This document shows, piece after piece, positions 1 through 64,000 of a stretch of 64,000 nucleotides of DNA; position 1 is the first letter of the stretch; each line of letters starts with the position of its first letter. The stretch comes from Candidatus Arcticimaribacter forsetii. Lineage in GTDB: Bacteria; Bacteroidota; Bacteroidia; Flavobacteriales; Flavobacteriaceae. Made by a program: the position numbers and the translations under genes. Below the pieces are notes generated by a model. That model was not told where the DNA came from. It ran no database searches and worked only from the letters and a program-made list of their open reading frames with translations. The stretch spans positions 682,001 to 746,000 of the forward strand of contig NZ_OU342399.1 in the NCBI RefSeq assembly GCF_910589745.1, in the 5' to 3' direction.

Positions 1-1
1 A

Positions 2-718
2 GAGTTTGAAGGATGTCCTGATACCGATGCAGACGGAATTCCAGATAATTTAGACGACTGTCCTGAAGAAGCAGGTCCTAAAGAAAATAATGGGTGCCCT
101 GATACTGACGGTGACGGAGTGTTAGATAAAGATGACGCTTGTAAAGAGGTAGCTGGACTAGTTGAATTAAATGGTTGTCCTGATGCAGATGAGGATGGAA
201 TAGCCGATGCTGAAGACGAATGTCCACAAGAAGCTGGTGATGCCGAGAATAAAGGTTGTCCTTGGCCAGATACGGATGGAGATGGAGTTTTAGATAAAGA
301 TGACACTTGTCCGGAAGAAGCAGGAACTGTTGAAGGAGCAGGTTGCCCTGATACATCCGCTGCTGTTGTAGCGCAATTAAACGAAGTTGGTTCTAGTATC
401 TTCTTTGCTGCCGAAAGTGCTAAACTTATGGGTAAGAAAGTTATGACTGCTCTTGCTGAGATCAAAAAAGTTTTAGACGAAAACCCGAAAGCAAGCATCA
501 TAATAGAAGGTCATGCTTCTACAGATGGTTCTGAAGAGTACAATCAAAAGTTATCTCTTAAGAGAGCAGAGGCTGTACAAGCTAAATTAATCGAACTAGG
601 AGTAGATTCTAGTCGTTTAGTAGTTAAGCCTCTAGGAGAGTCTATGCCAATTAATGGTGATGACGCTGTTGAGGATAAAAGTAAAAGTAGACGCGTAGAG
701 TTTAAAGCGAATATTTAA
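2..718 (+). CDS. OmpA-family outer-membrane protein with TSP3 repeats (5' end outside window)
   Basis: Only the C-terminal 238 residues are visible; the reading frame is already open at base 2, so the N-terminal barrel lies outside the window. The visible part opens with four thrombospondin type-3 repeats (CPDTDxDGxxDxxDxC pattern), which bind calcium in known relatives and form a stiff periplasmic linker. An OmpA C-terminal domain follows, with the peptidoglycan-binding signature IIIEGHASTDGSEEYN, the helix LSLKRAEAV and the conserved SKSRRVEF near the end. The likely role is to tether the outer membrane to peptidoglycan. A strong terminator hairpin follows the stop. An ATG at 119 falls inside the second repeat and is not a real start. 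The family call is firm; the specific function is inferred. Confidence 0.95.
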   Translation, partial: EFEGCPDTDADGIPDNLDDCPEEAGPKENNGCPDTDGDGVLDKDDACKEVAGLVELNGCPDADEDGIADAEDECPQEAGDAENKGCPWPDTDGDGVLDKDDTCPEEAGTVEGAGCPDTSAAVVAQLNEVGSSIFFAAESAKLMGKKVMTALAEIKKVLDENPKASIIIEGHASTDGSEEYNQKLSLKRAEAVQAKLIELGVDSSRLVVKPLGESMPINGDDAVEDKSKSRRVEFKANI

Positions 719-735
719 ACGTACTTCATAAACAT

Positions 736-770
736 AAAAAAGGGGTGAACGTAAGCTCACCCCTTTTTTA
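736..770. terminator. Bidirectional rho-independent terminator
   Basis: GGGGTGA and TCACCCC pair across a short loop, flanked by an A-run on the left and a T-run on the right. The hairpin sits between the convergent ompA-like gene and rpe and can end transcription from both sides. Confidence 0.9.
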
Positions 771-787
771 TTATTTTTTAATGAGCT

Positions 788-1438
788 TTATAAAGATTTA
801 AGTCCCTCTATTGTTTTCATTGGGTCTTCTGCTCCAAAGACATAGCTCCCTGCCACCAAAACGTCTGCTCCTGCGTCTACCAGTTGTTTTGCATTTTTAT
901 TGGTAACTCCACCGTCAATTTCAATTAACGCAGTACTTCCTTTTTCTGTAATCAGAGCTTTCAGTGCCCTTACTTTTGTGTAGGTTTCCTCAATAAACGA
1001 TTGTCCTCCAAAACCAGGATTTACGCTCATTATACAAACAACATCAATGTCTTTTATAATGGATTCTAATACCGAAATGGGAGTATGCGGATTTAAAGCA
1101 ACTCCAGCTTTCATTCCACATGATTTAATTTTCTGAAGGGTTCTGTGAAGATGATCACATGCTTCGTAATGAACAGTTAATACTGCAGATCCTAAGGCTG
1201 CAAAAGTTTCGATGTACTGATCAGGATTAACAATCATCAAGTGTACATCCAGAGGTTTAGTTGCGTGTTTAGCAATTGCTTTTAAAACAGGCATTCCAAA
1301 AGAAATATTTGGAACAAATACGCCGTCCATAATGTCTATATGAAACCAATCTGCTTGGCTTTTATTCAACATTTCTGAATCTTTTTGAAGATTTGCAAAA
1401 TCGGCTGCAAGAACCGAAGGAGCTATAAGTGTATTCAT
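788..1438 (-). CDS. rpe: Ribulose-phosphate 3-epimerase
   Basis: This enzyme interconverts ribulose-5-phosphate and xylulose-5-phosphate in the cytosolic pentose phosphate pathway. The 216-residue TIM barrel has the usual length. Visible active-site elements are HIDIMDG (His33, Asp35, Asp38), His66 in DVHLMI, the phosphate loop NPGFGGQ at 140-146 and Asp175 in IEIDGG; Asp35 and Asp175 form the acid-base pair of the family. The gene lies only about 24 bases downstream of the rpoD terminator, and no TAnnTTTG box is seen before it, so it may depend on read-through. Confidence 0.97.
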   Translation of the reverse strand: MNTLIAPSVLAADFANLQKDSEMLNKSQADWFHIDIMDGVFVPNISFGMPVLKAIAKHATKPLDVHLMIVNPDQYIETFAALGSAVLTVHYEACDHLHRTLQKIKSCGMKAGVALNPHTPISVLESIIKDIDVVCIMSVNPGFGGQSFIEETYTKVRALKALITEKGSTALIEIDGGVTNKNAKQLVDAGADVLVAGSYVFGAEDPMKTIEGLKSL

Positions 1439-1461
1439 TTTAATAGTTAGTTTTTAGTTAT

Positions 1462-1485
1462 AAAAAAAGCAACCCGAAGGTTGCT
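1462..1485 (-). terminator. rpoD terminator
   Basis: Read on the minus strand, AGCAACC and GGTTGCT form a 7-bp stem around a TTCG tetraloop, followed by seven Ts. This is a textbook intrinsic terminator directly after the rpoD stop. Confidence 0.9.
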
Positions 1486-1492
1486 AGTTCAG

Positions 1493-2356
1493 TTATCCTA
1501 AATATGTTTTTAAGATTTTACTTCTAGAAGTATGCTTCAGTCTTCGGATTGCTTTTTCTTTTATCTGACGAACACGTTCGCGCGTTAAATCAAAAGTTTC
1601 TCCAATTTCTTCAAGAGTCATAGCATGTTGTTCTCCAAGTCCGAAATATAAACGAACAACATCTGCCTCCCTCGGAGTTAATGTTTCTAATGCACGCTCA
1701 ATTTCTGTTTTCAGAGATTCATGAAGAAGGGTTCTGTCTGGATTTGGAGATTCACCACTATTCAATACATCGTATAGGTTAGAATCTTCTCCTTCAACAA
1801 GTGGTGCATCCATCGATACATGTCTTCCCGAGTTTTTAAGAGATTCTTTTACGTCGTTGATTGTCATGTCTAGTTCCTTTGCAATTTCTTCTGCAGAAGG
1901 AGCTCTTTCATGTGCTTGTTCTAGAAAAGCGTATGTTTTATTGATTTTGTTAATCGAACCAATTTTATTCAACGGTAATCGTACAATTCTAGATTGTTCT
2001 GCTAACGCTTGAAGAATGGACTGGCGAATCCACCAAACGGCATAGGAGATAAATTTAAATCCACGAGTTTCATCAAAACGCTTAGCTGCTTTGATTAATC
2101 CAAGGTTTCCTTCATTAATTAAATCAGGAAGAGTAAGTCCTTGGTTTTGGTACTGCTTTGCAACAGAAACAACAAACCTAAGGTTTGCCTTTGTAAGTTT
2201 TTCAAGAGCAACTTGATCTCCAGCTTTAATTCTCTGTGCTAACTCTACTTCTTCTTCAGCAGTAATTAGATCTACTTTTCCAATTTCTTGAAGGTATTTA
2301 TCTAAGGAAGCCGTTTCTCTGTTGGTTACCTGTTTGGTAATTTTAAGTTGTCTCAT
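1493..2356 (-). CDS. rpoD: RNA polymerase primary sigma factor
   Basis: This is the housekeeping sigma factor of the Bacteroidota type. At 287 residues it lacks region 1.1 and the long non-conserved insert of the proteobacterial protein. Region 1.2 covers about 17-50, region 2 about 55-127 (the [15 protein letters not shown] core-binding helix and the [10 protein letters not shown] region 2.3/2.4 helix), region 3 about 135-215, and region 4 ends with a helix-turn-helix at about 246-275 ([24 protein letters not shown]). Such sigma factors read TTG/TAnnTTTG promoters, and many such boxes occur in this window. The gene has its own terminator and lies below the pnp terminator, so it is probably transcribed alone. 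Confidence 0.98.
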
Positions 2357-2420
2357 TCAATATAAATATTAGGTCTATATACTTATACGTTCAAAATCTT
2401 AAAATGTTACATCCAATGCA

Positions 2421-2450
2421 AAAAAAAACCACTCAATGAGTGGTTTTTTT
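2421..2450 (-). terminator. pnp terminator
   Basis: AACCACT and AGTGGTT pair around a small loop, with A- and T-runs on either side. It lies just after the pnp stop on the minus strand and separates pnp from rpoD. Confidence 0.88.
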
Positions 2451-2466
2451 TATTCTCCTTAAAAAA

Positions 2467-4611
2467 TTAGTCTTTCGAAGGCTTTTCTTTTCTCTCTGGA
2501 CGAGGAAGTAAGGCCTTTCTAGAAACTTTTTCTTTTCTAGTTCTTGAGTCAATACCAAAGTATTTTACTTGCATAATGTCTCCCATGTTTACAACATCGG
2601 ATACATTTTCTGTTCGTTCCCAAGCTAATTCACTTACGTGAAGTAATACTTCGTTCCCAGGTGCTTCTGTATATTCTACAACAGCTCCAAAGTCTAACAT
2701 TTTAATCACCTTTACTTCGTAAGAATTTCCTACAACCGGCTTGAATGTTACGGAATCAATTTTAGCTTCAACCATTGCAATTCCTTCTGGTGAAGTTCCT
2801 AAAATCTCTATAATACCTTCTTCTGTAACTGGGTCTTCATTGATTACAATGGTACAACCAGATTCTTTTTGAAGTTCTTGTATTACTTTTCCTCCAGGGC
2901 CAATTAAAGCTCCGATGAATTCATTTGCAACTCTTCTGTTGATCATTTTCGGTGCATGCTCTTTTACATCAGCAGCAGGAGCTTCGATAGTTTCTACAAT
3001 CTTGTCTAGGATGTGTAAACGACCTGCTCGTGCTTGCTTTAACGCATTTACAAGTATTTCGTAAGACAATCCTTTGATTTTTATATCCATCTGACAAGCA
3101 GTAATACCTTCGGTAGTTCCAGTTACCTTAAAGTCCATATCTCCTAAGTGATCTTCATCTCCTAAGATATCAGATAATACAGCATAACGATCTCCATCAG
3201 AAATAAGACCCATTGCAATTCCAGAAACTGGTCTTGTAATCTTAATACCTGCATCCATCATTGCCATTGTTCCAGCACATACAGTTGCCATAGAAGAAGA
3301 TCCGTTAGATTCTAATACCTCTGACACAACTCTCACTGTGTAAGGACAGTCATCAGGAATCATTCCTTTTAGACCACGTTGTGCTAAGTTACCATGACCA
3401 ACTTCACGTCTAGAAGTTCCTCTAAGAGGACGCGCTTCTCCAGTACAAAAAGGTGGGAAGTTATAGTGTAAGTAAAAGTTTTCTTCACCTTCGTAAGAAG
3501 GCATGTCTATTTTGTTAGAGTCTCTTGATGTTCCTAGAGTAACCGTTGCTAAAGCTTGTGTTTCTCCACGTGTAAAAATAGACGAACCGTGCGTAGAGGG
3601 TAAATAATCTACTTCACACCAAATTGGTCTAATTTCGTCCGTCTTACGACCGTCTAAACGAATTCCTTCGCTAAGAGTTAACTCACGAATGGCTTCTTTT
3701 TCTGCTTTATTATAGTATCCGCCCACTAGGTGGCCAAACTCTTCCATTTCTTCTTCAGTGAAAGAAGCTTTTACTTCTTCTTTTACCTCAGCAAATGCAG
3801 CTCCTCGTTCTGCTTTAGAAGTTCCCTTCTTCGCAATAGCATAACATTTATCGTACGCCATGTCGTGGATGCGTTGCTGTAAATCTTCATTGGTTTCAGC
3901 AGTTTCATACTCACGAACCTCTTTCTTTCCGAAAGCTTCAGCTAAACGTAATTGAGCATCGATTTGAACTTTAATAGCATCATGAGCAAATTTAATTGCA
4001 TCAGCCATTTCTTCTTCAGATATCTCATCCATTTCTCCCTCAACCATCATTACTGAATCTGCAGAAGCTCCGATCATCATGTCGATGTCAGATGCTGCTA
4101 ATTGAGCACGGCTTGGGTTAATTACAAATGCTCCATCAACACGAGCTACACGAGCTTCAGAGATAGCGCATTCGAATGGAAAGTCACTTAATTGAATTGC
4201 AGCAGAAGCAGCTAATCCAGCTAAGGCGTCTGGCATAACCTCCTCGTCATGAGACATTAACTGAATCATAACCTGAGTTTCTGCGTGATAATCTTTTGGG
4301 AATAATGGACGTAATACACGATCCACTAAACGCATGGTAAGTACTTCACCATCACTAGGACGAGCTTCTCTTTTAAAGAATCCACCTGGATAACGACCTG
4401 CAGCTGCAAATTTCTCACGATAGTCTACCGTTAGTGGTAGAAAGTCTACATCAGCTTGTTTGTAATTAGATACAACCGTACATAACAACATGGCTTTACC
4501 CATTTGCACTACAACTGAACCGTGAGCTTGCTTTGCTAGCTTACCCGTTTCGATAGAGATTTCTCTTCCATCTCCGAGGTCTATAACCTCTTTAAAAACT
4601 TTTGGAATCAT
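2467..4611 (-). CDS. pnp: Polyribonucleotide nucleotidyltransferase (PNPase)
   Basis: PNPase is a 3'-to-5' phosphorolytic exoribonuclease that degrades mRNA and is usually trimeric. The 714 residues show the standard order: a first RNase PH domain (from [17 protein letters not shown]), a helical linker, a second catalytic RNase PH domain ([17 protein letters not shown], later [16 protein letters not shown]), a KH domain with its GPGGK loop, and a C-terminal S1 domain followed by a short basic tail. It lies downstream of rpsO on the same strand, a common order in bacteria. The 110-base gap between them has no TAnnTTTG box, so pnp is probably co-transcribed with rpsO. Confidence 0.98.
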
Positions 4612-4720
4612 TTTTTTTTCATTTATGTTAAACCTAAACAGTTTGTTGTGTTGTCGTTGTAGGGTACCAATGAAAAACTAGGATTCAGCTTTTATTATTC
4701 CGTAAGGAAATTAAGTTGGA

Positions 4721-4990
4721 TTATTTACGTAAACCTAATTCTTTAACAATTGCACGGTAACGTGTAATGTCTTTAGATTTTAAATAATCTAAAAGACTTC
4801 TTCTTTTACCTACTAGTTTTACTAGTGAACGTTCTGTGTTAAAGTCTTTTCTGTTACTTTTTAAGTGTTCTGACAAGTGGTTAATTCGGAACGAGAATAA
4901 AGCGATTTGCCCTTCTGCAGTTCCTGTGTCAGTTTTTGATTTTCCGTGTTTTTCGAAAATCTGTTCTTTGATTTCTTTTGAAATATACAT
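4721..4990 (-). CDS. rpsO: 30S ribosomal protein S15
   Basis: This 89-residue primary 16S rRNA-binding protein is full length. The conserved block LTEHLKxHxKDxxTRRxL appears here as LSEHLKSNRKDFNTERSL, followed by LVGKRRSLLDYL. It stands directly before pnp, the usual rpsO-pnp pairing, in which S15 often controls its own translation. A perfect -7 box lies about 48 bases before the ATG. Confidence 0.98.
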   Translation of the reverse strand: MYISKEIKEQIFEKHGKSKTDTGTAEGQIALFSFRINHLSEHLKSNRKDFNTERSLVKLVGKRRSLLDYLKSKDITRYRAIVKELGLRK

Positions 4991-5037
4991 GCTAATATTA
5001 TTTAATGATTGTTATGTATGCTTTTTATTAAGCGGTG

Positions 5038-5045
5038 CAAATATA
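5038..5045 (-). promoter_or_regulatory. Promoter -7 box for rpsO (TATATTTG)
   Basis: Read on the minus strand this is TATATTTG, an exact TAnnTTTG match, 47 bases before the rpsO ATG. No clear TTG -33 element is seen at the usual spacing. It sits just after the accD stop, so rpsO-pnp can be transcribed independently of fbaA-accD. Confidence 0.7.
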
Positions 5046-5055
5046 CACTTATTTT

Positions 5056-5922
5056 TTATTTAACCTCACTTCTAACCGGTCGATTTAGTATCAGGTCGAT
5101 ATAAAGGTTTATCTCTCTTTTTAGATTTTTACGGTGGGCGATGAAATCTAAAAATCCTTTTTCAAGAAGGAATTCACTTCTCTGGAATCCTTCTGGTAAA
5201 TCTTTTCCGGTTGTGTCTTTAACAACACGAGGTCCAGCAAAAGCAATCAATGCACCCGGCTCCGCAATGTTGATATCGCCTAGCATTGCAAAAGAAGCTG
5301 TTGTTCCACCCGTTGTTGGGTCTGTGCAGAGTGAGATGTAAGGAAGTTTAGATTCTGCTAACTGACTCAGTTTAGCACTTGTTTTTGCTAGTTGCATCAA
5401 CGAAAAAGCTCCTTCCATCATTCGTGCTCCTCCGGACTTAGAAATGATGATTAAAGGCAAATGCTTTTCGATAGCGTAGTCTACTGCTCGAGCAATTTTT
5501 TCTCCAACAACAGAACCCATCGACCCGCCAATGAATCCAAAGTCCATACTTGCAATTACTACTTTTTTACCGTTGGATTTACCCACTGCAGTTCGAATAG
5601 CATCTTTGAGTCCAGACTTTTTAGTAGTTTGTTTCAGGCGGTCTTTATACTTTTTAGTGTCTTTAAAGTTCAAGAAATCTTTGGATACAACGTTCTCATC
5701 AAGTTCTTTGAATTGATTGTCGTCAAATAATATATCAAAATATTCTTTACTCCCAATCCGAACATGATATTCGTCTTCAGGACTTACATAAAAATTTTCT
5801 GCAAGTTCTTGAGTTTCTACAATTTTCCCAGTAGGAGTCTTGTACCAGAGACCTACAGGAATATCCTTTTTCTCTTCAGTTCGGGTCTGAATTCCCTGTT
5901 CACTACGTTTAAACCAACTCAT
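5056..5922 (-). CDS. accD: Acetyl-CoA carboxylase carboxyltransferase subunit beta, lacking zinc-ribbon cysteines
   Basis: This subunit works with AccA to transfer carboxyl from biotin to acetyl-CoA, the first step of fatty acid synthesis. The 288 residues carry the crotonase-like core ([47 protein letters not shown]). The N-terminal region aligns with the zinc ribbon of E. coli AccD, but all four cysteine positions are replaced: KTPTG stands where KCDSCG is expected (Thr29, Thr31), and VSPEDEYH where VCPKCDHH is expected (Ser47, Asp50). As I recall other flavobacterial AccD proteins share this loss. The gene follows fbaA by 14 bases and is probably in one operon with it. Confidence 0.97.
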
Positions 5923-5936
5923 TTCTTCCGTTTTGT

Positions 5937-7007
5937 TTAAGCTAATGTATCGATATTATTTAAATCCTCAAATGCTTGTTTCAATCTTTGTTTGAAAGTT
6001 TCTTCTCCAATTCTCAACCATTTTCTTGGATCGTAATATTTTTTGTTTGGTTGATCCTTTCCTTCAGGATTCCCAATCTGAGTTTTTAAGTATTCAACGT
6101 TATCCACCATATAATCTCTTATACCTTCTGTAAAGGCAAATTGTAAGTCTGTGTCTATGTTCATTTTGATAACACCATAGCCAATTGCTTCACGAATTTC
6201 TTCAACTGAAGATCCAGATCCACCGTGGAATACAAAATCAACTGTATTCGCTGGTAAATTATATTTCTCACTTATAAACTCTTGTGAGTTTTTAAGAATT
6301 TTAGGAGTAAGTTTTACGTTTCCAGGTTTGTAAACACCGTGTACATTTCCAAATGCCGCAGCAACTGTAAATTGATCACTTACTTTTCTTAACTCTTCGA
6401 ATGCATAAGCTACTTCTTCTGGTTGCGTGTATAATTTAGAAACATCTACGTCGCTATTGTCAACACCATCTTCTTCTCCACCAGTAATTCCTAATTCAAT
6501 TTCAAGGGTCATACCCATTTTAGACATACGTGCTAAGTAGGTTTTACAGATTTCAATATTTTCTTCTAAAGATTCTTCAGAAAGATCGATCATGTGGGAA
6601 CTGTATAATGATTTTCCAGTTTCCGCATAAAATTTTTCACCTGCATCTAATAATCCATCAATCCAAGGGAGTAGTTTTTTCGCACAGTGATCTGTATTTA
6701 ATATAACCGTTGCACCATAAGCTTCAGCTAATTCATGAATATGCTTAGCTCCTGCAACAGCACCTGCAATAGCTGCTTTTTGATCTGTGTTGTCTAAACT
6801 TTTCCCTGCGTTAAAAATAGCACCACCGTTAGAAAACTGAATAATAACAGGACTGTTTAGCTCTGCAGCTGTTTCTAAAACTGTGTTTACAGTATTATTA
6901 CCAATCACGTTTACTGCTGGAAGAGCAAATTTTTTCTCTTTAGCTAATGCGAAAACTTCTTGAACTTGTTTTCCTGTAATTACTCCCGAAGGGATTTTTG
7001 AACTCAT
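5937..7007 (-). CDS. fbaA: Class II fructose-bisphosphate aldolase
   Basis: This zinc-dependent aldolase splits fructose-1,6-bisphosphate into dihydroxyacetone phosphate and glyceraldehyde-3-phosphate in glycolysis, and makes it in gluconeogenesis. The 356 residues match the class IIA type. The active site shows NTDHCAKK (catalytic Asp106, zinc ligand His107), the metal-site stretch [21 protein letters not shown] and the phosphate loop FHGGSGSS. It is first in a likely two-gene unit with accD and has its own promoter box upstream. Confidence 0.97.
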
Positions 7008-7041
7008 AATGGTTTTTTTAGTGTTTAATGTTTTGAAGCCT

Positions 7042-7049
7042 CAAATGTA
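7042..7049 (-). promoter_or_regulatory. Promoter -7 box for fbaA-accD (TACATTTG)
   Basis: An exact TAnnTTTG match on the minus strand, 34 bases before the fbaA ATG, in the short gap after tamL. Confidence 0.7.
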
Positions 7050-7059
7050 ATAGTTTTTT

Positions 7060-9606
7060 TTAAAAGGGGTAATTAATTCCTATATTGAATACTGCTCTGC
7101 TCAAAGAAATCTGATTTCCCCAACGATTTTCCTTATTTTGTGAAGGATCATAAGTTTTGAATCCAGTATCTAGTCTAAAAACAAAATAGTCAAAATCATA
7201 ACGTAATCCAAATCCGGTTCCAATAGCAATCTCACTCAAATCTTTAAATCCGTCAAAACTTTGTTTGGGATCTTCTATGTCGTCGAGTGCGTTCCAAATA
7301 TTTCCTCCATCTATAAAAAAGGCGCCTTTTAGGGGGCCAAAAATAGGATATCTATATTCTATGTTTAAAGCAATTTTAAAGTTTGCTTCATTAAATTCAT
7401 TTGAATTCTCGCCTGTTCCGGGGCCCAGTTTATAGGCTTCCCAAGCTCGGTTGTCGTTCGACCCTCCAGCGAAGTAAGAACGTGTAAAGGGGATGTTGTC
7501 TGAATTACCATATGGAATTGCAATTCCTGAAAATAATCGCATTGCAAGCACTTGATCAGTACCTAAGCTCCAGTGTTTTATATAATTGAATTCTGTTTTA
7601 ATGAATTGAGAGGGGAGTACATCTAAAAATTCTACCTTCTGATTCTCATTTTTTTCTTTACCACTTAAATTTAAAAGTCCCATTAAAAGATTTCCACTTG
7701 AAACAATTTTTAGCTGCAGCTGTGAAAAATCTTCATCAAAAATATTTTCTTGTGTATTTCGATTGAAACTAAACGCAGTACTAAAGATAAGGTTGTTCGA
7801 AGTAAGTCTTTTTTCGCGTTCTTGAATTACTCGAACATCGCGGTAATAGCTATCATTTTCATCTAATCTAGTTTGGCCATTTATTACTTTATTTATAAAG
7901 TCTGTAGTTCCGGCTGGAATTGTTAGGTTATCATTTTCTGTAATAAAGTCTGCATCAAATCTTAATATTCTAGCAATGGTGTTCAATCGATCATAAGAAT
8001 TTCGATAGACATTATAATAATTCGAAATGGCTTTGTTATTTACAAATTCAAGATCAAGTAATTTTAGGTTGAATTTATCTGTACTTTTTTTCCTCCATTG
8101 ATATTCGAGAGTTCCAATAAAGTTTTGTTTGTCTAAACCTATATTTTGCTGAAAAGAACTACCGATAATTATATTGGTGCTAGGGTTCTCGAAGTAGTTT
8201 TTAAATACAGATCTATTGAAAGGAAAAACCATTCGGGGTATTTTGAGTTTTAGATCTCCACCAAACTCATAAATATTGAAGAAGTCATCATTCTCGTCGG
8301 CAACATCTTTTGAAGCTCCAATGGTGCCTTTGAGGCCAAGTTCTAGAATTTCAGCTCCCCTAAATACATTTCTGCTAATTACTGAACTTCCCAAGCTTAT
8401 TCCAAAGAATTGTATGTTTGAATGCGATAAATCGAGGTCAAACCCAACAGAGAATGGGTCTCTAGGGGTGAGGTAAATAGACGATACAAGTCCTAAAGAG
8501 TCTTTTGGGTCTAAAGAAAAATCAATGTTTGGATATTTAAAAACTTTAAGGTCAGAATAGTATTTGTAGGTTTCAGACCGAGCTTTGTCACTGTAGGGTA
8601 ACCCCTCTTTTATAAAGATCCCACTGGTTAGGGCTTTAGGCTTATATTTAAGTTTACCATCTGATAAAATGGTAAGTGAATTATATTTTAAGGTATCGGT
8701 GTAAACAGAAAAATCTTTTGTTGGATTTTCAATATAAAGTTTTACATCATTTACTTTTTGAACTACGTAAGGAACTTCTAAAATTTTATTCTGATCTCTT
8801 TTTGCTTCGTTCTGAATTATTATATCAATCGGAATCTTAAGATCTTTTCCCAAGCTGTCTAGGTATACTTTGAAACGGATGGATTTTTGTTGAAAATTTT
8901 CAATTCCATTATTTCTAAAAAGTTTTAATAATCGCTCTCGCTCCAGGGTGAAATTTTCAACCTCAAAAACCGAATTTTCTTTTAAAAAGCTACTTTTGAG
9001 ATTTCTTGTATAGAGAGAGTCAAGATCTGCGGAAGCTATGGTTTTAAATTTCTTGGATATAGTAAACACCTTTCCAGATTCTATAGCATATTTAATTTTT
9101 ACTTTTTGAACTCCTATAGTGTCTATTTCAGTTTTTACAGCAACATTGAAATAGCCTTTGTTTTTGTAGAACTGTTTTATTCTCTCTATGGTTTTTAATG
9201 TATTATTTTCATAAAAAACTGATGGGGGTTCTCCTGATTTTTTCAACCAAAAATTAAAGTTATTTCTGTATTTTCTTAATTGTTTTATCTGTTTATCTGA
9301 ATAAACTCTCGTTAGCTTTTCTCTGCGATTATCTTTTTTATCTAGCCAAACATCGAATAAACTGTCAGAATTTTTTTTGGCAAGATTGAATAAATGCAAC
9401 TTAGCGGGAACTCCTAAGATATATGAGTTTGGAGGATATAGGCTTAATTGTTTTGATAGTTCCTGATTTAAGGGGACCCCATTTAACACAAAACTTTCAT
9501 TAACCAATAAACTTTTATGCTGAGGAATGTTTTTTATGCTGCTACATTTGTAGAAGCATAAGGATAACATGCATATTATGATTATTTTTGTGAAGCTACC
9601 TTTCAA
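7060..9606 (-). CDS. tamL: TamL-type outer-membrane lipoprotein, Omp85/BamA superfamily
   Basis: This is a large outer-membrane assembly protein related to TamA and BamA. An N-terminal lipoprotein signal is followed by POTRA-like periplasmic segments and a C-terminal beta barrel ending in INYPF. The Omp85 barrel motif appears as GGSNDNRAW. I chose the TTG at 9606: it gives MKGSFTK, a hydrophobic stretch and a lipobox-like Cys about 20 residues in, about 848 residues in all. The upstream ATG at 9639 would add a long odd leader, and a perfect -7 box (9626-9633) lies downstream of that ATG. In Bacteroidota TamL works with an inner-membrane TamB; no tamB is in the window. The FYKC lipobox is not canonical. 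Confidence 0.9.
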   Translation of the reverse strand: MKGSFTKIIIICMLSLCFYKCSSIKNIPQHKSLLVNESFVLNGVPLNQELSKQLSLYPPNSYILGVPAKLHLFNLAKKNSDSLFDVWLDKKDNRREKLTRVYSDKQIKQLRKYRNNFNFWLKKSGEPPSVFYENNTLKTIERIKQFYKNKGYFNVAVKTEIDTIGVQKVKIKYAIESGKVFTISKKFKTIASADLDSLYTRNLKSSFLKENSVFEVENFTLERERLLKLFRNNGIENFQQKSIRFKVYLDSLGKDLKIPIDIIIQNEAKRDQNKILEVPYVVQKVNDVKLYIENPTKDFSVYTDTLKYNSLTILSDGKLKYKPKALTSGIFIKEGLPYSDKARSETYKYYSDLKVFKYPNIDFSLDPKDSLGLVSSIYLTPRDPFSVGFDLDLSHSNIQFFGISLGSSVISRNVFRGAEILELGLKGTIGASKDVADENDDFFNIYEFGGDLKLKIPRMVFPFNRSVFKNYFENPSTNIIIGSSFQQNIGLDKQNFIGTLEYQWRKKSTDKFNLKLLDLEFVNNKAISNYYNVYRNSYDRLNTIARILRFDADFITENDNLTIPAGTTDFINKVINGQTRLDENDSYYRDVRVIQEREKRLTSNNLIFSTAFSFNRNTQENIFDEDFSQLQLKIVSSGNLLMGLLNLSGKEKNENQKVEFLDVLPSQFIKTEFNYIKHWSLGTDQVLAMRLFSGIAIPYGNSDNIPFTRSYFAGGSNDNRAWEAYKLGPGTGENSNEFNEANFKIALNIEYRYPIFGPLKGAFFIDGGNIWNALDDIEDPKQSFDGFKDLSEIAIGTGFGLRYDFDYFVFRLDTGFKTYDPSQNKENRWGNQISLSRAVFNIGINYPF
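9583..9590 (+). promoter_or_regulatory. Candidate -7 box for the RNA methyltransferase (TATTTTTG)
   Basis: An exact TAnnTTTG match 51 bases before the ATG at 9642, lying inside the 5' coding part of tamL on the other strand. A second match, TACATTTG, lies at 9543-9550. Either could drive the divergent gene. Confidence 0.45.
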
Positions 9607-9625
9607 AGTGTTAAAGAGTTTAAGG

Positions 9626-9633
9626 CAAAAATA
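9626..9633 (-). promoter_or_regulatory. Promoter -7 box for tamL (TATTTTTG)
   Basis: An exact TAnnTTTG match on the minus strand, 19 bases before the TTG start proposed for tamL at 9606. Because it lies after the ATG at 9639, it argues against that start. Confidence 0.6.
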
Positions 9634-9641
9634 CATCATTT

Positions 9642-10355
9642 ATGATTACGAAGAATGAAATCAAGCGAATCAAAAGTTTGCGAAATAAAAAGGACAGGAA
9701 AGATTTAAAACTCTTCATTGCAGAAGGTGAAAAAACAGTTCTTGATTTGCTGAATTCTGGTTGGGAAACAGAATCTCTCTATTCAATAAATCAAATTTCT
9801 AATCAGGAGTCTGTATTAATTAGTTCTAAGGATATGGATCGGATGACGTTGCTTAAATCGCCCAGTACAATGCTGGGGGTTTTTAGAATTCCAGAGAATA
9901 AAATAAGTTCTGAAAAGGGAAGAGTTGTTGTTCTGGATGGAGTTACTGACCCAGGGAATTTAGGAACGATCATTAGACTTTGTTCCTGGTTTGGTATTTC
10001 TACTTTAGTATGTTCCGAAAACACTGTAGATTGTTATAATCCTAAAGTTGTTCAAGCAACCATGGGTTCCTTAAGTCAAGTAAATTGTATTTATACTAAT
10101 TTGGTTTCTTATCTCGAAAATACAAATAAACCAATCTATGCTACACTCTTAGAGGGTGAATCTATTTATGACAAAGAAATAGATGCAGACGGAATTATTG
10201 TTATGGGGAGTGAGTCTCATGGGATTTCTGACGAAGTGATCGCATGTGCTCAGCATAGATTAACGATTCCTCAATTTGGAGTAAAAGAAGGAACTGAAAG
10301 TTTAAATGTTGCTGTTGCTGCCTCTATTGTTTTGGGACAGGCGTTTAGACCTTAA
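9642..10355 (+). CDS. RNA 2'-O-ribose methyltransferase, SpoU/TrmH family
   Basis: This SPOUT-fold methyltransferase would use S-adenosylmethionine to methylate a ribose 2'-OH in rRNA or tRNA. The 237 residues have an N-terminal substrate-binding part (KKDRKDLKLFIAEGEK) and the three family motifs: motif 1 VTDPGNLGTIIRLCSWFG, motif 2 IIVMGSESHGIS and motif 3 SLNVAVAASIVL. It is a different gene from rlmB at 16140-16877. It is divergent from tamL and meets porT tail to tail with one base between. The exact RNA target cannot be read from sequence. Confidence 0.94.
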   Translation: MITKNEIKRIKSLRNKKDRKDLKLFIAEGEKTVLDLLNSGWETESLYSINQISNQESVLISSKDMDRMTLLKSPSTMLGVFRIPENKISSEKGRVVVLDGVTDPGNLGTIIRLCSWFGISTLVCSENTVDCYNPKVVQATMGSLSQVNCIYTNLVSYLENTNKPIYATLLEGESIYDKEIDADGIIVMGSESHGISDEVIACAQHRLTIPQFGVKEGTESLNVAVAASIVLGQAFRP

Positions 10356-10356
10356 A

Positions 10357-11124
10357 CTATTCGAAAGTAAAATTAATGATAAGTCCTTGGGTAAATAGAT
10401 TGTTAATGTTTGAGGTCCAAGGACTGTTTGGATCTACATCCTGAATAATTTCGTTGTCTACAGAAAACACCCCTCTAATCGAGGGTGAAAACTTGAAATA
10501 AGGGAGGTAAAAATCTACCCCAAAACCAATTTCGTAGTTATAGGTCTGACTTTGAACTCTAAAAACATTACTCGAATTGTCGTCACTACTTTTTTTATTA
10601 CTAGAAAGATTAAAAGAAGTCGATATTCCACCAACAACATAGGGTTTGAAATTATTGACTCGAATTGAATTAAACTTTACTAAAAGTGGTAGGTGAATAT
10701 AGGTGGACTTAACTTCCCTTATTCGATCTTGGTCTGTCAATAGATTGGGAGTTGCTTCCGGGTATAATAAATCTCTTTGAGAATAATATAAACCAGGTTC
10801 AAAGCGAAGGTTTAAATATTTATTAATTCTTAAGTCGCCAATTAATCCAACATTAAAACCTGTGTTTTTGACTAATTCTATGTCTGGAAGTCCTCTTCCA
10901 TTGAGTGCTGAAGGCCCTGAATACGTTTTGTCGTATTCTATTTTGTAACCGTAATTATTAAAACCGACGAAATATCCGTAGTGTAAAAATTTTTGATCAA
11001 AATCTTGAAGGTTTTGAACACGCTCCCTAATAGTTGGGTATTGGGCGCATAGGGTACCTGCTCCCAAAAGGAAAAGTAAAAGTAAGAGTTTGTTTCTGTT
11101 TAACAGATTAGGGTTTTGTAGCAC
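10357..11124 (-). CDS. porT: PorT, type IX secretion-associated outer-membrane protein
   Basis: The 255-residue protein has a signal peptide (NKLLLLLFLLGAGTLC, cleavage before AQ) and a small beta-barrel body with alternating hydrophobic strands, including FVGFNNYGYKIEY and LNLRFEPGLYYSQR, ending in LIINFTFE. This matches the PorT family, needed for type IX secretion and, in gliders, for motility. Its start overlaps the end of the menaquinone methyltransferase gene by 17 bases, so the two are translationally linked; porT beside ubiE/menG is a familiar flavobacterial order. Family assignment is good; function follows from homologues. Confidence 0.9.
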   Translation of the reverse strand: MLQNPNLLNRNKLLLLLFLLGAGTLCAQYPTIRERVQNLQDFDQKFLHYGYFVGFNNYGYKIEYDKTYSGPSALNGRGLPDIELVKNTGFNVGLIGDLRINKYLNLRFEPGLYYSQRDLLYPEATPNLLTDQDRIREVKSTYIHLPLLVKFNSIRVNNFKPYVVGGISTSFNLSSNKKSSDDNSSNVFRVQSQTYNYEIGFGVDFYLPYFKFSPSIRGVFSVDNEIIQDVDPNSPWTSNINNLFTQGLIINFTFE

Positions 11125-11839
11125 AATATATTGAAGACACCCCTAAGGTTTGTGGATTGTCTTCTACCTTTATAAACCCTGTTTTTTCCAAAATATTGTT
11201 GAAATCTTTTCCGTGTGGAAAAACTGCTGCAGAATTAGAGAGGTATTTGTACGCTGCACGATCTCGGGTAAATAGTTTTCCCATCAAAGGAACGATTACT
11301 TGAGTGTGAAATTGATATCCTTGTTTGAAGGGGAATTTGGTCGGAACAGCTGTTTCAAGAACAACTAACGTTCCTCCAGGTTTTAAAACTCTGAATATCT
11401 CAGAAAGTCCAACCGTTAAATTTTCGAAGTTTCTAACCCCAAAAGCAACCGTTACCGCGTCAAAAGTATGATCCTCATAATTTAATGCTTCACTGTCTCC
11501 AATAACCATTTCAATGGTATGGTCAAGTTTCTGCTCTTTGACTTTATCTTTTCCAACAGATAACATGCCTGGCGAAATGTCTAACCCAACAATTTTAGCA
11601 GCTTTAGTTTCAACAAGAGCAATTGCTAAATCTCCAGTTCCTGTAGCAATATCAAGAATTGTTTCTGGTTTTTTGTCAATTAAAAGTTTTACAACCCTTT
11701 TCCTCCATTTTATATCAATTCCTAGAGAAATCATACGATTTAAAAAATCGTAATTAGTCGAAATGCCATCAAACATTTGAGTGACTTGTTTCTTCTTGGA
11801 ATCTTGCTGGTTAGCATAGGGTGTAACGCTCTTCTTCAT
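11108..11839 (-). CDS. ubiE: Demethylmenaquinone / ubiquinone C-methyltransferase
   Basis: This class I SAM methyltransferase makes the last methylation of menaquinone, the respiratory quinone expected in this phylum. Visible motifs are the SAM loop ILDIATGTGDLAIAL, VIGDSEALNYED and VAFGVRNFENL. I start it at the ATG at 11839 (MKKSVTPY). The upstream ATG at 11875 would place a perfect promoter (TTG, 19 bases, TATCTTTG) inside the gene. With this start the box ends only six bases before the ATG, implying a very short or absent leader. The name menG is equally valid. The gene overlaps porT by 17 bases. Confidence 0.95.
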   Translation of the reverse strand: MKKSVTPYANQQDSKKKQVTQMFDGISTNYDFLNRMISLGIDIKWRKRVVKLLIDKKPETILDIATGTGDLAIALVETKAAKIVGLDISPGMLSVGKDKVKEQKLDHTIEMVIGDSEALNYEDHTFDAVTVAFGVRNFENLTVGLSEIFRVLKPGGTLVVLETAVPTKFPFKQGYQFHTQVIVPLMGKLFTRDRAAYKYLSNSAAVFPHGKDFNNILEKTGFIKVEDNPQTLGVSSIYCATKP

Positions 11840-11845
11840 AAGTTG

Positions 11846-11875
11846 CAAAGATAGATAATGAAGAAATTTTATCAA
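11846..11875 (-). promoter_or_regulatory. Full promoter for ubiE-porT (TTG-N19-TATCTTTG)
   Basis: On the minus strand a TTG (-33) at 11873-11875 is followed by exactly 19 bases and TATCTTTG (-7) at 11846-11853. This is one of the two best complete Bacteroidota promoters in the window. The box ends six bases before the ATG, so the mRNA is probably leaderless or nearly so. Confidence 0.82.
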
Positions 11876-11966
11876 CTATTTTAGTGTTTTTATTATCTCA
11901 GAATTAAATTAAATCATAATTTGAGACGGTAGTTAAGGTTTTTTAATCGAACAATAAACTTATTAG

Positions 11967-11974
11967 TATATTTG
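11967..11974 (+). promoter_or_regulatory. Promoter -7 box for trkA-trkH (TATATTTG)
   Basis: An exact TAnnTTTG match 25 bases before the trkA ATG. No clear TTG -33 element is seen at the expected distance. Confidence 0.68.
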
Positions 11975-11999
11975 CTATGAGTTTATTTAATATTACTCT

Positions 12000-13349
12000 A
12001 TGAAAATAATTATCGCAGGGGCTGGAGAAGTAGGATTTCATCTTGCTAAACTCCTTTCTTTCGAATCCCAAGATATTACTCTTATCGATACCGATAAAGA
12101 GCGTCTCAATTACGCTGAAAATAATCTTGATATTAAAACTATAAAGGGTGATGCTTGCTCTTTAACTCTAATTAGGGAAGCAAATGTTGGAGATTCTGAT
12201 CTCTTTATATCCGTTACTGCACAAGAGACCACGAACATTACGATTTGTGCGCTTGCGAAACAGTTGGGCTGCAAGAAAACAATTGCGCGTATATCCAGTA
12301 TAGAGTTTATAAATGCCTCCGATGGAGTCAGTTTTTCTGACCTGGGAGTAGATGAGCTTTTCTCTCCAGAAGAATTAGCAGCGGTAGAGATTCAACAATT
12401 GTTAGATCAGTCTGCTTTTAGCGATAGTTATGAATTTGAAGAAGGAGCTTTAACGCTTATTGGAACTACACTAGGTCCTACTGTTCCTTTCGTTGGAAAA
12501 TCAATTAAGGAGGCTGCTACAATTTTCGCGGATTTGCATTTCATGCCTATTGCATTACAGCGAAAAGGTACCCAGTATACTATTATACCTCGTGGTGATA
12601 CTGTGTTTGAAGCTCATGATCAGGTTTATTTTATAACACTGAAAGAAGGGGTTGAAGAATTATACAAGCTAACTGGTAAAACAAAAGAATCAATTAAAAA
12701 TGTTATGATTCTTGGAGGAGGTAAAATTGGCCTAAATACAGCGAGGGAGTTGTGTGAAAAGAAATTTAGAGTTACCATAGTAGAGCAAAATAAAGCGAAA
12801 GCGTTTGATATAGCGGACCAGTTGCCAAATGCTATGGTAATTCATGGAGACGGTAGAAGTGTAGATTTGCTCGATGAAGAAGATATTGAATCAATGGACG
12901 CTTTTATTTCTGTAACAGAAAATTCTGAAACAAACATCATGTCCTGTTTGATGGCAAAATCTAAAAAAGTAAAGAAGGCCATTGCTCTAGTAGAAAACAT
13001 GGATTATTTTCAGTTATCTCATTCTGTAGGAATTGACACGCTGATTAATAAAAAACTTCTTACAGCAAATACCATATTTAGATATATAAGAAGAGGAGAA
13101 GTTGTTGATATGACAACACTTACTAATATGAACGCAGAAATTTTAGAATTTATAGTAAAACCTGATTCTAAAGTAAACGGTTTAAGTATCCGTGATATTG
13201 ATTTCCCAAGATCGGCAACTATTGGAGGGGTTATTAAAAATGGTGACGGTAAAATTGTCTTAGGTGATTATACCATTGAAGCTGGAGACCGAGTGGTCGT
13301 ATGCTGCCTTCCGAGAGCCATTAGAAAAGTAGAAAGCTTATTCTTGTAG
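12000..13349 (+). CDS. trkA: Trk potassium-uptake regulatory subunit TrkA
   Basis: This cytosolic nucleotide-binding gating subunit of the Trk K+ system is a duplicated RCK protein of 449 residues. Two Rossmann starts are visible, IIAGAGEVGFHLAKLL at the N terminus and MILGGGKIGLNTAREL near the middle. Each RCK-N half is followed by an RCK-C (TrkA-C) domain. The gene is one base before trkH, and the two clearly form one operon, giving channel and gate together. Confidence 0.97.
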   Translation: MKIIIAGAGEVGFHLAKLLSFESQDITLIDTDKERLNYAENNLDIKTIKGDACSLTLIREANVGDSDLFISVTAQETTNITICALAKQLGCKKTIARISSIEFINASDGVSFSDLGVDELFSPEELAAVEIQQLLDQSAFSDSYEFEEGALTLIGTTLGPTVPFVGKSIKEAATIFADLHFMPIALQRKGTQYTIIPRGDTVFEAHDQVYFITLKEGVEELYKLTGKTKESIKNVMILGGGKIGLNTARELCEKKFRVTIVEQNKAKAFDIADQLPNAMVIHGDGRSVDLLDEEDIESMDAFISVTENSETNIMSCLMAKSKKVKKAIALVENMDYFQLSHSVGIDTLINKKLLTANTIFRYIRRGEVVDMTTLTNMNAEILEFIVKPDSKVNGLSIRDIDFPRSATIGGVIKNGDGKIVLGDYTIEAGDRVVVCCLPRAIRKVESLFL

Positions 13350-13350
13350 A

Positions 13351-14847
13351 ATGCATAAAATAAATAAAGAAATTATAGCAAACCTAATGGGGGTACTTCT
13401 CCTATTTAACGGTGGGTTTATGTTATTATCTTCTTTGGTTAGTTTGGTAACCAAGGATGGAGTTACCGTTGAAATAACATCATCAGCTTTTTTGATTTTA
13501 TTTTTAGGATTGTTCATCATGCTTTTGTCTAGAAATCATACGAAGCAAATTCAAAAAAGAGAAGGATATATCATTGTGAGTTTTGGCTGGGTATTAATGT
13601 CACTCTCCGGTATGCTTCCATATATATTTAGTGGAGTAATTCCAGACGTATCAAGTGCATTCTTCGAAACCATGTCAGGATATACTACAACCGGTTCTTC
13701 AATATTAACCGACATAGAATCTGTGCCAAAAGGTATTTTGTTTTGGCGAAGTACAACTCATTGGATCGGTGGTATGGGTATCATTGTTCTTGCAATTGCA
13801 ATTTTACCCTTGCTAGGGATTGGTGGGATGCAGCTTTTTACAGCAGAAGCTCCAGGTCCAAGTAGCGATAAACTTCATCCAAGAATAACAGACACTGCAA
13901 AACGTTTGTGGTTTATATATGTAGGTTTCACTTTAGCTGAAACCTTACTTCTGTCCGTGGCTGGTATGAGTTTTTTTGATGCAATAAACCACGCTATGAG
14001 TACTGTGTCTACAGGTGGATTCTCTACTAAAAACTCAAGTGTCGCTTATTGGAATGATACTCCTGTAATTCAGTATATTATTACTTTTTTCATGCTGATT
14101 GCAGGTACTAATTTTGTTTTAAGTTATTTTGCCTTTACAGGTAAAATTCAAAAAATATTGAGGGATCAAGAGTTTAAGTTTTTTATAAAATTTATAGCTG
14201 TAGTTACTCTTTTGGTTACTGTAATTCTTTATAGTACTGTCGATATAACTAAGAGTTCGTTTGAGCACCCTCAGGTATTAGGAATCTTTGAAAGTTCTTT
14301 TAGGCATGCTTTTTTTCAAATAGTTGCTGTAATAACTACAACCGGTTTTGTTTCAGCTGATTTCACTTCCTGGACTCCTTTTCTTACCATTCTATTTTTT
14401 GGATTGATGTTTATGGGAGGTTCAGCGGGTTCAACATCAGGAGGAATTAAAGGTGTGCGTCACTTATTGATGATTAAAAGTGGTTTTTTGGAATTCAAAC
14501 GAGCTTTGCATCCCAATGCAATTATTCAACCTCGATATAACAACTCTATCCTCAAAGAGGAAGTAATCCATAACATATATGCTTTCTTTATTTTGTATAT
14601 GCTTTCTTTCATCATTGGAGCTTTAATTTTCAGCTTTCTCGGTTTGGATTTTGAATCAGCTATTGGAGTTGCTGCCTCTAGTTTAGGGAATGTTGGTCCC
14701 GCATTAGGAAGTTATGGACCCGCTTTTTCTTATAGCGATCTACCTCTTTTAGGAAAATGGTGGGCTTCTTTTTTAATGCTATTGGGAAGATTAGAGCTGT
14801 TTACAGTTCTAATTCTATTTACCCCATTTTTCTGGAAGAAACATTAA
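13351..14847 (+). CDS. trkH: Trk potassium-uptake transmembrane subunit TrkH
   Basis: This is the K+-translocating inner-membrane subunit. The 498 residues have about ten hydrophobic segments and four pore loops carrying the selectivity glycine: TTTGSSIL, STVSTGGFST, TTTGFVSAD and SSLGNVGPALG. It partners TrkA encoded just upstream. Its TAA overlaps the rarA stop on the opposite strand within TTAA. Confidence 0.97.
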   Translation: MHKINKEIIANLMGVLLLFNGGFMLLSSLVSLVTKDGVTVEITSSAFLILFLGLFIMLLSRNHTKQIQKREGYIIVSFGWVLMSLSGMLPYIFSGVIPDVSSAFFETMSGYTTTGSSILTDIESVPKGILFWRSTTHWIGGMGIIVLAIAILPLLGIGGMQLFTAEAPGPSSDKLHPRITDTAKRLWFIYVGFTLAETLLLSVAGMSFFDAINHAMSTVSTGGFSTKNSSVAYWNDTPVIQYIITFFMLIAGTNFVLSYFAFTGKIQKILRDQEFKFFIKFIAVVTLLVTVILYSTVDITKSSFEHPQVLGIFESSFRHAFFQIVAVITTTGFVSADFTSWTPFLTILFFGLMFMGGSAGSTSGGIKGVRHLLMIKSGFLEFKRALHPNAIIQPRYNNSILKEEVIHNIYAFFILYMLSFIIGALIFSFLGLDFESAIGVAASSLGNVGPALGSYGPAFSYSDLPLLGKWWASFLMLLGRLELFTVLILFTPFFWKKH

Positions 14848-16121
14848 TATCCATATTTATCCTCCCAACGCTCCTTTAAAAAAGAACGAATTGCATTTTC
14901 TTTGCTGTTTTGGCCGGGTTCAAATATTCTGGTATTGCTCAGTTCTTCCGGTAAAAATTCTTGATTAACAAAATTTAAATTGTAATCATGAGCGTATTGA
15001 TATCCTTTCCCGTAATCTAAATCTTTCATAAGGGAACTGGCAGCATTTCTTAAGGGAAGAGGAACTTGCAAACTACCATGTTCATTTACTATTTCTTGAG
15101 CTTTTGAAATTGCTAAATAACTTGCATTACTTTTAGGACTAGTAGCCAAGTAAATTACACATTGAGAAAGGATTATTCTTGCTTCTGGATATCCAATAGC
15201 AGTTACGGCCTGAAATGTATTATTTGCAAGCACAAGAGCGGTTGGATTTGCGTTGCCAATATCTTCAGAAGCTAAGATTAATAATCTTCTTGCAATGAAT
15301 TTAACATCTTCACCTCCTTCTATTAACCGAGCTAACCAATAAACAGCAGCATTTGGGTCACTGCCCCGAATAGATTTAATAAAAGCAGAGATTATATCGT
15401 AGTGTTGATCCCCATTTTTATCAAATAAAACAGTTTTGGTTTGTGCTTTTTCAAGGACAATTTCATCCGTAATATCAATCTCTTTTCCTTCTTGGCTCAT
15501 TACAACCAATTCTAATAAAGATAACATTTTACGTGCGTCACCACCCGATAGTTTTAATAGGGCCTGATCTTCAACTAGGGTTACTTTTTTTTGTTTTAGA
15601 ATTTCATCTTTCTCTAATGCTCTTTTAAGAAGTTCTTGTAAATCTTCTTTTAAAAGAGGTTTAAGAGTGTATACTTGGCATCGCGATAACAAGGCCTTTA
15701 TTACTTCAAAACTTGGGTTTTCTGTAGTTGCTCCTATTAGCGTTACAAATCCCTTTTCAACCGCTCCAAGAAGCGAATCTTGTTGCGATTTACTAAATCT
15801 ATGTATTTCGTCAATAAAAAGGAGAGGTCCTTTTTGTGTAAAAAGGCCACCGCTGTTTTTCGCTTTTTCAATTATATCACGAACTTCTTTTACGCCAGAA
15901 TTTATAGCAGAGAGACTGTAGAATGGGCGGTCAATAATTTTAGACATCAACATGGCTAAAGTTGTTTTTCCGGTCCCTGGAGGTCCCCAAAAGATTAAAG
16001 AAGGTAGTTGCCCTGTTTTAAGAATAGGACGTAATGCACCTTGAGCACCAACTAAATGTTGTTGTCCTGCATACTCTTCAATAGTATGCGGTCTCATGCG
16101 TTCTGCTAAGGGTGCTATCAT
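14844..16121 (-). CDS. rarA: Replication-associated recombination protein A (AAA+ ATPase)
   Basis: RarA (MgsA) is a clamp-loader-like AAA+ ATPase acting at stalled replication forks. The 425 residues show Walker A GPPGTGKTT, Walker B LLFIDEIHRF, sensor 1 GATTENPSFE, and the C-terminal helical tetramerisation domain (FIKSIRGSDPNAAVYWLARLI). The gene lies 18 bases after rlmB on the same strand and has no promoter box of its own, so it is probably the second gene of an rlmB-rarA unit. Confidence 0.97.
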   Translation of the reverse strand: MIAPLAERMRPHTIEEYAGQQHLVGAQGALRPILKTGQLPSLIFWGPPGTGKTTLAMLMSKIIDRPFYSLSAINSGVKEVRDIIEKAKNSGGLFTQKGPLLFIDEIHRFSKSQQDSLLGAVEKGFVTLIGATTENPSFEVIKALLSRCQVYTLKPLLKEDLQELLKRALEKDEILKQKKVTLVEDQALLKLSGGDARKMLSLLELVVMSQEGKEIDITDEIVLEKAQTKTVLFDKNGDQHYDIISAFIKSIRGSDPNAAVYWLARLIEGGEDVKFIARRLLILASEDIGNANPTALVLANNTFQAVTAIGYPEARIILSQCVIYLATSPKSNASYLAISKAQEIVNEHGSLQVPLPLRNAASSLMKDLDYGKGYQYAHDYNLNFVNQEFLPEELSNTRIFEPGQNSKENAIRSFLKERWEDKYGY

Positions 16122-16139
16122 AGCACTAATATAATCAAC

Positions 16140-16877
16140 TTAAGAGAATTTTCGTTGTCGGATTATTTCATAAAGAACAGTTCCGCAAGCAACGGCAACA
16201 TTTAAAGAAGCTATAGCTCCTTCCATCGGGAGTTTAGCCTTTTCATTTACAATATTTAAAATACCTCTGGAAATTCCACGCTCTTCAGATCCCATGATAA
16301 GTGCTACAGGTTTTTGCAAGTCTTTTTCATAAACGGTATCGGCTGCCTTTTCTGTAATAGCTACAGGTGCTATGTCGTGCGCTTGTAAAAGGTAAATTGC
16401 GTCCTTTAGGTGATCCACCTTAGCAATGGGCACAGTAAATAATGCTCCCGCTGAGGTTTTAATTGTATCTGAGTTGATACGAGCACTTCCAGTTTGTGGT
16501 AATATAATTCCAGAAACTCCAGTTGCTGAAGCGCTTCTTATAATTGCGCCCAAATTTCGGGTGTCTGTGATATTATCTAATAAAAGAAAAATAGGAGTAT
16601 TGTTAACCGCTAATACTTCTTCGATTAAAGTTTCAAGATTTGCATACGAGATAGGGGAGATGGTTGCTACAGCTCCTTGATGATTTTTATTAGAAAAACG
16701 GTCAAGTCTTTCTATAGGAACATAGCTGTGAGCAACTTTTTTTTCTCGAAGTAAATTTTCTAACTGTTTAAACAAGGGACTTCTTTGATCTTTTAGCAAA
16801 TACACTTTTTCAAGATTTTGGTTTGCTTCTATACATTCTATTATAGCGCGTACGCCGAAGATTTCTTGTTTATCCAT
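16140..16877 (-). CDS. rlmB: 23S rRNA (guanosine-2'-O-)-methyltransferase RlmB
   Basis: RlmB methylates the ribose of a conserved guanosine in 23S rRNA (G2251 in E. coli). The 245 residues contain the N-terminal substrate-binding domain beginning FGVRAIIECIEA and the SpoU catalytic motifs LDNITDTRNLGAIIRSA, MGSEERGIS and IASLNVAVACGTVLYE. It is first in a likely unit with rarA, with a -7 box 13 bases before the ATG. Confidence 0.95.
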   Translation of the reverse strand: MDKQEIFGVRAIIECIEANQNLEKVYLLKDQRSPLFKQLENLLREKKVAHSYVPIERLDRFSNKNHQGAVATISPISYANLETLIEEVLAVNNTPIFLLLDNITDTRNLGAIIRSASATGVSGIILPQTGSARINSDTIKTSAGALFTVPIAKVDHLKDAIYLLQAHDIAPVAITEKAADTVYEKDLQKPVALIMGSEERGISRGILNIVNEKAKLPMEGAIASLNVAVACGTVLYEIIRQRKFS

Positions 16878-16890
16878 TTTTAAATTTTTT

Positions 16891-16898
16891 CAAAGCTA
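16891..16898 (-). promoter_or_regulatory. Promoter -7 box for rlmB-rarA (TAGCTTTG)
   Basis: An exact TAnnTTTG match on the minus strand, with only 13 bases between it and the rlmB ATG, so the leader is very short. Confidence 0.62.
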
Positions 16899-16931
16899 GT
16901 TGTTTCCTATGTTTTGTAAAAGAAATATTGG

Positions 16932-16964
16932 GGTAAAAAAAAACCCGCCAACTTGGCGGGTTAA
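16932..16964 (-). terminator. Terminator of the susC-susD operon
   Basis: On the minus strand AACCCGCCA and TGGCGGGTT make a 9-bp stem around three bases, followed by a run of Ts. It lies about 20 bases after the SusD stop. Confidence 0.92.
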
Positions 16965-16984
16965 TTTATAGTAGTTTCAAAATA

Positions 16985-18448
16985 TTATCTCCAACCTCCA
17001 TTAGATACGTCAACACCAGGAGTACCTTGAGTACCACCAAATGTATAGTTGTCTGCAGGGATAGACTCTAAAGCTTTCCCAGGAACAGGGAAATGTAATA
17101 AAGTTCCAGCTTGAAGATTGTCAAAACCTCTCATTTCAAAGAAAGAAATTCCCATTGAAGCAAGTGGCATTTCAACTAATCTTTCGTAACGAATAGCAGC
17201 AAGTACTTCAGCAGCACCAGTTCCAACAGGAGCAAGTTGACCACGTGTAGTTCTTGTACCCGCGTTAATTATTGCAGCAGCAGCAGCGTTGTTTCCTAAT
17301 CTGTGCTCAGCTTCAGCTAAGTACATTTCTGTTTCAGCTACAGGTAGCTCAACAGTTGGAACAGTCCACTCACTGATGTATGTATTGTAACGACCGTAAC
17401 GGTAAGAAGAGTAGTGATATTCACCACGCTCTGGTCTGAAGTTTTGACCTGCAAGGTATTCATAGTCAGACTCTAATCTTGCATCAGCAGAAGTTGCTGG
17501 GTCAAGAATAGTAGTACCAGCTGGCCAGTAGTCAGGGTAACTTGGATCCATTGCGTGAATAACACGTAGATCAATTCTAGCCCATCCTGGGTAAACTAAG
17601 TACGTTTTGAAATAGTCATACCATACGGTATCATCATGATAAATATCATAATCAGTAGTAATACCTCCTTGAGCGTAAGATTTAACTCTTGCCCAGTCTG
17701 TTCCAGCTCTTTCAGAGCTGTTACGAGCATTACCAACTAATAAACGAGCTCCGTAGCTGCTCATAATTTTAGCAAATGCAGCACTTGACATGTCTCCACC
17801 ACCGTTTAACCAGCTATCTGGAACAGTAAAACTGTTTGAATTTGCGATTGCAATTGCTTGATCTAATTTAGCCAATGCAAAATCCATTGCAGCAGCATAA
17901 CCAGCAGCGTCATCACCAACAACACCAGTTTCGTCAGATAACCAAACTTTATCAAAAATAAGAGCGTTGTATCCGATTGTTAATGCTTGACCAAATTTAG
18001 CCATTGCATCAATTAGGTTAGTATTGTCTCCAAAGTCAGTACCATTAGAAACAGCTAATGCAAGTGTATTCGCATCTGAAAGACTAGAATATAGTGCATT
18101 AAAAAAGTCATTAGTAATGAATTGGTTACCATAAGCAACCCCATTGTTCCAAGCTACACGTGGTTCACTTGAAAGGTCACGCATTCCAACGTTACCCCAA
18201 GAACAAGAAGAAGCATCAGCCATTGTGTTCAATGCCATACCTGGACCATAGTAGTTAGAAGTTGTCATATAAATAGCATTGAACAATCCTGCCGCAGTCG
18301 CTTCTAAAGCAACCGGGTCACTTGTAAGGATGTTGTCATTCGGGTTTTCGAGGTTTTCAACCTCTAGTTCTGTTTCAAATGAATCACAGCTTACTACAGC
18401 TAGGAACATAAATGAAACATAAACTAAATTTTTAAATAAACTTTTCAT
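16985..18448 (-). CDS. SusD/RagB-family surface lipoprotein
   Basis: SusD-like lipoproteins form the lid over a SusC channel and capture ligands at the cell surface. The 487 residues begin with a lipoprotein signal (FMFLAVVSC, lipidated Cys21) and the acidic stretch after Cys expected for surface export. The body has the helical tetratricopeptide-like character of the family, with VAETEMYLAEAEHRLG and IRYERLVEMPLASMG near the C terminus, where SusD proteins carry ExRRxEL-like motifs. It follows susC by three bases. No glycoside hydrolase, peptidase or regulator lies nearby, so the substrate is unknown. Confidence 0.94.
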   Translation of the reverse strand: MKSLFKNLVYVSFMFLAVVSCDSFETELEVENLENPNDNILTSDPVALEATAAGLFNAIYMTTSNYYGPGMALNTMADASSCSWGNVGMRDLSSEPRVAWNNGVAYGNQFITNDFFNALYSSLSDANTLALAVSNGTDFGDNTNLIDAMAKFGQALTIGYNALIFDKVWLSDETGVVGDDAAGYAAAMDFALAKLDQAIAIANSNSFTVPDSWLNGGGDMSSAAFAKIMSSYGARLLVGNARNSSERAGTDWARVKSYAQGGITTDYDIYHDDTVWYDYFKTYLVYPGWARIDLRVIHAMDPSYPDYWPAGTTILDPATSADARLESDYEYLAGQNFRPERGEYHYSSYRYGRYNTYISEWTVPTVELPVAETEMYLAEAEHRLGNNAAAAAIINAGTRTTRGQLAPVGTGAAEVLAAIRYERLVEMPLASMGISFFEMRGFDNLQAGTLLHFPVPGKALESIPADNYTFGGTQGTPGVDVSNGGWR

Positions 18449-18451
18449 AGA

Positions 18452-21400
18452 TTAAAATTTTAATTTTAGTGATAATGAGTAAGAAGTTTGAGTAGGGTAA
18501 ACTCCGTAATCAACTGAGAAATACTGTTGCGTATCACTACTGTAGTTGGTTACTTCAGGATCCCATCCTTGGTAATCTGTAAATGTTAAAAGATTTCTTC
18601 CGATAAGGCTCAACTTAGCATCCTTGATGAACTTAGTTCTAGCAAGCATTTCTCTGTCGAAGTTATAGGAAACACTAACCTCTCTTAATTTAACAAACGA
18701 ACCATCTTCTACCCAAAACTTGTTAGCTCTGTTTACGTCATATAAAGACCCATAATAGTTTTGTGTCTTTTTCTCATTCTCTGGTTTCCCAGCCTGATCT
18801 ACGATTGCATTACGAGATGAAATAGTATTCCACTGCGCATTACGATTGTAGATGTCTCCTCCAGATTTCCAATCCCATAACATATAGAAATCTATATTTT
18901 TATATGAGAAGTTAGAAGTAATTCCAACTCTAAAATCAGCATTTTGATTTCCAATTTCCTCAAAAACAGCAACACCATCTTCATCAACTTTAGTGATAGC
19001 AGCTTCGTCAACAGTACCTACAAGTGCAGATTCAACAACAACACCATCAGCGTTAACTTCGTATTCACTAATTGTACGACCATCAGGAAGTTGTGCAGCC
19101 ATATCTGCTAGGTTATAAACAAAAGATCTACCCCACATCGTTCCAAATTCAATACCTTCTTTAAGTAAGAATAATGCATCAGAACCAACTTGTTGTTGTG
19201 GAGCGTTAAGAGCATTGATTTGGTTTGTAGTGCTAGCGTAGTTTACACCAACATCCCAACGCATGTTTTCAGTATTCAAAACGTTAGCTTTTATAGTTGC
19301 TTCAATAGTTGTTGCTTGAAGATCACCAACATTTTGCCATTGTCTGTTTTTTCCAGCATTTGCAGGAGAGAACAATCCAACAAGCATAAACTGATCAGAA
19401 GTTTCTGCATCAGAGTAAGCTGCTTCTAAAGTGAAACGATCAAGGAAACTTACGTTAAGTCCAATTTCTGTTTCAGCAGATAAAGATGGCTTTAAGTCTG
19501 GGTTACCTTTTAATCGGTTCGAGCTTAATGTTCCACCGCTTAGAGCAGTTTGCTCATATTGCCAGTTAAATCCAGGACGTTGACCCGAAGTACCGTACGC
19601 TACATTAACTTTCATTTCTTGTACTCCAGGGATCGTTATGTCCTCAGATATACGCCATGCAGCAGAAATACGAGAGTAGTTGTTCCATTTTTCGTTAACA
19701 CCGAATAAAGAAGAACCATCACGACGTACTAGAGCATCCATGATGTATTTTTCTTTGTAAGTAACACCTGCAATGAAGAACATGTTCTGTGCACGTACTA
19801 CAGTAACGTCAGAATTAGCAGTTACATCTTCACCATCAAAGTTGTCTAAAGAAGGAAGACCGGAGTAAAGGTAATCGTTACCACTAGCACTAAATTGTTC
19901 GTAAGAATTATCTTCCGCTAAGTAACTTAATTTTGCTTTTACGTCAAAGTCACCAAACTCTTGTCTGTAGTTAAGAGTAGCTTGAGCCTTTTGAGATAAT
20001 TGGTAGTAGTTGTTTTTGTACAAGCTACCTTTACTATATCCAAATCCTACAGGATCACCAGTTGTAATGTATGTACTGTAAGGATTGTGGCTACTATATC
20101 TGTAGTTATCACTTTCAAAAGAGTACTCTAATTCAGCAGTTAATACTGGTGAAATGTTGTAACGTAAGTTATAACCTCCTAAGAAACGAGATTGCTTAGC
20201 TAAACGATCAGGTGTAGCTAATTGATAAAGTGGGTTATCAATCTCACTTTCGTGTGGATCAGGATTATACCAGTAAGGCTGACCATCAGGATTGTCTAAC
20301 GTAAGATTAGCATCAGGACTTAAACGACTTACAGTTCTGTACCCTTCTGAACCAATACCTGGAGCGTAGTCTCTAATTTGAATGAATGCATTCGATGCAG
20401 AAAACGTTAGTTTTTCATTGATGTTGTAATCAATGTTTGCACGAATACTTGTTCTTTTATATCCTTCAGTTTCGTTTAGTACCCCTTCGTTAGTATAGTT
20501 TTCGAAAGAGAATAAAGTTGAAGTTTTCTCGTCACCAGAACTAACAGAAACGTAGTTCGTAGTGTTCATACCTTTTTTAAAGAATAAGCTTTGGAAGTCA
20601 TTATAAACTCCAAAAGGATTATCTGAGTAACCGTCAGCAGAAAGAGTTCTAGCTCCACCTACATATTGATCCCCTGCAGCAGCGTATACACTTTGGAAGT
20701 TCTCTGGGTAAATCATCCCAGCTAATTTCGTGTATTGCCCTTGATACTGTTGCCAGTCATCAGCTAACTCCCATGCGTGAGATTGGTTAGTTTTAATGAA
20801 GTTTGTGATTTCATTAAATCCAGTCTCAGTTCTGTATGTGATTTCAGTTTTACCAATCTTACCTCTTTTAGAAGTAATTACGATAACCCCGTTACCTGCA
20901 CGAGAACCATAAAGAGAAGAAGCAGATGCTCCTTTAACGATCTCAAAAGATGCAATGTCATCAACGTTGATGTCACCAAGACCACCTTCTACAAATACAC
21001 CGTCAAGAATAACTAAAGGCTCTTGAGATCCATAGAAGTTAGTAGCACCTCTCAATACGATAGTTGCTCCAGCTCCAGGACGTCCAAGATTAGTAATTGT
21101 AACCCCAGCTACTTTCCCCATTAAAGCTCCAGATGCAGAACTAGCAGGTACTGCTTCAATATCATCCGCATTTACAGAAGCTACTGTTACAGAAAGTTTC
21201 TTTCTAGAAGTTGCATCTGCAACCCCAGAAACAATAACCTCATCTAGTTCATTGTCAGCTTCAAGTGAAACACTGATAGAATCTGATGACCCTACTGTTT
21301 GAGATGAAGTTTGATAGCCCATGAAGCTGATCTCAAGTACAGCTCCTTCTGAAACTTCGATAGAGTAGTTTCCATCAAAATCAGTACTGACACCATTAGT

Positions 21401-21538
21401 GGTACCTTGCTCTACAACAGATGCACCAGGAAGTGGAAGACCACTGTCATCTGTTACAACACCTGTTACTGTTTTTTGCGCCAATGCACTGAATGCTACA
21501 AGCATCATTGCAGACGTTAATAGTAATAGTTTTTTCAT
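18452..21538 (-). CDS. SusC/RagA-family TonB-linked outer-membrane transporter
   Basis: This outer-membrane pore imports ligands captured by SusD, powered by TonB. I start it at the ATG at 21538 (MKKLLLLTSAMMLVAF, signal cleavage at LAQ); the longer frame up to 21595 adds a leader with no merit. Domains in order are the signal peptide, a carboxypeptidase-regulatory-like domain (VTGVVTDDSGLPLPGASV), a TonB-box-like DEVIVSG, a plug with SASSLYGSRAGNGVIVIT, and a large barrel ending in LSLKLKF. The length of 1028 residues is typical. It precedes susD by three bases. No TAnnTTTG box is visible upstream, so regulation may use another sigma factor or an activator. Confidence 0.95.
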   Translation of the reverse strand: MKKLLLLTSAMMLVAFSALAQKTVTGVVTDDSGLPLPGASVVEQGTTNGVSTDFDGNYSIEVSEGAVLEISFMGYQTSSQTVGSSDSISVSLEADNELDEVIVSGVADATSRKKLSVTVASVNADDIEAVPASSASGALMGKVAGVTITNLGRPGAGATIVLRGATNFYGSQEPLVILDGVFVEGGLGDINVDDIASFEIVKGASASSLYGSRAGNGVIVITSKRGKIGKTEITYRTETGFNEITNFIKTNQSHAWELADDWQQYQGQYTKLAGMIYPENFQSVYAAAGDQYVGGARTLSADGYSDNPFGVYNDFQSLFFKKGMNTTNYVSVSSGDEKTSTLFSFENYTNEGVLNETEGYKRTSIRANIDYNINEKLTFSASNAFIQIRDYAPGIGSEGYRTVSRLSPDANLTLDNPDGQPYWYNPDPHESEIDNPLYQLATPDRLAKQSRFLGGYNLRYNISPVLTAELEYSFESDNYRYSSHNPYSTYITTGDPVGFGYSKGSLYKNNYYQLSQKAQATLNYRQEFGDFDVKAKLSYLAEDNSYEQFSASGNDYLYSGLPSLDNFDGEDVTANSDVTVVRAQNMFFIAGVTYKEKYIMDALVRRDGSSLFGVNEKWNNYSRISAAWRISEDITIPGVQEMKVNVAYGTSGQRPGFNWQYEQTALSGGTLSSNRLKGNPDLKPSLSAETEIGLNVSFLDRFTLEAAYSDAETSDQFMLVGLFSPANAGKNRQWQNVGDLQATTIEATIKANVLNTENMRWDVGVNYASTTNQINALNAPQQQVGSDALFLLKEGIEFGTMWGRSFVYNLADMAAQLPDGRTISEYEVNADGVVVESALVGTVDEAAITKVDEDGVAVFEEIGNQNADFRVGITSNFSYKNIDFYMLWDWKSGGDIYNRNAQWNTISSRNAIVDQAGKPENEKKTQNYYGSLYDVNRANKFWVEDGSFVKLREVSVSYNFDREMLARTKFIKDAKLSLIGRNLLTFTDYQGWDPEVTNYSSDTQQYFSVDYGVYPTQTSYSLSLKLKF

Positions 21539-21877
21539 ATTAATATATATAGTTAATAATTTGTTAACGAAAATATGAAATATTAAGAATACCACCTAAT
21601 TGTTTCACTTTAAATTTAAATTATTAAACAAAACCCTTGTTATTGTTGAGTTTAGATAAATTTTGGATCTGTATTATTGCCCAATTTTAAGGGTATTTTG
21701 GTCTTATTTAACCATATTTTATTACTCGTAAACTTCTAATTTTATCAAAATTTTAACATTTTTTAAATTATTAATTTTTGTTTAGAAATGATTTTGAATA
21801 ATTGTAAATTAATTGAATACTTTAAATGTGGTTCCTATTAAGTTCGATTATCTTTGTAAAAGATTTCATGTTATTCT
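21539..21877. other. Intergenic region between divergent susC and pabB
   Basis: This 339-base AT-rich stretch holds the leader of susC on the minus strand and the pabB promoter on the plus strand (21849-21856). I see no open frame with coding character, no tRNA-like fold and no riboswitch-like structure. There is no exact -7 box for susC. Confidence 0.7.
21849..21856 (+). promoter_or_regulatory. Promoter -7 box for pabB-pabC (TATCTTTG)
   Basis: An exact TAnnTTTG match 21 bases before the pabB ATG; no good TTG at the -33 position. Confidence 0.65.
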
Positions 21878-22849
21878 ATGACTACAATAGACTTCATTAA
21901 TAGGGTAAATTATTTTTCTTCTTCAAATCAACCCTTTTTCTTTTTGATTGATTTTGAAAAGAAAAAACCTGTGGTTTTTTCTTTGGAGGAAGCTAAAGAA
22001 CAAGGAGTTTTATTCGCTATTAAAGATACATCTAATGTTAATCAAGAAGCGGTGGATGAATGTAACCTGAATTTAAATCTTAAAAAACCCAAAGCTGCAC
22101 GGTACGAAAAAGCATTTAAAAAAGTTCAGGAGCATCTTTTTAGAGGAGACAGTTACCTTGTTAACTTAACTTTTCCCACAGAAGTTGATTTTGACGGAAA
22201 TTTAAAAGATCTTTTCTACCAATCGATCAGTCCTTATAAATTACTATACAAAGACGATTTCGTTAGTTACTCCCCCGAGTGTTTTGTTAAAATAATTGAT
22301 GGTAAAATTTTTTCTTACCCAATGAAAGGAACAATTTCCTCTTCAGTTATAAATGCTCAAGAAAAAGTATTGAGCAATCCAAAGGAAATCGCTGAACACG
22401 CTACAATTGTCGATCTAATAAGAAACGACTTGTCTACTTATGCTAAAGAAGTTCGTGTGAATCGCTTTCGTTATATAGATCAGATACAAACCGAAGATGA
22501 AACCCTGCTTCAAGTTAGTTCAGAAATTGAAGGCGTTCTTAAGTCCGATTGGAAGAATAATCTGGGGAGCCTTTTGTGGGACATGCTCCCGGCAGGTTCT
22601 ATTTCTGGAGCTCCTAAAAAAAAGACCTTGGAAATTATTAAATCTGTTGAAGATGGCGAACGAGGTTATTATACCGGTATTTATGGTTTCTTTGACGGTA
22701 CCAATCTGGACAGCGCTGTAGCCATTCGGTTTTTAGAGAAAAAAGACGACTCTTTTTTTTACAGGAGTGGAGGAGGAATTACAGCTCAAAGCAATTGTAA
22801 GGAAGAGTTTCAAGAACTTTTAGATAAAATATATGTACCCACTGTTTGA
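21878..22849 (+). CDS. pabB: Aminodeoxychorismate synthase component I
   Basis: PabB converts chorismate and ammonia to 4-amino-4-deoxychorismate in folate synthesis. The 323 residues cover the chorismate-binding domain. Visible motifs are YPMKGT with Lys150, the lysine that separates aminodeoxychorismate synthase from anthranilate synthase, then EHATIVDLIRNDL, and LPAGSISGAPKKKTLEII. It is shorter than the proteobacterial protein because the N-terminal part is reduced. It overlaps pabC by 17 bases, so the two consecutive steps are translationally coupled. The glutamine amidotransferase partner (pabA) is not in the window. Confidence 0.94.
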   Translation: MTTIDFINRVNYFSSSNQPFFFLIDFEKKKPVVFSLEEAKEQGVLFAIKDTSNVNQEAVDECNLNLNLKKPKAARYEKAFKKVQEHLFRGDSYLVNLTFPTEVDFDGNLKDLFYQSISPYKLLYKDDFVSYSPECFVKIIDGKIFSYPMKGTISSSVINAQEKVLSNPKEIAEHATIVDLIRNDLSTYAKEVRVNRFRYIDQIQTEDETLLQVSSEIEGVLKSDWKNNLGSLLWDMLPAGSISGAPKKKTLEIIKSVEDGERGYYTGIYGFFDGTNLDSAVAIRFLEKKDDSFFYRSGGGITAQSNCKEEFQELLDKIYVPTV

Positions 22850-23423
22850 GTCTATTCGAGTTGAAGGAGGTAACGTTCATTTGCTCCAATACCATCAAAA
22901 ACGCTTAGAGCGTTCCTATCTTTATATGTTTAAGAAAAAGTGTGCTTGGCAGTTAAACTCCATGATTCCAGAATTGCCTAAAGAAAGATCATATAAATTA
23001 CGCTTCTTATATAATAAAGACCGGTTTACTTTTGAATTACTTCCTTATACCTCAAGAAAGATAGAATGTTTAAAACTAATAGAAATCGATTCTTATTCTT
23101 ACGATCATAAGTTTACCGACCGATCGGGTCTTGATAACGCCTATAAACTTCGAGGGGACTGTGATGACGTTTTGCTAACCAAAAACGGGTTTTTAACCGA
23201 TACTTCTTATTGTAATATTTTATTATTTGACGGAACTAAGTGGGTTACTCCAGAAAAGCCTCTTTTTGAAGGGGTTCAAAGGGAGTTTTTAATTGACCAA
23301 CAACGAGTAATACCCATGCAGATTCATGTTAATGACCTTTCAGATTTTATTTCTTTCCAGCTGGTCAACGCGCTGAATCCGTTTGAAGAAAACCAATTTG
23401 AAGCTGTTGGGGGGATTGTATAA
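22833..23423 (+). CDS. pabC: Aminotransferase class IV, likely 4-amino-4-deoxychorismate lyase
   Basis: This PLP enzyme would release pyruvate from aminodeoxychorismate to give p-aminobenzoate. The 196-residue protein is compact; fold-type IV lyases are often about 270. The likely PLP lysine is Lys93 in DHKFTDRSGLDNA. The GFLTDTSYCNI motif matches the family's GxLTExSxxNI but with Asp123 in place of the usual Glu. The start overlaps pabB by 17 bases, which supports the pathway role. A terminator follows at once. A broader class IV aminotransferase role cannot be excluded from sequence alone. Confidence 0.88.
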   Translation: MYPLFESIRVEGGNVHLLQYHQKRLERSYLYMFKKKCAWQLNSMIPELPKERSYKLRFLYNKDRFTFELLPYTSRKIECLKLIEIDSYSYDHKFTDRSGLDNAYKLRGDCDDVLLTKNGFLTDTSYCNILLFDGTKWVTPEKPLFEGVQREFLIDQQRVIPMQIHVNDLSDFISFQLVNALNPFEENQFEAVGGIV

Positions 23424-23455
23424 AAAAACCACCCTTTATGGGTGGTTTTATAAAA
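23422..23455. terminator. Bidirectional terminator after pabC
   Basis: AAACCACCC and GGGTGGTTT form a 9-bp stem with a five-base loop, flanked by A- and T-runs. It closes pabC on the plus strand and would also have closed the decayed SusC locus on the minus strand. Confidence 0.9.
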
Positions 23456-23522
23456 TTTAGTTGGTAACTGGTTTAGTTTACATCCCAAAATATTTTTGTA
23501 GTTTGTAAATCTCCACCAATTG

Positions 23523-23536
23523 AGCTGCTAGCAGCT
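23523..23536. repeat. Perfect 14-bp palindrome at the end of the SusC remnant
   Basis: AGCTGCTAGCAGCT reads the same on both strands. It contains the in-frame TAG that ends the truncated SusC frame and marks the point where homology to the family stops. Confidence 0.9.
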
Positions 23537-24358
23537 ATCAGCAGAACCTACCATAACAGATGAAGATATTGATATTCCCGAACCTTTTGTTCCTTTACGT
23601 CCTTTTTTAGTTGTAATAATTATAGCTCCGTTTGAAGCTCTTGATCCGTATAATGCTGTTGCAGCTCCACCTTTTAAAACAGACATAGTCGCAATATCGT
23701 CAGGATTAATGTCAGATGCAGCATTTCCGTAATCATATCCACCTCTTCCTTTAGTTTGATTATTCGTATTCCCAGTAGAATTTATTAAGCGTGTGCCATC
23801 AATTATTATAAGAGCTTGGTTATTTCCAGTAACAGATGAAGATCCACGTATAATTATGTTTGTACTTCCTCCTAGAGTTCCTGAAGATTTAATATCTAAC
23901 CCTGCAACTTCTCCAGATAATGCATCAAAGATGTTAGTTGCTTTCACATCTGAGATATCACTTCCACCAGCTGTTTGGGTTGCATATCCAAGACTTTTTT
24001 TGGTTCTTGTTATGCCCAATGCAGTAGTTACAACAACTTCATCTAACTCATTATCAGTTACAAGTGTTACCCTGTAACTATCTTGGCTTCCAATTACGAT
24101 GCGTTGGTCAGAATAACCAATATAGCTAACTATAAGCACATCCCCTAGAGAAGCTTCAATACTATAATTTCCGTCAAAATCGGAGGTAGACCCCCGGGTT
24201 GTTCCGTCTACTAAAATGGTAGCCCCTGGAAGAGGCCCTCCAAGATCATCGAGTACCGTTCCCGATACAGTCTTTTGTTGCGCATTCCCTACGGAAAACG
24301 TAAACATCCCAATAAGGGATAAAAAGAAATAAAGTTTCTGATTTAATTTGATTTTAAT
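23528..24358 (-). pseudogene. Truncated SusC/RagA-family remnant
   Basis: The frame codes only for the front of a SusC protein: signal peptide, carboxypeptidase-regulatory-like domain (VSGTVLDDLGGPLPGATI), TonB-box-like DEVVVTTALG and plug (GGAATALYGSRASNGAIIITT). It stops after VMVGSADSC, so the whole roughly 700-residue barrel is missing. The first ATG (24307) lies inside the signal peptide. Codons upstream read IKIKLNQKLYFFLSLIG, a normal signal start, but with ATT where ATG is expected, so the start seems lost as well. No SusD partner follows. It is very unlikely to make a working transporter. An assembly error is the main alternative. Confidence 0.85.
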
Positions 24359-24694
24359 TTGTTGTGAAAAGTCACAATATTATGTTAAAACCAAACTAAT
24401 AACCTGTCTAAATTATTCGTATATCCTATGATTTTCAGTTTTTAAGGGTCATTTTAAGCATTAATTATTCATTATATTAATTATTGAGTTTTTATACTTT
24501 TTAAAAGTTAATTTTTCCATAAAAAGAGCAGCTATTTTAATGAAAAGAGAGGTAGTGTATACGGATTGTTTTTCTTGGAATTTAAATCCAATTTTTTTGT
24601 GAGAGATAAGGAATAAGTTTCCCTTTATTTAATTCAAGTTTTTTCTAATTGTTAATAAAAAAATCCTAAACCTTTATTTTTTAGGTTAAATCAG

Positions 24695-24725
24695 TTTGAA
24701 TCCTAAAAAAAGATTCTTACATTTG
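24695..24725 (+). promoter_or_regulatory. Full promoter of the ribosomal super-operon (TTTG-N19-TACATTTG)
   Basis: TTTG at 24695-24698, a spacer of exactly 19 bases and TACATTTG at 24718-24725 match the consensus of the Bacteroidota primary sigma factor. Transcription should start near 24730, about 30 bases before the rpsL ATG. Confidence 0.85.
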
Positions 24726-24728
24726 CAG

Positions 24729-24742
24729 CCCTTTAAAAAGGG
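24729..24742 (+). repeat. Small hairpin at the expected 5' end of the rpsL mRNA
   Basis: CCCTT and AAGGG pair around a short A/T loop, starting at or next to the predicted transcription start. It has no T-run, so it is not a terminator. It may protect the mRNA end. Confidence 0.5.
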
Positions 24743-24760
24743 AATAATATAAAAATATAT

Positions 24761-25135
24761 ATGCCAACTATTGCACAATTAGTACGAAAAGGAAGAGTCA
24801 CCATTACCAAGAAGAGTAAATCGGCTGCTTTGGATTCGTGTCCACAAAGAAGAGGAGTATGCACTCGTGTTTACACTACGACTCCTAAAAAACCAAATTC
24901 AGCAATGCGTAAAGTAGCACGTGTTCGTTTGACCAATGGTAAAGAAGTCAATGCATACATCCCTGGAGAAGGACATAACCTCCAAGAGCACTCGATAGTA
25001 TTGGTACGTGGCGGAAGAGTTAAAGATTTACCAGGTGTTCGTTATCACATCGTAAGAGGAGCATTGGATACAGCCGGAGTAGAAGGCCGTCTTCAAAGAA
25101 GATCTAAATACGGAGCAAAACGACCAAAGAAGTAA
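24761..25135 (+). CDS. rpsL: 30S ribosomal protein S12
   Basis: S12 sits in the decoding centre of the small subunit. The 124 residues carry the conserved loop [19 protein letters not shown] and [20 protein letters not shown], the two sites where streptomycin-resistance changes occur in other bacteria; both look wild type here. It is the first gene of the long ribosomal operon, directly behind its promoter. Confidence 0.99.
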
Positions 25136-25163
25136 AAAAACATCAACTCTTTAAGCATCAATT

Positions 25164-25640
25164 ATGAGAAAAAGACAAGCAAAAAAACGTCCATTACTAC
25201 CGGATCCAAAATTTAATGACCAATTGGTTACGCGTTTTGTGAACATGATCATGTGGGACGGAAAAAAATCAGTTGCTTTCCGAATTTTTTACGACGCTAT
25301 GGCGATCGTAGAGGAACGTAACCAAGACGAAGAAAAAACCCCATTAGAAATATGGAAAGAAGCACTTTCCAATGTGATGCCTCACGTAGAAGTACGTAGC
25401 CGTCGTGTTGGTGGAGCAACCTTCCAAATTCCAATGCAAATTCGTCCAGACCGAAAGGTATCACTTGCAATGAAATGGATGATTTCTTACGCTCGTAAGC
25501 GTAACGAAAAAACTATGGCTTTGCGTTTAGCGAATGAGGTACTTGCAGCTTCTAAAGAAGAAGGTGCTGCTGTTAAGAAGCGTTTAGATACGCACAAGAT
25601 GGCAGAAGCAAACAAAGCCTTTTCACATTTTAGATTCTAA
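25164..25640 (+). CDS. rpsG: 30S ribosomal protein S7
   Basis: S7 nucleates assembly of the 30S head by binding 16S rRNA. The 158-residue protein contains MRKRQAKKRPLLPDPKF at the start and the conserved VRSRRVGGATFQIPMQI segment. It lies between rpsL and fusA, the standard str-operon order. Confidence 0.99.
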   Translation: MRKRQAKKRPLLPDPKFNDQLVTRFVNMIMWDGKKSVAFRIFYDAMAIVEERNQDEEKTPLEIWKEALSNVMPHVEVRSRRVGGATFQIPMQIRPDRKVSLAMKWMISYARKRNEKTMALRLANEVLAASKEEGAAVKKRLDTHKMAEANKAFSHFRF

Positions 25641-25670
25641 ACGTAAACAACAACTACTGATACATTTATC

Positions 25671-27797
25671 ATGGCAAGAGATTTAAAATTTACAAGAAAT
25701 ATTGGGATTGCTGCTCACATTGACGCAGGAAAGACCACGACTACAGAACGTGTATTATTTTACACAGGTGTAAGTCATAAAATTGGAGAAGTGCACGATG
25801 GTGCAGCTACTATGGACTGGATGGAGCAAGAGCAAGAGCGTGGTATTACCATTACCTCTGCTGCTACAACTTGTACATGGAACTTCCCTACGGAACAAGG
25901 TAAGTCCTTAAACGATACAAAACCATACCACTTTAATATTATTGATACTCCCGGCCACGTTGATTTTACCGTGGAGGTTAACCGTTCTCTTCGTGTACTC
26001 GATGGGTTGGTTTTCTTGTTTTCAGCAGTTGATGGTGTTGAGCCACAATCTGAAACAAACTGGAGATTAGCAGATAACTACAAAGTGCCTCGTATTGGAT
26101 TCGTAAACAAAATGGACCGTCAAGGTTCAAATTTCCTTGGTGTTTGTACCCAAGTAAAAGAAATGTTGAAGTCTAACGCAGTGCCAATTGTACTTAACAT
26201 TGGTGACGAAGAAGACTTCAGAGGTATTGTTGACCTAGTTAAAAACCGTGCAATTGTTTGGCACGATGATAACTTTGGTTCTACGTTTGACGTAGTGGAG
26301 ATTCCAGACGATATGAAAGAAGAGGCAAGAAAATACCGAGCACTTCTTATTGAAGAAGTTGCTGGTTATGACGAGAACCTTCTTGAAAAATTCATGGAAG
26401 ATGAAGATTCAATTACTGAAGACGAAGTGCACGCAGCATTGAGAGCAGCAGTAATGGATATGTCTATTATTCCTATGGTTTGTGGATCTGCCTTTAAAAA
26501 CAAAGGAGTTCAATTTTTATTAGACTCTGTATGTCGCTATTTACCTTCACCAGAAGATAAAGAAGGGATTACAGGTACTGATCCATCAACTGGAGTTGAA
26601 ATTATAAGAAAACCATCTGTAAGCGAACCGTTTGCAGCACTAGCATTTAAGATTGCTACAGATCCTTTCGTAGGACGTTTAGCTTTCTTCCGTGCATACT
26701 CTGGTCGTTTAGATGCAGGTTCTTATGTATTGAACAACCGTTCCGGTAAAAAAGAACGTATTTCACGTATTTACCAGATGCACTCAAATAAACAAAACTC
26801 TATCGATTATATCGAAGCAGGAGATATTGGAGCAGCAGTTGGATTTAAATCCATCAAAACTGGAGATACTTTATCAGCAGAAAAGAGCCCAATTATTTTG
26901 GAATCTATGGACTTTCCAGATCCAGTAATCGGTATTGCTGTTGAACCAAAAACAAAAGCAGATGTAGATAAGTTAGGTATGGCTCTAGGAAAGCTAGCCG
27001 AAGAAGATCCTACCTTCCAAGTAAAAACAGATGAGGCTTCTGGCCAAACTATTATTTCTGGAATGGGAGAGCTTCACTTAGATATTATCGTGGACCGTTT
27101 AAGAAGAGAATTTAAAGTAGAGGTTAACCAAGGTCAGCCACAAGTAGAATACAAAGAAGCACTTACTGCTTCAGCAGAACACCGTGAGGTTTATAAGAAG
27201 CAATCTGGTGGACGTGGTAAATTCGCAGATATTGTATTTACAATTGAGCCTGCAGAAGAAGGTAAAACTGGACTTGAATTTATCAACTTAATCAAAGGGG
27301 GTAACGTTCCCAAAGAATATGTACCAGCAGTTGAAAAAGGATTTAAAGATTCCATGTTAAATGGACCTTTAGCTGGATTCGAAGTTGATGCAATGAAAAT
27401 TACTTTAAAGGATGGATCATTCCACCCAGTGGATTCAGATTCACTATCCTTTGAATTAGCAGCTAAAATGGGCTTTAAAGCTTCAGCAAAAGCAGCGAAA
27501 GCTGTAATAATGGAGCCGATCATGAAAGTTGAAGTATTGACTCCTGAAGAAAACATGGGAGATATTGTAGGAGACCTTAACAAACGTCGTGGACAAGTAA
27601 ATGCCATGGATGATCGTGCAGGTTCTAAAGTTGTAAAAGCTTTAGTGCCACTTTCAGAAATGTTCGGTTATGTAACCTCATTAAGAACACTTTCATCAGG
27701 TAGAGCAACTTCTACTATGGAATTTTCACATTACGAAGCAACTCCAGCTAACATCTCGCAAGAGGTAATTGCAGAGGTTAACGGTCAAAAATCTTAA
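25671..27797 (+). CDS. fusA: Elongation factor G
   Basis: EF-G is the GTPase that drives ribosomal translocation. The 708 residues contain the G-domain motifs [12 protein letters not shown] (P-loop), the switch-II region DTPGHVDFT and NKMD, followed by domains II-V with [14 protein letters not shown] and the C-terminal EFSHYEATP. It runs directly into rpsJ, 12 bases on. No tuf gene follows, unlike the enterobacterial str operon. Confidence 0.99.
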
Positions 27798-27809
27798 ATC
27801 ATTAGTACG

Positions 27810-28115
27810 ATGAGTCAAAAAATTAGAATTAAATTAAAATCTTACGATTACAACTTAGTAGACAAATCTGCTGATAAAATTGTAAAAACAGTAAAAACTA
27901 CAGGTGCTGTAGTAACGGGTCCTATTCCATTACCAACACACAAAAAAATCTTTACTGTATTACGTTCACCTCACGTTAATAAGAAGTCAAGAGAGCAATT
28001 TCAATTGTGTTCTTACAAGCGTTTATTGGACATCTACAGTTCGTCTTCTAAAACAATTGATGCTTTAATGAAGCTTGAATTGCCAAGTGGAGTAGAAGTA
28101 GAGATCAAAGTTTAA
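27810..28115 (+). CDS. rpsJ: 30S ribosomal protein S10
   Basis: The 101-residue protein contains the conserved [10 protein letters not shown] and [12 protein letters not shown] segments. It opens the S10-type gene block and follows fusA by 12 bases, so the str and S10 blocks form one unit. A 55-base AT-rich gap follows. Confidence 0.98.
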
Positions 28116-28170
28116 GTACAAGTAATTACTACGAGTAAAAAATAAATAATTAATTAATTAAATAATCAAT

Positions 28171-28788
28171 ATGTCTGGGTTAATAGGAAAAAAAATCGGT
28201 ATGACCAGCCTCTTTGACGAGCAAGGGAAAAATATTCCTTGTACGGTAATTGAGCTAGGACCATGCGTGGTTACCCAAGTCAGAACCGAAGAGGTTGACG
28301 GGTATAGCGCGCTTCAACTTGGTTTCGATGACAAGGCAGAAAAGAGAGCAACTAACGCTGCTCTTGGGCACTTCAAAAAGGCCAACACTGTACCTAAAAA
28401 GAAAGTCGTTGAATTCCAAGATTTTGAAGAAGAGTACAAATTAGGAGACACATTAACAGTTGAGCTTTTTAAAGAAGGTGAGTTTGTTGATGTATCAGGA
28501 ACATCTAAAGGAAAAGGTTTCCAAGGGGTTGTAAAGCGTCATGGTTTTGCTGGAGTAGGTCAAGCGACCCACGGTCAGCACAACCGTCTACGTGCACCGG
28601 GATCGATTGGAGCAGCTTCTTATCCTGCACGTGTATTCAAAGGAATGCGTATGGCAGGTCAAATGGGAACTGACAAAGTAAAAGTACAGAACTTAAAAGT
28701 GTTAAAAGTAGTTGCTGAAAAGAACCTACTTGTTGTTAAAGGAGCAGTTCCTGGTCACAAAAACGCTTATGTAATCGTTGAGAAATAA
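28171..28788 (+). CDS. rplC: 50S ribosomal protein L3
   Basis: L3 is a primary assembly protein near the peptidyl-transferase centre. The 205 residues show the long internal loop with [13 protein letters not shown] and [16 protein letters not shown]. Its stop overlaps the rplD start by one base (TAATG), so the two are translationally coupled. The 55-base gap before it holds TTAATTAATTAA, whose role is unknown. Confidence 0.99.
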
Positions 28789-29420
28789 TGGAAGTAGCTG
28801 TAGTAGACATTCAAGGAAAAAAAACAGGAAGGAAAGTTAAACTTTCAGAAGCTGTTTTCGGTATTGAGCCTAACACGCACGCTGTTTATTTAGATGTAAA
28901 ATCACATCTTGCAAACAAACGTCAAGGTACTCATAAAGCCAAAGAACGTGGTGAAATCAAAGGAAGTACACGTAAGATTAAAAAACAAAAAGGAACCGGT
29001 ACAGCTCGTGCAGGGTCTATAAAAAATCCACTTTTTAGAGGTGGAGGTCGTGTTTTTGGTCCACGTGTTCGTGATTATAGCCAAAAAGTAAATAAGAAAG
29101 TTAAGCGTTTAGCGCGTAAATCTGCTTTAACAATTAAAGCTCAAGAGAACGCAATTATCGTTTTAGAAGACTTTCAATTTGACACTCCAAAAACTGCAAA
29201 TTATCTTAATGTTTTAAAGTCTTTAGGACTTGAAAACAAAAAGTCTGTTGTAGTGTTGGCTGAGCCAAATAAAAATGTATATTTGTCATCGCGCAATATA
29301 AAACATTCTCAAGCCGTAACAAGCTCAGAATTAAACACTTACAAAATAGTCAATACAAACAGTTTGGTTTTATTTGAAAGTGCAGTTGCCGGAATAGAAA
29401 CCCTTTTGAACAAAGCATAG
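28788..29420 (+). CDS. rplD: 50S ribosomal protein L4
   Basis: L4 lines the exit tunnel. The 210 residues include the tunnel loop rich in Gly and Arg (KQKGTGTARAGSIKNPLFRG). In enterobacteria L4 represses the S10 operon; nothing here shows whether that holds in this phylum. Confidence 0.99.
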   Translation: MEVAVVDIQGKKTGRKVKLSEAVFGIEPNTHAVYLDVKSHLANKRQGTHKAKERGEIKGSTRKIKKQKGTGTARAGSIKNPLFRGGGRVFGPRVRDYSQKVNKKVKRLARKSALTIKAQENAIIVLEDFQFDTPKTANYLNVLKSLGLENKKSVVVLAEPNKNVYLSSRNIKHSQAVTSSELNTYKIVNTNSLVLFESAVAGIETLLNKA

Positions 29421-29424
29421 CGTT

Positions 29425-29715
29425 ATGAGTATTTTAATCAAGCCTATCATTACCGAGAAAGCAACAGCAGATAGCGAAATGAACAATTGCTATACTTTTC
29501 TTGTTTCAACCACTTCTAACAAAGTAGAGATCAAGAAAGCAGTAGAAGCAACTTATGGAGTTTCTGTAGAAAAAGTAAGAACCTTAAGATATGGTGCTGA
29601 GCGTAAAACACGTTACACCAAAACAGGTCTTCAAAAAGGAAAAACGAATAGCACCAAAAAAGCAATCATTCAGGTTGCCGATGGGGATGCTATTGATTTT
29701 TATAGTAATCTTTAA
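29425..29715 (+). CDS. rplW: 50S ribosomal protein L23
   Basis: L23 stands at the tunnel exit and docks trigger factor and the signal recognition particle. The 96-residue protein shows the N-terminal IIKPIITEKATA-type signature and the basic extended loop. Gene order L4-L23-L2 is the usual one. Confidence 0.98.
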   Translation: MSILIKPIITEKATADSEMNNCYTFLVSTTSNKVEIKKAVEATYGVSVEKVRTLRYGAERKTRYTKTGLQKGKTNSTKKAIIQVADGDAIDFYSNL

Positions 29716-29724
29716 CAGCGTCAC

Positions 29725-30549
29725 ATGTCAGTTAGAAAATTAAAACCGATAACACCCGCGCAGCGTTTTAGAGTAGTAAATGGATTTGACGCAATTACTA
29801 CTGATAAGCCGGAGAAGAGTTTGTTGGCTCCGAAGAAGCGTAGTGGTGGAAGAAACAACACAGGAAAAATGACCATGCGCCATGTTGGTGGAGGTCACAA
29901 GAGAAGATATCGTATCATCGATTTCAAACGTAACAAATTTGATGTTACTGCAGAAGTATTGTCGATTGAATACGATCCAAACCGTACTTCATTTATTGCA
30001 CTTGTGCAATACAAAGACGGGGAGAAGCGATACATCATCGCTCAAAATGGTTTACAGGTAGGACAAGAAGTTTCCTCTGGAGCGTCAGCCTCTCCAGAAG
30101 TAGGAAATGCACTTCCATTATCTGCTATACCATTAGGAACAATTATCTCTTGTATAGAATTACGTCCAGAAGCTGGAGCTAGTATTGCACGAAGTGCAGG
30201 ATCTTTTGCTCAGTTAATGGCACGTGATGGAAAATACGCAACGGTTAAATTACCGTCCGGAGAAACACGTTTAATCTTAGTAACCTGTATGGCTACAATT
30301 GGAGCTGTATCGAACTCAGATCATCAATTACTTGTTTCAGGTAAAGCCGGTCGTTCTCGTTGGTTAGGAAGACGTCCACGTACACGTCCTGTTGCAATGA
30401 ACCCTGTCGATCACCCAATGGGTGGTGGTGAAGGCCGTGCATCTGGAGGACACCCACGTAACCGTAATGGAGTGCCTGCTAAAGGATTCCGTACGCGTTC
30501 CAAGACAAAAGCGAGTAGTAAATTTATTATCGAACGTAGAAAAAAATAA
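29725..30549 (+). CDS. rplB: 50S ribosomal protein L2
   Basis: L2 is needed for subunit joining and peptidyl transfer. The 274 residues contain [19 protein letters not shown] and the C-terminal [16 protein letters not shown], which carries the conserved histidine. The basic C-terminal tail is complete. Confidence 0.99.
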
Positions 30550-30555
30550 ACAACT

Positions 30556-30834
30556 ATGGGACGTTCATTAAAAAAAGGACCCTTTGTACACCACAGCCTT
30601 GAAAAAAAGGTAGTGGCTAATGTAGAGTCAAACAGTAAGTCAGTTATTAAAACATGGTCTCGTGCCTCTTTAATTACTCCTGATTTCGTGGGACAAACAA
30701 TTGCAGTACACAACGGAAGACAATTTATTCCTGTATATGTTACAGAGAATATGGTAGGACATAAACTTGGCGAATTTTCACCAACACGATCGTATCGTGG
30801 ACATGGTGGAGCCAAAAATAAAGGTAAAAAATAA
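30556..30834 (+). CDS. rpsS: 30S ribosomal protein S19
   Basis: The 92-residue protein of the 30S head begins [17 protein letters not shown] and contains [17 protein letters not shown]. It lies seven bases after rplB and six before rplV. Confidence 0.99.
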
Positions 30835-30840
30835 TAGCTC

Positions 30841-31245
30841 ATGGGAAATCGTAAAAGACTAGCAGCAGAAGCTATTAAAGAAGCGAAAAAATCGCTTGCT
30901 TTTGCTAAACTAAATAACTGTCCAACATCACCTCGTAAAATGCGACTAGTTGCAGATTTAGTAAGAGGAGAAGAAGTTAACAAAGCACTTGCTATTTTAA
31001 AATTTAATCCAAAAGAAGCTTCTCGTAGATTAGAGAAACTTTTACTTTCTGCTCTTGCAAACTGGCAAGCTAAGAATGAGGACGGAGATATAGAAAAAGC
31101 AGCTCTTTTTGTAAAGGAAATTCGTGTAGACGGAGGAAGTATGTTAAAACGACTACGTCCAGCACCACAAGGAAGAGCACATCGAATTCGTAAACGTTCG
31201 AATCATGTGACTTTAGTTTTAGGATCAAACAATTTAGACAACTAA
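30841..31245 (+). CDS. rplV: 50S ribosomal protein L22
   Basis: The 134 residues include the rRNA-binding core ([14 protein letters not shown]) and the long beta-hairpin [18 protein letters not shown] that reaches into the exit tunnel. One base separates its stop from the rpsC start. Confidence 0.98.
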
Positions 31246-31246
31246 T

Positions 31247-31966
31247 ATGGGACAAAAAACTAACCCAATAGGAATACGTTTAGGAATCATCCGTGGATGG
31301 GACTCAAACTGGTATGGAGGAAATGACTACGGCGATAAAATCGCTGAAGATTATAAGATCCGTAAATATATTCATGCACGTTTAGCTAAGGCTAGTGTTT
31401 CAAACGTAATTATTGAGCGTACGCTTAAATTAATCACGGTAACAATCACTACTGCTCGTCCAGGAATTATTATCGGTAAAGCCGGACAAGAAGTTGATAA
31501 ATTGAAAGAAGAGTTGAAGAAAATTACCTCTAAGGAAATTCAAATCAACATCTTTGAAATCAAACGTCCAGAATTAGATGCACGTTTAGTAGGAGCAAGT
31601 ATTGCTCGTCAAATCGAAGGTCGTATTTCTTACAGAAGAGCGATTAAGATGGCTATTGCAGCTGCGATGCGTATGAATTCTGAAGGAATTAAAGTTCAAA
31701 TCTCTGGTCGTTTAAACGGTGCGGAGATGGCACGTTCTGAAACTTACAAAGACGGTCGAATTCCATTATCTACCTTTAGAGCTGATATTGATTATGCACT
31801 TGTTGAAGCACATACAACATACGGTAGATTAGGGATTAAAGTTTGGATCATGAAAGGTGAGGTATACGGAAAGCGTGAGCTTTCACCCTTAGTTGGAATG
31901 TCTAAAAAGACGAATTCACCAGGAGGTGCAAAGAATAATAATTCACGTCAACGACGCAGAAAATAA
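31247..31966 (+). CDS. rpsC: 30S ribosomal protein S3
   Basis: S3 forms part of the mRNA entry site. The 239 residues contain the KH domain with [12 protein letters not shown], the C-terminal domain with [14 protein letters not shown], and a basic asparagine-rich tail ([14 protein letters not shown]). Confidence 0.99.
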
Positions 31967-31992
31967 TTGAATAAGTAATTAAGTAGGTAATC

Positions 31993-32412
31993 ATGTTACA
32001 ACCTAAAAGAACAAAATTCCGTAAAGCACAGAAAGGCCGTATGAAAGGTCTAGCGCAAAGAGGAAGTCAGCTTTCAAATGGAATGTTTGGTATCAAGTCA
32101 CTTGATGCGAAATTTATAACTTCTCGTCAAATCGAAGCTGCACGTATTGCTGCAACTCGTTATATGAAACGTGAAGGTCAGCTATGGATAAAAATATTTC
32201 CGGATAAGCCAATTACTAAAAAGCCATTAGAAGTACGTATGGGTAAAGGTAAAGGGGCACCAGAATATTTCGTTGCTGTTGTTAAACCAGGACGTATTTT
32301 ATTTGAAATATCGGGAGTACCTCACGATGTAGCAAAAGAAGCATTACGTCTTGCAGCACAAAAATTGCCTGTAAAAACTAAATATATCGTTGCTCGAGAT
32401 TTTCAAGCTTAA
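31993..32412 (+). CDS. rplP: 50S ribosomal protein L16
   Basis: L16 lies by the A site of the large subunit. The 139 residues contain [16 protein letters not shown] and [19 protein letters not shown], both diagnostic. Confidence 0.99.
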
Positions 32413-32427
32413 AACAGCGAAAGCATT

Positions 32428-32640
32428 ATGAAACAATCTGAAATAAAAAACCTTTCTTTAGAGGACTTAAGAGATAAGCTAGCAGAGAGTCAAAAACAAT
32501 TGACTGATATGCGTATGGCACATGCCATTACTCCACTAGAGAATCCATTGCAGCTTAGAGCCGCACGCAAAGTCGTGGCCCGTCTCCTTACTGCTATAAC
32601 CGAAAGAGAACAAGAAAGCTTAGTAGAAAATGGAAAATAG
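32428..32640 (+). CDS. rpmC: 50S ribosomal protein L29
   Basis: The 70-residue two-helix protein has the conserved [11 protein letters not shown] and [13 protein letters not shown] segments. Its end overlaps the rpsQ start by 11 bases, which implies coupled translation. Confidence 0.97.
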
Positions 32641-32887
32641 AAATCTAAGAAAAGAAAGAATTGGTGTTGTAACCAGTAACAAAATGGAGAAATCTATTGT
32701 TGTTTCTGAAGTTAAACGAGTAAAACACCCGATGTATGGGAAGTTCGTACTTAAGACCAAAAAATATGTTGCACACGACGACACAAACGATTGCAACATC
32801 GGTGATACCGTTAAAATCATGGAAACTCGACCTTTGAGTAAATCAAAGTGCTGGAGACTTGTAGAAATATTAGAAAGAGCTAAGTAA
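32630..32887 (+). CDS. rpsQ: 30S ribosomal protein S17
   Basis: The 85-residue OB-fold protein contains [14 protein letters not shown] and KHPMYGKFV. The ATG lies inside the last codons of rpmC in another frame; the start is supported by the family's short N terminus. Confidence 0.97.
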
Positions 32888-32888
32888 G

Positions 32889-33257
32889 ATGTTACAACAA
32901 GAATCAAGGTTAAAGGTAGCCGATAATACTGGAGCCAAAGAAGTACTTACTATTAGAGTACTTGGTGGAACCAAAAGAAGATATGCTTCTCTTGGAGATA
33001 AAATTGTAGTTACAGTAAAAGAAGCTTCACCTTCAGGTACTGTAAAAAAAGGACAGGTTGCTACTGCAGTTGTAGTTAGAACCACCAAAGAAGTTCGTAG
33101 AGCTGATGGATCATATATCCGTTTTGATGACAACGCTTGCGTGTTATTGAACCCAACAGGAGAAATGATTGGAACACGTGTATTTGGGCCAGTTGCCCGT
33201 GAATTACGTGACAAGCAGTTTATGAAGATTGTTTCACTAGCACCTGAGGTGCTTTAA
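32889..33257 (+). CDS. rplN: 50S ribosomal protein L14
   Basis: The 122 residues begin [19 protein letters not shown], the family signature, and include the conserved [17 protein letters not shown]. It opens the spc-type gene block directly after rpsQ. Confidence 0.99.
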
Positions 33258-33268
33258 GACTCAAGATC

Positions 33269-33580
33269 ATGAATAAAATTAAAATTAAAAAAGGGGATAA
33301 AGTTCGAGTAATCGCTGGAGCGCACAAAGGTGCCGAAGGTGAAGTAGCGAAAGTGTTACGTGACTCTAACAAAGCAATTGTTGAAGGTGTAAATCTTGTA
33401 AAGAAACACGCTAAGCCAAGTGCAGAAAACCCTCAAGGAGGAATTCAAGAAAAGGAAGCTCCAATACAAATTTCAAACCTTACTTTATTAACCGCTGATG
33501 GTCAAGCTACACGTGTAGGTTACCGTATGGAGGGAGATCAAAAAGTAAGATTTTCGAAAAAATCTAATGAAGTAATTTAG
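33269..33580 (+). CDS. rplX: 50S ribosomal protein L24
   Basis: The 103-residue assembly-initiator protein has a KOW motif near the N terminus ([17 protein letters not shown]). Its order between L14 and L5 is standard. Confidence 0.98.
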
Positions 33581-33582
33581 TT

Positions 33583-34134
33583 ATGAGCTATCAACCAAGA
33601 CTAAAGCAAGAATTTAACGATCGTATCGTTAGTGCCCTAACCGAGGAGTTTGGGTATAAGAATGTAATGCAAGTTCCAAACCTAGAGAAAATTGTTCTCA
33701 GCCGGGGTGTAGGAGCTGCAGTATCTGATAAAAAATTAATCGACTACGCAGTAGACGAGTTAACAACAATTACAGGACAAAAAGCCGTTTCTACAATTTC
33801 TAAGAAGGATGTTGCTTCTTTTAAATTACGTAAAGGAATGCCAATTGGTGCTAAAGTTACTTTAAGAGGTGACCGTATGTACGAATTCCTTGATCGTCTA
33901 GTAACTGTTGCTCTTCCACGAGTACGTGATTTTCAAGGAATTAAAGCTACTGGGTTCGACGGACGTGGTAACTACAACCTTGGAATAACAGAACAAATTA
34001 TTTTTCCTGAAATCGACATCGATAAAGTAAACAAAATCAATGGTATGGATATTACCTTTGTTACTTCTGCTGGTACCGATAAAGAAGCGAAATCATTATT
34101 GAACAAATTGGGACTTCCCTTTAAAAAGAACTAG
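33583..34134 (+). CDS. rplE: 50S ribosomal protein L5
   Basis: L5 binds 5S rRNA. The 183 residues contain [32 protein letters not shown] and [19 protein letters not shown], all typical. The stop is one base before rpsN. Confidence 0.99.
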
Positions 34135-34135
34135 G

Positions 34136-34405
34136 ATGGCTAAAGAATCAATGAAAGCTCGTGAAGTAAAAAGAGCTAAGACTGTTGCAAAATATGCTGA
34201 AAAGCGTAAAGCTATGAAAGAAGCTGGAGATTATGAAGGACTTCAAAAACTCCCAAAAAACGCATCGCCTATACGCATGCACAATCGTTGTAAATTAACC
34301 GGAAGACCTAAAGGATATATGCGTCAGTTTGGCATATCAAGGGTAACTTTTAGAGAAATGGCCAATAATGGTCTTATTCCAGGTGTAACTAAAGCCAGTT
34401 GGTAA
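34136..34405 (+). CDS. rpsN: 30S ribosomal protein S14 (zinc-free long form)
   Basis: The 89-residue protein is the long form of S14 without the CxxC zinc pairs; one cysteine is visible, in [17 protein letters not shown]. This is the form that needs no zinc. The conserved C-terminal [23 protein letters not shown] is intact. Confidence 0.98.
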
Positions 34406-34420
34406 TAAAATAAGGAAGCT

Positions 34421-34822
34421 ATGTATACAGATCCGTTAGCAGATTTTTTAACAAGAATTCGTAATGCAAGTGCAGCTGGTCACCGTGTGGTGAGCATCCC
34501 TGCCTCAAAAATAAAAAAAGAGATCACGAAGATTCTTTTCGATCAAGGATATATCCTTAGTTATAAGTTTGAAGAAACTGATAACAACCAAGGAAGCATT
34601 AAGATCGCATTGAAATATGATCAAACTACTAAACAACCTGTGATTAAAAAGATTCAAAGAATCAGTACACCTGGTCTACGTAAGTATGCTGGATCAACTG
34701 AACTTCCAAGAATTCTAAATGGTCTTGGTGTCTCAATCGTTTCAACTTCAAATGGTGTAATGACCGGGAAGCAAGCGAAGCAAGAAAAAGTAGGTGGTGA
34801 ATTATTGTGTTACGTTTATTAA
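34421..34822 (+). CDS. rpsH: 30S ribosomal protein S8
   Basis: The 133 residues start with DPLADFLTRIRNA and end in GGELLCYVY, both family hallmarks. In enterobacteria S8 represses the spc operon; no such site is evident here. Confidence 0.99.
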   Translation: MYTDPLADFLTRIRNASAAGHRVVSIPASKIKKEITKILFDQGYILSYKFEETDNNQGSIKIALKYDQTTKQPVIKKIQRISTPGLRKYAGSTELPRILNGLGVSIVSTSNGVMTGKQAKQEKVGGELLCYVY

Positions 34823-34841
34823 ATCATAAAAGAAAAAAACA

Positions 34842-35384
34842 ATGTCTAGAATTGGTAATAATCCGATCAGTATCACAGCCGGTGTAACGGTAGATATTCA
34901 AGCAGACAAAGTTGTCGTTAAAGGTAACTTAGGAGAACTCGAGCAAGATTACAGTGGAGTTTCTTTTGAAGTTTCTGACGACACCATCGTTGTTAAAAGG
35001 AATTCAGAATCCAAAGATCACAAAGCTAAACACGGTTTATATCGTGCATTAGTAGCCAACATGATTGAAGGTGTGTCTAAAGGATTTACAAAAGAATTAG
35101 AGTTGGTAGGTGTAGGATACCGCGCCAGTAACCAAGGGCAGAAATTAGATTTAGCTTTAGGTTTTTCTCACAACATCCTTTTGGACGTTGCTCCAGAGGT
35201 TAAAGTAGAAACTATTTCTGAAAAAGGAAAGAATCCAATCATCAAATTAACATCGTTCGATAAGCAATTAGTTGGTTTTGTTGCCGCTAAAATTAGATCG
35301 TTCCGACCACCAGAGCCTTACAAAGGTAAAGGAGTTAAATTTGTAGGTGAAGAATTAAGAAGAAAAGCAGGTAAATCTGCATAA
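34842..35384 (+). CDS. rplF: 50S ribosomal protein L6
   Basis: The 180-residue protein shows the two L6 repeats and the conserved C-terminal [14 protein letters not shown]. It starts MSRIGNNPI as usual. Confidence 0.99.
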
Positions 35385-35394
35385 GACAAAAGCA

Positions 35395-35748
35395 ATGGCG
35401 TTAACTAAAGAAAAGAGAAGATTAAGAATCCGCATGCGTATTCGCAAGACCGTAAGTGGTACTACTGCGGCTCCACGTTTATCCGTGTACAGAAGTAATA
35501 AAGAAATTTATGCTCAATTAATTGATGATACCACTGGTAAAACAATAGTTGCTGCTTCTTCAAGAGATAAAGAAATTGAAAATAAAGATAACAAATCAAA
35601 CACTGCTGTAGCTGTAGGTAAATTAGTTGCCGAAAAAGCTCTTAAAGCAGGTGTCACTAAGGTCACTTTTGACCGTGGAGGATACTTGTATCACGGACGT
35701 GTTAAATCTCTAGCTGAAGGTGCGCGTGAAGCTGGACTTAAATTCTAA
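35395..35748 (+). CDS. rplR: 50S ribosomal protein L18
   Basis: The 117-residue 5S rRNA-binding protein contains the basic N terminus ([16 protein letters not shown]), [20 protein letters not shown] and the ending [20 protein letters not shown]. Confidence 0.98.
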
Positions 35749-35756
35749 ATAGGAAG

Positions 35757-36281
35757 ATGTTACAAAATTATAAAAACGTTGAGCTAGTAAAGCCAGGAGG
35801 TTTAGATCTTAAAGATCGTTTAGTTGGAGTACAACGTGTTACGAAAGTTACTAAAGGAGGTCGTGCATTTGGTTTTTCTGCCATCGTAGTCGTTGGAGAT
35901 GAAAACGGAGTAGTAGGACAAGGTCTTGGTAAATCAAAAGAAGTTGCTGAAGCAATCTCAAAAGCAGTTGAAGATGCTAAGAAAAATTTAGTTCGAATTC
36001 CAATCGCTAAAGGAACTGTTCCTCACGAGCAAAAAGGAAAATTCGGTGGTGCACGTGTATTCTTGAAGCCAGCTTCAGAAGGTACAGGAGTTATTGCCGG
36101 TGGAGCTGTAAGATCGGTATTAGAGGCAGTAGGAGTACATAATGTACTTTCTAAATCTCAAGGATCTTCAAACCCTCACAATGTTGTGAAAGCTACATTT
36201 GACGCATTACTTCAATTAAGAAATGCTTCTACTGTTGCTCAACAACGTGGGATTTCATTAGATAAAGTTTTTAACGGATAA
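35757..36281 (+). CDS. rpsE: 30S ribosomal protein S5
   Basis: S5 takes part in decoding fidelity and mRNA unwinding at the entry site. The 174 residues contain [18 protein letters not shown] and VGHGxGK-like [12 protein letters not shown]. The length and order before L30 are standard. Confidence 0.98.
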
Positions 36282-36292
36282 TTTACCTTCAA

Positions 36293-36472
36293 ATGGCTAA
36301 AGTAAAAGTAAAACAAGTAAAAAGTAGCATCAAGCGTCTTCAAAATCAGAAGCGTACACTTGAGGCGTTAGGTCTCCGTGGAATTGGTAAAGAAGTCATT
36401 CATGACGCAACACCAAACATCCTTGGAATGATAAAAAAAGTTGAACATTTAGTTTCCGTTTCGGAAGCCTAA
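36293..36472 (+). CDS. rpmD: 50S ribosomal protein L30
   Basis: This short gene of 59 codons starts at the ATG at 36293 and ends with TAA at 36470-36472. The protein reads MAKVKVKQVKSSIKR, then LEALGLRGIGKEV and ends in LVSVSEA, a clear L30. It fills the gap between rpsE and rplO exactly as in other spc operons. Confidence 0.96.
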   Translation: MAKVKVKQVKSSIKRLQNQKRTLEALGLRGIGKEVIHDATPNILGMIKKVEHLVSVSEA

Positions 36473-36485
36473 AATCATAATAAAA

Positions 36486-36938
36486 ATGAATTTAAGTAAC
36501 TTACAACCTGCTTCTGGAGCGGTACAAAAAAATGCGAAACGTCTAGGACGTGGACAAGGATCTGGTAAAGGTGGTACTGCTGCTCGTGGTCACAAAGGAG
36601 CTAAATCTCGTTCTGGTTATTCAAGAAAACTTGGTTTTGAAGGAGGTCAAATGCCTTTACAACGTCGTCTTCCTAAGTTTGGATTTACAAACATTAACCG
36701 TAAGGACTATGCAGGAATCAATTTAGATACTTTACAAGCTCTAGTTGACGAAAAAAGAATTTCAGATTCAGTAGCTTTAGAGCAGATAGTTGAATTAAGA
36801 TTAGCGACTAAGAATGATCTTGTTAAAATCCTAGGAAGAGGTACTTTAACAAGTGCTCTTAAGGTAACAGCACATAAATTTACAGCAACTGCAAAAGCCG
36901 CTATCGAAGCAGCTGGAGGTGAAGCTATAGAATTATAA
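36486..36938 (+). CDS. rplO: 50S ribosomal protein L15
   Basis: The 150 residues contain the glycine-rich GRGQGSGKGGTAARGHKG and the QMPLQRRLPKFGF segment that are diagnostic of L15. It lies seven bases before secY. Confidence 0.99.
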   Translation: MNLSNLQPASGAVQKNAKRLGRGQGSGKGGTAARGHKGAKSRSGYSRKLGFEGGQMPLQRRLPKFGFTNINRKDYAGINLDTLQALVDEKRISDSVALEQIVELRLATKNDLVKILGRGTLTSALKVTAHKFTATAKAAIEAAGGEAIEL

Positions 36939-36945
36939 TATTAGA

Positions 36946-38298
36946 ATGAAGAAGTTTATAGAAACCCTTGTTAATATATACAAAATTGAAGAATTGAGGA
37001 ATCGAATCGGATTAACTTTAGGGATCCTTTTGATTTATCGTTTGGGAGCTCAAATTGTTCTACCTGGTATAGATTCTGTTCAGTTAGCAAGTTTGGCAAG
37101 TAGAACAGACGGGGGTGGTTTATTAGGAATCCTTAACGCTTTTACAGGAGGTGCATTTGCAAATGCTTCTGTTTTTGCCTTAGGAATTATGCCTTATATC
37201 TCCGCTTCGATTGTTGTTCAGTTAATGGGGATTGCTATTCCTTATCTTCAGAAACTTCAAAAAGAAGGAGAAAGTGGTCGTAAGACGATTAATCAGATAA
37301 CACGATGGTTAACTATTGGTATTTGTATTGTTCAAGCTCCTGCTTATCTATTTGGATTAAGTGCTCTTGGAGTTCCAGATTCTGCATTTGTTATCGGTAA
37401 AGGACCTTTATTCATGTTTTCTTCTATTTCAATTCTAGTTACAGGTACTATTTTTGCTATGTGGCTTGGAGAGAAAATTACTGATAAAGGTATTGGTAAT
37501 GGTATTTCATTACTTATTATGGTAGGAATCATTGCTACACTTCCATTATCCTTTGCTCAAGAGTTTGCAGCAAGAGTAACGGAAAACAACGGTGGTTTAA
37601 TGATGATTTTAATTGAAATGATCCTTTGGGTTGTAGTAATCTTATTATCTATACTACTTGTATTAGCAGTAAGACAAATTCCAGTTCAGTATGCACGAAG
37701 AACAGCTGGTTCAGACTCTAGCTCTGCTGCTGTTGGATCAAGACAATACATTCCATTAAAATTAAATGCATCGGGTGTAATGCCGATCATATTTGCTCAA
37801 GCATTAATGTTTGCTCCGGCTTATGTTGGTGGTTTAATGGGTGATGATAGTTCAGTTGGAGTATGGATGGAAACGAATTTTCAAGACATTTTCGGCTTGT
37901 GGTACAATGTTGTATTTGCACTTTTAATTATAATTTTTACTTATTTTTACACTGCAATTACAGTCCCTACTAACAAAATGTCCGACGATCTAAAAAGAAG
38001 TGGTGGTTTTGTTCCGGGTATTCGCCCAGGAAATGAAACAAGTGATTTTCTTGACAACGTAATGTCACACATTACTTTTCCAGGATCATTATTCTTAGCC
38101 GGTCTAGCAGTTTTACCTGCGTTAGTGGTTAAGTTAATTGGAATGCAGCAAGGATGGGCTTTATTCTATGGAGGAACTTCCCTATTAATTATGGTAGGAG
38201 TTGCTATAGATACTATACAGCAAGTAAATTCTTATTTATTAAATCGCCATTACGATGGTTTAATGAAGTCAGGAAATAATCGTAAAAACGTAGCTTAG
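36946..38298 (+). CDS. secY: Preprotein translocase subunit SecY
   Basis: SecY is the membrane channel for protein export and insertion. The 450 residues show ten hydrophobic segments, the plug region after the first one ([14 protein letters not shown]), [12 protein letters not shown] and the cytoplasmic loop with [10 protein letters not shown]. It lies within the spc block between rplO and infA; adk and map are absent from this position. Confidence 0.98.
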
Positions 38299-38302
38299 TA
38301 TT

Positions 38303-38518
38303 ATGGCAAAACAAGCAGCGATAGAACAAGAAGGATCAATCATAGAGGCACTCTCTAATGCAATGTTCCGAGTAGAATTAGAAAATGGACACGTGGTGAC
38401 AGCACATATCTCTGGTAAAATGCGTTTGCATTATATTAAATTATTACCTGGAGATAAAGTTAAGTTAGAAATGAGTCCTTACGATCTTACGAAAGCAAGG
38501 ATAACGTATAGATTTTAA
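38303..38518 (+). CDS. infA: Translation initiation factor IF-1
   Basis: The 71-residue OB-fold factor binds the A site during initiation. It contains [20 protein letters not shown] and the ending [12 protein letters not shown]. The order secY-infA-rpmJ is conserved. Confidence 0.98.
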
Positions 38519-38530
38519 TATAAACAAAAG

Positions 38531-38647
38531 ATGAAAGTAAGAGCATCAATCAAGAAAAGAAGCGCCGACTGTAAAATTGTTCGCAGAAACGGAACGCTTT
38601 ATGTTATTAATAAAAAGAATCCTAGATTTAAACAAAGACAAGGATAA
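38531..38647 (+). CDS. rpmJ: 50S ribosomal protein L36 (zinc-free form)
   Basis: This 38-codon gene runs from ATG at 38531 to TAA at 38645-38647. The protein is [17 protein letters not shown], then [16 protein letters not shown]. Only one of the four zinc-ligand positions, the second Cys, is kept, so this is a zinc-independent L36. Confidence 0.96.
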
Positions 38648-38650
38648 ATT

Positions 38651-39025
38651 ATGGCAAGAATATCAGGAGTAGACATTCCAAAGCAAAAACGTGGCGTAAT
38701 CGCTTTGACCTATATCTTTGGAGTAGGAAGAAGCCGTGCCGAAAAGATTTTAGCAGAAGCTAAAGTAAGTGAAGACACAAAAGTAGCTGACTGGACTGAT
38801 GAAGAAACCGGAGCAATTCGTGAGGCGATTGGAGCCTTTAAAATTGAAGGTGAATTACGTTCAGAAGTTCAATTAAACATCAAACGTTTGATGGATATTG
38901 GATGTTACAGAGGAATTCGTCACAGAGCTGGACTTCCTTTAAGAGGACAACGCACTAAGAATAACTCACGTACACGTAAAGGAAAACGTAAAACAGTTGC
39001 TAACAAAAAGAAAGCAACTAAATAA
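38651..39025 (+). CDS. rpsM: 30S ribosomal protein S13
   Basis: The 124 residues contain [19 protein letters not shown] and the C-terminal [19 protein letters not shown] with a basic tail. It opens the alpha-type block. Confidence 0.99.
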
Positions 39026-39034
39026 TCTTTGACT

Positions 39035-39418
39035 ATGGCTAAAACAGCAACTAAAAAAAGAAAAGTAATTGTTGAATCAGTTGGAGAGGCGCACATCACT
39101 GCATCTTTCAACAACATCATTATTTCATTGACTAACCGTAAAGGAGAAGTTATTTCTTGGTCGTCAGCAGGTAAAATGGGATTCCGAGGATCAAAGAAGA
39201 ACACTCCTTATGCTGCTCAAACTGCAGCTGAAGATTGTGCTAAAGTAGCAAATGAGGCAGGTTTACGTCAAGTTAAAGTATACGTAAAAGGTCCAGGTAA
39301 CGGAAGAGAATCTGCTATCAGAACACTACATAACAATGGTATCGAAGTTACAGAGATCATCGATGTTACTCCATTACCACATAACGGATGTCGTCCTCCG
39401 AAAAGAAGAAGAGTATAA
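39035..39418 (+). CDS. rpsK: 30S ribosomal protein S11
   Basis: I start the gene at the ATG at 39035 ([11 protein letters not shown]), not at a TTG six bases earlier. The 127-residue protein has [15 protein letters not shown], the conserved [15 protein letters not shown] and the ending [12 protein letters not shown]. An unusually long gap with an inverted repeat follows. Confidence 0.98.
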
Positions 39419-39444
39419 TTAATTATCAATCAGCAGAGGAATCC

Positions 39445-39480
39445 GTGTTATCGGAGGAGTTAGACCTTAATTCATAACAC
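39445..39480 (+). promoter_or_regulatory. Inverted repeat in the rpsK-rpsD gap, possible autoregulatory leader
   Basis: GTGTTAT at 39445-39451 and ATAACAC at 39474-39480 can pair across 22 bases that include a CGGAGGAG stretch. The 84-base gap is the longest inside this operon, and it lies directly before rpsD, whose product S4 regulates its own synthesis in other phyla. The repeat is seen; the regulatory role is inferred. Confidence 0.45.
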
Positions 39481-39502
39481 CCTTTGTTTAAAAACCAATA
39501 TA

Positions 39503-40108
39503 ATGGCAAGATATACCGGTCCAAAAACTAAAATCGCAAGAAAATTTGGGGAACCAATTTTCGGCGCTGACAAGTCGTTTGAAAAACGTAATTACCCTCC
39601 AGGGCAACACGGAAACACCCGTCGTCGTGGTAAGAAGTCAGAATATGCTATCCAATTAATGGAGAAGCAAAAAGCAAAATATTCTTATGGAATTTTGGAA
39701 CGTCAGTTTCGTATTCTATTCGAACGAGCGAACCGAAGTAAAGGTGTAACCGGGGAAGTTCTTCTTCAATTATGCGAATCTCGTTTAGATAACGTTGTAT
39801 ATCGTTTAGGAATTGCTCCTACTCGTAGTGCAGCACGTCAATTAGTTTCTCACCGTCACATTACTGTAAATGGTTCTCTAAATAACATTCCATCTACACA
39901 TATCAAAGCTGGTGATGTAATAGGAGTTCGTGAAAAATCTAAATCTTTAACAACGATTACTCATTCACTTGAGCGTAATTCATCTGTATACGAATGGTTA
40001 ACATTTAACAACGAAACCTTAGAAGGAACCTTCGTTGCAACACCACTTCGTCTTCAAATACCTGAGAACATTAAAGAACAATTGATCGTAGAATTATACT
40101 CTAAATAA
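39503..40108 (+). CDS. rpsD: 30S ribosomal protein S4 (cysteine-free N terminus)
   Basis: S4 starts 30S assembly and bounds the mRNA entry pore. The 201 residues contain the N-terminal [16 protein letters not shown] without zinc-binding cysteines, [11 protein letters not shown] and the S4 RNA-binding domain ([20 protein letters not shown]). It is preceded by a gap with an inverted repeat. Confidence 0.99.
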
Positions 40109-40129
40109 TAACCACTGAAGTTTATACTT

Positions 40130-41122
40130 ATGGCTATACTAAATTTTCAAAAACCTGACAAAGTTATTATGATCGATTCATCAGAATTCGAAGGAAAATT
40201 CGAATTCCGTCCTCTTGAACCAGGATATGGATTGACTGTTGGTAACGCACTTAGAAGAGTATTGCTTTCTTCGCTAGAAGGATTTGCAATAACTTCTGTT
40301 AAAATTGATAATATCGATCATGAGTTTTCTACTATTCCTGGAATTGTAGAAGATGTAACTGAGATTATCTTAAACCTGAAGCAAGTACGTTTCAAACGTC
40401 AAATCGAAGATTTGGATAATGAAAAGGTTACAATCGCTATTGGTGGACAAGAACAACTAAAAGCTGCTGATTTTCAGAAATTTATTTCTGGTTTTCAAGT
40501 TTTAAATCCAGATCTAGTAATCTGTAACTTAGAGAAAAGTGTTCAATTAAATATGGAACTTACGATTGAAAAAGGTCGTGGTTATGTTCCTGCTGAAGAG
40601 AACAAAAAAGCAAATGCTGAAATTGGTACTATTGCAATCGACTCTATTTATACTCCTGTTAAAAATGTTAAATTTAGCATCGAAAACTTCAGAGTAGAGC
40701 AGAAAACAGATTATGAAAAACTAGTTTTCGAAATCCTTACAGACGGTTCTATTCATCCAAAAGATGCATTAACAGAAGCAGCTAAGACCTTAATTCATCA
40801 CTTCCTATTATTCTCAGATGAGAGAATTACACTTGAAGCTGACGAAATTGCTCAAGCAGAAACATATGATGAGGAATCATTACACATGCGTCAGTTGTTA
40901 AAGACTAAATTAATCGACATGGATCTTTCAGTTCGTGCATTAAATTGTCTTAAAGCGGCAGAGGTAGATACGTTAGGAGACCTCGTGTCTTATAACAAAA
41001 ATGACCTTATGAAATTCAGAAACTTCGGTAAGAAATCACTTACAGAATTAGATGAACTAGTAGCTCTTAAAGGACTTACCTTCGGTATGAACCTTGCGAA
41101 GTACAAATTAGATAAAGACTAA
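40130..41122 (+). CDS. rpoA: RNA polymerase alpha subunit
   Basis: The 330 residues contain the N-terminal dimerisation domain ([37 protein letters not shown]), a linker, and the C-terminal domain with two helix-hairpin-helix segments ([35 protein letters not shown]) that contacts DNA and activators. It is encoded between rpsD and rplQ, the universal alpha-operon order. Confidence 0.99.
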
Positions 41123-41145
41123 CCGACATTTTTATATAAAGTAAA

Positions 41146-41634
41146 ATGAGACACGGAAAAAAAGTAATGCATTTAGGTAGAAAAACTGCCCATCGTAAGT
41201 CTATGCTCGCCAATATGGCATGTTCATTAATTGAACACAAAAGAATTAATACAACGGTAACTAAAGCGAAAGCTTTAAAAATGTTTATCGAACCTTTAGT
41301 AACAAAATCTAAAGACGATACTACTCACAACCGTAGAACAACATTTAGATACCTAAGAAACAAAGAAGCTGTTTCAACTTTATTCCGCGATATTGCGGTA
41401 AAAGTTGGTGATCGTCCTGGAGGTTATACTCGTATAATTAAATTAGGAAACCGTTTGGGTGATAACGCAGATATGGCTATGATCGAATTAGTTGATTTCA
41501 ATGATGTTTATTCTAACAAAGAAGAAGCACCAAAGAAGACAACTCGTAGAAGTAGAGCCAAGAAAACTGAAACACCAGTTGCTGAAGCATCTGCTCCAGA
41601 AACTTCTTCTAACGAAGAAAAAAGTGAAGATTAA
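41146..41634 (+). CDS. rplQ: 50S ribosomal protein L17 with charged C-terminal tail
   Basis: The first 120 or so residues are a normal L17 ([39 protein letters not shown]). The 162-residue protein then carries a low-complexity tail, first basic ([11 protein letters not shown]), then Ala/Pro/Ser/Glu-rich ([19 protein letters not shown]). Such tails occur in some Bacteroidota L17 proteins; no function is evident. It is the last gene of the ribosomal operon. Confidence 0.98.
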
Positions 41635-41660
41635 CAGTGTTGATAATTACTAATTATTTC

Positions 41661-41694
41661 AAAGGATAAACATTCACTGTTTATCCTTTTTTTA
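41661..41694 (+). terminator. Terminator of the ribosomal super-operon
   Basis: AAAGGATAAACA and TGTTTATCCTTT form a perfect 12-bp stem with a five-base loop, followed by a T-run. It lies 26 bases after the rplQ stop. Confidence 0.93.
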
Positions 41695-41724
41695 TGTTTA
41701 TTTGTAAAAACTTTTATACCCTTT

Positions 41725-42819
41725 ATGAAGTATCAAAAAAGAAAAGAAGCTATTGTATTGCTAGCAGATGGAACTACTTTTTTCGGAAAATCTATCGGAA
41801 TTGAAGGAAGTTCATTCGGAGAAATTTGTTTTAATACCGGTATGACTGGTTACCAAGAAATATTTACTGACCCTTCTTATTATGGTCAGTTAATGGTAGC
41901 TGCAAATGCACATATTGGTAACTATGGGACTACACCAATTGATAACCAATCAGAGACTATTAAAATTTCGGGTTTAATCTGTAAAAATTTTAGTTTCCAA
42001 CATACAAGACCGATCGGAACACAAGATCTTTTAGAGTATTTTAAATCTCAAAATGTAGTTGCTATATCTGATGTTGATACACGCGCACTCGTAAGTTATA
42101 TTAGAGATAATGGAGCTATGAATGCAGTTGTAACCACAGAGATTGATCGATTAGAGGAATTGAAATCTCAGCTGGCAGATCAGCCCTCTATGGTTGGTTT
42201 AGAACTAGCGTCTAAGGTTTCTACAAAGGAACCTTATTATTACGGAAACCCAGATGCTAAATACAAAGTAGCTGCGGTAGATTTAGGTGTTAAGAAAAGT
42301 ATATTAGATAATTTAGCGCTTCAAGATGTATATGTTAAGGTATTCCCTTACGATGCAAAATTTGAAGAGTTAGAAGCTTGGAATCCAAATGGATATTTTC
42401 TTTCAAACGGTCCTGGCGATCCAGAACCATTAAAAGAAGCTCAAGAGTTAGCAAAAGAGATAATCAAGCGCGATTTACCATTATTTGGAATTTGCCTTGG
42501 ACACCAAGTAATAGCAATTGCTAATGGAGTTTCTACTTTTAAAATGTTTAATGGGCATCGAGGAATAAATCATCCGGTTTTAAATATTGAGACAGGTAAG
42601 GGAGAAATAACATCTCAAAACCATGGTTTTGCTGTGAATAAGGAAGAGGCTGAAAATCACCCAGATATTGAAATATCTCATGTTCATTTGAATGATAAAA
42701 CCGTAGCAGGGCTTAAAATGAATAATAAAAAATGCTTTTCGGTACAATATCATCCAGAAGCATCACCTGGACCGAACGATTCCAAGTATTTATTCAGTAA
42801 TTTCGTAAACAACTTTTAA
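41725..42819 (+). CDS. carA: Carbamoyl-phosphate synthase small subunit
   Basis: CarA is the glutamine amidotransferase that supplies ammonia for carbamoyl phosphate, used in arginine and pyrimidine synthesis. The 364 residues have the N-terminal CPSase domain (CFNTGMTGYQEIFTDPSY) and a class I glutaminase domain with LFGICLGHQ (nucleophile Cys) and QYHPEASPGP. carB is not in the window. It has only an imperfect promoter box just after the ribosomal terminator and lies 24 bases before eno. Confidence 0.97.
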   Translation: MKYQKRKEAIVLLADGTTFFGKSIGIEGSSFGEICFNTGMTGYQEIFTDPSYYGQLMVAANAHIGNYGTTPIDNQSETIKISGLICKNFSFQHTRPIGTQDLLEYFKSQNVVAISDVDTRALVSYIRDNGAMNAVVTTEIDRLEELKSQLADQPSMVGLELASKVSTKEPYYYGNPDAKYKVAAVDLGVKKSILDNLALQDVYVKVFPYDAKFEELEAWNPNGYFLSNGPGDPEPLKEAQELAKEIIKRDLPLFGICLGHQVIAIANGVSTFKMFNGHRGINHPVLNIETGKGEITSQNHGFAVNKEEAENHPDIEISHVHLNDKTVAGLKMNNKKCFSVQYHPEASPGPNDSKYLFSNFVNNF

Positions 42820-42828
42820 ATTAAATAA

Positions 42829-44130
<1,302 letters not shown>

Positions 44131-44150
44131 CGCATATACCAATAAATGTT

Positions 44151-44177
44151 AAAAGGGGCTTTAAGCCCCTTTTTTTA
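44151..44177 (+). terminator. carA-eno terminator
   Basis: AAAAGGGGCTT and AAGCCCCTTTT can pair, followed by a T-run, 20 bases after the eno stop. Confidence 0.9.
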
Positions 44178-44201
44178 TGCAAAAAATTGGACATAAATAT
44201 G

Positions 44202-44209
44202 TAAATTTG
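44202..44209 (+). promoter_or_regulatory. Promoter -7 box for gltA (TAAATTTG)
   Basis: An exact TAnnTTTG match 23 bases before the gltA ATG and just after the eno terminator. Confidence 0.7.
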
Positions 44210-44232
44210 CACTCTCATAAAAACGTAACACC

Positions 44233-45516
44233 ATGGAAAAATCTATAAAATTTATTTACAAAGACGAAACTTTTGAATTCCCATTAGTTGGAGGGACTGA
44301 AAATGAATTAGGTATAGATATAAAAACCCTTCGAGCTTTAACAGGATTGGTTACTCTTGATCCAGGTTTTAAAAATTCAGGATCTTGTGAAAGTGGAGTT
44401 ACTTTTTTAGACGGTGAAAAGGGTATTCTAAAATACAGAGGATATTCAATAGATGATTTAGCAAAAGGAGCTGATTTTCTTGAAGTAGCCTATTTATTGA
44501 TTTTTGGCGAGCTTCCAACTTCTGCTCAATTAGAAAAGTTCCAGTCCGATATAAATGAAGAAGCTATTGTTGATGAAGATTTAAAGACAATACTTAAAAG
44601 TTTTCCAAAGACTGCCCATCCAATGGGAATTTTGGCGTCATTAACCTCTGCGTTAACAGCATTCAACCCTTCTTCTGTAGATGTTGGGTCAGAAGAAGAA
44701 ATGTATCAAGCCATTGTTACAATTTTAGCTAAGTTCCCAATCTTAGTCGGTTGGACTCAAAGAAAGGTAAAAGGTCTTCCTTTGAACTATTATGATACTA
44801 AATTATCTTATGTAGATAATGTAGCGCAAATGATGTTCAAGAAACCTAATTCAGAATACACCTCTAACCCAATTGTTATAGAGGCATTAAATAAATTATT
44901 AATCCTTCATGCTGATCACGAGCAAAATTGTTCTACATCTACTGTTCGTATTGTAGGATCATCTCATGCAGGTTTGTTCGCGTCTATTTCCGCAGGTATT
45001 TCTGCATTATGGGGCCCACTTCACGGGGGTGCGAATCAGGCGGTTATCGAAATGCTTGAAGCGATTAAAGAAGATGGTGGAGACACGAAGAAGTTTATGG
45101 CTAAAGCTAAAGACAAAAGCGATCCATTCCGTTTGATGGGATTCGGACATCGTGTTTATAAAAACTTCGATCCTCGTGCAAAGATCATTAAGGTAGCTGC
45201 TGATGAAGTTCTTAATGAACTTGGAATTGTAGATCCTGTTCTTGATATCGCAAAAGGACTTGAGCAAGAAGCTCTTTCTGATTCTTATTTTGTAGATCGT
45301 AAGCTGTATCCTAACGTTGATTTTTATTCAGGAATTATATATAGAGCCCTAGGAATTCCTACCGAAATGTTTACGGTTATGTTTGCATTAGGTCGTTTAC
45401 CAGGTTGGATAGCTCAATGGAAAGAAATGAGAGAGAATAATGAGCCTATTGGACGTCCAAGACAAATATATACTGGAGAAACAAATAAAGTCCTTAAAAC
45501 TATCGAAAAGCGTTAA
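44233..45516 (+). CDS. gltA: Citrate synthase
   Basis: Citrate synthase condenses oxaloacetate and acetyl-CoA in the TCA cycle. The 427-residue protein is the hexameric type I length. Active-site stretches are LHADHEQNCSTSTVR, WGPLHGGANQAV and GFGHRVYKNFDPRA. It has its own promoter box, and its TAA directly abuts the stop of the convergent epimerase gene. Confidence 0.98.
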   Translation: MEKSIKFIYKDETFEFPLVGGTENELGIDIKTLRALTGLVTLDPGFKNSGSCESGVTFLDGEKGILKYRGYSIDDLAKGADFLEVAYLLIFGELPTSAQLEKFQSDINEEAIVDEDLKTILKSFPKTAHPMGILASLTSALTAFNPSSVDVGSEEEMYQAIVTILAKFPILVGWTQRKVKGLPLNYYDTKLSYVDNVAQMMFKKPNSEYTSNPIVIEALNKLLILHADHEQNCSTSTVRIVGSSHAGLFASISAGISALWGPLHGGANQAVIEMLEAIKEDGGDTKKFMAKAKDKSDPFRLMGFGHRVYKNFDPRAKIIKVAADEVLNELGIVDPVLDIAKGLEQEALSDSYFVDRKLYPNVDFYSGIIYRALGIPTEMFTVMFALGRLPGWIAQWKEMRENNEPIGRPRQIYTGETNKVLKTIEKR

Positions 45517-46950
45517 TTAAGCTTTTTGTGTTTTCTGAGCAATATTTCTAATCATGCCTTTGAATATAAAGTAGTGAAAAGGTACTAGAGTGTACCAATA
45601 CAATCTCCCCCAAACTCCACGTGGACGAAATGTAGCTGTTTGGTGTAGGGTAGACCCTTCAATTTTAAATTCAAGCCAAGCCTCACCGGGTAGTTTCATT
45701 TCTGCATAGAGTAGGAGCCTTCTTTCTTTTTTGTCTGCAAGAAGTACGCGCCAGAAATCTAATGAATCTCCTGTGAAAATTTTGTCAGGGTGTGTTCTTC
45801 CCCTTCTAAGTCCAACTCCACCGATAAGCTGATCTTGATACCCTCTTATTTTCCAGAGCCAATTTGCATAGTACCAACCTTGGTCACCACCAATTCTCCA
45901 TAAGGTTTGTAAAGTTTTATCTATGTCAATATGTTCTATTTTCTGAGCATCTTTAAGGATTCCAAATCTAGGAACTTGAATGTATCTGCGGAGGTCTTTG
46001 GGTAATCTTCCGCTCACCATACTGTCTTTCCAGCTACTAATTACAGAATTCTGTTCAATTTTTTTGAAAGCCATTTCTATAGCTTCCGTGTAGGTGTACG
46101 GTTTGATTTTAAGAATGGATTGAAGTCTTGAGTCTTTTGCTACTACTTCCATTTTCATGCTATTTACTAATTGAACTGCTAGCGGATAGGAAGTAGATGT
46201 GACAAAATGAAGCCAGTAGGAAGATAATCTAGGGGTCATTATAGGAATGATCCATATCCAATTTTTGAATCCACGCGTTCGCGCATAAAGATGAAGCATT
46301 TCTTTGTATGTTAATACATTAGGGCCTCCGATATCGAAAGCATCATTTTGACATTTAGGATGCAGAAGAACACCGATCAGAAACTCCATTACAGTTCGAA
46401 TTGCAATGGGTTGTGATTTTGTTTTAACCCATTTAGGGGTAATCATAAAAGGTAGTTTTTCACATAAATCTCTTATGATTTCAAAAGAGGCGCTTCCAGA
46501 TCCTACAATGATTCCTGCTCTTAAGACAGTCAAATTAAAAGATGCGTTTTTTAGAATGTCTTCTACATTCTTTCGAGATCGCAAATGTTTTGATAGATTT
46601 TGATCATTTATAATTCCACTTAAATAAATAACTTGTTTTATTTGAGTGTTGGCGACTAAGAAACAGAAATTGGTTGCACATTTATTTTCCAAATCTTCAA
46701 AATCACCCTGAGTTGAGGACATGGAGTGAAGTAGATAATAAGCAACGTCAATATCATTTGGAATGGATTCCGCATCCTCAATATTTGCAAAATCTATTGT
46801 GATGATTTTGATTCTCTGAAGTAAATCATCGGCAACTGATAATCTTCTCGGGTCACGAACTGCACAAATTACTTCATGACCCGCTTCAAGTAGTTGCGGA
46901 AGTAGTCGCATTCCGATATATCCATTGGCACCAGTTAATAGAATTTTCAT
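45517..46950 (-). CDS. NAD(P)-binding SDR-type epimerase with C-terminal DUF2867-like domain
   Basis: The 477 residues have two parts. Residues 1 to about 300 form an extended short-chain dehydrogenase/NmrA-like Rossmann domain, beginning LLTGANGYIGMRLLPQLLEAGHEV. The C-terminal 150 or so (RRIYxxVPR-like region, WRIGGDQGWYYANWLWKIRG, GVGLRRGRTHPDKIFTGDSLDFWRVL, ending in an aromatic amphipathic stretch) resembles DUF2867. The reaction and substrate are unknown. It follows a small unknown gene by five bases, and the two are probably co-transcribed. An alternative name is NAD-dependent epimerase/dehydratase-like protein. Confidence 0.85.
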   Translation of the reverse strand: MKILLTGANGYIGMRLLPQLLEAGHEVICAVRDPRRLSVADDLLQRIKIITIDFANIEDAESIPNDIDVAYYLLHSMSSTQGDFEDLENKCATNFCFLVANTQIKQVIYLSGIINDQNLSKHLRSRKNVEDILKNASFNLTVLRAGIIVGSGSASFEIIRDLCEKLPFMITPKWVKTKSQPIAIRTVMEFLIGVLLHPKCQNDAFDIGGPNVLTYKEMLHLYARTRGFKNWIWIIPIMTPRLSSYWLHFVTSTSYPLAVQLVNSMKMEVVAKDSRLQSILKIKPYTYTEAIEMAFKKIEQNSVISSWKDSMVSGRLPKDLRRYIQVPRFGILKDAQKIEHIDIDKTLQTLWRIGGDQGWYYANWLWKIRGYQDQLIGGVGLRRGRTHPDKIFTGDSLDFWRVLLADKKERRLLLYAEMKLPGEAWLEFKIEGSTLHQTATFRPRGVWGRLYWYTLVPFHYFIFKGMIRNIAQKTQKA

Positions 46951-46955
46951 ATTTT

Positions 46956-47381
46956 TTATAGTTCCTCTAATCGAGTTGGTAAAACATTGATTTTTTGAAT
47001 ATTAATTTTTTTAAAGTAGTCGTGTATGTTCTTTTCTGTAGCAGCGACTTTAATGCAATAATGGTCTTTGTACATTGAATATTCTTGTGCCTTTCCCTTG
47101 TATATTTTTAATTTGTAGTAGGGTATCACTAAAGCGTAAGTCTCTAAAATACTTCTAAAGCGCACAATAATACCCTTAGGACGTAATTCAACATTACAGC
47201 TGTCTAAATTATTATCGAGTACAAGTAGGTTGTGTATATCTATAGATGCGTGAGTAATTATAAGTTTTGGAGAACCAATACCTCCTAGTTTCCATCGTTC
47301 CCTGAGAGAAAAAGGAACTCCGACTTCATCGTCTATTTGTTTCTTTATTTTAGGTTCGTTATAGGAAACGTTTAAAAGCAT
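46956..47381 (-). CDS. Conserved-looking protein of unknown function
   Basis: A 141-residue soluble protein without signal peptide or membrane segment; I do not recognise a named domain. It is rich in alternating hydrophobic strands (PKLIITHASIDIHNLLVLD, VELRPKGIIVRFRSI, YALVIPYYKLKIYKG) and has a basic C terminus. The sequence feels like a conserved flavobacterial family rather than a chance ORF: codon use matches its neighbours, and it sits five bases upstream of the epimerase on the same strand. A near-match -7 box (TATCTTTA) lies about ten bases before the ATG, implying a very short leader. Confidence 0.75.
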   Translation of the reverse strand: MLLNVSYNEPKIKKQIDDEVGVPFSLRERWKLGGIGSPKLIITHASIDIHNLLVLDNNLDSCNVELRPKGIIVRFRSILETYALVIPYYKLKIYKGKAQEYSMYKDHYCIKVAATEKNIHDYFKKINIQKINVLPTRLEEL

Positions 47382-47437
47382 TTTTTACTTTAAAGATAAT
47401 GGATATCTATAAGACCTAATAATTTGTACATAATAAT

Positions 47438-47445
47438 TATATTTG
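47438..47445 (+). promoter_or_regulatory. Promoter -7 box for argS (TATATTTG)
   Basis: An exact TAnnTTTG match 13 bases before the argS ATG, giving a very short leader. Confidence 0.65.
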
Positions 47446-47458
47446 CCGAAATTGATTT

Positions 47459-49240
47459 ATGAATACAATCTCAACACAATTAACGCCCACTTTAGAGAAG
47501 GTTATAAAAGAAACGTTTAACGCATCTGTTTCATCTTTTGAGTTTCAAGCGACCCGAAAGGAATTTAAAGGAGACATAACCTTGGTTGTGTTTGGTTTAT
47601 TGCGTGTTTTGAAGGGGAACCCTGTCCAAATAGGAGAAACTATAGGAAAGGAGTTAGAAGAACGACTTCAATGGGTAACGGGCTACAATGTTGTAAAAGG
47701 ATTTTTGAATATTGAAATATCAGATTCTTTTTTTATAAATGAATTGAAACAGATTACTTCGTCTAAGAATTATGGAAGGGTAGAATTAAATGATAACAGT
47801 CCATCAGTTCTTGTCGAGTATTCATCACCAAACACAAATAAACCTCTTCATTTAGGTCACGTTCGAAATAATCTTCTTGGTTATTCGGTTTCAAAAATTA
47901 TTGAAGCAAGTGGAAGTAAGGTTGTTAAAACTCAAATAATTAACGACCGTGGAATTCATATTTGTAAATCTATGGTTGCGTGGAGCGAATTTGGGGCGGG
48001 AGAAACTCCTGAATCTTCTGGATTAAAAGGAGATAAACTTGTCGGAAACTACTACGTTTTATTTGATAAAAAGTACAAAGAAGAAATAGCACATTTAATA
48101 GGTGAAGGTCAATCAGAAGAAGAAGCCAAGGCAAACGCTCCTTTATTTGTAAAAGCTCAAGAGATGCTTCGTTTGTGGGAAGCTGGCGAAGAAGAGGTAG
48201 TGTCTCTGTGGAAAACTATGAATTCGTGGGTTTATAAAGGATTTGAAGCCACCTATAACACAATGGGAGTAACTTTTGATTCTTATTATTATGAAAGTGA
48301 TACCTATTTATTAGGAAAAGATTTAATAGAAGATGGATTATCTCGTTCTATTTTTTATAAAAAAGAAGATGGTTCTGTATGGATCGATCTTTCCGAGGAA
48401 GGTTTAGACGAGAAGTTATTGTTAAGGTCAGATGGTACTGCAGTATATATGACACAAGATTTGGGTACTGCCTTACAGCGTTATCGAGACAACCCATCGA
48501 TGACAGGTTTAGTTTATACGGTGGGTAATGAGCAAGATTACCATTTTCAGGTTCTGTTTTTAATTCTAAAGAAACTAGGGTATGATTGGGCACAGTCTTT
48601 ATTTCATTTAAGTTATGGAATGGTTGATTTGCCTGAAGGAAAAATGAAAAGCCGAGAAGGAACTGTAGTAGATGCAGATGATCTTATGGTTGAGATGAAA
48701 AATACGGCTCAATCGATTGCAGAAGACTTGGGTAAATTGGATGGGCTTTCTTTAGAAGAAAAATCAAAACTATATCAATCAATAGGTTTAGGAGCATTGA
48801 AATATTTTATATTGAAGGTAGATCCTAAAAAACGTATTTTATTTGACCCTAAGAGTTCGGTAGATTTTGCTGGAAATACAGGCCCTTTTATTCAATATAC
48901 ATACGCACGTATTCAATCTATTTTAAGAAAGGCAACCGATTTAGAGGGAGCTATTGATGTCTCTTTAGAGCTTGACTCTAGAGAAAAAGAAATTATTAAA
49001 CACTTAATGTTATATCCAAGTACAATTCAGCAGGCTGCTAAGGCTTATAGCCCAGCGGTTATAGCTAATTACAGTTATGATTTGGTTAAACTGTTTAATT
49101 CATTTTATCAAAACGTATCTATACTGGGAGAAGAAAATGAAGATGTGAAGGTATTGAGAGTTAGCCTGTCTTTAGAGGTTGCAGCTGTGCTTAAAGATTC
49201 TCTAAATTTATTGGGAATAGATGCACCAGTTAGAATGTAA
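47459..49240 (+). CDS. argS: Arginyl-tRNA synthetase
   Basis: This class I synthetase charges tRNA-Arg. The 593 residues show the N-terminal Arg-specific domain, the HIGH-type motif in NTNKPLHLGHVRNNLLG, the KMSKS-loop equivalent in GKMKSREGTVV, and the C-terminal anticodon-binding DALR domain. It ends at a bidirectional terminator shared with proteorhodopsin. Confidence 0.97.
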   Translation: MNTISTQLTPTLEKVIKETFNASVSSFEFQATRKEFKGDITLVVFGLLRVLKGNPVQIGETIGKELEERLQWVTGYNVVKGFLNIEISDSFFINELKQITSSKNYGRVELNDNSPSVLVEYSSPNTNKPLHLGHVRNNLLGYSVSKIIEASGSKVVKTQIINDRGIHICKSMVAWSEFGAGETPESSGLKGDKLVGNYYVLFDKKYKEEIAHLIGEGQSEEEAKANAPLFVKAQEMLRLWEAGEEEVVSLWKTMNSWVYKGFEATYNTMGVTFDSYYYESDTYLLGKDLIEDGLSRSIFYKKEDGSVWIDLSEEGLDEKLLLRSDGTAVYMTQDLGTALQRYRDNPSMTGLVYTVGNEQDYHFQVLFLILKKLGYDWAQSLFHLSYGMVDLPEGKMKSREGTVVDADDLMVEMKNTAQSIAEDLGKLDGLSLEEKSKLYQSIGLGALKYFILKVDPKKRILFDPKSSVDFAGNTGPFIQYTYARIQSILRKATDLEGAIDVSLELDSREKEIIKHLMLYPSTIQQAAKAYSPAVIANYSYDLVKLFNSFYQNVSILGEENEDVKVLRVSLSLEVAAVLKDSLNLLGIDAPVRM

Positions 49241-49260
49241 AAAGAATGTCTTTAAACATA

Positions 49261-49292
49261 AAAAAAACCGCTCAAATGAGCGGTTTTCTTTG
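49261..49292. terminator. Bidirectional terminator between argS and proteorhodopsin
   Basis: AAAACCGCTCA and TGAGCGGTTTT form an 11-bp stem around two bases, with an A-run before and a T-run after. It serves both convergent genes. Confidence 0.92.
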
Positions 49293-49313
49293 TTAAAGAA
49301 TAAATATTCTTTA

Positions 49314-50054
49314 TTATTTCTGAGAGTTAACAGCAAGGTTGTAAACAACTAAACCGAACCCGATTTTGTTAATTGCATCACCAATGTTGTAAATAACATC
49401 AAGGTTTAAGGCCATTCCGAAGAATTCACCTTCTGCACCATACCATCCTGCAGTTCCTGCCATGTATCCGATTGGGTAAATAGCCCATCCTATAACAACG
49501 AACTTAACTAAAGTGTTGTGAGCAGATTCTACTGCACCACCCGCAGCTTGAGCTAATTGTGCAGCTCCACCTTTCCATATTTCGTAAACTATAGCGAAAT
49601 AAGCAGCACCTGAGATTGCACCCCATACAGCTGGTCCCATACCAGTCATGTAAACAGCTTCTCCAAGGTATCCTGTAACAAGCATGATAACAGATAAGAA
49701 AATCATTTTCCACATCAAGCTTCTGGTTGCACCAGCAGCTCTAAGAATAAGATAAAACTCAACACACATTAATGGTACTGTAAGGATCCAGTCTACATAA
49801 CGGAAGAATGTTGGAGATTCTCCAATTGCAGCCCAATAATCACGCATGTACCAATAGTGAACAGCAGCTATGAATGTAATTAATCCAGAGATCAGGATTG
49901 AAGTTCTCCATTTGTTATCAAATGAATTCATTGATAGGAAGAAAAAAGCAGATGCAGCCATCATTGCCATACATCCAACGAAGAACGTGAAACCTACATA
50001 GTCGGTCGCCCCCATTGCTTTAATTTCTACCATTAAGCTTAAAAAATTTTCCAT
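49314..50054 (-). CDS. Green-type proteorhodopsin, light-driven proton pump
   Basis: This seven-helix retinal protein of the inner membrane pumps protons outward in light. The 246 residues contain the third-helix motif RYVDWILTVPLMCVEFY, with proton acceptor Asp88, Thr92 and donor Glu99 (the DTE pump signature), His66 beside the acceptor (AAVHYWYMRD), and the retinal Schiff-base lysine Lys230 in DAINKIGFG. The spectral-tuning position (105 in the reference protein) is Met96, as in green-absorbing flavobacterial pumps. The divergent blh gene supplies retinal from beta-carotene. The carotenoid genes themselves are not in the window. Confidence 0.97.
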   Translation of the reverse strand: MENFLSLMVEIKAMGATDYVGFTFFVGCMAMMAASAFFFLSMNSFDNKWRTSILISGLITFIAAVHYWYMRDYWAAIGESPTFFRYVDWILTVPLMCVEFYLILRAAGATRSLMWKMIFLSVIMLVTGYLGEAVYMTGMGPAVWGAISGAAYFAIVYEIWKGGAAQLAQAAGGAVESAHNTLVKFVVIGWAIYPIGYMAGTAGWYGAEGEFFGMALNLDVIYNIGDAINKIGFGLVVYNLAVNSQK

Positions 50055-50100
50055 AATAATGTTAATTTATTTGTTTTTGTTTAGGTAAATTTATGTAAAA

Positions 50101-50129
50101 AAAAAATACTTAGTATAAATATTTGTCAA
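50101..50129 (-). promoter_or_regulatory. Candidate proteorhodopsin promoter (TTG-N18-TATTTTTT)
   Basis: On the minus strand a TTG within TTTTTGAC (50127-50129) is followed by 18 bases and TATTTTTT, a -7 box with one mismatch to TAnnTTTG. It would give a leader of about 40 bases. The match is imperfect. Confidence 0.35.
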
Positions 50130-50156
50130 AAATTTAACCTAAAAATTGAAAATTCC

Positions 50157-51044
50157 TTGATTTTACAGAATAAAATTTATCAGATTACTATTATTTTAAC
50201 ACTTTTATTGATCCTATTAGGATACTTTCTTAATGCAAGTTTCACGGACTTTATAGCACTATTTTTTATTCTCACAGCTGGAATAATTCATGGGGCAAAT
50301 GATATCCGTTTATTGCAGAAAAAATATCAAAGCACCCAATTCAATTTTTTTATAATGCTACTTTTATTTTACGTTTTTGTAGTTGTAGCAGGTGCAATTC
50401 TGTTTTTTTATGTTCCTTCTGCTGCCCTTATCTTTTTTATTTTGTTTAGTGGCTTTCATTTTGGTCAACAGCATTGGTCTTCTTACTTGAATCGAAAAAA
50501 TAAAGAATCGTTTTTAAAACAAGTAGGTTATACTGTATATGGTTTGCTTGTGTTTGGTTTGTTGTTTAGTCTTCAAAGCTCAGATGTCTCTTTTGTTATT
50601 GAAAATATAACAGGAAAGGTCATCCATGAAGACGTTTACTATTACAGTGCTGTCTTTCTAATTTTATCCCATTGTATTTTATCTATTTTTCTTCCAGTGA
50701 GTTTCAAGGTTTTTGTAAAAGAATTAATAGTTCTGTTGTTGCTCGCGATTCTATTTGGAACAACGAGTCTACTGTTTTCATTTGGAGTTTATTTTGTTTT
50801 TTGGCACAGTATACCTTCAATTCGAGAACAATTAATTTATTTGGACGGGGAGGTGTCACTGAGAACTGTCAAGGGTTATGTCAGATCATCACTTGTATAT
50901 TGGCTTTTTTCTTTAATTGGTTTATTCTTGTTTTACTATTATTTGGATCTTGATTCTGAGTATTTCGTTCCTTTATTTTTCACCTTTCTAGCTGCCATTA
51001 CGTTTCCTCATACGGTAGTAATTGGGATGTTAAAAACAGAATAG
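50157..51044 (+). CDS. blh: Brp/Blh-family beta-carotene 15,15'-dioxygenase
   Basis: This membrane enzyme cleaves beta-carotene into two retinals for proteorhodopsin. The 295-residue protein is almost wholly hydrophobic, with about eight membrane segments. The histidines expected to hold the iron are present: His45 in IIHGANDIRL, His101 and His106 in GFHFGQQHW, His217 in VFWHSIPS, and a further His285 in FPHTVVIG. The start is a TTG; no ATG lies upstream in frame, and the next in-frame ATG would remove the first helix and His45. The gene is 102 bases from, and divergent to, proteorhodopsin, so the two form one functional locus. Confidence 0.93.
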   Translation: MILQNKIYQITIILTLLLILLGYFLNASFTDFIALFFILTAGIIHGANDIRLLQKKYQSTQFNFFIMLLLFYVFVVVAGAILFFYVPSAALIFFILFSGFHFGQQHWSSYLNRKNKESFLKQVGYTVYGLLVFGLLFSLQSSDVSFVIENITGKVIHEDVYYYSAVFLILSHCILSIFLPVSFKVFVKELIVLLLLAILFGTTSLLFSFGVYFVFWHSIPSIREQLIYLDGEVSLRTVKGYVRSSLVYWLFSLIGLFLFYYYLDLDSEYFVPLFFTFLAAITFPHTVVIGMLKTE

Positions 51045-51092
51045 ATGATTAAATTCTGTATTAGAAAGCTCATTCAATTCCCTGAAAAAAAG

Positions 51093-51100
51093 TAAATTTG
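51093..51100 (+). promoter_or_regulatory. Promoter -7 box for ffh-folD (TAAATTTG)
   Basis: An exact TAnnTTTG match 19 bases before the ffh ATG. Confidence 0.68.
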
Positions 51101-51119
51101 TATTAATAAATGTATATAA

Positions 51120-52448
51120 ATGTTCGATAATTTAAGCGGTAAGTTAGATAAAGCTTTCCAGGTCCTAAAGGGCCACGGTAAAATCACTGAAATTAATGTT
51201 GCAGAGACTTTAAAAGAAGTTAGACGTGCGTTACTTGACGCCGATGTTAACTTTAAAATCGCAAAGGATTTTACCAAAAGAGTTAAGGAAAAAGCTTTAG
51301 GTCAAGAAGTTTTAACAACTTTAAATCCAGGTCAGTTATTAGTTAAGATTGTAAAGGATGAGCTAACTGAGTTGATGGGTGGTGAGGTTGCTGGAGTTAA
51401 TTTATCTTCCAAACCTAGTGTTATATTAATGTCGGGTCTTCAGGGTTCTGGAAAAACAACTTTTTCGGGGAAACTGGCATTACATTTAAAGAACAAAAAA
51501 TCTAAAAACCCATTATTAGTTGCCTGTGATGTATATCGTCCAGCAGCAATAGACCAGTTAACGATTGTTGCGGATCAGGTAGGTGCAGCTATTTATAAAG
51601 ATACTGAAGAAAAAAATCCAGTAAAAATTGCACAAGCAGGTATTGCATATGCAAAAGCTAATAAGCATGATGTTGTTATTGTAGATACCGCAGGTCGTTT
51701 AGCGGTTGATGAAGTTCTGATGAAAGAAATTTCAGAAATTCATAAAGCTGTAAATCCGGACGAAACATTATTTGTTGTTGATTCTATGACAGGTCAGGAT
51801 GCTGTAAATACAGCAAAAGCCTTCAATGATTTATTGAATTTTGATGGTGTAATTCTTACTAAACTAGATGGAGATACTCGAGGGGGTGCAGCACTTTCTA
51901 TTAAGACCGTAGTTAATAAACCTATCAAATTCATAGGAACAGGAGAAAAAATGGAAGCTTTAGATGTTTTCTATCCAGATCGTATGGCAGATCGAATCCT
52001 TGGAATGGGAGACGTAGTTTCTTTAGTAGAAAGAGCCCAAGAGCAATTCGACCAAGAAGAAGCTCGAAAAATAAGTAAAAAGATTGCTAAAAATCAGTTC
52101 GGTTTTGATGATTTTCTTTCTCAAATTCAACAGGTTAAGAAAATGGGAAACATGAAAGACCTTATGGGAATGATACCTGGAGTTGGGAAAGCGATTAAAG
52201 ATGTAGACATAGATGATGATGCCTTTAAATATATAGAAGCAATGATTGGCTCTATGACACCAAAAGAAAGATCAAATCCTGATTTACTCAATATGAACCG
52301 TAAGAAAAGAATTGCAAAAGGTTCTGGGCGTGATTTAAGCGAAGTAAATCAGATGGTTAAGCAATTTCATCAGATGAGTAAAATGATGAAGATGATGCAA
52401 GGAGGAAAAGGAAAACAAATGATGCAGATGATGCAAGGATTACGATAA
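51120..52448 (+). CDS. ffh: Signal recognition particle protein Ffh
   Basis: Ffh is the GTPase that recognises signal sequences and delivers ribosomes to FtsY and SecY. The 442 residues show the N domain, the G domain (GLQGSGKTTFSGKL, DVYRPAAIDQL, DTAGRL, TKLDGDTRGGAALS) and the methionine-rich M domain ending in KMMKMMQGGKGKQMMQMM. It lies nine bases before folD. Confidence 0.98.
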   Translation: MFDNLSGKLDKAFQVLKGHGKITEINVAETLKEVRRALLDADVNFKIAKDFTKRVKEKALGQEVLTTLNPGQLLVKIVKDELTELMGGEVAGVNLSSKPSVILMSGLQGSGKTTFSGKLALHLKNKKSKNPLLVACDVYRPAAIDQLTIVADQVGAAIYKDTEEKNPVKIAQAGIAYAKANKHDVVIVDTAGRLAVDEVLMKEISEIHKAVNPDETLFVVDSMTGQDAVNTAKAFNDLLNFDGVILTKLDGDTRGGAALSIKTVVNKPIKFIGTGEKMEALDVFYPDRMADRILGMGDVVSLVERAQEQFDQEEARKISKKIAKNQFGFDDFLSQIQQVKKMGNMKDLMGMIPGVGKAIKDVDIDDDAFKYIEAMIGSMTPKERSNPDLLNMNRKKRIAKGSGRDLSEVNQMVKQFHQMSKMMKMMQGGKGKQMMQMMQGLR

Positions 52449-52456
52449 TAATAGAT

Positions 52457-53335
52457 ATGACAATACTAGACGGAAAAAAAACCTCGCAAGAGATCAAGGA
52501 AGAAATTAAAGTAACAGTTACCTCTATGAAAGAACGTGGGGAACGTGTTCCTCACCTAGCAGCCGTATTGGTTGGGAACGATGGAGCTAGTTTAACTTAT
52601 GTTGGAAGTAAAGTTAGATCTTGTGAACAAATTGGATTTGAATCTACCCTTATTCGTTTAGAAGAGGAAATATCAGAAGAAGAACTGTTACTTCAGATAG
52701 ACCAACTAAATAAAGACAAAACCTTAGATGGTTACATTGTACAATTACCTTTACCAAAACACATAAACGAGGAACGTATTTTACTTGCTATTGATCCAAA
52801 GAAAGATGTAGATGGTTTTCATCCTGCAAATTTCGGAAGAATGGCATTGGATTTAGATGCATTTATTCCAGCAACTCCGTTTGGTATTATACAATTATTG
52901 GAGCGTTATGAAGTTCCAACCTCTGGAAAGCACTGTGTTGTAGTAGGAAGAAGTCATATCGTGGGAAGGCCCATTAGTATATTAATGAGTCAAAAAGGAC
53001 CTGCAGGAGATGCTACAGTAACGGTAGCACATAGTAGAACCAAAAACTTATCTGAACTAACAAAACAAGCTGATATTATTGTGATGGCCTTAGGGATCCC
53101 TGAATATCTAACGGCAGATATGGTTAAAGAAGGGGCTACAATCATTGATGTAGGAATTACTCGTGTTGCTGATGAATCGCATCCAAAAGGTTATGTTATT
53201 AAAGGTGATGTTGCTTTTGACGAAGTGGCTGCGAAATCTAGTTTTATAACTCCTGTACCTGGCGGAGTAGGACCTATGACTATTGCTATGTTGCTTAAAA
53301 ACACCTTACTTGCTAGACAGTGGAATCAAGCTTAG
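52457..53335 (+). CDS. folD: Methylenetetrahydrofolate dehydrogenase/cyclohydrolase
   Basis: FolD is a bifunctional one-carbon enzyme that converts 5,10-methylene-THF to 10-formyl-THF with NADP. The 292 residues contain YVGSKVRSCEQIGFES with the catalytic Lys, the VDGFHPANFGRM segment, the nucleotide loop VVVGRSHIVGRPISILM and the C-terminal TPVPGGVGPMTIAMLL. It follows ffh, and its 3' end overlaps the convergent membrane-protein gene by 23 bases. Confidence 0.98.
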   Translation: MTILDGKKTSQEIKEEIKVTVTSMKERGERVPHLAAVLVGNDGASLTYVGSKVRSCEQIGFESTLIRLEEEISEEELLLQIDQLNKDKTLDGYIVQLPLPKHINEERILLAIDPKKDVDGFHPANFGRMALDLDAFIPATPFGIIQLLERYEVPTSGKHCVVVGRSHIVGRPISILMSQKGPAGDATVTVAHSRTKNLSELTKQADIIVMALGIPEYLTADMVKEGATIIDVGITRVADESHPKGYVIKGDVAFDEVAAKSSFITPVPGGVGPMTIAMLLKNTLLARQWNQA

Positions 53336-54197
53336 GATTCTCTATTGCATTGTAGATTATTAAAATTAATAGAGCGAAACTAACGCCTGTTAGAATCAAT
53401 ATGATGCTTAAAAACCCATCTGCTGAAAAAGATAAACGGATCAGTATAGTTGAGATTATAAATCCAGTGTTTCTGATTAATTTACTGTATTCCTCCGTGT
53501 AGCGGAATGAAATTAAAAGTATAATTACATCTGTTAAAATTAGTAGTGTAAAGAATTGATTAAAAAATACATTGTCAATGTTTTTAACATAACCATCCTT
53601 GTAAAGGTCAATTAGCCAATTGGATATTGATAAGGTAGAGGTTCCTATTAAAAGGGTTAATAATACCAAACTCACAACTTTTTTTGAACTAATAAAGCTT
53701 TTCAGCTTTGGGTCGGTGACCGTTCTTTTTGGCAATCTTTTTTTTCCTTTGTTAAATAGGAAAATTAGAAGGAAAAGGATTAAGAATCCTAATAAGTCTA
53801 CCATTAATTCTAAGTTATGTTGGCTTAAGTGCCAATCCCCTTGTAGGTCCATCAAGGGAATGTCTTTAAATATTTTTCTAATAACAATTAATGAAATTAT
53901 TTCGAATTGCTTTGAAACACAGGACGTGAAAGATCTGGGTAGATAAAATACAAGTAAGTAAACCTCGTAGATCAGAATTAAAGAAAATGGGGTGTAAATC
54001 GCAGTAATTGGATCATTTAAAAGTACACTTTGGTTGTTGGATAGGATTTCAAAATCCCATAACTTTAAAAAAATTAAGAGTAAGTGGACAAGAAATCCTA
54101 ATCCAGCCAATCCTAATATTATATACTCTAATCTTTTTCGAACCTTGTCTCCGAAAACTAACAAAAAAATCTTATTTACACTTTCTTTATACTCCAT
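53313..54197 (-). CDS. Polytopic membrane protein of unknown function
   Basis: The 294 residues have a soluble start with a basic stretch (FGDKVRKRLEY), then about seven hydrophobic helices and a charged loop near the middle (NKGKKRLPKRTVTDPK). Short motifs such as ITAIYTPFSLILIYEVYLLV and IVIRKIFKDIPLMD look conserved, but I cannot link them to a named family. No signal peptidase site is evident. It lies one base after the VOC gene and overlaps folD by 23 bases on the other strand. Function unknown. Confidence 0.78.
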   Translation of the reverse strand: MEYKESVNKIFLLVFGDKVRKRLEYIILGLAGLGFLVHLLLIFLKLWDFEILSNNQSVLLNDPITAIYTPFSLILIYEVYLLVFYLPRSFTSCVSKQFEIISLIVIRKIFKDIPLMDLQGDWHLSQHNLELMVDLLGFLILFLLIFLFNKGKKRLPKRTVTDPKLKSFISSKKVVSLVLLTLLIGTSTLSISNWLIDLYKDGYVKNIDNVFFNQFFTLLILTDVIILLISFRYTEEYSKLIRNTGFIISTILIRLSFSADGFLSIILILTGVSFALLILIIYNAIENPKLDSTV

Positions 54198-54619
54198 TAG
54201 ACAGCGAATAATTGGTTTCTATTTTTAAAACATTTAAACTCTAAGGCATTTCCAGATGGGTCATAAAAAAACAAAGTCATTTGTTCGCCGGGTTTGTCTT
54301 TGAATCTAAGATAGGGTTCAATTTCGAATTTAATATTCTTAGAAATAAGACGTTTGCTAAAATTTTGAAAATCATCCCAATTTAGAATAATTCCAAAATG
54401 AGGAACTGGAACAGACTTGCCATCTACTTCATTAAAGTGTTTATGGCCTTTAAAGTTTGTATCTTCATGAAGAACCAATTGGTGTCCAAAAAAATTGTAA
54501 TCTGCCCACTGTTCACTCGTTCTTCCATGGGAAAAGCCTAAAGTGTTTTCATAAAAATCCCTTGCGATTTTTAAATCATGAACCGGTATTGCTAGATGAA
54601 AAGGTGCTATTTTTTCCAT
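54197..54619 (-). CDS. VOC-family (glyoxalase/dioxygenase fold) protein
   Basis: The 140 residues form one paired beta-alpha-beta-beta-beta module: it opens FHLAIPVHDLKIARDFYENTLGF and closes FFYDPSGNALEFKCF. His7 (FHLAIP), a middle His region (VPHFGIIL) and the Glu in ALEFK are the usual metal ligands. The substrate is unknown; relatives include glyoxalase I and resistance proteins. It overlaps the next membrane-protein gene by one base. A near-match -7 box (TACCTTTA) lies four bases before its ATG. Confidence 0.88.
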   Translation of the reverse strand: MEKIAPFHLAIPVHDLKIARDFYENTLGFSHGRTSEQWADYNFFGHQLVLHEDTNFKGHKHFNEVDGKSVPVPHFGIILNWDDFQNFSKRLISKNIKFEIEPYLRFKDKPGEQMTLFFYDPSGNALEFKCFKNRNQLFAV

Positions 54620-54699
54620 AAATAAAGGTAGGCATTTTTAACTAAAACATTTTACATTTAATTTAGAGTTTTCTAAGATGTCTTTTTTCAAGATTAGAT

Positions 54700-54707
54700 T
54701 ATCTTTG
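54700..54707 (+). promoter_or_regulatory. Promoter -7 box for queE (TATCTTTG)
   Basis: An exact TAnnTTTG match that ends only four bases before the queE ATG, so the mRNA is likely leaderless. Confidence 0.65.
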
Positions 54708-54711
54708 ACGG

Positions 54712-55344
54712 ATGACAGAAAACGAACTAAAACAAAACGTGGATCAAGGTCTCTTTTTGCCATTAATGGAGGCATTTTACACCCTTCAAGGAGAAGGGTA
54801 TCATAAAGGTAGTGCTGCTTATTTTATACGAATTGGTGGATGTGATGTTGGATGTCATTGGTGTGATGTAAAAGAGAGTTGGGATGCTCAAAAACACCCA
54901 CCCACAGAAATAAAACATATTGTTGGGGAAGCGAAGAAATGGTCCGAAACCGTTGTAGTAACAGGGGGTGAACCTTTAATGTGGCCAATGGATCCTTTGA
55001 CAGATGAGCTCAAAAGAAAAGGGATTAGTACCCACATAGAAACTTCAGGGGCCTACGATTTAAGTGGTTCGTGGGATTGGTTTTGTTTGTCTCCCAAAAA
55101 GACAAAACTCCCAACAAAAGAGGCTTATAAAGCTGCAGATGAACTGAAGATGATTATTCATAATCAGAATGATTTTAAGTTTGCAGAAGAACAAGCTGCA
55201 AAAGTAGGAAAGGATTGTATTTTGTTTTTACAACCTGAATGGAGCAAACGAGATGAAATAATGCCAGAAATGGTAGATTATGTATTAAAAAATCCTCGTT
55301 GGAAAGTTTCTTTACAAACTCATAAGTATCTCAATATTCCTTAG
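54712..55344 (+). CDS. queE: 7-carboxy-7-deazaguanine synthase (radical SAM)
   Basis: QueE makes 7-carboxy-7-deazaguanine from 6-carboxytetrahydropterin in queuosine synthesis, with an iron-sulfur cluster and S-adenosylmethionine. The 210 residues contain the cluster motif GCDVGCHWCD (Cys44, Cys48, Cys51), the family's LQGEG near the N terminus (FYTLQGEGYHKGSAAYF), and VTGGEPLMWP. Other queuosine genes are not nearby. Its TAG overlaps the stop of the convergent methyltransferase by four bases. Confidence 0.95.
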   Translation: MTENELKQNVDQGLFLPLMEAFYTLQGEGYHKGSAAYFIRIGGCDVGCHWCDVKESWDAQKHPPTEIKHIVGEAKKWSETVVVTGGEPLMWPMDPLTDELKRKGISTHIETSGAYDLSGSWDWFCLSPKKTKLPTKEAYKAADELKMIIHNQNDFKFAEEQAAKVGKDCILFLQPEWSKRDEIMPEMVDYVLKNPRWKVSLQTHKYLNIP

Positions 55345-56048
55345 AACTTCAACTGCGCTAGGTAGTCGTAATTTTCTCCTTCTTCAATTACAGTAAATTT
55401 GAACCCACAGTTGGTGGCAATTTCTTCAAGTCGTTTTGGATCAATATAAAGCCAAGGAAACTCTTCACTTTCTTTATTGAATTCAATACCAAATGATACT
55501 TCTCCGTAATAAATTTCATCTTCTTTCCAAAGCGTAATATCCTCCTCGTCGAATAGATAAATTAGGTCTGAAGAATCCACTAAAATTGATCCATTAGGAG
55601 CTAATAATGTTTTAAGATGATTTAATAACCTAGGAACTTCTTCTAAAGTATTTCCGATTCCCATCCCGTTCATTAACAGTAGTATAGTGTCAAAATTTCC
55701 GTCTTTAAAATCCCAAATGGATTTACAGATTACGTTGGTTACACCTCTTTTTTTAGCTACGGAAATAGCTCCCATAGATATATCAAGTGCTATAACTTCC
55801 ATGCTTCCTTTATTTTGAAGATAAAGACTATGACTTCCCGATCCACAACCCACGTCAAGAATTTTCCCTCTAGCTAGTTCTAGGGCTTTTTTTTCTATTA
55901 CAGGCATGTCTTCAAAACTCCTGAAAAAGTAAGACAAAGGAACGTGATCTTCTTCCGTGAGATTAGTCCAAGTGGTTAACTTCTGGTTTTTTGGGTTTAG
56001 AAAATAATCTTCAAGAGCTTTTCCAAAAATGTCGGTTTGTAGTTTCAA
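55341..56048 (-). CDS. Class I SAM-dependent methyltransferase
   Basis: The 235-residue protein has a Rossmann methyltransferase core: the SAM loop ILDVGCGSGSHSLYLQ, acidic strand end VIALDIS, and LLLMNGMGIGNTLEEVPRLL for the later motifs. The flanking regions (YFRSFEDMPVIEKKALELA) do not identify a substrate. It stands alone, convergent with queE and divergent from the cysteine-cluster gene. Target unknown. Confidence 0.88.
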   Translation of the reverse strand: MKLQTDIFGKALEDYFLNPKNQKLTTWTNLTEEDHVPLSYFFRSFEDMPVIEKKALELARGKILDVGCGSGSHSLYLQNKGSMEVIALDISMGAISVAKKRGVTNVICKSIWDFKDGNFDTILLLMNGMGIGNTLEEVPRLLNHLKTLLAPNGSILVDSSDLIYLFDEEDITLWKEDEIYYGEVSFGIEFNKESEEFPWLYIDPKRLEEIATNCGFKFTVIEEGENYDYLAQLKF

Positions 56049-56077
56049 ATTATTGTAATTTTACTGAAAAGATTTAA

Positions 56078-56572
56078 ATGCAAGAACGCCTACTTTCACT
56101 TCCCAAGGATGCCAAAGATAAGGCAACTGAATCAAAAAAGTTTTTTAATAAGCTTAAAAAAAGAGTGCCTAAAAATCTTGATTCAAGAGTTGAAGAAATT
56201 CATGATGAAGTTTTTGAAAAAACCGATTGTATGTCTTGTGCCAACTGTTGTAAGACAACGGGGCCATTGTTTTTAAGACAGGATATTGCGAGAATTTCTA
56301 AGTTTTTAGGTTTGAAACCTGCGCAATTCGAAGAAAAATATTTACGGATTGACGAAGATAATGACTGGGTTCTTAAGCAGGTTCCTTGTTCTTTTTTAGG
56401 AGCAGACGACGCCTGTTCTATCTATGATGTACGTCCAAAAGCTTGTCAAGAATTTCCACATACGGATCGTAAAAAGATTTATCAGATTGCAGATTTAACA
56501 ATTACGAATACTGCTATTTGTCCCGCTGCTTTTGATGTTGTAGAGCGAATGAAAGCTTCAATTAAACTCTAA
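56078..56572 (+). CDS. YkgJ-family cysteine-cluster protein
   Basis: The 164 residues carry the family's metal-binding pattern: CMSCANCC (Cys51, 54, 57, 58), then CSFLGADDACSIYDVRPKACQEFPH and a final CPAAFDVV. Such proteins bind zinc or an iron-sulfur cluster; their reaction is not established. The N-terminal 45 residues are basic and helical. The TAA overlaps the stop of the convergent muramidase gene by four bases. Confidence 0.9.
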   Translation: MQERLLSLPKDAKDKATESKKFFNKLKKRVPKNLDSRVEEIHDEVFEKTDCMSCANCCKTTGPLFLRQDIARISKFLGLKPAQFEEKYLRIDEDNDWVLKQVPCSFLGADDACSIYDVRPKACQEFPHTDRKKIYQIADLTITNTAICPAAFDVVERMKASIKL

Positions 56573-57753
56573 TCTTCATACAGTAAATATTTTGAACGCA
56601 TCTTTTTGAAATGTTCTAATTTTGGTTTCCAGCTTGCTCTGATTTTTTCTTCTGATAAACCCATTTCTATTTGTTGCTGTAAGGTGTTTGTTCCTGCAAT
56701 CCTCTTGAATCCATCAAAGAAAAACTTTTCTTTATCAAGAATCATTTCATAAGCATTTAAGAGCCATTTGATTTCTATTTTATCCAGTCTCTTTTCCTTT
56801 CTTAAATCGGTTCCGTAACAAATTACATCTTCTTGTTTTGGGTACTTAGCACCAAAATTAGGCTGAGGTTTGAAATAAAAAGTTTCGTTTTTAAAGTCAG
56901 GATGTCCAAAGATTTGAAATTGCATTTCAGTTCCTCTTCCGATACTAACTGGAGTTTGTTCCAATAAACAAAGGCTAGGGTACAGATTAACTGAGGTATC
57001 GTTAGGAAGGTTTGGAGAAGGTCTTACTGCGAGAGAATATGGGGTTTTATGAGTGTAGTTTTTTATTGGAACAACTTTAAATTTACATTTAATTTTGTTT
57101 TCAAGCCATCCTTCTTCATTAATCATTTTTGCATATTCACCAAGTGTTAAGCCGTATACAATAGGTACGTTATGCATTCCTAGAAAACTTTTAAATTCAT
57201 TTTCTAAAACCGGTCCGTCAACATAATGTGCATTTGGATTTGGACGATCAAGAATTAATAAACTAATGTTGTTTTCAGCACAAGCTTCCATTACCAGATG
57301 TAAAGTTGATAAGTAGGTATAGAACCGTACACCAACATCTTGAATGTCAAATACAATAACATCAATGTCTTTTAGGTCTTCGGGTTGAGGTTTTTTGTGT
57401 TTTCCATGAAGAGAAATTAGGGGTAATTGGGTCTTTGGGTCAATGGTGTTTTCAAAATCTTCTCCGTTATCTGCTTCACTTCTAAATCCATGTTCAGGAG
57501 CAAAAACTTTTTTAATATCAATGTTGTGTGCAAGCAAGCTGTCTATTAAATGGACTGACTTTCCGTTGTTTATAATTAAACTTGAAGCGTGTGCAACAAC
57601 TCCAATTTTTTTCTCTTTTATTAAGGGAAGGTAGGATTCAGTTTGAGCTGCACCAACTTTGATTTGAGCTTTCGAGGGATTTATGAAAAATACACTGAGT
57701 AAAAACCATAATAAAAATGTATTTTTGAAAGTAACAACCATAGGATTACTCAT
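56569..57753 (-). CDS. DUF1343 / NamZ-like exo-beta-N-acetylmuramidase
   Basis: NamZ-type enzymes release terminal MurNAc from peptidoglycan fragments. The 394 residues start with a signal peptide (NTFLLWFLLSVFF, cleavage near SKAQ), so the enzyme is exported. Family stretches are APEHGFRSEADNGE, DIQDVGVRFYTYLSTLH, LDRPNPNAHYVDGPVLE, YGLTLGEYAKMIN and SIGRGTEMQFQIFGHP. An alternative start is the ATG four codons in (MVVTFK). The gene begins back to back with the permease gene, with no bases between. Function is taken from characterised relatives and is inferred here. Confidence 0.9.
   Translation of the reverse strand: MSNPMVVTFKNTFLLWFLLSVFFINPSKAQIKVGAAQTESYLPLIKEKKIGVVAHASSLIINNGKSVHLIDSLLAHNIDIKKVFAPEHGFRSEADNGEDFENTIDPKTQLPLISLHGKHKKPQPEDLKDIDVIVFDIQDVGVRFYTYLSTLHLVMEACAENNISLLILDRPNPNAHYVDGPVLENEFKSFLGMHNVPIVYGLTLGEYAKMINEEGWLENKIKCKFKVVPIKNYTHKTPYSLAVRPSPNLPNDTSVNLYPSLCLLEQTPVSIGRGTEMQFQIFGHPDFKNETFYFKPQPNFGAKYPKQEDVICYGTDLRKEKRLDKIEIKWLLNAYEMILDKEKFFFDGFKRIAGTNTLQQQIEMGLSEEKIRASWKPKLEHFKKMRSKYLLYED
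57720..57727 (+). promoter_or_regulatory. Candidate -7 box for the ABC permease (TATTTTTG)
   Basis: An exact TAnnTTTG match 26 bases before the permease TTG start; it lies inside the signal-peptide codons of the divergent muramidase gene. Confidence 0.55.
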
Positions 57754-58989
57754 TTGAATTTCGGATTATTTTTAGCGCACAGAATGCGCAGTCAAAGCAA
57801 CGATAAAAGTAGTGCATCGAGTCGGATTATAAAAATCGCGATCACTGCAATTGCCTTGGGTATTGTTATGATGTTAATTTCTTTATCTACGAGTCTAGGT
57901 CTACAACAAGAAATAAGAAATAAAATCATTGCTTTTAGTGGACAAATTTTGATAACACCTTTCGAAAATAACAATTCTAAGACTTCAACTAAATCAATAA
58001 GTTCTTCTGATTTAAATATAGATAATTGGTATAATTCTGAGCAGATAGATCATATTCATAAAACCATAAACAAAGCAGCTCTTGTTAAGTCTAAAACTGA
58101 TTTTGAAGGCCTTATTGTAAAAGGAGTGGGGAATGATTATGAGTGGAGTGGTTTGGAGCCTTATTTAATCAAAGGAGTCTTTCCGGACACCAAAAGTAAA
58201 TTAAATAATGAGGTTTTGCTTTCCGAAACTTTAGCTCGAAAATTGAATGTTCAGCTAGGAGATAAAATAACTGCTTATTTTCAGAGTAAAGTTTCTACAG
58301 GGGCACCAAACACTAGATATTTTAAAGTAGTAGGGTTTTACGAAACAGGTTTTCCTGATTTTGATACGGCATATATGTTTGCTGATGTAAGGCATTTACA
58401 AAGAATTAATAAATGGAATTCCGACGAGTTTGGAGCTGTAGAGGTTTTTTTAAAAAATGATACAAAGTTAGATCTTCTAAATTCTAAAATATACAATCAA
58501 TTACCACCCCATATTGATAGTGTTTCAGCTGAAAATATTTATCCAAGTATTTTTGAATGGATTTCATTATTTGATTTTAATGTTGCAATTATTCTGACTT
58601 TAATGATTTTGGTTGGAACTCTTAATATGGCTACAGCGCTTTTGGTTTTGATTCTTGAACGTTCCAAGATGATTGGATTGTTAAAGGCTATGGGGGCTGG
58701 TAACAAGTTAATTCAGCAAGTGTTTATGTGGAATGCATTTTATATAATAATTAAGGGTTTGTTTATTGGGAATTTGATAGGATTGTTTTTGATTATGGGG
58801 CAGAAATATTTCAAGTGGCTTCATTTAGATCCGGCAACTTATTATGTTGCTGATGTTCCTGTTTTATTGTCTTTTTCTAATTTTGTATTTCTAAATTTAG
58901 GGGTTTTGTTTGTCTGTACTTTACTGTTGTATATTCCTTCTTTGGTTGTAACAAAAATAGATCCCTCCAAGGTTATGCGGGTTCAGTGA
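57754..58989 (+). CDS. FtsX/LolE-like ABC transporter permease
   Basis: The 411-residue inner-membrane protein has the MacB/FtsX layout: one N-terminal helix (IIKIAITAIALGIVMMLISL), a large periplasmic domain of about 220 residues, and three C-terminal helices (about 275-400). Members include LolE/LolC, which release lipoproteins toward the outer membrane. The TTG start is chosen because it gives MNFGLFLAHRM, matching relatives; the next ATG (57784) would cut this conserved segment. No ATPase gene is adjacent, so its partner must be elsewhere. Lipoprotein release is likely but not proven. Confidence 0.87.
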   Translation: MNFGLFLAHRMRSQSNDKSSASSRIIKIAITAIALGIVMMLISLSTSLGLQQEIRNKIIAFSGQILITPFENNNSKTSTKSISSSDLNIDNWYNSEQIDHIHKTINKAALVKSKTDFEGLIVKGVGNDYEWSGLEPYLIKGVFPDTKSKLNNEVLLSETLARKLNVQLGDKITAYFQSKVSTGAPNTRYFKVVGFYETGFPDFDTAYMFADVRHLQRINKWNSDEFGAVEVFLKNDTKLDLLNSKIYNQLPPHIDSVSAENIYPSIFEWISLFDFNVAIILTLMILVGTLNMATALLVLILERSKMIGLLKAMGAGNKLIQQVFMWNAFYIIIKGLFIGNLIGLFLIMGQKYFKWLHLDPATYYVADVPVLLSFSNFVFLNLGVLFVCTLLLYIPSLVVTKIDPSKVMRVQ

Positions 58990-59029
58990 TTTTTAACGAT
59001 TTAAAAGAATTTAACTGACTGATTTGTTG

Positions 59030-59037
59030 TAAATTTG
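59030..59037 (+). promoter_or_regulatory. Promoter -7 box for the cysteine/cystathionine synthase (TAAATTTG)
   Basis: An exact TAnnTTTG match 14 bases before the ATG at 59052. Confidence 0.66.
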
Positions 59038-59051
59038 CCATTATTTTTTTT

Positions 59052-60032
59052 ATGAATTACGCGAAAAACATCCTTGAAACCATAGGGAATACCCCTCTTG
59101 TTAAGCTTAATAATATTGCCAATGAAGTAGATGGATTGGTTTTAGCAAAGATTGAGAGTTTTAACCCCGGTAATTCAATTAAAGATCGCATGGCTTTAAA
59201 GATGGTTGAAGATGCGGAGGCCGACGGTCGATTAAAGCCCGGGTGGACTATAGTGGAAGGTACTTCTGGGAATACAGGAATGGGTTTAGCTTTAGCCGCG
59301 ATTGTGAAAGGTTATAAACTCATCTGTGTATCAACAGATAAACAGTCTAAAGAGAAATTCGATGTGCTCCGTGGAGTAGGAGCTGAGGTGGTAGTTTGCC
59401 CAACAGATGTAGCGCCAGAAGACCCAAGGTCGTATTACTCGACTTCTAAAAGAATTGCAGAAGAAACTCCCAATTCTTGGTATGTTAACCAATATGATAA
59501 TCCTTCCAATTCATTAGCACATTACGAGCAAACTGGACCAGAAATTTGGAAACAAACCGACGGAAAAATAACACATTTTATTGTAGGGGTTGGTACTGGT
59601 GGTACAATATCAGGTGTAGGTAAGTTTTTAAAAGAAAAAAACCCAAATATTAAAATCTGGGGGATCGATACCTATGGTTCTGTATTTAAGAAATATCATG
59701 AGACAGGGGTTTTTGATGAGAATGAGATTTATCCATACATAACGGAAGGTATAGGAGAAGATATACTTCCAGAAAATGTAGATTTTTCTGTTATTGATGC
59801 TTTTGAAAAAGTAACCGATAAGGATGCGGCAGTTTATACGCGAAAGTTGGCCTTGACAGAAGGGATATTTGCTGGGAACTCTTGCGGAGCTGCAGTTAAA
59901 GGTTTGTTACAACTAAAAAAGCACTTTAATTCAAACGACGTTATTGTTGTTTTACTTCATGACTCAGGAAGTAGGTATATTGGTAAGATGTACAATGATG
60001 AATGGATGAGAGAAAAAAAATTTATAGACTAA
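59052..60032 (+). CDS. PLP-dependent cystathionine beta-synthase / cysteine synthase family
   Basis: This fold-type II PLP enzyme joins serine (or O-acetylserine) with a thiol to give cystathionine or cysteine. The 326 residues show GNTPLVKLN, the PLP lysine in NPGNSIKDRMA, the substrate loop EGTSGNTGMG and the phosphate loop GVGTGGTISGVG. The segment after it (PRSYYSTSKRIAEETPNSWYVNQYDNPSNSLAHYEQT) is closer to eukaryote-like cystathionine beta-synthases than to CysK. There is no regulatory CBS-domain pair and no heme motif. The exact choice between the two activities stays open. Confidence 0.9.
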   Translation: MNYAKNILETIGNTPLVKLNNIANEVDGLVLAKIESFNPGNSIKDRMALKMVEDAEADGRLKPGWTIVEGTSGNTGMGLALAAIVKGYKLICVSTDKQSKEKFDVLRGVGAEVVVCPTDVAPEDPRSYYSTSKRIAEETPNSWYVNQYDNPSNSLAHYEQTGPEIWKQTDGKITHFIVGVGTGGTISGVGKFLKEKNPNIKIWGIDTYGSVFKKYHETGVFDENEIYPYITEGIGEDILPENVDFSVIDAFEKVTDKDAAVYTRKLALTEGIFAGNSCGAAVKGLLQLKKHFNSNDVIVVLLHDSGSRYIGKMYNDEWMREKKFID

Positions 60033-60122
60033 GAATCCATCCAAAAAACACAATCAAACATTAAATTTATCCACAATATTTATATAAATTAGACGTTTAA
60101 AGTTTGATATACTATATTTATT

Positions 60123-63100
60123 TTGATTAAAAGATTATCTGTATTCTATAATTTCCTGATACTAGGAGGGTTACTCGTGTTTCCTTTTGTAAATACACTC
60201 GCACAGTCAGAATCTTATGACTTAAGATTGAACGACAGAAGTCAGATTATTACGCCTGCACAAGGAACTACACAACAATTTTGTTCAAGTTCCTCTACCA
60301 ATTTAACTTTTCAAGTAAATAATGACGGAATTGATGCTTTAAGTTTAACGTCTACTTCGATGTTAGCTACTTTGACCGTTACAGGAAATACCTTTTCGTC
60401 CTCAAGTTCTAATATTGCTACGGCCTCATTTAGTACAACTTCAGCAGGAAGTCCGCTTGCAAACACTATTGGAGCTGGAAGTTTTGCTGTTTTTGATTGG
60501 CCAACTGCATTACAGTTTTCAAGCACAGGATCTACAACAATAAATATTGAAGTTGCTCCGTTTGGAGGAAGTGATACTAACACCTCAAACAACGATCAGA
60601 GCTACGAAGTTTTGGTACTTGCAAATCCAACACAACCTACCTTAAGTTCTAACTTTGGTTCAGGAACAATAACTATCTGCCAAGGAGATTCTGTTCAATT
60701 AACTTCTTCTGCCGTAGGTGATGAGTATGAATTTTATAGAAATGGTGTTCTATTGGGTCCTCGTCAATCATCAGTTTCGTTTACGACTTCTAATTTAAAC
60801 CATGCCGATGTAATTAATGTTATAGCTTATTTTACAACAAATTGTTCTTCAGTTAACTCTGCAGCGATAAATGTAATTTCACAATCTTTACCCGATGGGA
60901 GTATTATTTCTGACGCTAATAACAACGTAGCTTGTGAGGGTCAGTCTGTTCTTTTTACGGCTGCTGATCTCGGTAGCAATCCGAGCCCTTATTTTGAATT
61001 TCTAGTAAATAATGTATCGGTTCAAGCCAGTTCAACCACTTCAACTTACACTTATCCTTCGGTTTTAACTGATAACGTGGTTGTAACAGTTAGAACATGG
61101 GCATCCAGCGCAACAACATGTTACGACGAGGATTCAATAACTTTAAGATTAAATTCTGTCTCTGGTTCAAATCAAATTAATGGAGCTCAGACTATATGTT
61201 CCGGAGAAGATCCTTCTGAAATTGCAAATACATCGGTTTATACTGCTGATTTATCTTCAGAAGGTGCTGTTTTATCTTACCAATGGCAAAGCAGAACCTC
61301 GTCCAGTATATTTGCCGATATTACTGGTGCTACTTCTTTAACATATGATCCGGGTGTTCTTACTCAGACTACAGGATATAGAAGGTTAGTTTTTTCTACT
61401 TTTAATTTAGTTCAGTGTAATACGCTAACAGCTTCAGCAACTTCTAATGTGGTTACAATAACAGTAGATCCTAATTCTACTGCAGTTTTAACGTCTAATG
61501 CTACCAACCGTACTGTGTGTTCAGGAGATGATTTAATTCTTGACGCCTCTTCATCATTGAATGCAGCAAGTTATCGTTTTTACATAGATGGAAACCCTCA
61601 GGGGAGTGGACCTCAATCAACAGCTACTTTTACTTTAAATGCAGGAACTTTTTCAGATTCTTCATCGATCACAGTAAGAGCTTATCAAGGAGCTTCAGGG
61701 TCGGGTTGTTATGATGATACAAGTTTTGTTATTAGAATTAATTCGTTAACAGGCACAAATCAAATAGGAAATTCACAGAATGTATGCTCTGGTGAAACTC
61801 CCGTTGCTTTTACCAGTATATCTACACCAACAAGTGATAGACTATCAGATGGAGCGGTATATTCATATCAATGGCAGAGTAGAATAGGGTCTAATTCATA
61901 TTCAAATATTATTGGAGCTACTAATGAAATTTTTACACCTAGCTCAGTTGCAACTACGACGGACTACAGACGTTTAACAACGAGCACATTCAATAGTGTT
62001 ACTTGTAGTATCATTTCGTCTTCTGTTCAACTCACCGTTGTAGGAGGAGTTGTTCCTTCGGCAAGTTTTATAACATCAAATCCAAATGATGTGATCTGTA
62101 GTGATGATTCAGTTTTGATCGATGCAAGCACAACTGTAGGTGGGGCTAGTTATTCTTATTTTATTAATGGATTATTGCAATCTGGTCCTACAACCTCAGA
62201 TACTTATACTATTCCTGCTGGAACTTTATCTGATAGCGATTCAGTTTCTGTTATTGCATATTCTGGATTAGCGGGTGCAGGCTGTACAGATACAGCAACA
62301 AGAACATTAAGGGTTAACAGTATTACTGGAACAACTACATTAAGTGGTGCTCAAACCATTTGTAGTGGAGATACGCCTAGTCAACTGACTGGTTCGTCAG
62401 CTTCTTCCCCTATTTCTGGTACTATTTCGTATCAGTGGCAGAGCAGAACCGGTACAAATAGCTTCACAGATATATCTGGAGCTACTTCAACTACTTTTTC
62501 TCCTCCAGCATTAAATGTTACAACAGATTTTCAACGAATCTCTACTTCTATATTCAATGGTGTTTCATGCTCTGTTTCAAGTTCAATTGTTCGGGTAACA
62601 GTAGAAGCTGCACCTAGTATTTCTTTATCTGGAGGTTCATCAGCTTTTTGTCCAGGCGATACTGTAGTTTTTACAGCTTCTGGAGGAGTTAGTTATGAGT
62701 ATTTTGTCGATGGAATTAGCCAAGGAGCAACAACAACCAATGATACTCAATCCATTACTGGCCTTACGAATGGACAGGTGGTTACTGTGGTTGGATCTAA
62801 TGCTCAAGGATGTTTTGCTACCTCTACTCCTATTTCAGTAACTGTGACACCAATGCCCTCAGCAGCTATAAACTCAAATGCTACAGCCAACACTATATGC
62901 TCCGGAGATAGCGCAATTTTCACAGCATCACCCGCTGGAGCTGGATATACCTACAGATTTTACATAGATGGAATTCTTCAAAATTTAGGAGTTTCTACCA
63001 ATACTTTTGATTCATCTCTTGCCACATACACCTTATTAGACTCCAGTGTAGTTTCAGTTTTTGTTGAAAATGCTGCATCCTGTGTAAGTTCTTCCTCATT

Positions 63101-64000
63101 AACCTTAAGGGTACTATCTACAACAGGATCAAATACGATTAGTGGCACAGCTACTATTTGTGTAGGTGGAGACCCAGAAGAATTCGATAGTTTGTCTACT
63201 CCAGTAGCGGTAGCAGCTGGATCTGTTTTAAGTTACCAATGGCAGAGTAGAACGAATACAGGAGTTTTTGCTGATATACCTGGAGCAACTTCAGTTCGAT
63301 ATGATGCCCCACAACTTTCTGCAACCACCGCTTTTAGAAGGATAGTATATACATCTTTGAACTCTGTAAGTTGTCCTGATTCTTCAAATATAATTTCTGG
63401 AGCTTCAAATACAGTAACGATTACAGTAGACTCAACAGCACTTCCTGTAGTAAGTTTTGTTTCTGGTGTTTCAAACGATGTTGCTTGTGCAGGAGATAAT
63501 TTAACATTTGATGCTTCATCAACAACTGGAGCAAATAGTTTTGAATACTTTATAAACAATATAAGCCAAGGGCCATCAAGCACTGCAACTACTTTATTTG
63601 TTCCGGCTGGAACCCTAGCTGATAATTCAACTGTTCGGGTTCAAGCTACTTCGACCACTGCTTCTCCATGTTTTAGTGAGTTTACTATTACAATGAGAGT
63701 TAATTCATTTACTGGTTCCAATACCGTAAGTAATGATCAAATTGTTTGTGAAAACAATATGCCTACTGCATTTACTAGTCTCAGTGTTCCAACACCTGAC
63801 ATCTCGGGAGCAGTTGTAACCTATCAATGGCAAAGTAGAACAGGTTCTAATCCATTTACAAATATTGCGAGTACTAATTCATCTACTTATTCACCTCCAT
63901 TATTATCTACTTCAACAGATTTTAGAAGAATTGTAAATTCTACTTTTAACGGAGTTACATGTACTGATATTAGTAATTCTTTATCGATAACTGTAAATCC
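60123..64000 (+). CDS. Giant secreted Ig-like repeat protein (3' end outside window)
   Basis: The frame is open for 1292 codons up to the window edge. It starts at a TTG with a clear signal peptide (IKRLSVFYNFLILGGLLVF, cleavage at TLA-QS); an in-frame TGA lies at 60105-60107 and no ATG lies between. After a first domain of about 140 residues the protein repeats two modules. One reads CSGD...YRFYIDG..QG, the other has QTICSG..P and YQWQSRT. YQWQSR occurs at residues 386, 582, 770, 1038 and 1234. Composition is Ser/Thr-rich with one cysteine pair per module. Such proteins are usually type IX secretion cargo acting at the surface; the C-terminal sorting domain would be beyond the window. Ligand unknown. 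Confidence 0.9.
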   Translation, partial: MIKRLSVFYNFLILGGLLVFPFVNTLAQSESYDLRLNDRSQIITPAQGTTQQFCSSSSTNLTFQVNNDGIDALSLTSTSMLATLTVTGNTFSSSSSNIATASFSTTSAGSPLANTIGAGSFAVFDWPTALQFSSTGSTTINIEVAPFGGSDTNTSNNDQSYEVLVLANPTQPTLSSNFGSGTITICQGDSVQLTSSAVGDEYEFYRNGVLLGPRQSSVSFTTSNLNHADVINVIAYFTTNCSSVNSAAINVISQSLPDGSIISDANNNVACEGQSVLFTAADLGSNPSPYFEFLVNNVSVQASSTTSTYTYPSVLTDNVVVTVRTWASSATTCYDEDSITLRLNSVSGSNQINGAQTICSGEDPSEIANTSVYTADLSSEGAVLSYQWQSRTSSSIFADITGATSLTYDPGVLTQTTGYRRLVFSTFNLVQCNTLTASATSNVVTITVDPNSTAVLTSNATNRTVCSGDDLILDASSSLNAASYRFYIDGNPQGSGPQSTATFTLNAGTFSDSSSITVRAYQGASGSGCYDDTSFVIRINSLTGTNQIGNSQNVCSGETPVAFTSISTPTSDRLSDGAVYSYQWQSRIGSNSYSNIIGATNEIFTPSSVATTTDYRRLTTSTFNSVTCSIISSSVQLTVVGGVVPSASFITSNPNDVICSDDSVLIDASTTVGGASYSYFINGLLQSGPTTSDTYTIPAGTLSDSDSVSVIAYSGLAGAGCTDTATRTLRVNSITGTTTLSGAQTICSGDTPSQLTGSSASSPISGTISYQWQSRTGTNSFTDISGATSTTFSPPALNVTTDFQRISTSIFNGVSCSVSSSIVRVTVEAAPSISLSGGSSAFCPGDTVVFTASGGVSYEYFVDGISQGATTTNDTQSITGLTNGQVVTVVGSNAQGCFATSTPISVTVTPMPSAAINSNATANTICSGDSAIFTASPAGAGYTYRFYIDGILQNLGVSTNTFDSSLATYTLLDSSVVSVFVENAASCVSSSSLTLRVLSTTGSNTISGTATICVGGDPEEFDSLSTPVAVAAGSVLSYQWQSRTNTGVFADIPGATSVRYDAPQLSATTAFRRIVYTSLNSVSCPDSSNIISGASNTVTITVDSTALPVVSFVSGVSNDVACAGDNLTFDASSTTGANSFEYFINNISQGPSSTATTLFVPAGTLADNSTVRVQATSTTASPCFSEFTITMRVNSFTGSNTVSNDQIVCENNMPTAFTSLSVPTPDISGAVVTYQWQSRTGSNPFTNIASTNSSTYSPPLLSTSTDFRRIVNSTFNGVTCTDISNSLSITVN

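Follow-up and report, generated by a model that had tools for sequence, protein, structure and literature searches.

Type-B substrates of the type IX secretion system leave the cell via SprA and remain attached to their cognate PorP/SprF protein, which is usually encoded just downstream (PMC12618676, PMC9143113). For the adhesin SprB, the twin-cysteine pair in the C-tail of SprF is required for sustained helical gliding movement (PMC12635249). For fixed type-B proteins, a link to the wall through an adjacent PorE-like protein has been proposed, and pairs without a PorE-like neighbour have been postulated for mobile, not fixed, adhesins (PMC9143113). Another described giant is GhpA (grappling hook protein A) of Aureispira sp. 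CCB-QB1 (PDB 9FLP and others), a type IX secreted heptamer with a chain of 5,898 residues.

Here, we describe a giant repeat protein from Candidatus Arcticimaribacter forsetii, a marine flavobacterium of the NS5 group with a small genome. Its gene begins in a stretch of 64,000 bases (the window; G000:C1:682001-746000), which is part of a single-contig genome of 2,034,069 bases.

Extent and start of the giant gene

In the window, an open frame runs from 60123 to 63998 (+) and passes the window edge after 1,292 codons, as the initial annotation had described; its start codon is TTG. When the downstream sequence was joined, the full gene was one uninterrupted frame of 8,173 codons with a single terminal stop, so a stop or frameshift just beyond the window is ruled out. 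The window holds the 5' part (60123..64000, +; aa 1-1292), about the first sixth of the protein, and the gene ends at G000:C1:766644 (L009:623 to L010:5144). The joined frame matches the window exactly across its 3,878 bases. The protein has a calculated mass of ~849 kDa and a pI of 4.05; serine and threonine make up 27% of its residues and lysine 0.4%.

A putative Sec signal peptide (MIKRLSVFYNFLILGGLLVFPFVNTLAQ; 60123..60206, +) begins with the TTG start. It was judged by eye from a positive n-region, a hydrophobic core and LAQ. Near the signal peptide, the first possible in-frame start codon is TTG in five of five species (window 60123; L040, L043, L044, L046), and no in-frame ATG precedes the signal peptide core in any of them. 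The sequence upstream of the start (ACAATATTTATATAAATTAGACGTT) is conserved in part. The N-terminal domain (aa 29-171; 60207..60635, +) contains one cysteine and is conserved in four orthologs. It had no credible family match.

Modules and their order

Cutting by cysteine pairs divided residues 172-4458 into 46 modules. Type B was assigned from the YQW/YEW motif, and types A and C from the module tree. The window contains twelve of these modules, all on the forward strand. Module 1 is a C-like Ig module (aa 172-256; 60636..60890). It is followed by A-B pairs: modules 2-3 (60891..61475, YQWQSR at 61278), modules 4-5 (61476..62054, YQWQSR at 61866) and modules 6-7 (62055..62606, YQWQSR at 62430). 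Module 8 (62607..62855) is of type C. Modules 9-10 (A', B; 62856..63443, YQWQSR at 63234) and modules 11-12 (A, B; 63444..63995, YQWQSR at 63822) complete the part inside the window. The module after the window edge (aa 1292-1374) is of type C again.

The back-translated YQWQS pattern was found exactly at these five positions and nowhere else, and it had no matches in 100 shuffles. The steps of 588, 564, 804 and 588 bases reported earlier are exact. The additional Ig-like module claimed for the 804-base step is also real: it is module 8 (aa 829-911), which matches Ig_7. The initial annotation had gone further and read the array as regular, with a different domain inserted and the spacing changed in one place. 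This reading does not hold. Past the window, the step of +80 residues returns regularly, and the change appeared to be single because the window edge cuts the array. The YQW steps over the whole array are 196, 188, 268, 196, 269, 195, 269, 190, 186, 190, 275, 279, 278, 278, 277 and 280 residues, after which the spacing falls to about 95-105. The module order is C A B A B A B C A B A B C A B A B C A B A B A B A B (C A B) x6 B B, meaning that units of two modules (A-B) and of three (C-A-B) return along it, with C present in about every second unit and later in every unit.

The C module occurs 10 times in the array. The YQW steps of orthologs alternate too (196, 268, 266, 199, 266, 195 in G001; 189, 269, 462, 190, 268 in G002a). 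As the extra C module recurs along the array, the 804-base step does not mark a lone insertion event, and a single foreign insertion of module C was rejected. Module C is akin to module A (shuffle z about 7 for A against C) and not of foreign origin.

Relatedness and fold of the modules

When the modules inside the window were aligned, they proved to be related within type. Identity was 38-51% between B modules (median shuffle z 20.5) and 26-44% between A modules (median shuffle z 13.1), which rules out that the units are unrelated Ig-like domains. A against B was near background (shuffle z 1.6). In a comparison with Ig_7, 'Ig-like domain CHU_C associated' (PF19081, cut-off 27.3 bits), module C qualified with 28.3 bits and A' nearly did with 26.5 bits, whereas A (14.0 bits) and B (16.3 bits) fell short.

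The structure of the C-A'-B unit of modules 8-10 was predicted with AlphaFold from 21 aligned C-A-B units. The model consists mainly of beta modules and has a mean pLDDT of 90.9. Hence, an Ig-like fold is confidently predicted for the array modules, which would form a bead rod. In the alignment, six cysteine positions vary little or not at all and are spaced as one pair per module, and the pair of every module is invariant in the 21 units. The cysteine pairs previously assigned to each unit are thus present, but one pair belongs to each module and not merely to each unit. These pairs probably form disulfides.

C-terminus, adjacent PorP/SprF gene and probable secretion

The view that the protein is a surface protein secreted by the type IX system is strengthened by its C-terminus, by the adjoining PorP/SprF gene, by SprA in the genome (TIGR04189, 2,642 bits) and by a porT candidate in the window. 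The downstream sequence, which had been needed to see the C-terminal domain, ends in a CHU_C-like type-B sorting domain. The match to CHU_C (PF13585) has 25.5 bits (E 1.5e-5) and lies below the cut-off of 27. The motif NVFTPN.D..ND...YDYRGN...GWDG...PYYI...SGTF is conserved in 18 relatives. In the whole-genome search, this C-terminus was not among the TIGR04131 matches, which makes it a divergent member of the type-B sorting domains.

The start of the PorP/SprF gene (L010:5144-6163, 339 aa) overlaps the giant gene by one base. Its product is barely over the cut-off of TIGR03519 (91.4 bits, cut-off 90.55) and matches PF11751 with 69.1 bits (E 5.8e-19). The gene order cysM - giant - PorP is kept in the relatives with an upstream contig. 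Orthologous giant-PorP pairs were found in Candidatus Arcticimaribacter and in bins and single cells of other marine Flavobacteriaceae. Of 19 genomes from the genus, 14 had this PorP, including all four that are at least 90% complete; at E <= 1e-60, it occurred in 10 of the 237 genera sampled in the family.

The porT gene reported for the window has a candidate at 10357..11124 (-). It encodes 255 aa, matches OMP_b-brl_2 (PF13568) with 82.6 bits and overlaps a methyltransferase frame read as ubiE (11108-11875). A second frame considered as porT, at 49314-50054 (-), was rejected, as it is a rhodopsin (PF01036, 137.6 bits). It adjoins a Brp/Blh beta-carotene dioxygenase at 50157-51044 (+) (TIGR03753); by sequence, the two are a proteorhodopsin-type pair.

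Taken from its sequence, the giant protein would belong to the known giant type-B adhesins. It would be made with a Sec signal peptide and cross the outer membrane through SprA. The type-B C-terminal domain would then hold it to the PorP/SprF barrel encoded directly downstream, and the conserved C-terminal stalk (about 3,260-3,630 aa) would raise the distal array of 46 disulfide-bearing Ig-like modules. An Ig module is about 4 nm long, and at this length per module the protein could reach roughly 0.3 um from the cell. Cells of A. forsetii are 0.5-1 um long (PMC9122927).

Anchoring on the cell

A statically anchored giant type-B adhesin whose array was lengthened by tandem duplication is the best explanation of the locus, and we consider it probable. 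Part of the evidence on anchoring comes from the PorP/SprF protein, the likely shuttle. Its last about 17 residues (YRRNxRGxYxRLxxDNYY) are nearly invariant among the PorP orthologs (L012-L039), even at 60% whole-protein identity. The last 60 residues contained no cysteine in 28 of 28 orthologous PorP/SprF proteins. None of the five PorP/SprF proteins of this genome has the twin cysteines in its C-tail. No PorE-like gene lies beside the giant-PorP pair at this locus, whereas two other type-B loci of the genome do have an OmpA-domain PorE-like neighbour. The conserved, cysteine-free shuttle tail fits neither anchoring mode proposed for type-B proteins. Static rather than gliding attachment seems favoured, with the conserved tail as a possible docking element.

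Alternatively, the protein could be an SprB-like gliding adhesin that PorP/SprF carries along GldJKN tracks for movement. The genome does encode SprA, GldJ (826.7 bits), GldK (575.9 bits) and GldD (243.2 bits), the three Gld proteins all over cut-off, and the pair resembles sprB-sprF in having no PorE-like gene beside it (PMC9143113). However, the missing SprF-type tail cysteines argue against movement, as does the NS5 study, whose authors describe these bacteria as non-gliding (PMC9122927). We therefore regard a gliding adhesin as unlikely. All three Gld proteins are nevertheless well conserved in this lineage, which has been described as unable to glide.

A more far-reaching possibility is a third kind of type-B anchorage, with no PorE-like neighbour, no SprF-type cysteine link and a nearly invariant shuttle C-tail of its own, in a plankton-living bacterium described as non-gliding. 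The protein would then be displayed as a GhpA-like capture filament that changes in length through tandem amplification at one hotspot. This combination we judge to be distinctly unlikely.

Similarity to GhpA and RemA

Of the ten solved structures that best fitted the C-A-B model, eight were GhpA fragments (TM by query length 0.49-0.63), and the best PDB matches were bacterial rod proteins. The array profile matched GhpA with E 4.6e-73, in 21 stretches over about residues 1,230-4,840. This raises the question of whether the protein is itself a GhpA-like capture hook or filament, several copies of which would be bundled as a rod gripping cells or particles. Yet the profiles of the N-terminal domain, three stalk stretches and the C-terminus gave no GhpA match, meaning that among the parts profiled only the array modules match. 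Moreover, the B module profile also matched the F. johnsoniae adhesin RemA (E 1.1e-18), and these modules are thus a shared currency. The array appears to be built from the same modules as GhpA; membership of the hook family is not thereby established, and a capture hook seems very unlikely. The matches depended on profiles: single-sequence phmmer searches with both protein halves against PDB sequences found nothing.

The fold search with a stalk module gave weak, scattered matches (TM by query length <=0.39 among the best-ranked). A match of the ZirU family (NF040485, 101.9 bits, cut-off 100) to the array was disbelieved, as its best stretch covers 45 residues of a repetitive protein. The matches to WSS_VP, SidM, PCSK9 and DUF4183 were below cut-off and judged to be chance.

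Five copies of a segment of ~90 residues interrupt the stalk (aa 4574-4665, 4907-5001, 5346-5435, 5655-5744 and 6796-6884; L011). Their positions are conserved in the genus, and the one modelled has a beta-beta-alpha-beta-beta order. They had no credible Pfam match. Unlike module C, they look like real insertions into domains.

Growth of the array by tandem duplication

The suggestion of the initial annotation that the array grew by duplication and recombination is borne out by exact tandem copies. Two C-A-B units, at residues 3243-3520 and 3521-3798, match each other at 834 of 834 bases. The copy preceding them is identical at 821 of 834, and its 13 differences are mostly at one end. Neighbouring units were 99.4-99.9% identical within G002 and 99.8-100% within G003, compared with at most 73% across species (alignments >100 bases). 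In the module tree, amplified units cluster by species, and flanking modules cluster by position across species.

Lengths were counted from a conserved stalk landmark in five species with one genome each. For G000 (this genome), G001, G004, G003 and G002, the distal part comprised 4,906, 3,255, 4,743, 4,168 and 5,803 aa, and the C-terminal stalk part comprised 3,267, 3,257, 3,626, 3,263 and 3,332 aa, respectively. Stalk windows were nearly all collinear between species; array windows were not. The variation in length thus lies in the N-terminal part with the array and not in the stalk. The arrays of the metagenome bins G002 and G003 contain frame breaks, and the pieces were used as found, so their exact unit counts are uncertain.

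On this sequence evidence, the middle section of the protein grew through recent, exact tandem duplications, and it did so independently in three or more related species. The C-A-B block in the second half of the array was amplified repeatedly, presumably via homologous recombination or slippage between near-identical copies, and a changed array length could alter reach or binding valency. As one three-module block was amplified in tandem in three species, the length evolution of a giant adhesin becomes directly measurable. An assembly artefact, with a true array that is shorter or longer, is highly improbable as the source of the identical units. Two copies do match base for base, and the relatives G002 and G003 have frame breaks in their arrays. 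Against this, the genome was assembled as a single contig, 13 of 834 bases set the first copy apart, two other species show like amplification, and the cultured A. forsetii AHE01FL (2.03 Mbp), with which we infer this genome to be identical, was sequenced by PacBio and Illumina (PMC9122927). Tandem Repeats Finder reported no array in the giant gene, because the true periods (>=834 bases) exceed its 500-base limit.

Other type-B loci in the genome

Five giant or large type-B proteins occupy about 3.7% of the 2.03-Mb genome. The NS5 flavobacteria are abundant, have small genomes and are reportedly free-living, yet giant type-B proteins and gliding-track genes are kept here. A larger type-B frame of 9,219 codons lies at G000:C1:1342265-1369924 (-) (L052/L053). 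Its product shows more than 50 DUF7507 matches as well as DUF11 and a C-type lectin domain, and it ends in CHU_C; PorP and an OmpA protein of the PorE-like type are encoded next. The hook-like protein GhlA of Chloroflexota likewise has 49 DUF11 domains.

Near the giant gene, a 223-aa frame (L010:6291-6962; G000:C1:767791-768462) combines a signal peptide, an SprB repeat (PF13573, 30.6 bits) and a PorP C-tail, the latter 58% identical to the intact neighbouring PorP. It resembles the remnant of another adhesin-PorP pair that lost its interior by deletion. At the matching place, L013, L014, L016, L019, L030 and L037 carry partial copies of a second PorP.

Comparison with known systems

The gene is real and well formed, and its product adds a new member to the already known class of giant type-B adhesins, with a clear case of repeated exact amplification of units and an unusual shuttle tail. 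Like SprB-SprF of Flavobacterium johnsoniae, it encodes a giant protein with a type-B C-terminus, with a porP/sprF-family gene directly downstream and no PorE-like neighbour. Unlike in SprB-SprF, the shuttle has no C-tail cysteine pair, and both the C-terminus and PorP are at the edge of their family models. SprB also differs in its repeats: here, the array consists of Ig-like modules, and SprB-repeat matches are weak and confined to the stalk. With RemA (PDB 8GL6 chain D), the protein shares B-type modules, whereas the RemA chain has 1,436 residues and the alternating C-A-B array was not seen in the match. With GhpA, it shares an extended series of Ig-like modules from one family in a type IX giant. 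It differs from GhpA at the N-terminus, stalk and C-terminus, where no match was found, and in length (8,173 vs 5,898 residues).
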